Source: a virus. Taken from it: a stretch of 38,935 nt of DNA. A model generated the notes under the pieces. That model worked only from the letters and a program-made list of their open reading frames with translations. It did no database searches and was not told the origin of the DNA. The DNA lies in the IMG/VR virus record IMGVR_UViG_3300020194_000622, positions 1-38,935 of that record, one strand, 5' to 3'. A program made the translations under genes and the position numbers. Below are positions 1 through 38,935 of this stretch, piece by piece (position 1 is the first letter of the stretch; each line of letters begins with the position of its first letter).

Positions 1-9
1 ACTGATCGT

Positions 10-198
10 ATGCATTTAATTGCTGAAATAGTTAACTGGATAGGAACGCTAAGTTTATCTGATTTAACAGATCTCAGATCTGAGATGGAGTCAGTCCTAG
101 ATTATAACTACTACTGGTTTTATAATGGATTTGGTCAAAAATGCTGGCAGGAATTAATTGATGGAATTAATTCAGTTCAGGAAACAGATCAGTATTAA
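10..198 (+). CDS. Hypothetical protein, possibly cut by the window edge
   Basis: A 62-residue reading frame on the plus strand. I do not recognise it. The frame has no stop between position 1 and the ATG at 10, so the true start may lie outside the window. The product is acidic and rich in aromatic residues, with several Trp and Tyr, which looks more like a real protein than a random frame. Its last 32 bases overlap the 3' end of the convergent oxygenase gene, a compact tail-to-tail arrangement. No ribosome binding site can be judged this close to the edge. It could still be a chance frame. Confidence 0.45.
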   Translation: MHLIAEIVNWIGTLSLSDLTDLRSEMESVLDYNYYWFYNGFGQKCWQELIDGINSVQETDQY

Positions 199-901
199 CT
201 TTTACTAAGAAACAATCCTTGCCTACACAGTCAGTGAAATTCTTACTGCAATGAATCCTTGCTGTTTCAAAGAAAACAACAGTTCCAATTTCCCATTCTA
301 CTTCTTCTTTAAAGCTAAATCCAAAAAGTTTGTCAATAGGGTGTTGTGTAAGATATTTTGCGTGTACTTCTTCATCAAATGGCTGGTTAGTATAATTTAC
401 CAGATCACTGTAATCATGATTTGAATCCCAACTATGATGACCATGAAGATTGTAGAAATCTTCTCCGGCGGTGCAGGCTTCTTTTCCTGCCTTGTAAGTA
501 TATGGATCCATCTGATTAAAATAAATTGTGCTCGTTTTTCCGTTCAATTTACCAGTTTTATCAAAAACTCTCAATGGAAAAAATACAGTTGTGTTAGCAG
601 GCCTAGCTACGTCCCAACCATCATGTTTGCTACCAAGATAATTAATACCGTCATTGTGAATGGGAATAGGATTTACATAACAGCCATAACGGCCATGTGA
701 ATTTGGTTTGTATCCAATCAAGGGCTCTAGAATTTCATTGTAATATTCCATAGCCTTCTGTGACTTTGTTTTGTCAACATAATCCATACCAGTATGGCCC
801 ATAAGATCTCTTGGAGTTTGATCTGGCTTAATACATTCTGTTTCATACATCAAACTTAACAGATTATCGACTACAGAAAGAGGAATTTCTTTTGTGAGCA
901 T
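167..901 (-). CDS. Probable 2-oxoglutarate/Fe(II)-dependent oxygenase
   Basis: A 244-residue soluble protein. An H-x-D pair (H82, D84, in PIHNDG) and a distal His at about 217 (ARIHCSKNF), followed by a beta-strand-like end, fit the 2-His-1-carboxylate iron site of the 2OG-Fe(II) dioxygenase superfamily, which is very common in marine T4-like phages. The substrate cannot be told; protein, nucleic acid base or small-molecule hydroxylation are all possible. The start ATG follows AAAGGAAAAA, a good ribosome binding site, and an AATAAATA late-type box lies about 34 bases upstream. The gene sits just downstream of glyA on the same strand. A second, unrelated-looking oxygenase is at 30959-31720. 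The fold is likely; the specificity is unknown. Confidence 0.65.
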   Translation of the reverse strand: MLTKEIPLSVVDNLLSLMYETECIKPDQTPRDLMGHTGMDYVDKTKSQKAMEYYNEILEPLIGYKPNSHGRYGCYVNPIPIHNDGINYLGSKHDGWDVARPANTTVFFPLRVFDKTGKLNGKTSTIYFNQMDPYTYKAGKEACTAGEDFYNLHGHHSWDSNHDYSDLVNYTNQPFDEEVHAKYLTQHPIDKLFGFSFKEEVEWEIGTVVFFETARIHCSKNFTDCVGKDCFLVKVNTDLFPELN

Positions 902-934
902 TCATTTTTTCCTTTATTTTAATGGGAGTTATAT

Positions 935-942
935 TATTTATT
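935..942 (-). promoter_or_regulatory. T4-late-type promoter box AATAAATA
   Basis: AATAAATA on the minus strand, in the short gap between glyA and the oxygenase gene and about 34 bases before the oxygenase ATG. It fits the NATAAATA consensus of T4-like late promoters. Assigned by sequence alone. Confidence 0.45.
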
Positions 943-958
943 GGTTTTCTTTCACTCT

Positions 959-2098
959 TCAATTTAATAAATCACAGATTTCTTCAGCAAGGCCTCTGAA
1001 CCATTCACTATCATTACCACGTGTCGTTTCTGCGGCAGTGCCAATCCTAATACCACTAGTTTCTACGAACGAGCGCGGATCATTCGGTACGCCATTTTTG
1101 TTTACAGTAACACCATTTTCTTCTAGTAGGTCTGCGGCTTCGCGACCGCTGTATTTAGATTCACTCAAATCCATTAGGATAATATGCGAATCTGTACCAC
1201 CAGTTAGGACTTTAAATCCATTTGAGACAAAAACTTCACACATTGCTTGTGCATTTTCTACTACACAACGAGCGTAATCTGCAAACTCTGGTGTGCTTGC
1301 TTCAATAAATGCTTGTGCTTTTGCAGCAATGATATTCATTAGTGGCCCGCCCTGTGTACCAGGAAAAATTGCTGAATTAATTTTCTTTGTATATTCGTCA
1401 TTGTTCCAAAGAATAATCCCACCTCGTGGCCCACGTAGAGTTTTGTGTGTGGTACTTGTAACAACGTCAGCATATTTAATAGGGCTAGGATAAGCACCTC
1501 CTGCAATTAAGCCCGAGTAGTGTGCCATATCCACTACTAGGCATGCATCTACTGTGTCAGCAATAGCACGAAACTTTGCCCAATCAATTTCACGTGGATA
1601 TGCACTAGCACCCGCTACAATAACATCTGGCTTTACTTCAAATGCTTGACGTGCAATAGCATCATAGTCTAAAAATCCATCTGCATCCACACCATAGTGA
1701 TATGCATCGTAAATCTTGCCGGAAATGTTAGGTGCACTGCCATGCGATAGATGCCCACCGCTGGCTAAATCCATACCCAGAAGTTTATCGCCGGGTTTCA
1801 TTAATGCTTGATATACTGCTGTATTAGCGTTAGCACCACAATGTGGCTGTACATTCGCAAACTTTGCTCCGTATAATTTGCATAGTGTGTCAATAGCAAG
1901 TGTTTCAATCTCATCCATATGTTCGCAACCGTTGTAGTAACGCTTGCCCGGATAACCTTCTGCATACTTGTTTGTAAAAACTGAACCTGCTAGATCCATT
2001 ACTGATTGACTGGCAAAGTTTTCACTTGCTATAAGCTCTACTGTGGTTTCTTGCCTATTGATTTCTCGTTCTAGTATTACTTTAACCTTAGGATCCAT
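959..2098 (-). CDS. glyA: Serine hydroxymethyltransferase
   Basis: Converts serine and tetrahydrofolate to glycine and 5,10-methylene-THF, a PLP enzyme feeding thymidylate and purine synthesis. The 379 residues contain the hallmark SHMT blocks: ELIASENFAS near residue 21, NKYAEGYPGKRYY near 43, and the PLP-lysine motif TSTTHKTLRGPRGG with K219. It is somewhat shorter than bacterial GlyA (about 415 residues), mainly at both ends, so it is a compact viral form that keeps the active-site segments. The ATG follows AGGAAAG. Neighbouring folA supplies THF, so the two may work together on one-carbon supply for phage DNA synthesis. Little doubt about identity. Confidence 0.96.
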   Translation of the reverse strand: MDPKVKVILEREINRQETTVELIASENFASQSVMDLAGSVFTNKYAEGYPGKRYYNGCEHMDEIETLAIDTLCKLYGAKFANVQPHCGANANTAVYQALMKPGDKLLGMDLASGGHLSHGSAPNISGKIYDAYHYGVDADGFLDYDAIARQAFEVKPDVIVAGASAYPREIDWAKFRAIADTVDACLVVDMAHYSGLIAGGAYPSPIKYADVVTSTTHKTLRGPRGGIILWNNDEYTKKINSAIFPGTQGGPLMNIIAAKAQAFIEASTPEFADYARCVVENAQAMCEVFVSNGFKVLTGGTDSHIILMDLSESKYSGREAADLLEENGVTVNKNGVPNDPRSFVETSGIRIGTAAETTRGNDSEWFRGLAEEICDLLN

Positions 2099-2118
2099 TA
2101 GTTTCTTTCCTCATTGTT

Positions 2119-2382
2119 TCAATACCCTGGCGCATCGTAGTCTCTGTCCTTCTTATAAACAGCAAACCCATCTAGTCCGTATGATGGGCAAACCATAATC
2201 TTCTCAGGCAAACCCATGTCATCCTTCTCACCTGCTTCACCACAGATAAAAAACACACCAGTCTTTTCAGACATTGCATGTTTCAGAATAGTCTCGTATT
2301 TCTCAACCTTTTTGCGAAGAAGCAGTACTTCGGATTTAAGGCGGCGAGCCTCGACTTCATAGTAATCCATCATATCAGGCAT
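2119..2382 (-). CDS. Hypothetical protein with GEAGEKD-type C-terminal module
   Basis: An 87-residue protein of unknown function. The N-terminal 35 residues are helical and charged. The C-terminal half carries a motif block, FFICGEAGEKDxxGLPxxxxxCPxxGLD followed by KDRDYxAPG, that is shared almost word for word with the protein at 3221-3538. Conserved Cys residues in the block might bind metal, but this is a guess. The start ATG directly follows the stop of the beta-helix gene, and the ribosome binding site (GAGGTTGA) is formed by that gene's last codons, which encode VEVE. Its first residues, MPDMM, are repeated at the start of the 4131-4556 gene. Confidence 0.7.
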   Translation of the reverse strand: MPDMMDYYEVEARRLKSEVLLLRKKVEKYETILKHAMSEKTGVFFICGEAGEKDDMGLPEKIMVCPSYGLDGFAVYKKDRDYDAPGY

Positions 2383-2865
2383 TTATTCAACCTCAACCAG
2401 CTTGTATCTCTTGCCGTTCCTTTCAATGAACATATCTTCCTCGGCGTCGTTAGAGACGCAAATGTCTTCAGAGACCAGAGCATCGCCAAAGACCTGAGCT
2501 GCGCCAGAGACCCGAGCTTTATCAAAGACCTGAGCATAGTCAAAGACCCGAGCTTTATCAAAGACCTGAGCATAGTCAAAGACCCGAGCATTGTCATAGA
2601 CCTGAGCATAGTCAAAGACCAGAGCATTGCCATAAACCTGAGCTTTCCCAGAGATTCGAGCATTGCCATAGACCTGAGCTTTCCCAGAGATTCGAGCATT
2701 GCCATAGACCTGAGCATCGCTATAGACCCAAGCATTGTCAAAGACCGTAGCGTCAGGACCAACATAAGCTGTATCTGCTACCCTAGCAGTATCAGCAACC
2801 CAGCCACCACCGTTGGAGTGCTTATGGGCAGGGACTGGACCGTTACCAAAATCGAAAGTATTCAT
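2383..2865 (-). CDS. Hexapeptide-repeat (left-handed beta-helix) protein
   Basis: About 160 residues from the preferred start. That ATG is preceded by AAGGA with a 7-base spacer; a longer frame begins at 2886. The centre, roughly residues 20-130, is a run of six-residue steps of the form [V/A]xxxAxV (VYGNAR, ISGKAQ, VFDYAQ, VFDKAR). This is the pattern of left-handed parallel beta-helix proteins. In bacterial relatives the fold carries acyltransferases or plain scaffold solenoids; no acyltransferase active-site His is evident, so a structural role is as likely. The C-terminus MFIERNGKRYKLVEVE resembles that of the 4131-4556 protein. The DNA shows near-identical 36-bp units, so the array has grown by duplication. 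Confidence 0.75.
   Translation of the reverse strand: MNTFDFGNGPVPAHKHSNGGGWVADTARVADTAYVGPDATVFDNAWVYSDAQVYGNARISGKAQVYGNARISGKAQVYGNALVFDYAQVYDNARVFDYAQVFDKARVFDYAQVFDKARVSGAAQVFGDALVSEDICVSNDAEEDMFIERNGKRYKLVEVE
2496..2752 (-). repeat. Tandem 18/36-bp in-frame repeats
   Basis: Within the beta-helix gene the DNA is made of degenerate 18-bp units, with 36-bp pairs nearly identical between about 2640 and 2715. The period equals one six-residue coil step, so unit gain or loss keeps the reading frame. All three antisense or shifted frames also stay open here because of the periodicity. Confidence 0.75.
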
Positions 2866-2878
2866 GTTCATTTCCTTA

Positions 2879-3037
2879 TTATACATCTTCTATCACCTCA
2901 TACTTTTCCACATCATCGGCAGCCTGACGTAACCATTTAGCAAGTTCTTCTTTGAGACCATTATACTGATTCTTTAAAGCTTGTACGACGATGCTATCAA
3001 CTGCATCCCACTCAAGTTCTACTGCAAATTTATTCAT
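2879..3037 (-). CDS. Small hypothetical protein, partial paralogue of the 4549-4767 gene
   Basis: A 52-residue frame, MNKFAVELEW... ending ...EKYEVIEDV. Its second half (EELAKWLRQAADDVEKYEVIED) is almost identical in protein and DNA to the end of the 72-residue protein at 4549-4767, while the first half differs. Its ATG overlaps the stop of the upstream 66-residue gene as ATGA, and its end overlaps the beta-helix gene, both typical of translational coupling. The conserved C-terminus in two different contexts argues that it is a real, mobile protein end. Function unknown. Confidence 0.7.
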   Translation of the reverse strand: MNKFAVELEWDAVDSIVVQALKNQYNGLKEELAKWLRQAADDVEKYEVIEDV

Positions 3038-3234
3038 CTGTTTTCTTCATCAAATAATACCACTTCATATATTTTCCAAATTTTTCCGGCTTCATCAGCT
3101 TCCTCAAACGTATCATATGTTACAGGTTCCAAATGGAATTTGGAATCACCCTGTACAACATAGAGCCAGTTATCCTTATCTTCCACATCACAGAGGAAAG
3201 GAACCTTAATTGCCCATTTACTAGCCTGGTGCAT
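3034..3234 (-). CDS. Hypothetical protein
   Basis: 66 residues starting at MHQASKWAIK. The longer frame upstream of this Met is a shadow of the 3221-3538 gene. The start lies 14 bases inside the end of that gene, with purine-rich GGAAGGACAGAG ahead of it. It has a mixed alpha/beta look, with WLYVVQ and FEEADEAGKIWKIYEVV segments, and may be a small wHTH- or SH3-like fold; I do not recognise it. The stop overlaps the next start as ATGA. Confidence 0.6.
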   Translation of the reverse strand: MHQASKWAIKVPFLCDVEDKDNWLYVVQGDSKFHLEPVTYDTFEEADEAGKIWKIYEVVLFDEENR

Positions 3235-3538
3235 TGTAGTCTCTGTCCTTCCTATAAGCCACACTCCAGTCAAGTCCCATTGCAGGACAGATGAAAACGG
3301 TATCAGGTAATCCGTTATTATCCTTCTCACCTGCTTCACCGCAGATGAAGAAATGACCTGACTTCTCTGGAAATGCCTTACATAGAATCTGAGTAATTCG
3401 AATATCCTTTTCCCTTGCCTTTGCAAGATCAAGACATGCGTCACGCAACCACGCTTCCATAGTCGGGTCAATGTTCTTCTGATTGAGACATTGACGGATT
3501 AGGTATTCTGCGTTATTGATGAAATCCTGTGTGTTCAT
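3221..3538 (-). CDS. Hypothetical protein with GEAGEKD-type C-terminal module
   Basis: 105 residues. The N-terminal 60 residues form a helical region unlike anything nearby. From about residue 62 the protein carries the same C-terminal block as the 2119-2382 protein (FFICGEAGEKD, GLP, CPAMGLD, KDRDYNAPG). The two genes thus look like different heads joined to one duplicated tail. The ATG follows GAGGTTGAATA, the same translation-start cassette used elsewhere in this cluster. Function unknown. Confidence 0.7.
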   Translation of the reverse strand: MNTQDFINNAEYLIRQCLNQKNIDPTMEAWLRDACLDLAKAREKDIRITQILCKAFPEKSGHFFICGEAGEKDNNGLPDTVFICPAMGLDWSVAYRKDRDYNAPG

Positions 3539-3547
3539 TATTCAACC

Positions 3548-4045
3548 TCACTCATCTGACTCTCGCTCCCAAATTTCAAATGTTACACCAGTCTCATGAA
3601 TTACTGTAGTTAGATTAAAAAGTGTTTCAATCTTTTTAAGAGGTAGATGCGTATCACAATCAAAGTCGCCTGGAATACGACTGATATAAAACTCGTCAAT
3701 AACACCTAATGTCTGTTCAATAATATTAGGTCCACCAATTACCCAAGTAATAAGTCCGGGATACTTTTCTGCTATTCTAGGAATACTTAGAGTAAGATCG
3801 CCGTCGATATAGTGATTTGCTCTATTGTGATGGCTAGGGCGACTAGTAACTAATACGTTAACTCGATTAGGTAATGGACGTGGCATGTAAGGATCTTCCC
3901 AAGTAGTAGATCCCATTACAACAACGTGTCCTGCTGTGTTTTCTTTAAACCATTTTATATCTGTACTATTATTAGGCCATGGTAGTGTACCGCCTTTGCT
4001 TACACCGCCAGTGTCATCACATGCTAGGATTGCTTTAATTGTCAT
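3548..4045 (-). CDS. folA: Dihydrofolate reductase
   Basis: Reduces dihydrofolate to tetrahydrofolate with NADPH, needed after thymidylate synthesis. 165 residues, the usual length. Visible motifs: GTLPWP near residue 19; acidic active-site D29 in STDIKWFKENT, matching Asp27 of the E. coli enzyme; VVVMGSTTWED for cofactor binding; and WVIGGPNIIEQ with the conserved Gly-Gly near residue 107. It starts at an ATG overlapping the stop of a 30-residue micro-gene (ATGA), so translation is probably coupled. It works in the same one-carbon pathway as glyA. Phage DHFRs can also be virion parts in T4, but this is not visible here. Confidence 0.94.
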   Translation of the reverse strand: MTIKAILACDDTGGVSKGGTLPWPNNSTDIKWFKENTAGHVVVMGSTTWEDPYMPRPLPNRVNVLVTSRPSHHNRANHYIDGDLTLSIPRIAEKYPGLITWVIGGPNIIEQTLGVIDEFYISRIPGDFDCDTHLPLKKIETLFNLTTVIHETGVTFEIWERESDE

Positions 4046-4134
4046 CGAAACTGATTGTTCCTATCATAAGAATCTTTCAGACCAGCAATCACAATATTAT
4101 CGCAATCTTCAACTCTGAGTGTAATTGTTTTCAT
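4042..4134 (-). CDS. 30-codon micro-gene between two coupled genes
   Basis: MKTITLRVEDCDNIVIAGLK followed by ten more residues. Its ATG overlaps the TGA of the upstream 4131-4556 gene (ATGA), and its TGA overlaps the ATG of folA (ATGA). It thus exactly fills the gap and is preceded by the GAGGTTGA ribosome binding cassette. The sequence looks like a beta-strand followed by a helix. It may be a functional microprotein or only a translational bridge that delivers ribosomes to folA. Function unknown. Confidence 0.6.
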   Translation of the reverse strand: MKTITLRVEDCDNIVIAGLKDSYDRNNQFR

Positions 4135-4556
4135 TCAACCTCAACCATTTCGCCATTACGAACAACGTAGTGTTTAACTTCATTCGCCGCACATCTGATA
4201 TAAGCACGACCACCATCAATCATGTTACCATTCTCAAATCTTTTATAATCATGACGATGGGCACTGTACTGTAGATCACCAGTATCATCTTCAACAAGCC
4301 CAAACTCTACAGATTCAATTCGATCTGCATTGGTAATCATAAGATTGCCGCTCATGGCGTTACGGTAAAGACCAAAATACCGATTGCCAAACTCTGGGTG
4401 TGGAGTCTCTCTGAAAAAGATATCCATTGCCTGTGCCTCATCGCCTAGCGCACTTGTACACACATAGGTAACAGGAACACCATCCTTTTCGCTATAGTGT
4501 TCGCAAATCTTTTGAGTGTCAAATAGTGGTTCATGCTTGATCATCATATCAGGCAT
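4131..4556 (-). CDS. Hypothetical protein
   Basis: About 141 residues from ATG 4556 (AGGTG seven bases upstream); a TTG at 4562 is a less likely start. Soluble, acidic, mixed alpha/beta. Segments such as YVCTSALGDEAQAMDIFFRETPHP and NRYFGLYRN look like a folded domain, but I recognise no family. It shares its first residues (MPDMM) with the 2119-2382 protein and its end (VVRNGEMVEVE) with the beta-helix protein, again pointing to shuffled gene ends in this cluster. Confidence 0.7.
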   Translation of the reverse strand: MPDMMIKHEPLFDTQKICEHYSEKDGVPVTYVCTSALGDEAQAMDIFFRETPHPEFGNRYFGLYRNAMSGNLMITNADRIESVEFGLVEDDTGDLQYSAHRHDYKRFENGNMIDGGRAYIRCAANEVKHYVVRNGEMVEVE

Positions 4557-4767
4557 CTTCAATCACCTCATACTTTTCCACATCATCAGCAGCCTTCCGT
4601 AACCATTTGGCAAGTTCTTCTTTTGAATCTGCGCTGATTGTCACAGCATCTACAGTATGTGGAATAATAGTATCGTCCTGTTCCATAAGGTCTGGATAAG
4701 CCTCTACTAACTCGTAGACTACTTCTCCATCGTATGTTTTCTTTCTAGCCTGATAACGCCAGCCCAT
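4549..4767 (-). CDS. Hypothetical protein, EELAKWLRKAADDVEKY tail
   Basis: 72 residues with an N-terminal beta-rich half (MGWRYQARKKTYDGEVVYELVEAYPD) and a C-terminal helix. I recall similar small proteins from marine T4-like phages but no assigned function. The helix is duplicated in the 52-residue protein at 2879-3037. The ATG lies two bases after the stop of the upstream gene, with AGGCGAGGATAAA as ribosome binding site. Confidence 0.75.
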   Translation of the reverse strand: MGWRYQARKKTYDGEVVYELVEAYPDLMEQDDTIIPHTVDAVTISADSKEELAKWLRKAADDVEKYEVIEDA

Positions 4768-4768
4768 T

Positions 4769-5185
4769 TTATCCTCGCCTCATCTTTGCAACTTCTTCGG
4801 CACTCTTCTTGTTACGAATCGGCACTGCATTGCTCTTGTGCATAGTAGCAATACCCATAATTTCCGTGCCTGTGTAAACGTTTTCTTTACGCTTGCCCAT
4901 GCTTGGGTGATAGCCAATGCTGTTGTCACTGGAGGGAATGGTAGGCCCGCCCGGATTCGAACCGGGATCGCTCTCTAATCTGGAGACATCTAACCGCGTA
5001 TAAGGCGGGTGTTTTACCGTTAAACTACGGGCCCTCTGTTCGCGCTGATCTGGGTGTACACCCATGCGCTTTAGAAACTTAGCATGATCCAGCTCTGCCT
5101 GGATTTGTGATTTAGTTTTGTTCTTGGACTTGCGTTTACGAGTGTTAGTTGTCGTAAACTGTGGTCCCATAAGATGCATTGTCAT
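4769..5185 (-). CDS. Phage conserved hypothetical protein with an embedded tRNA
   Basis: 138 residues. The basic N-terminus (MTMHLMGPQFTTTNTRKRKS... AKFLKRMGV) and the C-terminus (KENVYTGTEIMGIATMHKSN followed by AVPIR and AKMRRG) match a family I remember as frequent in marine T4-like phages, function unknown. Residues 51-83 are read from a complete tRNA gene on the same strand; the 96-base tRNA equals 32 codons, so it leaves the frame intact. The start ATG sits six bases after a TATTAT -10 box with a TTGACA -35, so the mRNA should be leaderless. RNase P cutting of the transcript for the tRNA would destroy the message. Confidence 0.75.
   Translation of the reverse strand: MTMHLMGPQFTTTNTRKRKSKNKTKSQIQAELDHAKFLKRMGVHPDQREQRARSLTVKHPPYTRLDVSRLESDPGSNPGGPTIPSSDNSIGYHPSMGKRKENVYTGTEIMGIATMHKSNAVPIRNKKSAEEVAKMRRG
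4939..5034 (-). tRNA. tRNA with CCA end and a long variable region; anticodon UAU by inspection
   Basis: The minus strand gives acceptor GGGCCCG paired with CGGGCCT, a D-arm GTTT/AAAC, an anticodon loop CTTATAC, a T-arm CCCGG TTCGAAT CCGGG, then A73 and an encoded CCA. The loop gives anticodon UAU at 5000-5002, which would read AUA (Ile). Yet the variable region is about 26 nt, with a TCTC/GAGA hairpin, as in class II tRNAs (Leu, Ser, Tyr), and the first anticodon-stem pair is mismatched. Identity is therefore uncertain. It lies in sense inside the 4769-5185 gene. Confidence 0.85.
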
Positions 5186-5191
5186 AATCTA

Positions 5192-5219
5192 ATAATAACA
5201 TACTCTAGAGTTTTGTCAA
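5192..5219 (-). promoter_or_regulatory. Sigma70-like promoter, leaderless start at 5185
   Basis: TTGACA (5214-5219), a 16-base spacer and TATTAT (5192-5197) on the minus strand. The ATG at 5185 begins six bases downstream of the -10 box, where transcription should begin. Confidence 0.7.
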
Positions 5220-5524
5220 CCATTCCATTTAAGCAAGAAATAAGCAGCATCTGATTCTGTACCTATTCTTACTCGTACACCTTCGTGTAGCATGTCATTA
5301 TGATTGCAATCCCAGGGGCCCTGAAGATGGCTATGGCACCATGCTAAAACATCTGTATAATGATTCATTGCCTGGTGATAACTCTTATGACTTGATGTAT
5401 ATCCTGGAGTACCAGCAAAAGGCAGGTGCTGTTGTTCCAATTTAAACTTGCCAGGATATTTTGCAACAACAATCAAGTCAGCCTCCCAAAAACGTTGATT
5501 AGTGTAGCCCCCGCCATCGCCCAC
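5216..5524 (-). CDS. Hypothetical protein with no clear start codon
   Basis: At least 102 residues from a GTG at 5524. The sequence (YTNQRFWEADLIVVAKYPGK ... HYTDVLAWCHSHLQGPWDCN) looks like a folded domain with conserved Trp, His and Cys, but I do not recognise it. The frame is open upstream to the TAA of the preceding 65-residue gene, in the same frame, and the codons in between read like protein (LTPWRKIALGYRIVGDGGG). No ATG and no convincing ribosome binding site are present, so a rare start or stop-codon readthrough should be considered. Confidence 0.6.
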   Translation of the reverse strand: MGDGGGYTNQRFWEADLIVVAKYPGKFKLEQQHLPFAGTPGYTSSHKSYHQAMNHYTDVLAWCHSHLQGPWDCNHNDMLHEGVRVRIGTESDAAYFLLKWNG

Positions 5525-5566
5525 TATCCGATAGCCCAGTGCTATCTTACGCCACGGTGTTAGATA

Positions 5567-5764
5567 TTAATTAGAGTTGTTTTTAAGATCTTTGACTGTG
5601 CGCTTTGCGATTCTGTAAGCGATCCTTGCGGCGTTGCGTAGGGCACCACGATACTCTGCGCTTTTACGGGCGCCGCGGTCGTTAGGATCCACATACCAAC
5701 GCTCCATAAGATCGCTGATTTTGTTAAAGTTATTACCATTTACATGGTCCTTGCCTTGATACAT
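5567..5764 (-). CDS. Small basic hypothetical protein
   Basis: 65 residues, Arg/Lys-rich, helical in the second half (ARKSAEYRGALRNAARIAYR IAKRT). It could bind nucleic acid, but this is only a composition argument. The ATG is preceded by GAGGTTAAT, close to the GAGGTTGAAT cassette used in the neighbouring cluster, and the gene follows the upstream one by a single base. It reads in frame into the 5216-5524 gene after its TAA. Confidence 0.65.
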   Translation of the reverse strand: MYQGKDHVNGNNFNKISDLMERWYVDPNDRGARKSAEYRGALRNAARIAYRIAKRTVKDLKNNSN

Positions 5765-5765
5765 A

Positions 5766-6254
5766 TTAACCTCTATTATTTACTACTAATTTAGGCTTGC
5801 GACTATTGGTAATTTTATCAATAGTATTCATCCAAAATTGTGTTTCTTGTCCGTCCAGTTCAAGATACCTATTAAAAATATCTTGTAGTACTGGATTGTG
5901 TGGATAGTACAGTACGTATTTTCCTACTACTTCTCTTTCGTTAGTATGAATAGTATATACGCTCTGTTGCTTTTCGTCAACCTTATATTGTGCATAGCCT
6001 GACTTTTCTTGGAACAAATTATCGTAGGCTAGGGGAACTGCAAAACACATTTGATCGGGTGTTTGCCATTCTGTGTCAAAATACAGATACTTCTTGGGCA
6101 TGCCCTTTATTTTGAGTGAATGTGCGGAATACCCATCCCACCAATTTTCTACTGCACACCTAAGATGATCTTCAAGCTCTTTCTTAAGATCTTCTTCGAG
6201 TACAGTCTTGAACTCTTTCCAGCTGGACTCTCCACCTAAATATCTAGTAGTCAA
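5766..6254 (-). CDS. Hypothetical protein
   Basis: 162 residues, soluble, starting at TTG (6254) with GAGGAAAG ten bases upstream. Segments WWDGYSAHSLKIKGMPKKYL and VYTIHTNEREVVGKYVLYYP suggest an alpha/beta domain. No known family is recognised. It is the first gene behind the sigma70-like promoter at 6286-6313, just after pyrB on the same strand. Confidence 0.7.
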   Translation of the reverse strand: MTTRYLGGESSWKEFKTVLEEDLKKELEDHLRCAVENWWDGYSAHSLKIKGMPKKYLYFDTEWQTPDQMCFAVPLAYDNLFQEKSGYAQYKVDEKQQSVYTIHTNEREVVGKYVLYYPHNPVLQDIFNRYLELDGQETQFWMNTIDKITNSRKPKLVVNNRG

Positions 6255-6285
6255 GTTGTCTTTCCTCTTGCTGCTTAACTCTATT

Positions 6286-6313
6286 AGTCTATACTATACA
6301 GAGGATCTGTCAA
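6286..6313 (-). promoter_or_regulatory. Sigma70-like promoter
   Basis: TTGACA (6308-6313), 16-base spacer, TAGACT (6286-6291), minus strand, overlapping the stop codon of pyrB and driving the 5766-6254 gene and those after it. Confidence 0.6.
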
Positions 6314-7188
6314 CCTAATATCGTGCTTAGTAGATATTTTCTTACAGCAAGCCCATTACTCATTTGTTCGAAATACTTAGCACGGGGGTCACTGTCAAAC
6401 CAATCGGGCAGTTCGTCTACTCGGGGCAAGGGGTGCATTACAATACTGTTTGGTGGCAAATTTTCTGCATCCAGTTTTGTAAAGGTGTAATTTCCTTGTG
6501 CACCCCTTTCCCGTTGTACTCTAGTCATGTATAGAACATCTGTTATCATAGCAAGATTTTCAGTAAGTTCTATACTTTCTAGATAACTCTTTTTATAGAG
6601 TTCTGAAGGTAGTCTTAATTGAGTTGGCCCTATTAAATTAATTTTAACATCAAAATTGTCCAGTGCTTTTACTAGACTGTGTATGGTACGACCGTGTTTT
6701 AGGTCTCCCATTAGTGTAATTGTTAGACCATCAAGTTTACCGAATTTTTTATAAATGGTATACAAGTCCAACAATGTTTGTGTAGGATGCTCTCCCACAC
6801 CGTCTCCTGCGTTAATTACAGGAACTGTGCTAACTTGACTAGCACGTTTGGCGGCACCTTCTTCCGGATGCCTTAGGATGATACAATGAACATAACACGC
6901 TAATGTTCTAATTGTATCTTCTAGAGTTTCTCCTTTGGCAACACTCGAATACTGGACATTGTTGATGTTAAGAACATCATGTCCCAGGTATGTTGCCGCA
7001 GCATAAAAACTCGAACTCGTTCTTGTTGAAGGTTCGTAAAACAGGTTAGCAACCAGTTTCTTTTTGTTTGGAATATATCGCTTAAGGTTTTGATCATCAA
7101 AAGTACGTATAGTGTTTAGAGTGTCTAAAAGACCACCTTTGTCGTAGTTGCTTATAGTGACAAAATGGTCACCTTTGGATAGTACCAT
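6310..7188 (-). CDS. pyrB: Aspartate carbamoyltransferase catalytic chain
   Basis: Joins carbamoyl phosphate and aspartate, the first committed step of pyrimidine synthesis. 292 residues against about 310 in bacteria. Diagnostic motifs are intact: carbamoyl-phosphate loop STRTS at 54-58, SVAKGET near 82 with the active-site Lys, HPTQT at 134-138, MTRVQRER near 221 and HPLPR at 252-256. No regulatory PyrI is nearby, so it would act as an unregulated trimer. Its start overlaps the end of the 7169-7522 gene by 20 bases. Together with PurS, GuaC and the reductase genes it points to de novo nucleotide supply during infection. Confidence 0.95.
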   Translation of the reverse strand: MVLSKGDHFVTISNYDKGGLLDTLNTIRTFDDQNLKRYIPNKKKLVANLFYEPSTRTSSSFYAAATYLGHDVLNINNVQYSSVAKGETLEDTIRTLACYVHCIILRHPEEGAAKRASQVSTVPVINAGDGVGEHPTQTLLDLYTIYKKFGKLDGLTITLMGDLKHGRTIHSLVKALDNFDVKINLIGPTQLRLPSELYKKSYLESIELTENLAMITDVLYMTRVQRERGAQGNYTFTKLDAENLPPNSIVMHPLPRVDELPDWFDSDPRAKYFEQMSNGLAVRKYLLSTILG

Positions 7189-7522
7189 TCCAGCCCTCTG
7201 GCAAGTCAGCGCCCTTCAATTCTTGAATTCTGCTGTACATTGTATCATAAAAACTGTTTAGATGTCCACCCCAACGGGTGCGAGCGTGTTCTATCATTTG
7301 TTCACAAAAATTAAAATTACCCTTATGCCAGTTAGAAACTATTTTGGCATGGTTCTCTTGCCAGGTTGATAACTCAGACATCTCGCTCAGTGGAATGTCG
7401 CCAGCATCCAGAACGCAGTAACTAGTTACATTCTCGCCATCAATATTGAATGTATCAAGTTCCAGCACAATATACTTGTCCTTAACTTGTTGATATGTCG
7501 TATCGCCCAAAATAATATTCAT
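7169..7522 (-). CDS. Hypothetical protein on a leaderless transcript
   Basis: 117 residues from ATG 7522 (MNIILGDTTYQQVKDKYIVL); the longer upstream frame runs through the promoter and is unlikely. It has a beta-rich N-terminal half, and a second half with ELSTWQENHAKIVSNWHKGN that looks helical. Not recognised. A near-perfect sigma70 promoter ends six bases before the ATG, so there is no room for a ribosome binding site. Its 3' end overlaps the pyrB start, so the two are probably one transcription unit. Confidence 0.65.
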   Translation of the reverse strand: MNIILGDTTYQQVKDKYIVLELDTFNIDGENVTSYCVLDAGDIPLSEMSELSTWQENHAKIVSNWHKGNFNFCEQMIEHARTRWGGHLNSFYDTMYSRIQELKGADLPEGWNGTIQR

Positions 7523-7528
7523 GTTACT

Positions 7529-7557
7529 ATTATATATCTTTAAGGGTTGTAAGTCAA
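7529..7557 (-). promoter_or_regulatory. Sigma70-like promoter, leaderless start at 7522
   Basis: TTGACT (7552-7557), 17-base spacer, TATAAT (7529-7534), minus strand. Six bases separate the -10 box from the ATG. The -35 overlaps the plus-strand late box at 7556-7563. Confidence 0.8.
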
Positions 7558-7563
7558 TAAATA
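7556..7563 (+). promoter_or_regulatory. Late-type box AATAAATA five bases before a start codon
   Basis: AATAAATA on the plus strand, five bases before the ATG at 7569. If used as a T4-like late promoter, the transcript would begin at or within a base or two of the start codon. Confidence 0.5.
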
Positions 7564-7568
7564 TCTTT

Positions 7569-7922
7569 ATGGAACTAACACTATTATTATGTCTGCTATG
7601 GAAACACGCAATAGTAGATATAGGCGTGCAAAGATTACAGGGCAACCTACACAAGTATAATTATACCAGCAAGTTAGCACAACAGCATTATGGTGCTCAT
7701 GGTATTAGTACATTTATTATTATGCTTTTCTTTGCTGGACCTGTAACTGCTATACTAGCAGGCGCATTCGACTGGATAGCACACTGGCATATTGACTATG
7801 CCAAAAGTCAAACCAATATGCGATTACATTTGAATAGTTCAAAACAAGCCTACTGGTGGCTACTTAGTTTGGATCAAATTCTCCATTATACAACCTACTA
7901 CTTGATTACCATACTCTTCTAA
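7569..7922 (+). CDS. Membrane protein, DUF3307-like
   Basis: About 117 residues from ATG 7569. Three or more hydrophobic segments (residues 1-20, about 45-70 and 95-117) and conserved polar patches HAIVD, DWIAHWHIDYAK and LDQILHY resemble the DUF3307 membrane family, whose function is unknown. It is the first gene of the plus-strand group that leads to the LapG-like protein. There is no ribosome binding site ahead of the ATG, only the late box five bases away. The TAA stop is the first part of the next late box. Confidence 0.7.
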   Translation: MELTLLLCLLWKHAIVDIGVQRLQGNLHKYNYTSKLAQQHYGAHGISTFIIMLFFAGPVTAILAGAFDWIAHWHIDYAKSQTNMRLHLNSSKQAYWWLLSLDQILHYTTYYLITILF

Positions 7923-7928
7923 TAAATA
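7921..7928 (+). promoter_or_regulatory. Late-type box AATAAATA joined to a stop codon
   Basis: AATAAATA shares its first two bases with the TAA of the gene before (7920-7922). It lies 47 bases before the next start, which has its own ribosome binding site GAGGAG. Confidence 0.55.
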
Positions 7929-7975
7929 CACTTGGAGCAAGTAACGTCCTAGTACTAGGATGTCGAGGAGTTGAG

Positions 7976-8254
7976 ATGGAAATCTTTAAGCTAATAGCTG
8001 AGGTGGGCTTTCCCATCGCGGCAGCATGTGCAGCCGGTTATTTTGTATTTTTATCAGTAAAATTTATTTTAAGTTCAGTTGAAGGCAGTATCAATGGTAT
8101 GAAAAATATCATTGGTTCCTTAGACAATCGTGTTCAAACTATGAATCATGACGTGATTCGTATTGACACTCTGATGAGCAATGCTTTTGGAGTGCGGCCC
8201 GACATGGAACGTATTGCTCGTGCCGATGGTAAAAATGATGCAAGGAGAGACTAA
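7976..8254 (+). CDS. Small membrane-anchored protein, paralogue A
   Basis: 92 residues with one N-terminal membrane segment (about 10-32, GFPIAAACAAGYFVFLSVKF) and a charged, possibly coiled-coil tail. The head is clearly related to the protein at 8442-8765 (LIxxxGFPxxAAxxxGYFVF). It could be a holin or a holin partner by size and topology, but there is no family match to prove it. Good ribosome binding site GAGGAGTTGAG. It ends in a TAATG overlap with the next gene. Confidence 0.65.
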   Translation: MEIFKLIAEVGFPIAAACAAGYFVFLSVKFILSSVEGSINGMKNIIGSLDNRVQTMNHDVIRIDTLMSNAFGVRPDMERIARADGKNDARRD

Positions 8255-8451
8255 TGACTGTATGGATAGATTATACCATTGAAACAAACCCCAATGGCGA
8301 TATTCACATTAAGGGTGATACTGAAACAGAACTTCTTGATAAAGGACTATTTCAAAAAGATGATATTTTCATAGTCAACAGTAAAGGGGTTCTAGTTAAA
8401 TCAGAACCACTAATGAAAGTTATGAAGGACGCCTATAAATCATGGACGTAG
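8254..8451 (+). CDS. Hypothetical protein
   Basis: 65 residues, soluble, beta-rich N-terminus (TVWIDYTIETNPNGDIHIKG) and a short C-terminal helix. It is translationally coupled to both neighbours, overlapping each by a few bases, and lies between the two paralogous membrane proteins. I do not recognise it. It may be a partner of those proteins. Confidence 0.6.
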   Translation: MTVWIDYTIETNPNGDIHIKGDTETELLDKGLFQKDDIFIVNSKGVLVKSEPLMKVMKDAYKSWT

Positions 8452-8765
8452 CACAGTTAATTAAAGATTTTGGGTTTCCAGTTGTAGCCGCAGTCGGTCT
8501 TGGATATTTTGTTTTCTACGTGTGGAAGTGGAGCACCACTGTAGTAAAACCTATTATTGGAGAAGCTAATAGCACTCTTATTGCGCTTATTGACAGAATA
8601 AGAATGCTAGATAATGACCTGATACGCTTAAATCAAAAATTGAATTTAATTCTAGAATATCAAGAAAAACAGAGATTACATAAGATGGATTATCTGGAGG
8701 AGGAAGAGGAGCAAAAACGTGAGGTACCTAAGCAAAACAGAAAAAAGACACTGGGATCAGATTAA
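8442..8765 (+). CDS. Small membrane-anchored protein, paralogue B
   Basis: 107 residues; membrane segment about residues 10-30 (GFPVVAAVGLGYFVFYVWKW), then a coiled-coil-like stretch and a very acidic then basic tail (MDYLEEEEEQKREVPKQNRK). Paralogous to 7976-8254 by its head. The acidic run is encoded by GGAGGAGGAAGAGGAG, which doubles as the ribosome binding site of the next gene. A role in lysis is possible but unproven. Confidence 0.65.
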   Translation: MDVAQLIKDFGFPVVAAVGLGYFVFYVWKWSTTVVKPIIGEANSTLIALIDRIRMLDNDLIRLNQKLNLILEYQEKQRLHKMDYLEEEEEQKREVPKQNRKKTLGSD

Positions 8766-8916
8766 AAAACAATTTCCCTATCAATACAACTCCATGGATA
8801 TGGTTATTGCACTTTGCGGAGGAGTGCTGATAGGTTTAATGGTTGGAGTATTGTTTGGTTACGGATTAGGGCTACCAGACTTTAGTAATATGCCAATCAC
8901 CTACGTAAGGGGGTAA
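8719..8916 (+). CDS. Single-span membrane protein, GTG start
   Basis: 65 residues; starts at GTG with a very strong purine-rich ribosome binding site inside the gene before. A basic N-terminal segment (RYLSKTEKRHWDQIKKQFPY) is followed by one Gly-rich membrane segment at about 27-50. The orientation is presumably N-terminus in the cytoplasm. By size and position it could be an antiholin or holin-like protein next to the secreted protein that follows, but no family is recognised. Confidence 0.65.
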   Translation: MRYLSKTEKRHWDQIKKQFPYQYNSMDMVIALCGGVLIGLMVGVLFGYGLGLPDFSNMPITYVRG

Positions 8917-8917
8917 T

Positions 8918-9409
8918 ATGGCTAGGCTTTTTGTTTGGTTTAGCAGTCTAGGCATTGGACTGCTAGTATCAACGCAATTATATGCCAAAGACATAAACAC
9001 TATATTTTCTGATACTTACAAACGTTTTCATTACGTATCAGATGATAAGCAGTATGGCAAGGACACTTGGGTTGATTGGAGCCACAGAATACGCAAGAAT
9101 AGACCTTTTTGGGGAGACTGTGACGACTTTAGCGTCACAGTCTACAACCTATTGAAAGAAGAAGGTTATAATCCCGTTTTATATATTGTTATGTTGCCAA
9201 AGTATAGCTGGCAGTTCGACAACAAACCTGTATATCATACTGTTATTAGAGTTAACGATAAAATGTTAGACAATCGATACCCTGAACCTAGAGAATGGAG
9301 TAAGGGTATAAAAGGTAGTAGGTACACTCTTGCTGTACCATATTATGAAATCACTTGGAAGAAAAGAGTTATTTCTCGGTCGCAACAAATGCGCCATTCC
9401 ACTGAGTAG
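8918..9409 (+). CDS. Secreted transglutaminase-like cysteine protease (LapG/BTLCP type)
   Basis: 163 residues. A signal peptide (about 1-23, ending LYA) leads to a periplasmic domain with a Cys-His-Asp triad in the order of the bacterial transglutaminase-like cysteine proteases: C68 in WGDCDDF, H107 in VYHTVIRV and D118 in MLDNRYP. LapG of this family cuts surface adhesins. Lysis or envelope remodelling are other options. It follows three membrane-protein genes, and its 3' end overlaps the convergent cyclase gene by 41 bases. The family call is good; the substrate is unknown. Confidence 0.75.
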   Translation: MARLFVWFSSLGIGLLVSTQLYAKDINTIFSDTYKRFHYVSDDKQYGKDTWVDWSHRIRKNRPFWGDCDDFSVTVYNLLKEEGYNPVLYIVMLPKYSWQFDNKPVYHTVIRVNDKMLDNRYPEPREWSKGIKGSRYTLAVPYYEITWKKRVISRSQQMRHSTE

Positions 9410-11441
9410 GTAGGTCCTGTGTCTTCATTAGTTCACAGCGTTCAATCCAGATGTCATAATACTTGTCCATTTTACCATTGAACTCGCCACGCAAATCATT
9501 ACACCAATGAATAGCAAGATCAAACTGTTGAGACTTATATAATTCATGCATCTTGTTGTGCTGATCCTGGGCAAAAAACCAATTCGTATTCTCGAATGCC
9601 CAATCGTGTTTGGACAATGCTGTATAGATAAAGTCCGGAGTTGATTTACCTTTGGGCTGTAGGTTATCCAAGAACAAGTAAAAGAAGTCGTCTTTGGTTC
9701 TATTGTAGGTTTCAGCACCAATAATACATAGTACGCCGTATGCTTTACAACGTGCTTCTAAACGTGCGGCTGTACTAACCATGTCACCTAAGATATCATA
9801 ACTGTGTCTAGCACTAGATCCCATTTCACCAATAAATCCTTCACCAGTATTAATACCAAAACCCATCTCTGCTTTGGGCAATCCTTGTGCTACCATTTCT
9901 GCGCTGTATTTTTCAACAGCGTCAATCATTTTCAGTCCTACATCTACGCAGGTATGAGCATGATTGGGATCGTCAATAGGAGCACCGTGAATGTGCATAC
10001 TAGCATCGCCAACATACTTGATAACCATACCGTTTTTATCAAGAATAGGTTTAGTAATTGAATCCATGTACCCATTCATATAATCGCCCAAGCCTTTGAC
10101 ATCATCGCCATAGTGTTCACCAATTGGAGTAAAGCCACGCAAGTCACTAAACATAACACTTACGTCTTTCTTTACACCCTTCTTGATTAGGTCTGGATTT
10201 GTTTGCAGTATTTTAACAACTTCAGGTGAACAGTATCCTGCAAACTGCTTTTTAATCTCCATCTTCTGACGGAACTCTCTGGCAAAGTTATTGTATATTA
10301 AATGAGCAAATAGCAAAAAGCCAGCTGCCATTGGAAATGTAGCATCTACTAAATTTTTACTGTCTGTCCATTCGTACCAAGTATATCCTGCTACACTGCC
10401 CAAGTATACTAATAATACTGGGACAGTGAGCAGGACACTTGTGCGAGGTACAACTACCAGAAGTATAACACCAAAGATAGCAAACACTATTGCTTCCAGT
10501 GTGTTCATAAAGTCTTGTCGTTGTATAAAGGTTCCATCTAGGATTGTTTGAACCAGGCTCGCTTGTATTTCGTGTGGATATACAAGGCCGTTTGGCGTAC
10601 TAATGAAGTTGGCAAGTCCAGCCGCTGTAGTTCCTATGAACACATGCTTGCCGTTTACCACGCTCCAGTCCTCCCCGGAGACTTCTAATCTTTTAAATGT
10701 TTTATTAAAGTCAATCCACATTCTGGTATGTGGATCAGTTTTAACTATATTATATCCAGGCACTCTTACAGCCTGAACACCACCTTCACCTGTTTTGATT
10801 TGATAACCAGGGTCACCTGTGGCTACACGTATAAACTCAATAGCAAGGTTAGGATATATTTGATCTGCAATCCTTACTACCAATGGTAGACGTCTAACAA
10901 GGTTATCCACTTCAGGTGCTACTGCAACCATACCAACACCTTTGGCGGCATTTTCTAATAGGTCAATGTTCTTTACCAGACCGGGCCAGTTGTATAGCCA
11001 GGGTGTAGGGTCATCGCCTATCCAGTTTGCCGCAATGTGTTTGCCGTGTGTTTTAAGAGCACGGTCGGTTGCTGTTTGTGCTAGCATGGTGTATGGATCT
11101 TGTGCTAGTATATCTGCAAACACCTGATCTTTACCCATGCGATCTTGTTCTGGGAAAAATACTACAAACGTAATAAGTTGTGCGCCATTCTCACGCAACT
11201 TCATCATTATGTTTGCAAAATAATCTCTGGGCCAGGGCCACTGACCAAATGCCTCTAGACTGGCTTCGCCAATGTCTAGTAGTACAATTTCTTTGCTTTG
11301 TTGTGTTTGCTCTGTGCTTTGAAGATAGTCAAAGCCTTTCAGCCTTAGTGTTTCTATGGGAGTAGGATCCCAAACACGGAGGGTGACTAATATTAATAGA
11401 GTGACTAGAGCAACCCATGTGCTCGTTAAAAGTTTTCCCAT
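9369..11441 (-). CDS. Membrane adenylate cyclase with extracytoplasmic CHASE2 sensor
   Basis: 690 residues. An N-terminal membrane segment (6-22), a CHASE2 sensor domain (about 30-310, with the DIGEASLEAFGQWPWPRD signature), three membrane segments (about 312-385), then a class III cyclase domain. Metal-binding aspartates are D433 (FSDLRGF) and D479 (YVGDA). K475 and D549 are the pair typical of ATP rather than GTP use. R560 is kept, but the usual transition-state Asn (GDxVNxAARLE) is Ser556 here, so activity may be low. It is the last gene of the curli-type island; a CTAAATA box lies eight bases before its ATG. Identity is firm; activity is not. Confidence 0.92.
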   Translation of the reverse strand: MGKLLTSTWVALVTLLILVTLRVWDPTPIETLRLKGFDYLQSTEQTQQSKEIVLLDIGEASLEAFGQWPWPRDYFANIMMKLRENGAQLITFVVFFPEQDRMGKDQVFADILAQDPYTMLAQTATDRALKTHGKHIAANWIGDDPTPWLYNWPGLVKNIDLLENAAKGVGMVAVAPEVDNLVRRLPLVVRIADQIYPNLAIEFIRVATGDPGYQIKTGEGGVQAVRVPGYNIVKTDPHTRMWIDFNKTFKRLEVSGEDWSVVNGKHVFIGTTAAGLANFISTPNGLVYPHEIQASLVQTILDGTFIQRQDFMNTLEAIVFAIFGVILLVVVPRTSVLLTVPVLLVYLGSVAGYTWYEWTDSKNLVDATFPMAAGFLLFAHLIYNNFAREFRQKMEIKKQFAGYCSPEVVKILQTNPDLIKKGVKKDVSVMFSDLRGFTPIGEHYGDDVKGLGDYMNGYMDSITKPILDKNGMVIKYVGDASMHIHGAPIDDPNHAHTCVDVGLKMIDAVEKYSAEMVAQGLPKAEMGFGINTGEGFIGEMGSSARHSYDILGDMVSTAARLEARCKAYGVLCIIGAETYNRTKDDFFYLFLDNLQPKGKSTPDFIYTALSKHDWAFENTNWFFAQDQHNKMHELYKSQQFDLAIHWCNDLRGEFNGKMDKYYDIWIERCELMKTQDLPTQWNGAFVATEK

Positions 11442-11449
11442 CGCCCACG

Positions 11450-11457
11450 TATTTAGT
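11450..11457 (-). promoter_or_regulatory. Late-like box ACTAAATA before the cyclase gene
   Basis: ACTAAATA on the minus strand, eight bases from the ATG at 11441 with no ribosome binding site between. One mismatch from NATAAATA. Confidence 0.35.
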
Positions 11458-11460
11458 GTA

Positions 11461-11481
11461 AAGGGGGCATATAGCCCCCTT
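11461..11481 (-). terminator. Terminator-like hairpin between barrel and cyclase genes
   Basis: An 8-bp perfect stem (AAGGGGGC / GCCCCCTT) with a five-base loop just after the stop of the barrel gene. Only a weak U-tract follows (TTTACAC), so it may end part of the transcripts or protect their 3' ends. Confidence 0.6.
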
Positions 11482-11485
11482 CACA

Positions 11486-13477
11486 TTAGAACTTGATGTT
11501 TGCGCTTAACCTACCTGAGGTATGTCTTGCTTCGTCTTGTTCTGTCATTGTAACACCAACATTAATGCTAGCATTTTCGGCTATTTGATAGCCTGCACCC
11601 ACACTACCGGTTGCAATTTTATCTGTAGTGTAACTACCCTGTGCGTATAGATTTAAATTACCAATGGAACTTTGTAGACGCATACCGCCTTCAGCATACT
11701 TGTTAATTTCATCTACTTCTTCAACTGTACGTGCACTTACTACCCATCCAGATTCTGTAAATCCATCTCTAGTTGTTTTAGTAATACCTGCACCTACAAA
11801 TGGAATAATACTATCGCTTAGTTTGTAGTAAACACGTTGCTTTGCCATAATATCACGACCTGATGTTTCACTTGCGTTTGCATATGTGCTGATAGTTCTT
11901 GCACTTGTATAATCATTTTTTGCTGCACCAATGTCTGTAGCAAAAATTAACTTATCCATTTCAAAGATACTGCCAATGTTAACATTGATTTTATCCATTG
12001 TGCTTGCACTATCTGAACCGGTGAGATTGGTTGTTGACTTTGCAACACCAACGCTTACACGCCATTCGGGCATAAACTGGAATTCAACCTGTGCTCCATA
12101 ACCCTTTGTGTCTGCATCGTAACCATTGTCCATACTAGTTTTGCCATAGTCACCGGTGATCCATATCTTACCCCATGGGGCTTGTGCACCACCTGTTTGC
12201 CAAGGATTGACATGCATATTACGGTTAATGCTTGTGCCAATAGCAGTCATTTTGTTGTATTGATCAATACGTCCTATGTATGGGTCTAGAACAGGAAAAG
12301 TTGTTACTATGCTGCTAGTTGTATCTGTTCTATCAGTTTCTACACCGTCTGTATATGTAATGATTTCCATTGGTGTTGTAACAGTTGTGGTCTTTTCCCT
12401 GTTAATTGTTTGTACAGAACCGTCATCACTTGGTGTGTGATGTGTGATGCTTGCTGTTAGTACAGGGCGATCTGTGTCTACAACAGGATCACTGTAAGTG
12501 ATAACTGGAGTTGAACCACCTGATGCTCCGCTTTCTGCTGCTTCAGTTGCGGAACCAACATCTTCAACTGTGCCCCAGCTGTCTGTTGTTGTAGTGTCGC
12601 CACCACCTGCTCCGCCTGTTACAGCATCATCAGCAGCATCAAACGCACTTGGTCCAAAGATGTATGCATAACTTGCTTCAAGCATGTCACCTGCGCTGAC
12701 ACTTGTCCAATACCAACTGATACCAATCGTATCATCACTGTTACCGTAGTTTACAGGATTGCCATCTGCATCGGTATAGCTTGTACCATCGTAACCATCT
12801 GCTTCTGTTGACCAACCGTTGATACCTGCTGTAACATTAGTATCTGTAGTGTAGATACCTAGGGCATAACGGCTAACAGTTGCTTCACTAAATGCAACGT
12901 TGGTGCTTGGTATAACACCGTAGCCTAGCACGTTGTCTGTGCTTGAACTGTCTCCGACCATACCCTGACTATCTGGATCAATAAACTTGCCGAAGGAAAG
13001 TGTATCTGCACCAGTCAACATATTAATAGTTGCAGTGCCATTAATAAATGGCTGACCTGCGACTAGCGAATAGTTCATATCAATTTGAAACTTGTCTGTA
13101 ACTTGACCATTCCATACAATGGCATTTGCGCCGCTGCCTTCACCTGTCTTGGTGATTGCTGTTGTGCCTGTGTTGTTGTTTGTATAGTTTGTGCCATCAA
13201 TCTTAACACTAAATCCGTCAAATGGCGAACCTGGTGTTAGGTAGTCATAACTCGGATTGAATGTACCTGTACCTGTTGGATCAAATAGCAGTCCAGGGCT
13301 TGTGCCGCCGCCGCTACCAAATGTACCTGTATTTAGGTTAATACCTGCACGAATCCATTCATTTTCAAGTACACCCATACCATCTACATATGTGCCGATA
13401 CTTGCTGTATCAGCCATGGCTGTTGTTGTCATCATCAGTGCAGCCGCACTGACACTAGTCAATAATAGACGCCTCAT
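11486..13477 (-). CDS. Outer-membrane beta-barrel protein of the curli-type island
   Basis: 663 residues. Signal peptide (1-22, ending AMA) then a long Thr/Ser/Gly/Asp-rich beta region. A linker rich in TT and GG repeats lies at about 290-320, and the last 270 residues look like amphipathic strands of an autotransporter-type barrel (YGAQVEFQFMPEWRVSVGVA, NLNLYAQGSY) ending in F, the usual outer-membrane signature. It may be a phage-encoded surface barrel that displays or anchors its N-terminal passenger. No protease motif is seen. It lies between curlin-like 2 and the cyclase. Ribosome binding site GAGGAGAG. The barrel call is good; the function is unknown. Confidence 0.75.
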   Translation of the reverse strand: MRRLLLTSVSAAALMMTTTAMADTASIGTYVDGMGVLENEWIRAGINLNTGTFGSGGGTSPGLLFDPTGTGTFNPSYDYLTPGSPFDGFSVKIDGTNYTNNNTGTTAITKTGEGSGANAIVWNGQVTDKFQIDMNYSLVAGQPFINGTATINMLTGADTLSFGKFIDPDSQGMVGDSSSTDNVLGYGVIPSTNVAFSEATVSRYALGIYTTDTNVTAGINGWSTEADGYDGTSYTDADGNPVNYGNSDDTIGISWYWTSVSAGDMLEASYAYIFGPSAFDAADDAVTGGAGGGDTTTTDSWGTVEDVGSATEAAESGASGGSTPVITYSDPVVDTDRPVLTASITHHTPSDDGSVQTINREKTTTVTTPMEIITYTDGVETDRTDTTSSIVTTFPVLDPYIGRIDQYNKMTAIGTSINRNMHVNPWQTGGAQAPWGKIWITGDYGKTSMDNGYDADTKGYGAQVEFQFMPEWRVSVGVAKSTTNLTGSDSASTMDKINVNIGSIFEMDKLIFATDIGAAKNDYTSARTISTYANASETSGRDIMAKQRVYYKLSDSIIPFVGAGITKTTRDGFTESGWVVSARTVEEVDEINKYAEGGMRLQSSIGNLNLYAQGSYTTDKIATGSVGAGYQIAENASINVGVTMTEQDEARHTSGRLSANIKF

Positions 13478-13583
13478 TTCTCTCTCCTCTAGAATAAGGG
13501 CGTTATAATATTATCGATGTATGCTGTGTTGATTCAATTCTATAATTATTGATTTGCTATTGAATCTATCTCTATAACAATTG

Positions 13584-13591
13584 TATTTATT
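13584..13591 (-). promoter_or_regulatory. Late-type box AATAAATA at the end of curlin-like 2
   Basis: AATAAATA partly overlaps the TAA stop of the curlin-like gene (13590-13592). It lies about 106 bases before the barrel gene, leaving a leader of roughly 100 bases with no obvious gene. Confidence 0.45.
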
Positions 13592-14384
13592 AGTTACCCT
13601 GTGTAACACTTACACTACAACCGCCTGTGGTTTGGCAGTCTTGTGTTAAACTATATGATTGTGCAGTGCTACCTTGTTGCAACATGTATAGTGTTGTTGC
13701 ATACGAACCACCTATCGTAACTGTAGCACTGTGAGTTGCACTTCCCTTCTGTATCATATCAACATCATTATTAGAATTGTTGATGGTTAAGTTTAGTGTT
13801 TTATCTTGGTTACTTTCCTGTCTTGTATAAACATCATTATTACTACCATAGATATTTGTAATGTTTGAATGTTCGTGTCCTGAGTTATTTGATCGTTGAC
13901 TTCCCAAAAACTTATTGTTAGAACCATGAATATCTAATCGTGTAAAATGTCCACCATATTCATAATCATCTATACTATGTAGTGTTCCGTCAGCATCAAC
14001 TCTGTGTCCTTGATAGAAATCAACATCATTAGAATTGCCTGCTATATGAAACTCAAACTTATCACCGCCACATGGAGATTGATTACATGTCTGTGTAACA
14101 TTTAGATTGTTACTGTCACCATCCAAGTCACCACCCCATAGTGCACCACTGCCCCATGCTGAGGTATATCCAACATAATTATTGTCACCTTTTTGGTCAA
14201 TGTCTACTGTATTACTCGCACCACCAAAACTAAAGTTTACCTCGTTGTTACTACCCTCTACAGAGACAGTAATGCTGTTTGAGTTACCGCTGGTAACCTG
14301 TTCAATGGTTATGAGGTTATCAGCATATGCTACACTCATCATAAGGACGAAACTAGTTTTGATTAATAATAATTTGCGAATCAT
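13590..14384 (-). CDS. Curlin-like amyloid repeat protein 2 (CsgB/CsgA-like)
   Basis: 264 residues; signal peptide (about 1-21, ending AYA) then repeats of the curlin type, GxxNxVxxxQxGxxN-like, for example SNTVDIDQKGDNN, SNNLNVTQ and NNDVDMIQKG. Its mature start ADNLITIEQ matches curlin-like 1 (ADNLIYIDQ). Two Cys pairs (CNQSPC, CQTTGGC) are unusual for curlins. It would be exported through the CsgG pore and polymerise outside the cell; which of the two proteins is nucleator and which is main subunit is not clear. Ribosome binding site GGAGGG. It overlaps the FecR gene by 32 bases. Confidence 0.78.
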   Translation of the reverse strand: MIRKLLLIKTSFVLMMSVAYADNLITIEQVTSGNSNSITVSVEGSNNEVNFSFGGASNTVDIDQKGDNNYVGYTSAWGSGALWGGDLDGDSNNLNVTQTCNQSPCGGDKFEFHIAGNSNDVDFYQGHRVDADGTLHSIDDYEYGGHFTRLDIHGSNNKFLGSQRSNNSGHEHSNITNIYGSNNDVYTRQESNQDKTLNLTINNSNNDVDMIQKGSATHSATVTIGGSYATTLYMLQQGSTAQSYSLTQDCQTTGGCSVSVTQGN

Positions 14385-15441
14385 TCGCGCCCTCCGTAGT
14401 GTGTAGCATAAGATCAGGCGTGCCAGCCTGACGCAATGTAATACGTGTATCCTGTGTGCTAGGTGTTTTAATGCTTACCACACGTCCATCAACCTGTCTG
14501 TATATTTCCCAGTCTTCCTGTTCACCGCCAAATATTTGTGTATTGCCTTCTTCATATACACCTGCTACGATGGGATTGGTTGGAAAACGATCTGTTTGTT
14601 CGTACAATCTTCTGTTTAAAATATCTAGAATATTAGCCAGTAGATCAACATCCAGTAAGTTAAAGTCTAGTCTTGTAAATGCCAGTTGTTCTTCTTCTAG
14701 TTCATTTACTGCTAGTAAGTCAATGTCTAGTTCATTGAAGTCTAATAAATTATTAGTTTCTTCATCTTTTGTATATTCTTTTTCAATCTTCTTAGGTCGA
14801 TTAATAATTAACAGGTTGTTAATCTGTGCTTCAGATAAATCCAATATCACTGGCTTTGCTGGAGATTTTTCGGTGGCAGTTACAAGTGTTGCTTGAAAGG
14901 CCTTGTTCATAATAACAGTGCCCACATCACTTGTAACTGCTATTTCACCTACTGTACCGTCCGGGTTTGGCAACAGTATGACTAGAGAACGACCAATCTC
15001 GTCCACGGTCATACTGAATGCCGTTCCTCTAACACCAATAGACGCGGTGGGAGTGCGGATGCTAACAGACTGTTGGTTCTGTTTTGCAATAAGTCCACTG
15101 GCGTATCGGACAGTACCCAACGCAATTTTAAGTCCTAGTTTGCTTGCGTTAGGCTTTTTTGGATCATAGACAAATTCATCTATGACCAATTTTGAATGTT
15201 TGTCAACACGAACTTTAGTTTTATCTGCAAATCCTATTCCTACAATACCGTTTCCTGATCTAACTTCATCACGCATTTCAATACCAAAGCCTACTTCGCT
15301 TGACTTCTTATCGCCACTACGAAGCACTTCAGCAGATCCCATCTGCTGTTCAACTTTGCCTACTGCGGCATGCGCCACTGTTACAAAATTAATCTGTAAC
15401 AGTAATAGTAACGCTAGAACTAGACCCGTTAGTTGTAACAT
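14353..15441 (-). CDS. Secreted FecR-domain protein
   Basis: 362 residues. Signal peptide (1-26, ending AHA), then a FecR domain at about 30-200. Typical pieces are the repeat-like GxxV/SGNGIVGIGFADKTKVRVD, the strand LVIDEFVYDPKKP and SIRTPTASIGVRGTAF. FecR proteins act as periplasmic sensors or structural modules. The C-terminal part has a Leu/Asp-rich repeat (LLDFNELDIDLLAV, RLDFNLLDVDLLAN). The start lies 53 bases inside the end of curlin-like 1, but the signal peptide supports it. It may sense or organise the exported fibres, or act with the CHASE2 cyclase. Confidence 0.82.
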   Translation of the reverse strand: MLQLTGLVLALLLLLQINFVTVAHAAVGKVEQQMGSAEVLRSGDKKSSEVGFGIEMRDEVRSGNGIVGIGFADKTKVRVDKHSKLVIDEFVYDPKKPNASKLGLKIALGTVRYASGLIAKQNQQSVSIRTPTASIGVRGTAFSMTVDEIGRSLVILLPNPDGTVGEIAVTSDVGTVIMNKAFQATLVTATEKSPAKPVILDLSEAQINNLLIINRPKKIEKEYTKDEETNNLLDFNELDIDLLAVNELEEEQLAFTRLDFNLLDVDLLANILDILNRRLYEQTDRFPTNPIVAGVYEEGNTQIFGGEQEDWEIYRQVDGRVVSIKTPSTQDTRITLRQAGTPDLMLHTTEGANDSQIIINQN

Positions 15442-16087
15442 CTACAGTACTCGCTTCTGCACCTGATTGAGTTATACTTGTTGTATTAGACGAACCAGTA
15501 ATTCCTAGTGTAGTGTCATGCTGTGATGCACCGCTCTTAGTAACAGTAACAGTGTTAGTGCTACCAGTAATATCAACGTCTGTGATCTTATCTGTTACAC
15601 TAGCTGCTGTTGAGTTTTCTGTGATAGTTACGCTATTACTTCCGCCAGTAATATCAACATCAATGTCAACATCATCAACGCCACTGGCAGTTGATCCTAC
15701 ACTAGTACTAACTGTGTTTGAGTTACCACCACTTGCGTTAATAGTAATGTCGACATCATCTGATCCACCGTTGCTACCGCCTGTAGTACCAACCTGGACG
15801 TCAACGTCTGATGAGTTACCGGTTATGTTAGAAGTAATATTGGCGTTGTCGCCATAGATATCATAATCTAATTCGTTGCTTGTACCAACCTGATCGATGT
15901 CCATAGTGGTTGTAGCACCGTCACTGACGCTGTCATCACCACTTGCACCAACACGGTTACTTGAACCGTCTTGGTTAATATTAATTGTTGCACTACTACC
16001 TGTTTGATCAATATAGATCAAATTGTCAGCAAATGCTGGTATAGACATTGCTAACAGTAGTGTTACTCCTCCTACTATGCTCCTCAT
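15389..16087 (-). CDS. Curlin-like amyloid repeat protein 1
   Basis: 232 residues; signal peptide (1-20, ending AFA), then a low-complexity Ser/Thr/Asn/Asp/Gly/Val sequence with alternating hydrophobic residues. Curlin-like steps such as SATININQDGSSNRV, GTSNELDYDI, GGSNSVTITENS and GSSNTTSITQSG recur about every 20 residues. This fits a secreted beta-solenoid amyloid subunit. It lacks aromatic residues and has fewer Gln than CsgA, so it is diverged. It directly follows csgG and begins with AGGAG before the ATG. Confidence 0.8.
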   Translation of the reverse strand: MRSIVGGVTLLLAMSIPAFADNLIYIDQTGSSATININQDGSSNRVGASGDDSVSDGATTTMDIDQVGTSNELDYDIYGDNANITSNITGNSSDVDVQVGTTGGSNGGSDDVDITINASGGNSNTVSTSVGSTASGVDDVDIDVDITGGSNSVTITENSTAASVTDKITDVDITGSTNTVTVTKSGASQHDTTLGITGSSNTTSITQSGAEASTVDVTTNGSSSSVTITVTD

Positions 16088-16111
16088 AGTATTTCTCCTA
16101 AAGTTCTTTTA

Positions 16112-16954
16112 TTAGTTGACGTCTTCTAAATTCGATTTAGACTCCTTGTTAATAAATTTTTCTGGAAGCTTTGTACTGTCATAGTTCCAGTATCCCTTGC
16201 GCTTGCCTTCTTTAACCATTTGCACAACAGCAAACTCTATTGCTTGCCTAACAGCATAGTTAACTGGTTCATTTGTGCTTGTGCCTGCTTCTATCTCTAA
16301 TACCTTTGTACCTAAATCATAAAATTTGAATACATTAATAGAAGTATTTGTGCTGAGTATTGTTTTCTCTGCACTTACTGCTAGAATAACTTCACCTGTG
16401 AGTACGCTAACTGCTCGTAAGCCTATAGTTACAATGTCGGCCCTCCATTCTGTCATAGGCCCTATGCCCATAATACGTGCGCCAGCACCTCCTGTAAACT
16501 TGTTTGTATCGTAGCCTACAATGCCACCCTCAATGATAACACCTGCAAACTTTAGTGGAGCAAGTCCTTTATCAGGGTCAAACTTCTGTCTTGCTTGGCG
16601 TATGATCTGTCGTTCTTTAACCAGAGCTTCCATTCCACCACGTTCGACCACATCAAAGAAGTTACCATCTGCAATGTCATCTAATGCTTTTATTAGGTAT
16701 ATCTCTGCACCTTGTGTTACCGCAGTACTGATGTTTGCAATGTTGTCTGCAGGCTTGCGCTGCCCTGTTTTATCTAAAAAGTTATAAACTGCAACCGTAA
16801 CAGGTTTGTTGTTAGAGATCTTTGGAAAATCTCTAAGTCCCTTTTGTAATGGTGTGACTGTAGGTGTAGGTGACATTGTTTTAGCAATCTCATTGCCAAC
16901 CACACATCCTGTTAGACTAAGTGCCATTACTATTGTTGCAGCAAGTTTAAACAT
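16112..16954 (-). CDS. csgG: CsgG-type curli secretion lipoprotein (outer-membrane pore)
   Basis: 280 residues, the length of E. coli CsgG (277). Lipobox LSLTGC with lipidated Cys17, then the CsgG family pattern: KPVTVAVYNFLDKTGQRKP near 53; an N-terminal alpha/beta region; RGGMEALVKERQIIRQARQ near 105; GVIIEGGIVGYDTN near 139; and DIVTIGLRAVSVLTGEVILA near 174. CsgG forms a nonameric pore exporting curlin subunits. The ATG overlaps the csgF stop (TAATG). A phage with a pore, its partner CsgF and two substrates has the minimal export set; CsgE and CsgC were not seen. Confidence 0.92.
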   Translation of the reverse strand: MFKLAATIVMALSLTGCVVGNEIAKTMSPTPTVTPLQKGLRDFPKISNNKPVTVAVYNFLDKTGQRKPADNIANISTAVTQGAEIYLIKALDDIADGNFFDVVERGGMEALVKERQIIRQARQKFDPDKGLAPLKFAGVIIEGGIVGYDTNKFTGGAGARIMGIGPMTEWRADIVTIGLRAVSVLTGEVILAVSAEKTILSTNTSINVFKFYDLGTKVLEIEAGTSTNEPVNYAVRQAIEFAVVQMVKEGKRKGYWNYDSTKLPEKFINKESKSNLEDVN

Positions 16955-17400
16955 TAGAATCCAAATCCACTTGTTGGAATAATTAGAGTTGTTACTGTAC
17001 CATCTGAGGCAGTTACAACCAGTTTAACTTCGTCTCCAATAGTATCATACTCTATAGTGTTTCCTAAAATTACAATTGTCCCGCTGTCTTCCGCTGTTTC
17101 CCCAAATAACTTCTCACTCAACTGTTTACTTAATTCAGCGTAAACGCGACTTTCAAAGTTCTTCATAAACTTGTTAATGTTTGTATTTTCAGCTTCACGC
17201 TCTAGCTCTCTAGCCTTAGCTTCTTCTTTGGCTTTAATATCAGCCTTGCGTTGGTGTGTAAGGTTTTCAATAGTCAATACATGACTGCTATAGCCATGCC
17301 CACTAAAGGCAGGTGAACGCCAAGTGTGTCTAAGTTCCCCAGCGGCTGCTTGAGTAAAAAAAATCACGCTGAAAAAGACTGTAGCTATAACAGTTCGCAT
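16954..17400 (-). CDS. csgF: CsgF-type curli assembly factor
   Basis: 148 residues from ATG 17400, which has GGAGGAG upstream and a typical signal peptide (ending QAAA). The mature start GELRHTWRSPAFSGHG matches the CsgF pattern (TFxFRNPNFGG), the segment that inserts in the CsgG channel. A helical, Lys/Glu-rich middle and a C-terminal beta domain (TIVILGNTIEYDTIGDEVKL) follow, also as in CsgF. In E. coli CsgF holds the nucleator at the cell surface. It is the first gene of the island, 19 bases after a TATAAATA box. Confidence 0.88.
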   Translation of the reverse strand: MRTVIATVFFSVIFFTQAAAGELRHTWRSPAFSGHGYSSHVLTIENLTHQRKADIKAKEEAKARELEREAENTNINKFMKNFESRVYAELSKQLSEKLFGETAEDSGTIVILGNTIEYDTIGDEVKLVVTASDGTVTTLIIPTSGFGF

Positions 17401-17419
17401 ATCCGTACTCCTCCGCCCA

Positions 17420-17427
17420 TATTTATA
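17420..17427 (-). promoter_or_regulatory. Late promoter box TATAAATA of the curli-type island
   Basis: A perfect T4 late consensus, 19 bases before the csgF ATG with GGAGGAG in between, and directly after the bidirectional terminator. It is the likely start of the seven-gene transcript down to 9369. Confidence 0.75.
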
Positions 17428-17430
17428 GAA

Positions 17431-17458
17431 AAAACCGCACATTAATATGTGCGGTTTT
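17431..17458. terminator. Bidirectional intrinsic terminator
   Basis: A 12-bp perfect stem (AAAACCGCACAT / ATGTGCGGTTTT) with a four-base loop. The outer A/T pairs supply the U-tract in either direction. It insulates the curli-type island from the genes upstream. Confidence 0.85.
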
Positions 17459-17480
17459 CTTATAGCCTATATATGAGTTG

Positions 17481-17630
17481 TTATTCCATCACTCGTTGTT
17501 TAAAACTATCTACTATAGTTTTAATTTCTACAGCAGTAAGTGGAGTTAAAGGTCTTGCTTTATACCAATTACTAATCTGAAATGAATTAACTAATAAACT
17601 AAGTATATTTTTTAGTTTATTAATTATCAT
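17481..17630 (-). CDS. Small hypothetical protein
   Basis: 49 residues, MIINKLKNILSLLVNSFQIS followed by NWYKARPLTPLTAVEIKTIV and DSFKQRVME. The ATG lies within the last codons of the 17620-17790 gene, and the stop is followed by the bidirectional terminator, so it is the last gene of that short transcript. The second half looks like a helix. A weak A/T-rich hairpin near 17590-17622 is part of the coding sequence. Function unknown. Confidence 0.55.
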   Translation of the reverse strand: MIINKLKNILSLLVNSFQISNWYKARPLTPLTAVEIKTIVDSFKQRVME

Positions 17631-17790
17631 AATACATGCCTAGATTATGCATATGCATCGCTGAACGAGCACGTGATGTGCCGTAGCGTACACAAGCTGC
17701 TGCAAAGTTTTTACCAAATTTCTGAGTACGGGTCTTAAAGGCGTCCCATAAGCCTGTTTCCACCAATAGGGTGCTTGTTAAAAAAGACAT
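17620..17790 (-). CDS. Small hypothetical protein
   Basis: 56 residues from ATG 17790, with GGAGAAAAAAT as ribosome binding site; the longer frame upstream runs through a hairpin-rich leader and is unlikely. It is a mixed basic and hydrophobic sequence (TGLWDAFKTRTQKFGKNFAA and a His/Met-rich end). Not recognised. It could be a small membrane-active or regulatory protein; the Met/His-rich C-terminus MHMHNLGMYYDN is unusual. Confidence 0.6.
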   Translation of the reverse strand: MSFLTSTLLVETGLWDAFKTRTQKFGKNFAAACVRYGTSRARSAMHMHNLGMYYDN

Positions 17791-17892
17791 ATTTTTTCTC
17801 CATGTGTATATGTGTGTGCTTGAGGAAAGCAATACCCCGGTCTTTTCCGGCGTCGCGCTTTTGAGGCATGCGTCATGCCATACTGTACTGTA

Positions 17893-17922
17893 ATAGTACA
17901 ATATTATTTATTGATTAGTCAA
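17893..17922 (-). promoter_or_regulatory. Sigma70-like promoter with a nested late box
   Basis: TTGACT (17917-17922), 18-base spacer, TACTAT (17893-17898), with AATAAATA at 17905-17912 inside the spacer. The leader that follows (about 100 bases) contains an inverted repeat, GGCATG / CATGCC (about 17863-17877), but no gene. Confidence 0.5.
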
Positions 17923-17972
17923 GGAAAAATGCGTTTATCTAATGTAAAATCTGTTATGCGGAAATGTAATAG

Positions 17973-19376
17973 TTATTTTTTAAACTTGAAGCTGATTTTG
18001 CCGCGGATGCCTGTCGCATCAAAATTCTTTGAAGTGTTGATATTAACTTTGCCTTCAAATACTGGTGGCCAAACAAACTTAAACTCGTTCATTCTAATAT
18101 CGGCACCAGATTTACTTGTACCAGCATAAACTTGAGTAAGTGTACTGAAGTTAAGAAGTGCTTTAACTGCTTCAGTTGGATCTGTGTCATTTAGTTTAAG
18201 TTCTAAAAATCTGCTAAGGGCAGCGGTTGCATGATAGATTACATTATAAAGTGGTTTGTCTGTATCAGCACCGTATGTAGGTAGTAAATTCTGCAAACGT
18301 GGTGTAAGATCTTCAAGTGTACTTTTGTTGCCCTGCTTTGCTTTCTTAATTTCAGTAGCAATTACAGATGCATCATTTTCATCAATTAACTTCTGCTCCA
18401 AACATAACTGAATAAAGCCTGCTGGTGCACTCATTGTTGCTACAGTTTCTACTAGATTAATAAAGTCTGGATATGTATCCATTACCTGCTTAAAGTCTGC
18501 GTCGTTTTTCTTTAATTCAATAGTAGCATAAAGTCCTGCTAGACTTGCTGCTGCGCCTCCACCTGTTTTTGCTTTACTACTAACGCCAACTTTGCGGCCG
18601 TTTGGTGCCACAAGTTCACTGTCTGTTAAAGCATTGGAAACATCTAGAGGGAAAATAATCTTACAATTAGCAAACTTTTCACCGCCTAGTAGAGCTTCTT
18701 CAGCCTTAAGTAGTACACCCGGAGGAATAACTTGTCCTGTAATTACTGCTATAGGTGCTGCAAATTCACCAGTATAGTTTTCGTGTATACTTCTATACTT
18801 TTCACCGTCCTGGATAACAAAGTCTTTATTACCCTTTGATAGTTCAGTAATATAGGATACCATTTGTGATTTAAGATCGTCTGGAATACCGCTAGCATTT
18901 TTAAGAGCATTCGCAATCTGTGCAGGTTCGTATGGACCTTCACTAGTGAACACACTGCTAGGTTTAATGGCGTATGCCTCTTTACGTGCTGTTTTACTAC
19001 CAAACTTATATCCGCCATGTCCAGGCTTTGCGCCTGCTGGTATATCTGTCATAATACCTGCAGAACTACGTACATTCTTAACGTATCTTACATAATACTC
19101 ATCAACATCTTTTGTAAGCATGTGGACAATATATAATCCAAGCATGCCATTGTTAGGTTTGTTTACAACATAAACCTCACCCTTAACTTGTGACTGAAAG
19201 TTTTTTAACGCTTCGTTACGTTGTTCAGGTGTTTCAAATTGCTTTTCGGAAGTGTCAGGCCATAGAATAAGCTCTACAAAAGTAGATGTGTCTGTCTCAT
19301 CCTTAGGGTTGTAGAATTCATCGCCTTGTCTGCGATTTGGGAAGCCTACACTTTCAAGCAAATCTTTTAATAACAT
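17973..19376 (-). CDS. Phage conserved hypothetical protein, 467 residues
   Basis: A large soluble protein, MLLKDLLESVGFPNRRQGDE..., ending KISFKFKK. I do not know the family, although proteins with this look occur in marine T4-like phages. It is Lys-rich, with an alpha/beta N-terminal part (VELILWPDTSEKQFETPEQR, YVVNKPNNGMLGLYIVHML) and a Gly-rich segment near 270 (KAKTGGGAAASLAGLYATIE). There are no membrane segments. The ATG sits seven bases after a TATAAATA box, with no ribosome binding site. A virion or replication-accessory role is equally possible. Confidence 0.75.
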   Translation of the reverse strand: MLLKDLLESVGFPNRRQGDEFYNPKDETDTSTFVELILWPDTSEKQFETPEQRNEALKNFQSQVKGEVYVVNKPNNGMLGLYIVHMLTKDVDEYYVRYVKNVRSSAGIMTDIPAGAKPGHGGYKFGSKTARKEAYAIKPSSVFTSEGPYEPAQIANALKNASGIPDDLKSQMVSYITELSKGNKDFVIQDGEKYRSIHENYTGEFAAPIAVITGQVIPPGVLLKAEEALLGGEKFANCKIIFPLDVSNALTDSELVAPNGRKVGVSSKAKTGGGAAASLAGLYATIELKKNDADFKQVMDTYPDFINLVETVATMSAPAGFIQLCLEQKLIDENDASVIATEIKKAKQGNKSTLEDLTPRLQNLLPTYGADTDKPLYNVIYHATAALSRFLELKLNDTDPTEAVKALLNFSTLTQVYAGTSKSGADIRMNEFKFVWPPVFEGKVNINTSKNFDATGIRGKISFKFKK

Positions 19377-19383
19377 AGTAAAG

Positions 19384-19391
19384 TATTTATA
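19384..19391 (-). promoter_or_regulatory. Late promoter box TATAAATA containing a stop codon
   Basis: A perfect TATAAATA. Its internal TAA (19387-19389) is the stop of the upstream gene, and its end is seven bases from the next ATG (19376), which predicts a leaderless late mRNA. Confidence 0.7.
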
Positions 19392-20133
19392 ATATTTCCC
19401 AGTCAGTTAGTGTGTAGTAATGTAGCCCGTCCTTAGCCTCATGCTTGATGGGTGAACCCTTAACTGGGAACGGATGTTCGATAGTCTTTTGCCAAAAGTT
19501 GCGGAAGGGACAATTTAAATCCATTTCCAGCATATACAAGCGATCATTTTCATCGTGGCACCAATAGCAAAGCCAAGAATCCCGATGTTTAAAACTGTGC
19601 CTAAATGCTTTTTTAATGTGACTATCAATAAATGTTAGTGTAGTGGATATTTCCTTGCCGTGCGGTTCACTAGCCAGCCAAGGTGTGTTGTTGTAGTTTT
19701 TCCGCATTGTCTCTAGAATACTGTCTTCAGCATACAGTCTAGGCAAGCTAGCAATCATACCAACATGGTCTGCTGTAAAACTCTTGTCAGCTCTTGTCAA
19801 ATATTCAAATAGTTGTGTGCGAAAGCGTGTCATATGTGTTTTACGCATACTGAGCATCATAAACTTCTGCCCATAATAAGCACGGATTTTTTCAGCATGC
19901 TGGATATACTTTGGCTGATTAGCGGGTCGAAAAATACCGATATCCTTAAATCCTGTATTAAAAATACTAGACTCTAGTGATTGGAATACTTCTGTATAAT
20001 TACTGAGTCTGTTTTCATACATGTAGCAACTAATAGCAATAGGATCTACTGGTAGTTGATACTCCTTTAATGGCTTCTCGACCTGCTCTTCTCTAAGAAC
20101 TTGTATGATACTTGTCAATGTAACCTCTATCAA
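19387..20133 (-). CDS. Hypothetical protein
   Basis: 248 residues, soluble, rich in aromatic, His and Cys residues in the second half (RHSFKHRDSWLCYWCHDEND, MDLNCPFRNFWQ). The Cys/His positions do not form an evident zinc motif. It overlaps the MazG-like gene by 41 bases at its start. Not recognised. Its stop is inside the late box of the next gene. Confidence 0.7.
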   Translation of the reverse strand: MIEVTLTSIIQVLREEQVEKPLKEYQLPVDPIAISCYMYENRLSNYTEVFQSLESSIFNTGFKDIGIFRPANQPKYIQHAEKIRAYYGQKFMMLSMRKTHMTRFRTQLFEYLTRADKSFTADHVGMIASLPRLYAEDSILETMRKNYNNTPWLASEPHGKEISTTLTFIDSHIKKAFRHSFKHRDSWLCYWCHDENDRLYMLEMDLNCPFRNFWQKTIEHPFPVKGSPIKHEAKDGLHYYTLTDWEIL

Positions 20134-20452
20134 TTAGCCGGCGCCGCTTGAAGGCAACACGGGTTTGTATTTCATTCTCATCCAACAGATCTTCTGCGAT
20201 GAGGATATCCAGCAATACTTTTACATCTGCCGCTTCTTCCGTGAGATCATTAAGTGTTTTTTCATTTAGACCATGGCGTAGAACTTTACTGCAACGCTGC
20301 GTAAGTTCACCGCATTCTTCCATTAGAATGATTAGCACTTTTTCAAGGTCAATTCCAGTATAAGGATGATTGTAACTGTCCTTGTATACTTTATTTCCTA
20401 AGCCATCGTAGGACCATAATCTTTTATCCGGGTCTAGCCAACTGTTAGCCAT
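20093..20452 (-). CDS. MazG-like nucleotide pyrophosphohydrolase
   Basis: About 119 residues from [10 protein letters not shown] (20452); an ATG two codons earlier is equally near the weak AGGAT site. The pattern EECGELTQRCSKVLRHG ... LTEEAADVKVLLDIL is the EExxE...ExxD metal-binding motif of the all-alpha NTP pyrophosphatases (MazG, dUTPase-like). Such enzymes clear noncanonical NTPs; in marine phages they have also been proposed to affect ppGpp. It lies between guaC and an unknown gene in overlapping order, fitting the nucleotide-metabolism theme. Confidence 0.8.
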   Translation of the reverse strand: MANSWLDPDKRLWSYDGLGNKVYKDSYNHPYTGIDLEKVLIILMEECGELTQRCSKVLRHGLNEKTLNDLTEEAADVKVLLDILIAEDLLDENEIQTRVAFKRRRLIDRGYIDKYHTSS

Positions 20453-21521
20453 TTTCATAAATCCTGTTGTGTGTATCAGAGCAACGAATAAATGTTGCAC
20501 ATTTGCTGAGATCTTTTAGTCGTTTAGCGCCTACATATGTGCAGGTGCTGCGAATACCGCCTAGCAAATCCTGTATAGTTGCTGCTACTTCTCCCTTGTA
20601 GGGGATAAGAACTTCGCGTCCTTCGCTACTACGATATTCTTTTAGGCCGCCAAAGTGTTTGTCATTCGCCGCTTGTGAACTCATACCATAGAATTCTATA
20701 AACCGTTTTTCGTCTAGAATCCAATTACCATCTTCGTCAATCTCACCATTGCGATAGTATTTGGTAACTACTTCGCCGCCGCCTTCATCATGTCCTGCTA
20801 GCATACCGCCTAGCATTACAAAATCGGCTCCTCCAGCGAACGCTTTACTGACGTCACCAGGACATGTACAGCCACCATCAGCAATAATATGTCCACCCAA
20901 CCCGTGAGCTGCGTCTGCACATTCCATAACAGCACTCAACTGCGGATAGCCAACACCTGTTTGAATTCTCGTAGTACAAACACTGCCAGGACCAATGCCC
21001 ACTTTGACAATATCTGCTCCACGTAGGATTAACTCTTCTGTGATGTCTCCGGTTACAACATTACCAGCAATGATAATTTTTTCCGGAAACTCGTTTCTAA
21101 AGTTTGCTACAAAGTCTATAAAGTGTTCACTATAGCCATTAGCAACATCAATACATACCCATTTGATTGTTGCGCCTGCGTTTACAGCTCTAAACTTAGC
21201 TAGGTCGTCTTCTGTAACGCCCATACTATAAACAGCAAAATCACTGCCAGGATGGTTAAAATGTTCTGCTAGAATCTTTATTGGATAGTGTTTAACAATA
21301 GCAGTAAGCATACCCTGTCTGGATAGAATATCATTCATTTCCCAGGTACCAACACCATCCATATTGGCGGCAATGATAGGAATGCCAGTATATTCAGCAT
21401 GACTATTTGTAAACTTATATGATCTGCGAAGATCAACTTCTTTGCGACTAGCCAGCGTACTACGCTTGGGTCGTAACAATATGTTAGAATAATCTAACTT
21501 TAAATCGTTTTCTATTCTCAT
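20445..21521 (-). CDS. guaC: GMP reductase
   Basis: Turns GMP into IMP with NADPH, rebalancing purines. 358 residues, near the E. coli length (347), and the N-terminus [23 protein letters not shown] aligns with GuaC, so the start is secure. The IMPDH/GMPR signature [11 protein letters not shown] carries catalytic C182, and [20 protein letters not shown] with [10 protein letters not shown] supplies the phosphate-binding loops. The absence of CBS domains favours GMPR over IMPDH. The ATG lies six bases after TATAAT, a leaderless arrangement with a homology-supported start. Confidence 0.93.
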
Positions 21522-21527
21522 ATCACT

Positions 21528-21556
21528 ATTATAATTAAATTGTAAGTATAAGTCAA
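21528..21556 (-). promoter_or_regulatory. Sigma70-like promoter of guaC, leaderless start
   Basis: TTGACT (21551-21556), 17-base spacer, perfect TATAAT (21528-21533); ATG six bases downstream at 21521. It overlaps the clpS stop codon. Confidence 0.82.
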
Positions 21557-21861
21557 CCTGCAGGTTCTAAACGAACCTCTAGTGGAAACCCAGCGTTTCT
21601 TGCGCCTACTAGTACTTCCACGCCCTTTTGTTCTGCCATCTCAAAAGGCAAAACGGCAACAGTTCCCGATCCTTTGTCGTTAACTTCATGTGCCTTTTCT
21701 TTGGCATTATCCTCATTGTATTCAAATGTTGTAACAAGACTGTGTATAACAAATTCAAAACTAGTTACATCGTCATTTATATAGATGACTTTATAATTAG
21801 GTGGTTCAGATAAATCCAGTCGTTTTACGACATTAACCTTAATGTCAGTTTCCTGACTCAT
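21553..21861 (-). CDS. clpS: ClpS adaptor for ClpAP-type protease
   Basis: 102 residues (E. coli ClpS has 106). The ClpS core is clear: PPNYKVIYINDDVTSFEFVI with the N-degron-binding N29-D30-D31 segment, a helical KEKAHEV stretch with His58, and GTVAVLPFEMAEQKGVEVLV followed by GARNAGFPLEVRLEPA. It delivers N-end-rule substrates to host ClpAP and in E. coli lowers degradation of ssrA-tagged proteins, notable because this phage also carries a tmRNA. Ribosome binding site GGAGATAG. It is preceded by a strong hairpin after the Hsp20 gene. Confidence 0.93.
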   Translation of the reverse strand: MSQETDIKVNVVKRLDLSEPPNYKVIYINDDVTSFEFVIHSLVTTFEYNEDNAKEKAHEVNDKGSGTVAVLPFEMAEQKGVEVLVGARNAGFPLEVRLEPAG

Positions 21862-21883
21862 AAACTATCTCCATATGGGTAAA

Positions 21884-21906
21884 TGTGGGAGGACAAGCCT
21901 CCCACA
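21884..21906 (-). terminator. Hairpin between hsp20 and clpS
   Basis: A 9-bp perfect stem (TGTGGGAGG / CCTCCCACA) with a five-base loop, directly after the Hsp20 stop. No U-run follows, so it may attenuate, stabilise the upstream mRNA end, or control clpS rather than fully terminate. Confidence 0.55.
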
Positions 21907-21910
21907 CTAT

Positions 21911-22348
21911 TTACTTGAAGTTGACTGGGATAATACGTGGTTTTAGTTCTTCAGGAACTTCACGTACCAGCTTAATGCTAAGAATACCATTTTCAACGTC
22001 AGCAGATTCAACATAAACATGCTCTGCTAGATTGAACGTGCGGGCAAAACGTCTGCCAGCAATACCCTTGTGTAGATATTCCTTTTCCTTCTCACCAGCT
22101 AACTTTTCAATAGTCGCTTCAACGGTAAGGGTGCTTTCGTGAGTATTAATATTAATACCTTCACGAGGAATACCTGCTACTGCGATTTCAATAACAAAAG
22201 TATTTTCGTCTTCTTTAATTACGTTGTATGGAGGATACCCGTCACTAGCATTATTCATATTATATGACATACGATCAAGTAGGCGATCGATACCAATAAA
22301 GTTACGATGTAGTGAAGGCAGGTCGAGTGTGGTTAGTCTTGTATTCAT
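21911..22348 (-). CDS. Small heat-shock protein, Hsp20/IbpA type
   Basis: 145 residues from MNTRLTTLDLP; the upstream in-frame extension has no support, and AAGGAG stands before this ATG. Alpha-crystallin domain at about 38-130 (GYPPYNVIKEDENTFVIEIA, IAGRRFARTFNLAEHVYVES, VENGILSIKLVREVPEELKP) and the C-terminal PRIIPV anchor motif. It holds unfolding proteins as an ATP-independent chaperone. Common in marine T4-like phages, where it may serve capsid assembly. It is driven by a combined sigma70/late promoter. Confidence 0.93.
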   Translation of the reverse strand: MNTRLTTLDLPSLHRNFIGIDRLLDRMSYNMNNASDGYPPYNVIKEDENTFVIEIAVAGIPREGININTHESTLTVEATIEKLAGEKEKEYLHKGIAGRRFARTFNLAEHVYVESADVENGILSIKLVREVPEELKPRIIPVNFK

Positions 22349-22412
22349 TGCATTTCTCCTTGTGTTAAGCAAGATATACTTGTGTAAGTCCCATAATGGC
22401 AACTTACATCTA

Positions 22413-22443
22413 TATTTATACTACAAAACATAAGGATTGTCAA
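22413..22443 (-). promoter_or_regulatory. Combined sigma70-like and late promoter of hsp20
   Basis: TTGACA (22438-22443), 17-base spacer, TATAAA that is also the start of a perfect late box TATAAATA (22413-22420). The same site could be read by host sigma70 early and by the phage late factor later. Confidence 0.7.
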
Positions 22444-22448
22444 ATATT

Positions 22449-22694
22449 TTACAAATTATTTTCGTTCAAACGCTGTTTCTTTTCAGCTCTGCGGATAGCA
22501 GCTTCTTTAGCCCTGCGCTTTTTGTCGCTAGGTTTTTCATAAAACTGCCGGTTACGCAGTTCTTGTGTATGACCTTCGTCTTGAAGCAGACGCTTTAGTT
22601 TACGCCAGGCCTTGTTAATGTTATTACCTCTTACCTCTACAGTAAATCCTTTCTTTCTAAAGTCATTATAATCTAAATTATTGTGTCTTTTCAT
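22449..22694 (-). CDS. rpsU: 30S ribosomal protein bS21
   Basis: 81 residues. The bS21 core is evident: FTVEVRGNNINKAWRKLKRL L, then RNRQFYEKPSDKKRRAKEAA IRR and a basic tail. bS21 sits near the anti-Shine-Dalgarno end of 16S rRNA and affects start selection; phage copies can replace or add to the host protein. The N-terminus (MKRHNNLDYNDFRKKG) is an extension over the shortest bacterial forms. Its start overlaps the 22678-23082 gene by 17 bases. Confidence 0.92.
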   Translation of the reverse strand: MKRHNNLDYNDFRKKGFTVEVRGNNINKAWRKLKRLLQDEGHTQELRNRQFYEKPSDKKRRAKEAAIRRAEKKQRLNENNL

Positions 22695-23082
22695 TTATTC
22701 CTCTTAAATTGTTGTTTGTATTTTCTGTCCACTTTAAAATAAAATCTACAGGATCGGGTATCTCATTTAAGTTAAACTTTAAATAACTAACTGTATTATT
22801 GTAATAAAAAACTTTGGGTTTGTCTATAAAATAGCCAGCAATAAAGTTTTCTTTATCGAGTTCCATTAAGAATATATCAGACTGACTGTAGCACGATATA
22901 ATCCAATCTATACTACTGTCATAACCTGCCACATATACAGTAACTCTTGCATCCAGGTTACATAATATGTCACAAATACTAGAAACATATACTATATTAC
23001 CCAAACATGTGATTGTATAGTCAGATCCATAAAAATGATCAGGTTCTGATACAGCAACTACATTACTTTGAGAGTTTGGCAA
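22678..23082 (-). CDS. Hypothetical protein
   Basis: 134 residues, beta-rich and acidic, with TITCLGNIVYVSSICDILCN and ARVTVYVAGYDSSIDWIISC YS segments. No membrane span is convincing. I do not recognise it. It overlaps the C-terminal module of the membrane coiled-coil protein upstream by 20 bases and bS21 downstream, so it is probably expressed with them. Confidence 0.6.
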   Translation of the reverse strand: MPNSQSNVVAVSEPDHFYGSDYTITCLGNIVYVSSICDILCNLDARVTVYVAGYDSSIDWIISCYSQSDIFLMELDKENFIAGYFIDKPKVFYYNNTVSYLKFNLNEIPDPVDFILKWTENTNNNLRGINEKTQ

Positions 23083-23386
23083 TTTCTTCTTGCTCTACTT
23101 GTGACAAGTCTTCAATTTCTATTCTCCTATTATCTATCTCGTTTTTAAGATAGGCGATGTATTCCTGATTGTCCAGGTAGGCCCTTGTATTAGTTTTACT
23201 AATCTCTATCCAGCGGTCACCAGTATATCTAAAGAGTTTGTTGGGGAGAACATCCACACGCACGAATAAATCACCACGGGTGGCTGTAGTGGGGAACCAA
23301 GTTCCAAACGTTACATTTGCTGCCCTGTCAATACTAAGGTCTACTACACCGGCAACTTCAACCGTAGGGACCGTTAGGATTTTTTT
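23063..23386 (-). CDS. C-terminal module in the -1 frame of the membrane coiled-coil gene
   Basis: A 107-codon open frame beginning right at the A8 run that ends the 23374-25125 gene. It reads ILTVPTVEVAGVVDLSIDRA, then RGDLFVRVDVLPNKLFRYTG DRWIEISK and a helical end. An internal GTG (23263) would give only 66 residues and would cut the beta-domain. In related phage proteins I remember, this RYTG-W-E domain is fused to the coiled-coil protein, so a -1 shift on GAAAAAAAATCC would give about 690 residues in all. A sequencing error in the homopolymer is the simple alternative. Confidence 0.65.
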   Translation of the reverse strand, partial: KKILTVPTVEVAGVVDLSIDRAANVTFGTWFPTTATRGDLFVRVDVLPNKLFRYTGDRWIEISKTNTRAYLDNQEYIAYLKNEIDNRRIEIEDLSQVEQEEIAKLSK

Positions 23387-25125
23387 TCAGTTGTTTCCTT
23401 ATTAGTAGCTGCTGATACTAGATCATCGCCAAAACTGTCTTTTTCCACTAACCGATATTTTTCGGCCATCTTCAATACTACAGCATCACGACGTGCTACT
23501 TCTGCTTCTAGATCTGAAATTTGTGTGAGCAGATCAGTAATCCTAGTTTCAAATGCCTGAGCGCCTGCTCCAAGATCATCAATTCTTTTCTTTAACTCGT
23601 CACGCTCTGCTTCAGTAGCAACGACTTTATCAACTAACCCATCGGCTTCGTTTTTTGCTAGATCTAAGGCGCTAGCGAGTGTATCACGCTCCTTGAGAAC
23701 TTCGTCATATTCAGCTTTAAGTTTAGCATGCTCAGCCGGATCCATTTTACCTAGATTGTCATCTAGGAGTTTTTCCAGCTCATTTAGAATATTATTATGT
23801 TGATCTAATTTCATTTCTAGTTCCTCTAATCTAGGATCGTTTACTCGAACTATCTTTTTTTTAACTTGTTTACGTTCCTGTCTCCACCAACCAATAGTCA
23901 TTGTGCCTGCTAGCACAAGGCATACAGCAAGTGGATCAAAAACTGCTACTATTATAATTATCACCCAACGCACCGCTTCTTCTAATAATGTCTTATCTGC
24001 TGCGCCATAGATAAGTTCTGCGATGTATTTTACTGGGCCTACTTCTGCTTCAAACTGTCTGTACTTTTTCTCAAATACAAACTTCTCTTCTCGTAGCTGA
24101 TCAATAACTGGCTGTTCGTTTTCTATTTGTTTTTCTAAATCAGCAATACGTGTGTCTACACCTTTATTAGCATTGCCTGCTTCAAGTGTGTAACGTGCAA
24201 TATTTTCATTAGCACTCTTTACTGTGGGATCAATACTCTTGCGTATTGTGGCAATACGTGCTTCAACTGCCTTAATACTATCTGTTAGACGACCGTTGAT
24301 TGCACGAATTTCTCGTTGTACTGCACTAGCAATACCTAGTTCATTTGCTTTGGCACGGTCAATATCCGCTTGTAGTTTATCACGTTCGGGCTTTTGTTTA
24401 GCTCTTAGTTCAGCACCCTTGGCAACGTTGTCTGTTGTGCTACTAAACAGACCACTTTCTCCAGTGGTGCCCTGTTTAGTATATGCTTCTACGTCATTGT
24501 CTAGTCTTGTAAGTTCGTCCTGTGCTACTTTGATACTAGCCTCTGCACGTTTTTGTGCATCTTCTAAACGGTTTTCCTGCTGTTTAATTTCGATGGCAGC
24601 TTGATCACGTAGGCCAGGTATCTTAGCGTTCTCAGCATCTATCTGTGGTTGTAGTCTAGCATTAGCATCCTTAATACGCTGTTGCTCTCGGGTAATGAGA
24701 CTGTCGATTCGACCACCAGTTTCGCCCTTGTTTAAAGCCTGTATGTTTTCTTGCCAGCGTTTGATTTTGGCTTCTGACCTAGCCATCTTTTCGTCAATAG
24801 CTTCTGCAAGTGCAATCTGTTCTGCGCCTACACTAGCCTGTTCAATATGACTCTTACTTAGGAAACCAAACACACCCATGCTTGTAATAAACATAAGCAC
24901 TATAACCGCCGCGGTTAGGTAGCCACGTATAAGTTTAGGCGCACGGTGCCAGTTCTGATGTAGCCATACAGTTGTTAGGATCTTACCAACTTCTAGTACA
25001 CTGCCCATAAGAACAATAGGCAAGAAAGCTGCTGCGAAAATCGCAGTCAAGCCAATGATGCTATAGTACGCCGCAATGCCAGATATACAAAGGGCAACAA
25101 GTAGTGTAAGTAATCCTAAAAACAT
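23374..25125 (-). CDS. Membrane-anchored coiled-coil protein
   Basis: 583 residues. Membrane segments at about 1-20, 24-45 and 70-90, and again at 387-414 (WVIIIIVAVFDPLAVCLVLA). Between them is a long Glu/Lys/Ala-rich coiled coil (95-365), and a second one follows (420-550). The layout resembles large DUF4407-like phage membrane proteins; such proteins may act in superinfection control, DNA entry or membrane binding, but none is proven. It ends at TCC TAA directly after an A8 run, with a further domain in the -1 frame. Confidence 0.78.
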   Translation of the reverse strand: MFLGLLTLLVALCISGIAAYYSIIGLTAIFAAAFLPIVLMGSVLEVGKILTTVWLHQNWHRAPKLIRGYLTAAVIVLMFITSMGVFGFLSKSHIEQASVGAEQIALAEAIDEKMARSEAKIKRWQENIQALNKGETGGRIDSLITREQQRIKDANARLQPQIDAENAKIPGLRDQAAIEIKQQENRLEDAQKRAEASIKVAQDELTRLDNDVEAYTKQGTTGESGLFSSTTDNVAKGAELRAKQKPERDKLQADIDRAKANELGIASAVQREIRAINGRLTDSIKAVEARIATIRKSIDPTVKSANENIARYTLEAGNANKGVDTRIADLEKQIENEQPVIDQLREEKFVFEKKYRQFEAEVGPVKYIAELIYGAADKTLLEEAVRWVIIIIVAVFDPLAVCLVLAGTMTIGWWRQERKQVKKKIVRVNDPRLEELEMKLDQHNNILNELEKLLDDNLGKMDPAEHAKLKAEYDEVLKERDTLASALDLAKNEADGLVDKVVATEAERDELKKRIDDLGAGAQAFETRITDLLTQISDLEAEVARRDAVVLKMAEKYRLVEKDSFGDDLVSAATNKETTEKKS

Positions 25126-25163
25126 CTCTGTATTATACTACCTTTTTACTCTAACGTCTATAT

Positions 25164-26564
25164 TTAACGCTGTTCAATCCAAGTGAATGATGCTAATGCG
25201 TCCTTATTCGTGACGTCGGAAGCACACAGGATGGTGAATACATCACTGACTGTTCCTAAACTGCTTCTACCGATTTGGTATGCTGTTCTTGCGTCCAACT
25301 CAACGCCCGTGCCACCACCACCTGAGATAACAAATCCGCTGTCAAGCACCCGGCCGTGATTGGCCACCGTGATGTTGGTTGGGGCAATATAGGTTTGGTA
25401 CTGTGTGAATCCGTTTGGGTCTGGATGATCCAGCCATGGTTGCGGACCATTCGCACCTGCCGTGACTTCTGCTGGTATGGTAGCATTACGCACCAGTTTG
25501 TAAAACACGTTGGTGTTGTCAATGGTAGCGACTTGTAACATCTGTGGTAACACGATTCCTTGCAGTGTTGTGGGCTTTAGTCTAATGCTCAAAATGGGAT
25601 ACCAATTGTCATTGGTCACTGCGGAGGACAAGGCCGATGCCATGCGTGTGCCGTAGAAAGGAGAACTGATGTTTTGGGCGATACCAAGTTTGCCCACTGC
25701 GCCTTCTGAGATAATACTGTTGGATCCTTGAAGCATGGTGTATGGACCACCTGCCACCGTGCTGATTGCTTCCATTTCCATCCTGATGGGGAGGAAGGGA
25801 GTCTGTGCCCAGGGCAGTGTATGTCTGTTGGCATTACGATGGGTGTGTATTATGCGAGTTGCGCCGTCAATTACAAAACCAAACTTGACTTGGCCCGCAC
25901 CATACCATTCATATTCGATGTTGATCAATTGTATCTTGGTTGGGTCTGCTGTTATGCCACTTACTGTAGTGCCGTCAAGTTTGTCGCCATTCCACTGACT
26001 TCTTGGAACCACAATGTCAGCACCGCCGTTTGATACTGTGCAGTTATATATTGGAGCACCATCCACCCATACGCCACTGTCTTCAAACCAAAAGCCATCA
26101 CCTTCTTGGTTGAACATTCCAAATCTTTTGCGAATGCCTTCCACAGGAGTTTCAAGCGTGACAGCGAAACTCACCGTGCTGGTCCTTCCCGGAACGTATC
26201 GTTGTACGAGAAGAGTTTGCCTAACGACCTTGTCGCCACTGTCTCCATTGATGCTCAATTGAACTTGGCTGGTGGCTGGTGCGTGGGTGGCACTGCCAGT
26301 TCCTGTTACATCAGTTTCCCATACATCTGTTTCAACACCATATTGGAATGTGTTGAAGAAAGTGGTTTCATAGGGACTAACTTTTTGCCTACCCTTTGAG
26401 GTTAGGTTGCCGTCATCACCCGGACCAGTGGCAGTTTTAACACGCAGGATGGGTTGCCCTGATGAATTATATTCCATGGCTTTATGCAGGTTAAGTAGGT
26501 TTGTTTCCTGTGGATGTTCGTATGCTGTGGTGTTGTCTCTACTAGTGTCTGAACGATCAACCAT
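25164..26564 (-). CDS. Probable virion structural protein
   Basis: 466 residues, no signal or membrane segments, rich in Gly, Thr, Val and aromatic residues with a beta-sandwich look (YGVETDVWETDVTGTGSATH, VRQTLLVQRYVPGRTSTVSF, YEWYGAGQVKFGFVIDG). Similar proteins are common in marine phages and are usually listed as structural, perhaps head decoration or tail-fibre-like. Codon third positions look richer in G/C than in the flanking genes, and several opposite-strand frames stay open as a result. It sits beside another likely structural gene. Confidence 0.65.
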   Translation of the reverse strand: MVDRSDTSRDNTTAYEHPQETNLLNLHKAMEYNSSGQPILRVKTATGPGDDGNLTSKGRQKVSPYETTFFNTFQYGVETDVWETDVTGTGSATHAPATSQVQLSINGDSGDKVVRQTLLVQRYVPGRTSTVSFAVTLETPVEGIRKRFGMFNQEGDGFWFEDSGVWVDGAPIYNCTVSNGGADIVVPRSQWNGDKLDGTTVSGITADPTKIQLINIEYEWYGAGQVKFGFVIDGATRIIHTHRNANRHTLPWAQTPFLPIRMEMEAISTVAGGPYTMLQGSNSIISEGAVGKLGIAQNISSPFYGTRMASALSSAVTNDNWYPILSIRLKPTTLQGIVLPQMLQVATIDNTNVFYKLVRNATIPAEVTAGANGPQPWLDHPDPNGFTQYQTYIAPTNITVANHGRVLDSGFVISGGGGTGVELDARTAYQIGRSSLGTVSDVFTILCASDVTNKDALASFTWIEQR

Positions 26565-26567
26565 GAT

Positions 26568-27023
26568 TTATGTCCAAGGACGACCTTGTGTGAGGACATC
26601 ACCGTCACCAGTGTTATCCACCACAGTATCGCCAACGTATTTGGTGGGAAGAATATCTCTATCGTAGGTATTGCCCGTGCGATAATAGGGTTTGGTAGTA
26701 TCACCGCCTGCGCGTCGTTTGAGTTGGGCTATTTCCAACTGCATGATCTGGCCAGCTTCCCGTGTAGCCTGATTGCGATCTGCACTTACTGTAATAATAT
26801 CACCTGCTCTAATACCAGCATTGAATAGTGTAGTACCACTGTCATCTGTGCTGTCTTTCACAAGTCCATTTTTGTGAATACTGACACGACCATAATATGC
26901 ACTATCTAATCCTTCGTCACTAATAATAGCAGTACGAAGTTGTGCCATTGTTTGTCCGTCGTCGATTGTAAAGTCATTTAACAGTCCTGTTAAACCCTTG
27001 TACTTGATATTAATGCTTGCCAT
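26568..27023 (-). CDS. Probable virion protein, ubiquitin-like N-terminus
   Basis: 151 residues. The first 80 have a ubiquitin/beta-grasp flavour (MASINIKYKGLTGLLNDFTI DDGQTMAQLR ... AGIRAGDIITVSADR), then a helical linker and an extended C-terminus with Tyr/Asp (KPYYRTGNTYDRDILPTKYV GD). It is likely a structural or scaffold component because it directly precedes the 466-residue virion-like gene in the same unit. The family is not identified. Confidence 0.6.
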   Translation of the reverse strand: MASINIKYKGLTGLLNDFTIDDGQTMAQLRTAIISDEGLDSAYYGRVSIHKNGLVKDSTDDSGTTLFNAGIRAGDIITVSADRNQATREAGQIMQLEIAQLKRRAGGDTTKPYYRTGNTYDRDILPTKYVGDTVVDNTGDGDVLTQGRPWT

Positions 27024-27303
27024 GCTCGTGCTCCAACTGTGTTAGATAATGATACAGGCTTGGTGAATCTGTGCGCAAATCAGCGGCATGTTTGGGGCCA
27101 TTTACCCCGCCGCCTGCATGAGTTGTTACGCTTTCAATATCTGCGTATTGCTCGTTAGGTGCGTTAGCTGGTTCGCACTCACTGCGATCATCGTCAGTTA
27201 AATCTTCAATCTGACGGAAATGATTATCGTCAACAGGCTCATTAACCTGTTGATATTCGTCAATTACACCCAATAAGCGTTTAATAAGTTCACTAGTATC
27301 CAT
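27010..27303 (-). CDS. Acidic hypothetical protein
   Basis: 97 residues, acidic, with an N-terminal helix (DTSELIKRLLGVIDEYQQVN) and a Gly/His-containing linker. No recognised family. The ATG lies four bases after an AATAAATA box, which also holds the stop of the deaminase gene. It overlaps the next gene by 14 bases, suggesting co-expression with the virion-like genes. Confidence 0.6.
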   Translation of the reverse strand: MDTSELIKRLLGVIDEYQQVNEPVDDNHFRQIEDLTDDDRSECEPANAPNEQYADIESVTTHAGGGVNGPKHAADLRTDSPSLYHYLTQLEHEHGKH

Positions 27304-27307
27304 ACTG

Positions 27308-27315
27308 TATTTATT
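27308..27315 (-). promoter_or_regulatory. Late-type box AATAAATA containing a stop codon
   Basis: The internal TAA (27311-27313) ends the deaminase gene, and the ATG of the next gene is four bases beyond the box. Confidence 0.6.
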
Positions 27316-27757
27316 GTAGGACGGCGAACTCCTCAGGGTTATCTGTGGTGTAAACTACACGCTTAAAGTCAAACTCAGCAATAGCCCGCATACAGCCCTT
27401 GCAGGGCTTTGCCATACCGTTCACCCATTCACGCTTGTCGTTATCAGGGTGTTTGATTCTATAGACATAGAGAGTTGCTTTACGCAAATCATCCTTATCC
27501 AAATGGTTAAGGCTGTTGGCAATAGCGTTTACTTCGGCATGCAAAAAGATTGCTTCTTTATTCTTACCATACTGTCTTGCGAGAGGATGACTTTTGTACT
27601 GGTTTCGTCCTGTACTAATAATTCTATTCTTAATTACGACGCAGGCGGATAGTTTTGCACGACTAGCGCCTTCATTGTCAATAGCCTGTCTACGCAGGAA
27701 GTCCATTACTCTATAATCACGACGCCCCAAGGGCGACGGCGGCGGTACGTCATCCAT
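27311..27757 (-). CDS. dCMP/cytidine deaminase-family enzyme
   Basis: 148 residues from MDDVPPPSPLGRRDYR; the longer frame is a shadow of the gene before. Zinc site H73-A-E75 in FLHAEVNAIAN with C119 and C122 in KPCKGC, the CDA fold signature, and the extra spacing typical of dCMP deaminases. It most likely makes dUMP from dCMP for thymidylate synthesis. The ATG overlaps the upstream stop in ATGGATGA. It ends inside a late box. Confidence 0.85.
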   Translation of the reverse strand: MDDVPPPSPLGRRDYRVMDFLRRQAIDNEGASRAKLSACVVIKNRIISTGRNQYKSHPLARQYGKNKEAIFLHAEVNAIANSLNHLDKDDLRKATLYVYRIKHPDNDKREWVNGMAKPCKGCMRAIAEFDFKRVVYTTDNPEEFAVLQ

Positions 27758-27944
27758 TCTTCTTGCCCCGCTTGAGCTTGTTAGTATGGGCATCAAAAAG
27801 GTTACCTTCACTATCAACCTTGTAGAGCTTGCCGTCTACATTAGTGTAGCCAACAGCAACCTTCTCAGGGTTAATAGTACGATTAAGAAAGTTAGGAATA
27901 GTGAGCATCTCGTCTTCAACTGTCATCGTTTTCGTCTTAGGCAT
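27750..27944 (-). CDS. Small hypothetical protein
   Basis: 64 residues from MPKTKTMTVEDEMLTIPNFL. A short beta motif (KVAVGYTNVDGKLYKVDSEG NLF) and a Lys-rich end (KLKRGKKNG). The basic tail codons AAGAAGAATGG also hold the start of the deaminase gene. Function unknown. It overlaps its upstream neighbour by 8 bases. Confidence 0.6.
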   Translation of the reverse strand: MPKTKTMTVEDEMLTIPNFLNRTINPEKVAVGYTNVDGKLYKVDSEGNLFDAHTNKLKRGKKNG

Positions 27945-28125
27945 TATCATCTCTCTTGTTGTAAACATAAGTTACATAGCCGGCCCTTGTGTTGTCGAGT
28001 GTGACCACATAATCAGAACCGTATTCCTCTTGGTCTTTAAATAAACTCTTGAGATAGAGTATTGGGTTATTATCAACCCATCCCAGATTATATTCGTGTT
28101 CGATTCGTGCTGCTTTAGGTAGCAT
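27937..28125 (-). CDS. Hypothetical protein, start uncertain
   Basis: About 62 residues from MLPKAARIEHEYNLGWVDNN; ATGs at 28149 and 28191 are possible, but none has a clear ribosome binding site, so I chose the one with the least overlap. Alpha/beta look with LYLKSLFKDQEEYGSDYVVT. Not recognised. Part of a chain of overlapping small genes. Confidence 0.5.
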   Translation of the reverse strand: MLPKAARIEHEYNLGWVDNNPILYLKSLFKDQEEYGSDYVVTLDNTRAGYVTYVYNKRDDNA

Positions 28126-28450
28126 TTCTACGAAAGTCTTCCAAAACATCCTCGACGAGGTAAGGAGCATCTGCGGCAAAGCCGCCAACATGCCAACGGA
28201 AAGTTCCAGTACGAGCAGTCAGTGGACTACCCTCCTTCCAATCGTAAAGGGTTACTGTGTAGTCATCATAACAATCAAGCACAGGATTGTACACTGTAAT
28301 CTCACCACGAAACTCGTTAAAAACCTTGTCACTAGGACCGAGGTTCTCACCAAACACTGCTTCAAGTTCTGCATAGGTTGCCATAACATAACCCTGCAGG
28401 CTTGTACCTACAGCATCTACAGTGTCACCGCTGTCAAATATTCCAATCAT
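28115..28450 (-). CDS. Hypothetical protein
   Basis: 111 residues from MIGIFDSGDTVDAVGTSLQG; its ATG overlaps the stop of the 58-residue gene (TAATG), with AAAGGAG upstream. Aromatic-rich beta segment (NPVLDCYDDYTVTLYDWKEG) and a C-terminal helix. No family recognised. Confidence 0.65.
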   Translation of the reverse strand: MIGIFDSGDTVDAVGTSLQGYVMATYAELEAVFGENLGPSDKVFNEFRGEITVYNPVLDCYDDYTVTLYDWKEGSPLTARTGTFRWHVGGFAADAPYLVEDVLEDFRRNAT

Positions 28451-28626
28451 TACGCATACTCCTTTACATTCCAAACCATTCCATCACGCATTGCACTTGC
28501 AGTAAGAAAAACCTCATGCCCGTTCATGCCCTCAAAGACAAGATTGATCTTGTCGCCACTGCGTTCAACTCGCTTCAATCCAGCAAGTTCCTCAACAACA
28601 CAACCGCCCATATCAACTTCAATCAT
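28450..28626 (-). CDS. Small hypothetical protein
   Basis: 58 residues, MIEVDMGGCVVEELAGLKRV and ending VWNVKEYA. Strong ribosome binding site GAGGAGAACTGGAA. It overlaps the next gene as TAATG. Compact beta-hairpin-like pattern (DKINLVFEGMNGHEVFLTAS) with balanced charges; probably a real domain, not recognised. Confidence 0.65.
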   Translation of the reverse strand: MIEVDMGGCVVEELAGLKRVERSGDKINLVFEGMNGHEVFLTASAMRDGMVWNVKEYA

Positions 28627-28687
28627 TTCCAGTTCTCCTCATTTCCTACATATAAACATAACACATCTGTACTATGCGTCAACCGTT

Positions 28688-29074
28688 TTAGCGAACGAAT
28701 TCGTATGGCTTGTTCCAGCTACCAATGCTTAGGTTTAGGTAGTAAGCCGTATCAAAGTAGTCGGTCATGCTATCCGAATTATCATACCAACCCTTGTTAG
28801 CATGGAAACCTTCGCCCTGAATAGGTGCAGTCTTCATGATCTCTAGGATACGCTTAAAGAAAATCTCGTGCTTACCAACTTGGTCTAGGTGGTACTCGTT
28901 AACATTACTATGTCCAGTAGCAGTAATATCGCTAAGATCCCGGGGACCTTTCGCCAGCGTAACATCTAGGCTGTAGCTACCAGCGCCCTTGCGAACGCTG
29001 AACTTGTACTTGGGATAAGCAGCCTTAAGCTCTTTACGGACTGCCTTGACGTCTTCTGCACTGATATAAGCCAT
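28688..29074 (-). CDS. LPD29-like domain protein
   Basis: 128 residues from MAYISAEDVKAVRKELKAAY, with GAGGAG before the ATG; the longer frame crosses the promoter. The pattern ISAEDVKAVRKELKAAYPKY KFSVRKG ... SYSLDVTLAKGP resembles the LPD29 domain found in phage and polyvalent proteins; function unknown. The C-terminal half adds helices with aromatic residues (YDNSDSMTDYFDTAYYLNLS). It is the first gene behind a sigma70-like promoter. Confidence 0.7.
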   Translation of the reverse strand: MAYISAEDVKAVRKELKAAYPKYKFSVRKGAGSYSLDVTLAKGPRDLSDITATGHSNVNEYHLDQVGKHEIFFKRILEIMKTAPIQGEGFHANKGWYDNSDSMTDYFDTAYYLNLSIGSWNKPYEFVR

Positions 29075-29105
29075 TTCGTTGCTCCTCAATTTCAACTTAT
29101 AATGT

Positions 29106-29133
29106 ATAATAGCACTTCCTAGCAGATGGTCAA
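29106..29133 (-). promoter_or_regulatory. Sigma70-like promoter
   Basis: TTGACC (29128-29133), 16-base spacer, TATTAT (29106-29111), about 30 bases before the LPD29-like gene. Confidence 0.65.
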
Positions 29134-29144
29134 CCATTTTAGAT

Positions 29145-29173
29145 GAAAAAAGCCCACCGAAGTGAACTTTTTT
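29145..29173. terminator. Bidirectional intrinsic terminator with a tetraloop
   Basis: GTTCAC-TTCG-GTGGGC on the minus strand, flanked by A6/T6 runs that act as U-tract either way. It separates the 29262-29495 gene from the LPD29-like unit. The 85 bases after it, up to 29261, hold no gene that I can see. Confidence 0.8.
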
Positions 29174-29261
29174 CTGTAGTGTAAAGGCTATTTTTGCCCG
29201 CTCTGTGACACTTTTGGGAGCCGTTCCCTTGACCCTATATCACGGCAGTCAGCTGGCATAG

Positions 29262-29495
29262 CTACCCTATTACGTCAAAATCTGGGTCATCTTTGACAGC
29301 AATCCAACGATGGTCGCCAGTTGGACTGAACACCATCGCAAAAGGACCTAGTACACCAGTATGCTTTGTGGTTTGGATACTGTCACGAATCTCGCTGACC
29401 CAGAACTCTGTACCAAACTGCTGGATACGATTCTTACCGTGTTTGCTCTTACCTTTGAGCGTAATCTTATCGCCTACTTGCATTGTGATTCTCAT
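29262..29495 (-). CDS. Small SH3-like hypothetical protein
   Basis: 77 residues from MRITMQVGDKITLKGKSKHG (a Met three codons later is possible). A basic beta-barrel-like sequence with VGDKITLKGKSKHGKNRI, FWVSEIRD and RWIAVKDD; I have seen such small proteins in marine phages without a known role. Single-gene unit between its own promoter and a terminator. Confidence 0.65.
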   Translation of the reverse strand: MRITMQVGDKITLKGKSKHGKNRIQQFGTEFWVSEIRDSIQTTKHTGVLGPFAMVFSPTGDHRWIAVKDDPDFDVIG

Positions 29496-29519
29496 CTTCA
29501 ACTCTTTAACTTATATTAT

Positions 29520-29547
29520 ATAATAGCATACCTTAGTCTAAAATCAA
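29520..29547 (-). promoter_or_regulatory. Sigma70-like promoter
   Basis: TTGATT (29542-29547), 16-base spacer, TATTAT (29520-29525), minus strand, about 25 bases before the 29262-29495 gene. Confidence 0.6.
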
Positions 29548-29653
29548 CCGTTTCTGATAAAAAAATAAATCGCAGATTTATACGGTTTTTGATAGTTTGC
29601 TAAATGTTTGAAATCTAACAAGAAAAAAATATCACTTTTTTGCTCAGAAACGG

Positions 29654-29681
29654 CTGACATATGCCCTGTATGTGCTAATAT
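29654..29681 (+). promoter_or_regulatory. Sigma70-like promoter of the plus-strand trio
   Basis: CTGACA (29654-29659), 16-base spacer, TAATAT (29676-29681), about 27 bases before the SWIM-finger gene. Divergent to the promoter at 29520-29547; the roughly 100 bases in between are A/T-rich and hold no gene. Confidence 0.6.
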
Positions 29682-29708
29682 GTATGTATAAGGATTTTGG
29701 AGCAGACA

Positions 29709-29948
29709 ATGGCCAAGTACAAACCTCGCTATTTCAAGCCAGCTGGTATGAACACTGCCAAGCACTTTATGGTTGGCATTGTCTGGCCAGTCTCAGGTAG
29801 CAAGGGCAATACTTACGACATAGAGCTACATCCTGAGGGATTCGACTGCTCTTGCCCAGGCTTTGGTTTTCACGGCAGTTGTAAACACGTTAAGGCAGTT
29901 GCTGAAACATTTACCTGTGAAGACGTTCCTGAATATAAGGTTGCCTGA
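29709..29948 (+). CDS. SWIM-type zinc-finger protein
   Basis: 79 residues from MAKYKPRYFKPAG with TTTTGGAGCAGACA ahead of the ATG. The segment FDCSCPGFGFHGSCKHVKAV is a SWIM finger (CxCx-n-CxH), a zinc site used for nucleic-acid or protein contact. Before it stands a beta-strand pair (YDIELHPEGFD) as usual for the domain. The target is unknown. The stop overlaps the next start (TGATG). Confidence 0.8.
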   Translation: MAKYKPRYFKPAGMNTAKHFMVGIVWPVSGSKGNTYDIELHPEGFDCSCPGFGFHGSCKHVKAVAETFTCEDVPEYKVA

Positions 29949-30232
29949 TGTCCTTACATGACCAAGAGTGTATAGATGCTATAGAGAACCCTAACATGAT
30001 GGTTCCCTGGTATCTTATGGCGGCCTACGCATACTACGAAGAGGATTCGCCCATACTTAGCGATGGACTATTTGACGCACTAGCTAAACGTATGCTAGAA
30101 TGTTGGAATGATATAGATCACTGGCACAAGGATCTAATCACACCGGAAGATCTAAAAGCAGGCACTCTGCTACGACGTGATTTTCCCAACAGAGTAAAGG
30201 GTGCTGTGGAGTACCTTGTACAGACTAAATAG
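29948..30232 (+). CDS. LigA-N-terminus-like hypothetical protein
   Basis: 94 residues. The stretch YAYYEEDSPILSDGLFDALA KRMLE resembles the N-terminal Ia domain of NAD-dependent DNA ligase (Y..D.P..SD..YD.L), which binds NAD. The rest of the ligase is missing, so it is either a stand-alone relative or a chance likeness. It follows the SWIM gene with overlapping stop and start and ends in a late-like box. Confidence 0.6.
   Translation: MSLHDQECIDAIENPNMMVPWYLMAAYAYYEEDSPILSDGLFDALAKRMLECWNDIDHWHKDLITPEDLKAGTLLRRDFPNRVKGAVEYLVQTK
30224..30231 (+). promoter_or_regulatory. Late-like box ACTAAATA overlapping a stop codon
   Basis: ACTAAATA on the plus strand; its last bases form the TAG stop of the gene before. 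About 19 bases before the lipoprotein ATG, with AAGGAG in between. Confidence 0.4.
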
Positions 30233-30250
30233 GCTTATAAGGAGAATGTT

Positions 30251-30649
30251 ATGAAGTCCGGGAATATTTTTGTAATTGCGGTATGCGCAGTAGGCCTTTC
30301 AGGCTGCTTGGCTACCAACCAGGATAAAGGTGCGCTGATTGGTGCCGGCGCCGGCGGTTTACTGGGTAGTAAGATTGGCGGTGGAACTGGTAAGTTGGTT
30401 GCTACTGGTGCTGGTGTTCTAATTGGTGCTATGACAGGCAGCGCAGTTGGTCAGAGCATGGATCAGAAACAACAGGCTCCCACGGTCGTTTATCAACAGG
30501 CACCTGTGTATCAAGTTCCTGCTGATGCTTGCACCCAGTACCGCACTAATGAGGGAGCGTATGCTGCTTGTCAGCGTGGTGTAGCACAGAAGAACGCAGA
30601 CATCCAACGTCAGTTGGAGCAGGACGCTTATCAGGCTGGTCGCAGATAA
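30251..30649 (+). CDS. Glycine-zipper lipoprotein (17-kDa antigen-like)
   Basis: 132 residues. Lipobox VGLSGC with Cys19, then a glycine-zipper region at about 27-70 (GALIGAGAGGLLGSKIGGGT, GAGVLIGAMTGSAVGQ). It resembles the rickettsial 17-kDa surface antigen/YMGG zipper family of outer-membrane lipoproteins. A Gln-rich linker and two Cys (C93, C107) follow. Phage lipoproteins at the cell surface can block further infection or alter the envelope; nothing here decides this. It ends at a strong terminator. Confidence 0.85.
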   Translation: MKSGNIFVIAVCAVGLSGCLATNQDKGALIGAGAGGLLGSKIGGGTGKLVATGAGVLIGAMTGSAVGQSMDQKQQAPTVVYQQAPVYQVPADACTQYRTNEGAYAACQRGVAQKNADIQRQLEQDAYQAGRR

Positions 30650-30666
30650 TACTACAACTAGTCAAG

Positions 30667-30696
30667 GAAAAAGGGACCGTTTGGTCCCTTTTTTAT
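30667..30696. terminator. Bidirectional intrinsic terminator
   Basis: AAAAGGGACC-GTTT-GGTCCCTTTT with a T6 run on the plus side and A's on the other; it ends the lipoprotein unit and the convergent minus-strand unit. Confidence 0.9.
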
Positions 30697-30962
30697 TCTC
30701 TATCGCTAGCAAACTGTGTTATAAAAATATGCTTGCCAGTCTCAAAAAGTCCTACTGCTCCTAGCCAATCTTTGCTACTAACATGGATAACAGAATTACC
30801 CTCGTTGTCTATGCTACAGGCAGCAAACTCAGTGATAACGCCCTGATGGGCCATCTCTAGCATTTCCTGCAATACGTCAACAACGCTTTGTTGACCACGC
30901 TCTTCTAATGTTTGGTCATTCTTAACTACATTAAGATGTACAATCTTTTCATCATCGCTCAT
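30693..30962 (-). CDS. Small hypothetical protein
   Basis: 89 residues, acidic. N-terminal strand (EKIVHLNVVKND), a helix (SVVDVLQEMLEMAHQGVI) and a C-terminal beta part (AACSIDNEGNSVIHVSSKDW LGAVGLFETGKHIFITQ). It looks like a complete small alpha/beta domain, unknown to me, similar in style to proteins often seen in marine phages. It overlaps the oxygenase stop. Confidence 0.65.
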   Translation of the reverse strand: MSDDEKIVHLNVVKNDQTLEERGQQSVVDVLQEMLEMAHQGVITEFAACSIDNEGNSVIHVSSKDWLGAVGLFETGKHIFITQFASDRE

Positions 30963-31720
30963 TTTGTTTCTCCAAGTGGGCTAGGTCCATCAGTATCCTT
31001 AGGATAGAACCAACCTGTTAATGTATAGCGAGGGTGATCCGCCGCATAACTGACAGGACTTATAAAGTGCTTGTTAATCCTATCTTTTATTGTAGCACTA
31101 ACATCCATTAATAGCAAGCGATTACCAAAAGGCTCCACACTTGTTTTAATAGTGTGCTCATCGTCGTTCATTATACATAGTTGTCCGCCCCAATGCGTTT
31201 CCCATGTATCATTTAAGTAGAATATATATGCCAGCCAGCGTTTAGGATCATGATGTGCCTTTAGCCAACTCGTATGGTCGTAGGCACTATAGGTAGGTTG
31301 GTGTGTGTACATATTAGTAAAACCACTAACATACTCTGCTAGGTCCATAAAACTAGTATCCGGCTTGCCTAACTGGTAATCTTCTACACAAACTCTTGTA
31401 AACTCTGTGGTTAGTGGATGGTCTATAAAAACACAATCCTCTTCTTTAAGAATCCATTTAGCCATGTGCCAGTAGCCAAAAGTACCTTGTCCGCTTTGTT
31501 TGTATTCATCACGCAGAGCCGCTTCATCTATATTAGCAAGTTTTTCAGGTGATATCTTTTGGTGGCTAGTGTGTATGCATCCCCAACGTCCATAGTTGAT
31601 CTTCTTAACAGCATCATAGATTTCAGTTATGTACTCGTCTTGGAGCACATTGTCTATAATGCAGAATCTATTCTCTGCAAAATCCTTTTGTGCTTGATCT
31701 AGACTATCAGTATTAAACAC
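30959..31720 (-). CDS. 2OG-Fe(II) oxygenase, prolyl-hydroxylase-like
   Basis: 253 residues. The core fits the prolyl 4-hydroxylase branch: an iron-binding H-x-D within LKAHHDPKRWLAYIFYLND, then WETHWGGQLCIM (W...GG, as in P4H-like proteins), NRLLLMD, and HFISPVSYAADHPRYTLTGW FY with the distal His and the 2OG-binding Arg. Such phage enzymes may hydroxylate proteins or bases. It overlaps both neighbours by a few bases, including the endolysin gene upstream. Confidence 0.85.
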   Translation of the reverse strand: MFNTDSLDQAQKDFAENRFCIIDNVLQDEYITEIYDAVKKINYGRWGCIHTSHQKISPEKLANIDEAALRDEYKQSGQGTFGYWHMAKWILKEEDCVFIDHPLTTEFTRVCVEDYQLGKPDTSFMDLAEYVSGFTNMYTHQPTYSAYDHTSWLKAHHDPKRWLAYIFYLNDTWETHWGGQLCIMNDDEHTIKTSVEPFGNRLLLMDVSATIKDRINKHFISPVSYAADHPRYTLTGWFYPKDTDGPSPLGETK

Positions 31721-32430
31721 TAGTTCTCTCTGTAAAAGATATGGTCGTCGATCTTAGTTATTAGACGCATACTTTTACGCCAATGAGGACTGACATAATC
31801 TGCATGGTAATGTGTAGCACCTTCTACCATGCCGCTCCATTTGTCAAACGCTAGGATCTGATAGGCAACATCTTCAGCAAGTTTCCAACTAACACTTTGC
31901 TTGTTAGCAGGAGGATCTGTCTTGCCGTCACAATACCAACTAAACTGGCATTTGTGGCGAATAGGATAATATTCTCTTTTACTATCGTCCACATCCTTAC
32001 CACGAGTTTTCCAACTCTCAGTGTGTGGGCCTTCGTAGATAACTTCACAAGGGCTACCAGGATAGCGCCTATCCTTAACACGATTCATAACAACACGACC
32101 TACAGCAATCATACCTGCTACACTTTGGTTGCTTGCTTCGCGATACATGTTAAGTGCCATACAGTATTGCTCTTCTTTATCTACTCTAACATTAGTGGGC
32201 TGTTTTGGTAGATATACAATACGTGTTTTGGTAGTAGGAACTTCTTTGATTACTACCTTTTCAACTACAGTGGGTACTTCTACTTCCACAACCTTGTCTA
32301 TAGGTACAAGTTTTTCAACTACTCGTTCTACTGTAACAAACTCTATTTCAGTTTTTGGCTCGGCACCGTAGTAATACGATACTACACCTGCAATAAACCC
32401 AATAATCAAAAGTCCAGCTCTAGGTCCCAT
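31720..32430 (-). CDS. SleB-type cell-wall hydrolase (endolysin) with N-terminal anchor
   Basis: 236 residues from MGPRAGLL, supported by GGAGG. N-terminal membrane segment (about 6-20), then a stalk of Val/Glu/Lys repeats (VVEKLVPIDKVVEVEVPTVV EKVVIKEVP), then the hydrolase_2/SleB domain from about 85: CMALNMYREASNQS with the catalytic Glu near 98, GRVVMNRVKDRRYPGSPCEV IY, CQFSWYCDG and THYHADYVSPHW. It cleaves peptidoglycan, probably as the lysis enzyme. The uncleaved anchor suggests a signal-anchor-release type or virion-attached use. Confidence 0.9.
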   Translation of the reverse strand: MGPRAGLLIIGFIAGVVSYYYGAEPKTEIEFVTVERVVEKLVPIDKVVEVEVPTVVEKVVIKEVPTTKTRIVYLPKQPTNVRVDKEEQYCMALNMYREASNQSVAGMIAVGRVVMNRVKDRRYPGSPCEVIYEGPHTESWKTRGKDVDDSKREYYPIRHKCQFSWYCDGKTDPPANKQSVSWKLAEDVAYQILAFDKWSGMVEGATHYHADYVSPHWRKSMRLITKIDDHIFYREN

Positions 32431-32460
32431 TAGAACCTCCATGCTTGTTAACGATATACT

Positions 32461-32488
32461 ATATTAACTTGTATTTGAGACTTGTCAA
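32461..32488 (-). promoter_or_regulatory. Sigma70-like promoter of the endolysin unit
   Basis: TTGACA (32483-32488), 16-base spacer, TAATAT (32461-32466), minus strand, just after the nuclease stop. Confidence 0.68.
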
Positions 32489-32491
32489 CCG

Positions 32492-32920
32492 TTACGGTTT
32501 AACGATTCCTTCAGCAATCAGGCGTTCTCTATTACGCATATGATGAGCTTGAACATCTTCTTTACTGCCACCAAAGTAAGGTACACAATGTCCTTCAGCA
32601 ATCATAACTTCTGTAACCATGCGACCATCTTCACTAACAAAGTCACCGAGGATACGACCAAACTTGCCTTTCATATCCTCGCCATCTTTGTTTACTTGTG
32701 TTTTTAGGATTGCTTGTTTCCCTAATAAGGATTTCAATCTAGCTTTTGCAGCAAGTCCAAACTTCTTTTCTACCTTATCACTTGTGCGAGATTCTGGTGT
32801 GTCAATGCCCATAATACGGACACGTTCGTCTTTAAGCCATACGCCAAAGCCTAGGTCGATGTCAACATCTACAGTGTCTCCATCCACAACTTTGACGACA
32901 TTTACTCGATATTCGTACAT
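32492..32920 (-). CDS. Thermonuclease (staphylococcal nuclease family)
   Basis: 142 residues. SNase motifs: VVDGDTVDVDIDLGFG near 11, VRIMGIDTPESR with R35, D40 and E43 matching the S. aureus catalytic residues, and GKFGRILGDF with the second Arg (R89). It cuts DNA and RNA with calcium. No signal peptide, so it acts inside the cell, perhaps in host DNA breakdown. GAGGAG before the ATG; a GATAAATA late box lies 23 bases upstream. Confidence 0.93.
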   Translation of the reverse strand: MYEYRVNVVKVVDGDTVDVDIDLGFGVWLKDERVRIMGIDTPESRTSDKVEKKFGLAAKARLKSLLGKQAILKTQVNKDGEDMKGKFGRILGDFVSEDGRMVTEVMIAEGHCVPYFGGSKEDVQAHHMRNRERLIAEGIVKP

Positions 32921-32943
32921 AATCGATACTCCTCTTCCAGGAG

Positions 32944-32951
32944 TATTTATC
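32944..32951 (-). promoter_or_regulatory. Late promoter box GATAAATA of the nuclease gene
   Basis: GATAAATA three bases after the stop of the 53-residue gene and 23 bases before the nuclease ATG, with a ribosome binding site between. Confidence 0.6.
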
Positions 32952-32953
32952 GA

Positions 32954-33115
32954 TTACCGAGTTCTGCCTTGTCCGCGATACTTTTTGAAACTTGCACGTA
33001 ATCGTTTGTTTTTAGGCTTGGACATATTACTCTGTCCAATGCTTGTACGCTTTTTTGTACCCTGTCTGTTGAGTGTAAGTTTAGTGTTACCACCGGTTGC
33101 TTTTCTTGATGCCAT
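32954..33115 (-). CDS. Small highly basic protein
   Basis: 53 residues, MASRKATGGNTKLTLNRQGT KKRTSIGQSNMSK and ending KKYRGQGRTR. With nearly a third Lys/Arg it should bind RNA or DNA. I recall proteins with the KRTSIG...KNKR...YRGQGR pattern in marine T4-like phages, role unknown; the neighbourhood with bL33 suggests ribosome or RNA contact. AGGAGG before the ATG. It is preceded by a late box that overlaps the bL33 stop. Confidence 0.8.
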   Translation of the reverse strand: MASRKATGGNTKLTLNRQGTKKRTSIGQSNMSKPKNKRLRASFKKYRGQGRTR

Positions 33116-33139
33116 AGTCGATCCTCCTTTAGGACAGAC

Positions 33140-33147
33140 TATTTATT
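33140..33147 (-). promoter_or_regulatory. Late-type box AATAAATA overlapping the bL33 stop
   Basis: AATAAATA shares bases with the TAA at 33146-33148. It lies 24 bases before the basic-protein ATG. Confidence 0.6.
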
Positions 33148-33349
33148 ACTTACTGTGTGGAGGCATCCTTGATTCAACAAACCAAACATGTTCGCGACGA
33201 CCTGGATGATACTTACGCATACGCAACTTCTTGCCTTCACGTAGCTGGCTTACTGTCTTTGGATGGACGAAATGAAACGTAGCACTGTTACGCTGTTCAT
33301 CCTCTGGAATCATCCATACTTTATCGTTACGATTATTCTTCTTTGCCAT
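33146..33349 (-). CDS. rpmG: 50S ribosomal protein bL33-like
   Basis: 67 residues. The pattern TFHFVHPKTVSQLREGKKLR MRKYHPGRREHVWFVESRM aligns with bL33 (GHFYTTTKNKRT..EKLELKKFDPVVRQHVxYKEAK), including the KL...K(Y/F)xPxxRxHVxFxE core. The N-terminus is longer than in the bacterial protein. bL33 lies by the ribosome exit (E) site. It carries no CxxC zinc pairs, as in the zinc-free form. It is next to two further small basic proteins. The likeness is good but short. Confidence 0.78.
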   Translation of the reverse strand: MAKKNNRNDKVWMIPEDEQRNSATFHFVHPKTVSQLREGKKLRMRKYHPGRREHVWFVESRMPPHSK

Positions 33350-33624
33350 TAACCGTTACTCTTCATACTGTAACGACCAGACTTCCAAACTTCATTAGCA
33401 GGCACACGAATAAACTTTTTGTTAGTTTCATTCTTATTAGGGTTTTCAATAGTAAGCATTACACGCTTACCTTTAAGAAAGGCTGTCATTTGATTATTCA
33501 CACGTTCGACTGAACGGTTCTCAACGTAGTCTTTACGGCATGCCTTCTTTAACCAACGTGACACATTGTTATGCTCGCCTTTTGAAGTATAGTGCTTACC
33601 GCTGCTCTTCTTGCCTTTTGCCAT
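33349..33624 (-). CDS. Basic hypothetical protein next to bL33
   Basis: 91 residues, Lys/Arg/Asn-rich (MAKGKKSSGKHYTSKGEHNN VSRWLKKACRKDYVENRSVE). A compact C-terminal beta part (GKRVMLTIENPNKNETNKKF IRVPANEVW) follows. This type is familiar from marine phages but unnamed. It may bind RNA or the ribosome, given its position. The TAATG overlap couples it to bL33. Confidence 0.7.
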   Translation of the reverse strand: MAKGKKSSGKHYTSKGEHNNVSRWLKKACRKDYVENRSVERVNNQMTAFLKGKRVMLTIENPNKNETNKKFIRVPANEVWKSGRYSMKSNG

Positions 33625-33871
33625 TAGTTTGATTTTCCTTTTCTAAAAGTTCTTTGCATACGTTTTCGTTATCTTTGAAAACATTTTTAAGTGTGCAATC
33701 TTTGCCTATAATATCACTAACAACCTTGTCAGCAATACCTTTTCCTGTTTCTGCTTCAACTATACCGTCTGCTGCCCAGCTTCCTATAGTCCCAATTAAT
33801 TCTACGGCAGTAATGCTAGCACAGCCTGGAGGTATTGTTAATAACAACATCAACATTATAACTTTTTTCAT
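33596..33871 (-). CDS. Small lipoprotein
   Basis: 91 residues. Lipobox-like TIPPGCAS with Cys18 after a short hydrophobic leader; then a Gly/Ala/Ile-rich segment (VELIGTIGSWAADGIVEAET) and a polar, basic C-terminus with two Cys. It may be a spanin-type or exclusion lipoprotein. The last 29 bases overlap the following basic-protein gene. An AATAAATA box is about 30 bases upstream. Confidence 0.7.
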   Translation of the reverse strand: MKKVIMLMLLLTIPPGCASITAVELIGTIGSWAADGIVEAETGKGIADKVVSDIIGKDCTLKNVFKDNENVCKELLEKENQTNGKRQEEQR

Positions 33872-33900
33872 TGACTGTGTCTACTTTCTTACTCCGCAAT

Positions 33901-33908
33901 TATTTATT
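33901..33908 (-). promoter_or_regulatory. Late-type box AATAAATA
   Basis: AATAAATA just behind the tmRNA terminator and about 29 bases before the lipoprotein ATG. Confidence 0.55.
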
Positions 33909-33915
33909 TTTAGCG

Positions 33916-33941
33916 AAAAAAAATGCAACCATTTCTGTTGC
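33916..33941 (-). terminator. Intrinsic terminator of the tmRNA gene
   Basis: Stem GCAAC / GTTGC with a seven-base loop and a run of eight T's on the minus strand, right after the tmRNA coding piece. An alternative longer stem uses GCAACC / GGTTGC. Confidence 0.85.
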
Positions 33942-33966
33942 TAGGTAGGTTGCCCACCCCATGAGA

Positions 33967-34011
33967 TTATGCTGCTAGAGCAAAATCCTCAGATGCTACA
34001 TTATCGTTAGC
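33967..34011 (-). other. tmRNA tag-peptide reading frame
   Basis: 15 codons, GCT to TAA, giving ANDNVASEDFALAA. The ANDN start is the alphaproteobacterial style and the ALAA end is the protease-recognised terminus. It is preceded by an A-rich single-stranded stretch as in known tmRNAs. Confidence 0.9.
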
Positions 34012-34084
34012 ATTTATTGTTTTTTGCTGATTTACGGTCTCGCCTACCGGTAACTCCACTTCGCTATACAACGCCAATCGATAC

Positions 34085-34228
34085 CTAGTTCGCCCCCCTC
34101 AGAAACACACGAATAAGTAATGGCCCAAATCTATAACTTTTATAAGGATTTCCACTATTTAATTTAAATTCGCCCCATTGAAAAGGAGTTCCTTTAAACC
34201 AACTAATCCAATGCCAATCCCAATTCAT
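34085..34228 (-). CDS. 47-codon ORF inside the tmRNA intervening segment
   Basis: MNWDWHWISWFKGTPFQWGE and ending RFGPLLIRVFLRGAN, with GAGGATATA before the ATG. It begins 19 bases after the acceptor CCA and ends with a TAG about 12 bases inside the tmRNA coding piece, so it can only be translated from the unprocessed transcript. The Trp-rich, basic, amphipathic sequence and good ribosome binding site look coding, but at this length chance is not excluded. No family recognised. Confidence 0.55.
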   Translation of the reverse strand: MNWDWHWISWFKGTPFQWGEFKLNSGNPYKSYRFGPLLIRVFLRGAN

Positions 34229-34314
34229 TATATCCTCATGTGTTTATGGTGGAGGCGCCGGGATTCGCACCCGGGTCTTGTTCGCCTTTTGCTGGGCTTC
34301 AACGTTACAATACT

Positions 34315-34343
34315 ATTTAACTACAAATGCTAGGAAATGTCAA
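34315..34343 (-). promoter_or_regulatory. Sigma70-like promoter of the tmRNA
   Basis: TTGACA (34338-34343), 17-base spacer, TTAAAT (34315-34320), minus strand, starting two bases after the speD stop. Transcription should begin near 34308, at the acceptor piece. Confidence 0.7.
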
Positions 34344-34344
34344 C

Positions 34345-34698
34345 CTAGTTTGCATCTCTAGTCAAATAATTGACACGTACACCACTTGGTGCAAAGAATT
34401 CCTCAACTGTGCGAACAACCTCAGCGTTATCATAGGGCTTACAACTAAACACGTCGATATAACAATCGCCAGTGTCATCGCAGAAGTGACCGCAAATATT
34501 TGAAGTCTCAATCAGTTGGACAAGAGTGTAACCAGTCTTGTCTTCCTTGCCAAAGTGTACTACCTGAGGTTCACCATACGCAACCATATCAATCCGCTTT
34601 ACTAATTCTTTAGCAAAGGCACTAATATTTTCTGCACTGGTGATTTTAGACTTATCGCATGCGCGGCAGTCTAGTGTTAAATGGTAGCCCCATGACAT
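34345..34698 (-). CDS. speD: S-adenosylmethionine decarboxylase-like proenzyme
   Basis: 117 residues, the size of class 1 bacterial/archaeal SpeD. It matches the family in WGYHLTLDCRACD at the start, VQLIETSNICGHFCDDTGDC YIDVFSC in the middle, and a final F.P..V strand. The self-cleaving, pyruvoyl-forming Ser is probably the one in ETS (near residue 66); the usual ESHxxxHTWPE block is altered (ETSNICGHF), so activity is uncertain. It would make decarboxylated SAM for spermidine, a polyamine that can condense phage DNA. The ATG follows AAGGAGATACAC. Confidence 0.8.
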   Translation of the reverse strand: MSWGYHLTLDCRACDKSKITSAENISAFAKELVKRIDMVAYGEPQVVHFGKEDKTGYTLVQLIETSNICGHFCDDTGDCYIDVFSCKPYDNAEVVRTVEEFFAPSGVRVNYLTRDAN

Positions 34699-34714
34699 AT
34701 GTGTATCTCCTTAG

Positions 34715-34750
34715 GAAAAAAAAATGCAGGACATTTCTTACGTCCTACAT
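34715..34750 (-). terminator. Terminator-like hairpin in the speD leader
   Basis: A 9-bp stem (ATGTAGGAC / GTCCTGCAT, one G-T pair), nine-base loop and a run of nine T's, then AAGGAG and the speD ATG. The predicted transcription start is at the foot of the stem, so the leader is itself an intrinsic terminator. Confidence 0.75.
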
Positions 34751-34754
34751 TGTA

Positions 34755-34783
34755 ATTGTATTACAACATTATAAAAATGTCAA
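34755..34783 (-). promoter_or_regulatory. Sigma70-like promoter of speD
   Basis: TTGACA (34778-34783), 17-base spacer, TACAAT (34755-34760), minus strand; start expected near 34748. Confidence 0.75.
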
Positions 34784-34786
34784 GGT

Positions 34787-34794
34787 TATTTATA
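34787..34794 (-). promoter_or_regulatory. Late promoter box TATAAATA upstream of speD
   Basis: A perfect TATAAATA four bases before the speD -35 box and nine bases after the stop of the large virion-like gene; it may give late read-through of speD. Confidence 0.55.
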
Positions 34795-34802
34795 TACGTA
34801 TA

Positions 34803-36674
34803 TTAAATTTCTTCCTGATACTCAGCACGCCATTTAATGCCGTACTCGGACATAAGCTGTTGGTTTTTTCTCTCTTGGGTATAAGCATCCCAATATTCAC
34901 CATATCCGTCATTGTTGAATACTACTGCACTATCAAACATTCCTTCAATGATACTCGTTTTATCTACGCTTTTAACACGATCTTCTAACGCACTTCCGAA
35001 ATAATAGGCATTGTCCTTGCTATTATTTCTAAGTTCTAATTGTAGATCAGTTCTGCTAGCAAACTCTTTTTCGTCGTAGACTTTCTTTTGCATATTTGTC
35101 CAGGAGCTCTGTAAAGTTCCTAAAGCGCCACTTACACTAGAGTCACTAGCAAGAGCTGTCAAAGCACTATCTATTTGTACCATTTTTTCTTCAGCAAAAT
35201 TGTCGAGAGTTGCATAAGAGGTCATGGTGTATGGATCAGTTACTACAGATGCAGTAGCATAATCTAGAGTATCTAAATAATCAGGTGTTGTAACTGCTGT
35301 TACTAATTCACTGTATCTTGCTTTAATATCTGTTAATTTTCCCTGACTATCTAAATAATCCATTGTATTAGCATAATCATAAGCATTTCCTGTTCTGGTT
35401 TTAGGATTGCCTAAACCTACGCCGCCTACTGTGCCCATTAGATCCCCGGTAGTGATAGCACCATGATGACCACTGCCGCCCAGATATGTATTTGTAAGCT
35501 CTGTTAGTGCTCCAGGAGCAATGGGAAAATCTGTATCACTAATAATATTAAGATCAGGTAAACTTAGATTAGTAACCAAGTTTCCCAGTTGACCCGGTGT
35601 ACTTAAACTACCAAGATTTACGCTTTGTAATTGTTCTCTAAATTGATCAAAATTATCATAAGGAATATCATCAAAACTGTTCGCCATGATTTGTTCAAAG
35701 TTTGCAAAATCAGCGAGGCTAGTCATACCCGGTACATTACTGCCCAATAGTCGCTGGGCATAGGCAATCTGTCCTGGATCAGTTACCATGCCTAATGCTT
35801 CAGTCATTGCCTCATTAAAGTCACTACTAGATAAGTTTGGAATCATATTAGCATCAATGCCCACAGTAGCAAGAGCATCACCTATACCAGTAATGCCTGC
35901 TCCTCCAGTGGACAAGAGCTTACCTACGACCTGCCCAGGATTACCAAAGTTAGCAATATCCCCCAAGTTGAAAGCACTGCCTAGATTTCCTAAGTCCATG
36001 CCCAATGATGGCAAACTACCTACAGATCCAGTTAGGCTACCCAATCCATTTGTTACCATAGATAGATTATTAGGAAAGGCACCTCCTAGGTAGTTGCCAA
36101 AATTGCCACTAAGTGGAAATGTCTGTGTTAAGCTGCTGATACTGGCGCCAAAATTCAAACTGCCGGCGTCCACAATGGACCCAGCAAGACTGCTACTTAT
36201 TCCACTAAAAGCATCTGCAGCGCCAAAAGTTTGTGCCATTTGTAGTGGCCCACTGCCAAATAAATTGCCAGTATGACTTCCCATAGCACTTAGAAAACTA
36301 CCACTACCTAGCGAGCTAACAAAACTAGATCCTACTGAACCATTTAAGGCGCCGCCAAGTGCGGCGCTACCGATACCAGCCAAGCTGGGAGCAGCACCAC
36401 TAAGATTACTTAATGCACTAACGGCACCGCCCAATGGATTGGTTATGCCAAGTCCGGCGGCAATACTGACCATATCACCAACTCCAGTGGATCCAGGTAT
36501 AACGCTACCAGCAACAGATCCCAATGCTCCTGATACGCTACTTAATATTCCGCCGCCGGCGGTTGACATCACATTACTAAGTCCTGGAACGGCACTGACC
36601 AGACCGGCACCGCTCATCATACCAGCAACTGCTGATAACCCAGTAACACTTAACACTGCGCTTACACAAGCCAT
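34803..36674 (-). CDS. Large low-complexity protein, probable baseplate/spike-associated virion protein
   Basis: 623 residues. Residues 1-300 are extremely rich in Gly, Ser, Ala, Leu and Val with few charges (AGMMSGAGLVSAVPGLSNVM, SGALGSVAGSVIPGSTG, SNLSGAAPSLAGIGSAALGG). The remainder is more normal, and a charged helical end (AYTQERKNQQLMSEYGIKWR AEYQEEI) closes it. It follows the PAAR spike-tip gene by five bases on the same strand, so a tail or spike role is likely by context. The Gly/Ala part could also be membrane-active. No named family recognised. Confidence 0.65.
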   Translation of the reverse strand: MACVSAVLSVTGLSAVAGMMSGAGLVSAVPGLSNVMSTAGGGILSSVSGALGSVAGSVIPGSTGVGDMVSIAAGLGITNPLGGAVSALSNLSGAAPSLAGIGSAALGGALNGSVGSSFVSSLGSGSFLSAMGSHTGNLFGSGPLQMAQTFGAADAFSGISSSLAGSIVDAGSLNFGASISSLTQTFPLSGNFGNYLGGAFPNNLSMVTNGLGSLTGSVGSLPSLGMDLGNLGSAFNLGDIANFGNPGQVVGKLLSTGGAGITGIGDALATVGIDANMIPNLSSSDFNEAMTEALGMVTDPGQIAYAQRLLGSNVPGMTSLADFANFEQIMANSFDDIPYDNFDQFREQLQSVNLGSLSTPGQLGNLVTNLSLPDLNIISDTDFPIAPGALTELTNTYLGGSGHHGAITTGDLMGTVGGVGLGNPKTRTGNAYDYANTMDYLDSQGKLTDIKARYSELVTAVTTPDYLDTLDYATASVVTDPYTMTSYATLDNFAEEKMVQIDSALTALASDSSVSGALGTLQSSWTNMQKKVYDEKEFASRTDLQLELRNNSKDNAYYFGSALEDRVKSVDKTSIIEGMFDSAVVFNNDGYGEYWDAYTQERKNQQLMSEYGIKWRAEYQEEI

Positions 36675-36679
36675 TTAAT

Positions 36680-36970
36680 CTATCCTATCGTACAATCAAA
36701 AGCACCTGTAGCTCTAGGATGGCCGCAAGTATCAATATCGCCTATCCTTAAAACTGGGATGCCGTTCATAGTAACACTAAAACTACCAGGAAATGCTGCT
36801 GTAGCAGCACAATGTATGTCACAACCAGGAGCACCGCAACAAGGATGAGGTGTTACTCTACTGCCTTGTCTTGCTGCTGGTCGACCATTAACAGTTACAT
36901 TCATGTGACCCTGTACTGCAACGCCGCCTGCACTGTTAATATCACCTATTCTTACTACTGGTCTTCCCAT
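36680..36970 (-). CDS. PAAR-domain spike-tip protein (T4 gp5.4-like)
   Basis: 96 residues with two PAAR-type halves: MGRPVVRIGDINSAGG...VNGRPAARQGSRVTPHPCC, and GSFSVTMNGIPVLRIGDIDT CGHP. His and Cys residues (H42, C44-C45, C50, H54, C82, H84) can form the metal site that sharpens the cone. Such proteins cap the central spike of contractile tails and pierce the outer membrane. The ATG sits five bases after a GATAAATA box and lacks a ribosome binding site. Confidence 0.93.
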   Translation of the reverse strand: MGRPVVRIGDINSAGGVAVQGHMNVTVNGRPAARQGSRVTPHPCCGAPGCDIHCAATAAFPGSFSVTMNGIPVLRIGDIDTCGHPRATGAFDCTIG

Positions 36971-36974
36971 GCTG

Positions 36975-37208
36975 TTATTTATCAGCAGTATTATGTGCTA
37001 TTATAATATAATCTTCCATGACTTCATTTACTAAACTTTTAGCAATCAGTTCTGGATCCTGCTCTGTAGTAATATAAATGCTCCTGCCAATACGCACATC
37101 TTCAACACTAGTAAATCCTAAATTTTGTAAGGCACGTGTGGTAGCCTTTCCAGCATTGTCCAAAATGCCACGCTTGAGCATGATTTGTATTTCATAGCGT
37201 GAGGTCAT
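36975..37208 (-). CDS. purS: PurS subunit of FGAM synthase
   Basis: 77 residues. The PurS pattern is clear: EIQIMLKRGILDNAGKATTR ALQNLGF, VEDVRIGRSIYITTE and a C-terminal EVMEDYIII. PurS bridges PurL and PurQ in the fourth step of purine synthesis. No PurL or PurQ is in this window, so the phage subunit may join host enzymes or partners elsewhere in the genome. It overlaps glutaredoxin by 17 bases, and its TAA lies in the late box of the PAAR gene. Confidence 0.88.
   Translation of the reverse strand: MTSRYEIQIMLKRGILDNAGKATTRALQNLGFTSVEDVRIGRSIYITTEQDPELIAKSLVNEVMEDYIIIAHNTADK
36976..36983 (-). promoter_or_regulatory. Late promoter box GATAAATA containing the purS stop
   Basis: GATAAATA overlaps the purS stop TAA (36975-36977); the PAAR start codon follows five bases after the box. 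Confidence 0.65.
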
Positions 37209-37464
37209 CTAGGCCTAGGTCTCCCATGCGTTCACGAATTTCTGGTGCGCTCAGTTTAGTGAGACCATCACAGCCACCTTCCACAAACAATGCGCCATGC
37301 TGATAGATTTGTGGTACTGTTTTATGTCCACGGAGTACGAGGAACTCTCTTGCTTCACTATCTTCCTCAATGTTTAGTTCTTGGAAAGTTATGTCATATC
37401 TTTTTAAATATGCCTTGGCGCGGTCGCAGTAAGGGCAAAAGTTTTTTGTATATACTGTTAACAA
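37192..37464 (-). CDS. Glutaredoxin
   Basis: 90 residues. CPYC redox motif at 11-14, then the thioredoxin-fold signature TVPQIYQHGALFVEGGCDGL with cis-Pro and the glutathione-binding GG. It reduces ribonucleotide reductase and is the usual partner of phage NrdAB, which stand just upstream. It starts at TTG with AAGGAG eight bases ahead. Confidence 0.94.
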   Translation of the reverse strand: MLTVYTKNFCPYCDRAKAYLKRYDITFQELNIEEDSEAREFLVLRGHKTVPQIYQHGALFVEGGCDGLTKLSAPEIRERMGDLGLDDLTL

Positions 37465-37490
37465 TTTATCAACTCCTTTTGTACAATAGC

Positions 37491-37619
37491 TTATTTACGG
37501 TCTGGAAAGTAATCCTGCTGTATACCTTCTTCAAGGTCTACATCTGGATTGTCCAAAAATTCATAGTTCAAATCAATTTTATAATTGGTTTTCTTTAAAT
37601 TTACAAAACAATAACTCAT
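37491..37619 (-). CDS. Small acidic protein between nrdB and glutaredoxin
   Basis: 42 residues, MSYCFVNLKKTNYKIDLNYE FLDNPDVDLEEGIQ and ending QDYFPDRK. AGAGGAATAG gives a good ribosome binding site; it is 16 bases after nrdB and 26 before glutaredoxin, on the same strand. It may be a small regulator of the reductase, but there is no evidence beyond position. Confidence 0.65.
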   Translation of the reverse strand: MSYCFVNLKKTNYKIDLNYEFLDNPDVDLEEGIQQDYFPDRK

Positions 37620-37635
37620 CTATTCCTCTATTTGT

Positions 37636-38808
37636 TTAGAGGCTGAGTCCACTGAACGTATCCTCTTCTACGTCTTGTTTGGTGCCACCAATAATGTAGC
37701 TTGAGATTTCCGTTTCTTGTGGTGCTACTTGTACTTCAGCGCCGCTAATCCATTTTTGTGTCCAGGGCAGTGGGCTGGCCTGTGGTACATTAAATGGAGT
37801 ACGCATACCAATAGCAATCATGCGCTTGTTAGCGATCCATTCAATATACTGACTGAGCAGTTGTGCGTTGAGACCAATCATACTACCGTCTTTGAATAAG
37901 AACTCTGCCCAACGTTTTTCCTGCTCAACTGCACTTACAAACATCTGCACACATTCGTCTAGTGTTTCTTCTGCAATCTTTGCAAAGTCCTTGTCCTCTT
38001 TGGGTAGTAGTTTTAGTAACTGTTGTGTACTTCCCAAGTGTACATTCTCATCACGAGCAATAAACTTAATAATCTTAGCATTGCCTTCCATCTTCTTAAG
38101 TTCTGCAAATGCCCAACTGCATGCAAAACTCACATAGAAGCGAACACCTTCGAGAATGTTTACACTCATCAGTGTAAGCCATAGCTTCTTCTTTAGCTCG
38201 TATAAATCTACATTGATCTCTGTTGCAACGTTGCTGAAGTTACCATTTACTTTTGAGGTATCGTGTTCCTTACCGCTTACTACAAGATGCTTACCTACAC
38301 CCAGTAAATTATACCACCCAGCCATACGCACTAGATCATCATAGTGCTTGGTAATATCATCTGCACAGTCGACAATCTCCTGAATGTCTAACATCTCATC
38401 GAACACTTTGCTCGGGTCAGCATATACATTACGAATGATATGTGTGTAACTACGACTATGAATAGTTTCACTGAATGCCCAAGTTTCAATCCAAGTCTCT
38501 AGTTCTGGTAAACTCACTAGTGGGAGAAAGGCTAGGTTAGGGCTACGGCCTTGTACACTATCTAACAGGATTTGACGCTTGAGGTTGCTAGTAAAGATAT
38601 GCTTTTCGTGGTCTGTAAGTTCTTTAAAGTCCTTAGCATCACGTAGGATATCCACCTCCTCAGGTCTCCAAAAGAAACCAAGTTGCTTGTCAGTGAGCTT
38701 GTCAAACGCACGATACTTTACGTCATCATAACGCTGTATACCTACATCCCCGTCAAGGAAACTTTTTCTATTCTTATGATCTCTGTTCTCTGTGTCTAAT
38801 ACTGCCAT
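37636..38808 (-). CDS. nrdB: Ribonucleoside-diphosphate reductase beta subunit, class Ia
   Basis: 390 residues. Iron ligands D83, E114 and H117 with radical Tyr121 in ETIHSRSYTH; ILEGVRFYVSF (E204-type ligand); and RDENVHLG with the final Glu and His. It forms the tyrosyl radical used by NrdA to make dNDPs. The C-terminus (EEDTFSGLSL) is the tail that docks on NrdA. Standard arrangement after nrdA, followed by a small gene and glutaredoxin. It starts at ATG with TAGGGAAAAA upstream. Confidence 0.97.
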   Translation of the reverse strand: MAVLDTENRDHKNRKSFLDGDVGIQRYDDVKYRAFDKLTDKQLGFFWRPEEVDILRDAKDFKELTDHEKHIFTSNLKRQILLDSVQGRSPNLAFLPLVSLPELETWIETWAFSETIHSRSYTHIIRNVYADPSKVFDEMLDIQEIVDCADDITKHYDDLVRMAGWYNLLGVGKHLVVSGKEHDTSKVNGNFSNVATEINVDLYELKKKLWLTLMSVNILEGVRFYVSFACSWAFAELKKMEGNAKIIKFIARDENVHLGSTQQLLKLLPKEDKDFAKIAEETLDECVQMFVSAVEQEKRWAEFLFKDGSMIGLNAQLLSQYIEWIANKRMIAIGMRTPFNVPQASPLPWTQKWISGAEVQVAPQETEISSYIIGGTKQDVEEDTFSGLSL

Positions 38809-38817
38809 AGTTTTTCC

Positions 38818-38935
38818 CTAGATTACACAACTCTCGCAATCTTCTTCCTCTACTACATCGGGTAGTTTAATAAGAAGCTGCTCTTTTTCTCCATCATCAT
38901 CACCTGCACCATCGTAGGTGTTGAAGTAGTATAAC
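38818..38935 (-). CDS. nrdA: C-terminal end of ribonucleotide reductase alpha subunit (partial)
   Basis: Only the last 38 codons are inside the window (LYYFNTYDGAGDDDGEKEQL then LIKLPDVVEEEDCESCVI and stop). The C-x-x-C end (CESC) is the mobile redox pair of class I NrdA that passes electrons from glutaredoxin to the active site. The gene runs off the right edge. Confidence 0.85.
   Translation of the reverse strand, partial: LYYFNTYDGAGDDDGEKEQLLIKLPDVVEEEDCESCVI

Follow-up and report, generated by a model that had tools for sequence, protein, structure and literature searches.

The window analysed here is the whole 38,935-nucleotide stretch of the IMG/VR virus record IMGVR_UViG_3300020194_000622. 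On its minus strand lies an open reading frame that wholly contains, in sense and read without a stop, a gene for tRNA-Ile(UAU) (Table 1). The phrog_27048 profile matched the encoded protein with an E value of 5.4e-15, residues 3-137 aligning to positions 3-127 of the 127-position profile, and searches of Pfam and of PDB sequences with this protein gave no match. ARAGORN called the tRNA as tRNA-Ile(TAT), with a length of 96 nt including the encoded CCA, and its Rfam RF00005 score was 59.4 bits, the gathering score being 29; the nesting in sense and in frame that a preliminary description had read from the letters alone is thereby confirmed. The tRNA runs from the second base of codon 51 to the first base of codon 83, with codons 51-83 shared with the protein, the end ones partly. 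That description had also taken the 96 bases to be exactly 32 codons: the length and the lack of a stop hold, but the tRNA begins within a codon and the 32 x 3 length is incidental, because embedded relatives measure 74, 76, 77, 78, 92, 93 or 96 nt. The minimum-energy fold of the RNA of the whole ORF also shows the stems of the cloverleaf. Elsewhere in the window, positions 6310-7188 (minus strand) encode an aspartate/ornithine carbamoyltransferase homologue with both Pfam domains, an unusual metabolic gene for a phage.

Table 1 Features of the tRNA-bearing locus, in window coordinates
Feature	Position	Strand	Basis or remark
Protein-coding gene, 138 aa, assigned to PHROG family phrog_27048	4769..5185	minus	ATG to TAA, read through the tRNA
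tRNA-Ile (anticodon UAU), complete, encoded CCA, 26-nt variable arm	4939..5034	minus	ARAGORN and Rfam
Conserved N-terminal part, residues 1-42 (MTMHLMGP...KFLKRMG), basic, predicted helical	5060..5185	minus	Homologue alignment, predicted structure
Variable linker, residues 43-97, hosting the tRNA	4895..5059	minus	In homologues, 0-3 tRNAs or unrelated sequence
Conserved C-terminal part, residues 98-138 (KRKENVYTGTEI..MHKSNAVPI..MRRG), modelled as a beta hairpin and a helix	4772..4894	minus	Homologue alignment, predicted structure
Putative promoter TTGACA-N16-TATTAT, its -10 preceded by TG, with 6 nt between its end and the ATG	5192..5219	minus	Motif layout
Downstream ORF, 72 aa	4549..4767	minus	ATG 1 nt past the stop of the tRNA-bearing ORF

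The predicted structure of the window protein comprises a helical N-terminal part, a small C-terminal part and a low-confidence linker at the tRNA site. Model confidence was lowest around residues 61-90 (blocks of 48-52) and the overall pTM was low; the linker encoded by the tRNA is presumably disordered, judging from this model. The promoter lies so close to the gene that its transcript would begin at or beside the ATG, and the downstream ORF is probably co-transcribed with the tRNA-bearing gene. The same promoter layout was found in 28 of 67 distinct regions upstream of tRNA-bearing genes, compared with 1 of 58 upstream of tRNA-less genes and 0.14% of shuffled upstream regions, an association that may reflect descent because the promoter-bearing sequences are closely related to one another. 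A Shine-Dalgarno-like 4-mer is absent in 27 of the 28 relatives with the promoter. The layout is not universal, since 39 of the 67 tRNA-bearing upstream regions do without it. These motifs support a promoter of leaderless type, from which the transcript may be leaderless as earlier suggested, for the window gene and for many of its tRNA-bearing relatives, but not for all.

Viral contigs were scanned with the window protein, an alignment, the C-terminal part alone and the N-terminal part alone as queries, revealing a tRNA-bearing gene family in mostly marine phages. Across homologues the N- and C-terminal parts are conserved, with invariant columns in both, and the linker between them is variable, containing 0, 1, 2 or 3 complete sense tRNA genes of seven isotypes in all (Ile, Arg, Pro, Ala, Met, Thr and Trp). 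Single tRNAs are Ile, Arg, Pro, Ala or Met, and Trp in genes of the type found in the cultured phage Melnitz; pairs are Arg+Pro, Arg+Met, Arg+Ala, Ala+Pro, Ala+Thr, Thr+Pro, Trp+Ile and Ile+Pro; triplets are Arg+Met+Pro and Arg+Ile+Pro, the latter on a contig that ends before the N-terminal part. Many members bear no tRNA, their linkers being unrelated sequences within a single, continuous protein. The relatives thus either have other tRNAs in this position or lack them, both of which the preliminary description had envisaged.

About 110 distinct genes of the family contain intact tRNAs with an encoded CCA. On a tree, at least 36 changes of tRNA content and 10 of presence or absence were counted, rough figures given that the tree is poorly resolved. 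Between the loci L238 and L243, whose arms are 98-99% identical, an Arg cassette has been gained or lost in frame. The C-terminal module itself occurs in at least three types (HKSNAVPV, GQAYNKGGLQVLS..GKRR and APAYNKGPYQVISK) behind similar N-terminal parts, as if swapped; variant modules were seen at L212, L229-L231, L255, L256, L261, L275, L280 and L464 and in the Melnitz group (L410-L456). At L003, a separate 77-nt tRNA-Arg (4909-4985) ends 15 nt before the ATG of a tRNA-bearing gene, and this adjoining stand-alone tRNA points to a wider tRNA hot spot there.

We then asked whether the reading frame is kept through the tRNAs. Among 152 distinct N-to-C regions, 92 contain tRNAs, and 91 of these 92 are open and in frame throughout, although shared ancestry of the family members means that such sequence counts overstate independent events. 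In the single exception, L186, an indel lies in the lysine-rich N-terminal part upstream of the tRNAs, and the frame from the tRNAs to the C-terminal part is intact. Because separate searches with the N- and C-terminal parts do not select a joined frame, frame-broken genes would have surfaced; two separate genes with loss of frame between them, the arrangement that would have spoken against nesting, were looked for among the homologues and not found. The second C-terminal type is likewise in frame behind Arg, Arg+Pro and Ala+Pro, and a scan with the Melnitz protein yielded 20 distinct further genes with tRNA-Trp in frame. In two genes of the Melnitz type (L453 and L455) the tRNA-Trp is read in a different phase, which shows the feature kept to be N-to-C continuity and not a given peptide.

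Spacers measured from fixed anchors fell into 22 junction types with 39 lengths, and each type had a single residue modulo three. At least 17 changes in spacer length were counted, all multiples of three, for which the chance expectation is (1/3)^17, or about 8e-9. Where an embedded tRNA is not a multiple of three in length, the frame is kept via these spacers. As a control, only 9 of 355 distinct viral tRNAs (2.5%) were nested in any sense ORF extending at least 90 nt upstream and at least 60 nt downstream of the tRNA, and a random phase of the stand-alone tRNAs in the studied loci was open about 28% of the time. A DNA-pattern search for tRNA-Arg(UCU) returned 108 distinct viral genes, of which 95 lack any open frame and 2 have a length of 78 nt, whereas each of the 28 embedded copies has that length and is free of stops in its reading phase. 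An extra D-loop base sets the 78-nt form apart from the usual one of 77 nt and removes an in-frame TAG. The relative Mosig has a 78-nt tRNA-Arg as a stand-alone gene, so that this length is partly explained by common descent; as pure proof of selection on frame it is weakened, and we treat it as support only. In the two Escherichia and Salmonella phage matches to tRNA-Arg that were opened in search of nesting, the tRNA lay between genes.

Differences among tRNA-bearing relatives fell on the third codon position in 67% of cases in the N-terminal part, 74% in the C-terminal part, 58% in the spacers and 28% in the tRNAs. At the level of sequence, this comparison shows the N- and C-terminal parts to behave as one reading frame under selection, running through the tRNA, and the window protein as a member of phrog_27048 in which both parts appear conserved under coding constraint. 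Within the tRNAs it is the RNA structure rather than the peptide that appears conserved, because third-position bias is absent there.

Covariation was examined in the tRNA-Pro relatives, the Ile copies being too few. Across 26 embedded tRNA-Pro, 98.5% of cells are paired and 15 of 21 pairs have changed on both sides; 105 cells changed on both sides in total, a level that none of 500 shuffles reached. By such comparison the embedded tRNAs are seen to be maintained as tRNAs, and selection for frame and for RNA structure is indicated on the same bases. Decay also occurs: L055 has a decayed tRNA-Pro with a ruined anticodon arm and 3 extra bases, and its ORF is still open. In L194, L187 and L196, a 111-nt spacer before the tRNA-Pro resembles a second, decayed tRNA, in frame, of which the T arm and acceptor ends are recognisable.

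The variable arm of the tRNA-Ile(UAU) is long and class II-like, measures 26 nt in the window and contains a conserved TCTCCAGATTAGAGA hairpin. Nearly the same tRNA, 94 or 96 nt long and with the same variable arm, stands alone in the tRNA arrays of other phages (L037-L043 and L046-L050), but there among other tRNA genes and outside this protein gene. The proposal that the 26-nt variable region had been lengthened to make a multiple of three consequently fails, since the stand-alone 96- and 94-nt copies have it too and it is the spacers that hold the frame.

Taken together, the comparative evidence makes it probable that this gene is bifunctional, the same DNA being a tRNA gene that is complete and works and also an in-frame stretch inside a protein gene. 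The full-length protein would be translated straight through the tRNA sequence, which would supply a disordered linker. Alternatively, the same transcript would fold, and RNase P and 3'-end enzymes would cut out the tRNA. That RNase P would thereby cut the message in two, as first proposed from the sequence, can soundly be inferred. Because known enzymology would have one RNA either translated or cut by RNase P, the protein and tRNA fates would be mutually exclusive for each molecule; we infer a competition between ribosomes and RNase P, with the ratio of products set by ribosome traffic against folding. Cistrons downstream of the cut would stay translatable, and the 5' piece, having no stop codon, would need ribosome rescue. 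The linker would serve as a docking site between the conserved coding arms, where tRNA cassettes could arrive, drop out or replace one another, with only in-frame recombinants surviving.

The phage has its own tmRNA. A permuted, two-piece tmRNA of alphaproteobacterial type, with the tag ANDNVASEDFALAA, lies at window positions 33876-34342 (minus strand), and the same kind has been reported in Melnitz. It may be linked to the rescue of cut messages, and that it clears them is our guess; tmRNAs co-occurred with 7 of 12 tRNA-bearing and 4 of 12 tRNA-less long contigs, a non-significant difference among few contigs that are all fragments. A more elaborate reading would make the locus a switchable mRNA/tRNA precursor, in which ribosomes on a leaderless message decide between protein and tRNA, tmRNA clears the cut messages, and the coding arms act as homology arms that exchange tRNA cassettes to match hosts. 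We regard this as quite possible, without leaning towards it.

Several other explanations were weighed against a bifunctional gene. The tRNA fold could act in processing or regulating the mRNA, as an RNase P site limiting expression of the protein or of the downstream operon, and not as a decoding tRNA. The upstream message would inevitably come under the control of any cut made at the tRNA, and such an element fits a gene that has a promoter of its own and is followed 1 nt later by another cistron; it would have no need, however, of seven isotypes, intact anticodons, isotype swaps, runs of two or three tRNAs or an encoded CCA. We judge it unlikely on its own, although decoding and mRNA-processing roles may coexist.

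A split gene, in which two small proteins flank an ordinary tRNA, the C-terminal part starts from an internal ATG and the open frame is incidental, is improbable. A methionine does precede the C-terminal part in most members of the MHKSN type (PSM-KKE), a residue common in one subfamily, and RNase P and 3' processing would leave a short leader for an internal start. This methionine is absent from the GQAYNKG and APAYNKG C-terminal types and from the Melnitz group, all of them just as well in frame, and inspection of the window by eye showed no Shine-Dalgarno sequence ahead of it. Nor would two separate proteins account for spacers that vary only by multiples of three on either side of the tRNAs, for tRNAs stop-free in the used phase in 100% of cases, or for tRNA-less relatives that are single continuous proteins. 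An internal start of the C-terminal part was set aside as being without general support from the frame and from the distribution of the methionine in relatives, though it may occur in the subfamily where the methionine is common.

It could also be that the protein alone matters and that the tRNA-like stretch is a fossil, or a recent insertion tolerated as a linker. The decayed copies, in L055 and probably in the 111-nt spacer of L194, speak for this, each with the protein still open. As a general account we find this very improbable, given the intact tRNAs with encoded CCA across the family, the strong covariation of the embedded tRNA-Pro and the absence of third-position bias within the tRNAs.

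T4-like phages are known for introns and bypassing, and excision of the tRNA with rejoining of the mRNA halves, or a ribosome hop of the T4 gene 60 type, would give a protein without tRNA-encoded residues and could draw both products from one molecule. Omitting the 74-, 76- and 77-nt tRNAs (Trp, Ala and Pro) would shift the frame by 1, 2 and 1, putting the N- and C-terminal parts out of frame, so that translation must run through the tRNA; moreover, neither mechanism needs a stop-free tRNA, and the sequences are in frame when read through. A spliced or bypassed insert is thus ruled out by frame arithmetic, in that leaving out the tRNA does not restore the frame, and we give this explanation hardly any credence. 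Chance or an assembly artefact is negligible: a single tRNA frame may be open about 28% of the time, but the arrangement recurs independently in metagenome contigs, of which there are dozens, and is present in four cultured isolates, against the low nesting background and the spacer statistics given above.

If the gene is bifunctional, every base of a tRNA, among the most constrained of RNAs, can at the same time be coding sequence for a protein, and this holds across seven isotypes and many swaps. The competition of translation with RNase P on one molecule becomes directly testable in a cultured phage. Nested genes would be a way of storing tRNAs in compact phage genomes. They would also be a blind spot of annotation, in which pipelines keep only one of tRNA and CDS; the Melnitz records considered below seem to be an example.

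RNAs that are both mRNA and structured RNA are exemplified by SgrS/SgrT and RNAIII/hld, in which the structured RNA is regulatory, whereas in the present gene the structured RNA is a tRNA that serves along its full length as codons of a protein. In E. coli thrU-tufB, tRNA genes lie within a polycistronic mRNA and RNase P must cut a message-bearing transcript; those tRNAs stand between cistrons, and the present ones inside a single cistron. Organelle genomes have tRNA and protein genes that share bases, to our knowledge as end overlaps or on opposite strands, in contrast to the complete nesting in sense and in frame of interchangeable tRNAs described here. More generally, the bifunctional or overlapping genes that we know of involve a regulatory RNA, an overlap at gene ends or a tRNA placed between cistrons, and a search of the open-access literature found no description of in-frame nested tRNA genes.

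The nearest counterpart is the cultured OM43 phage Melnitz, in all four isolates of which (MZ577095-98) a tRNA-Trp(CCA) is nested in frame within gene 124. Four tRNAs were described in this phage (genes 59, 125, 147 and 153), with 125 as the tRNA-Trp, and the passages found on the tRNA-Trp in that paper make no mention of nesting in gene 124 (Buchholz et al. 2022, PMC9004378). In MZ577097 and MZ577098 the locus tags jump from 124 to 126 and the GenBank records have no tRNA-Trp feature, which was probably dropped for lying inside a CDS. Tryptic peptides predicted within or across the tRNA segment of Melnitz gp124 are CYGSTSDSKPLGR and GSIPCSPAIR. Melnitz 124/125 and the window gene share the protein family and the nested tRNA, and Melnitz differs in the isotype of its tRNA and in its C-terminal type.
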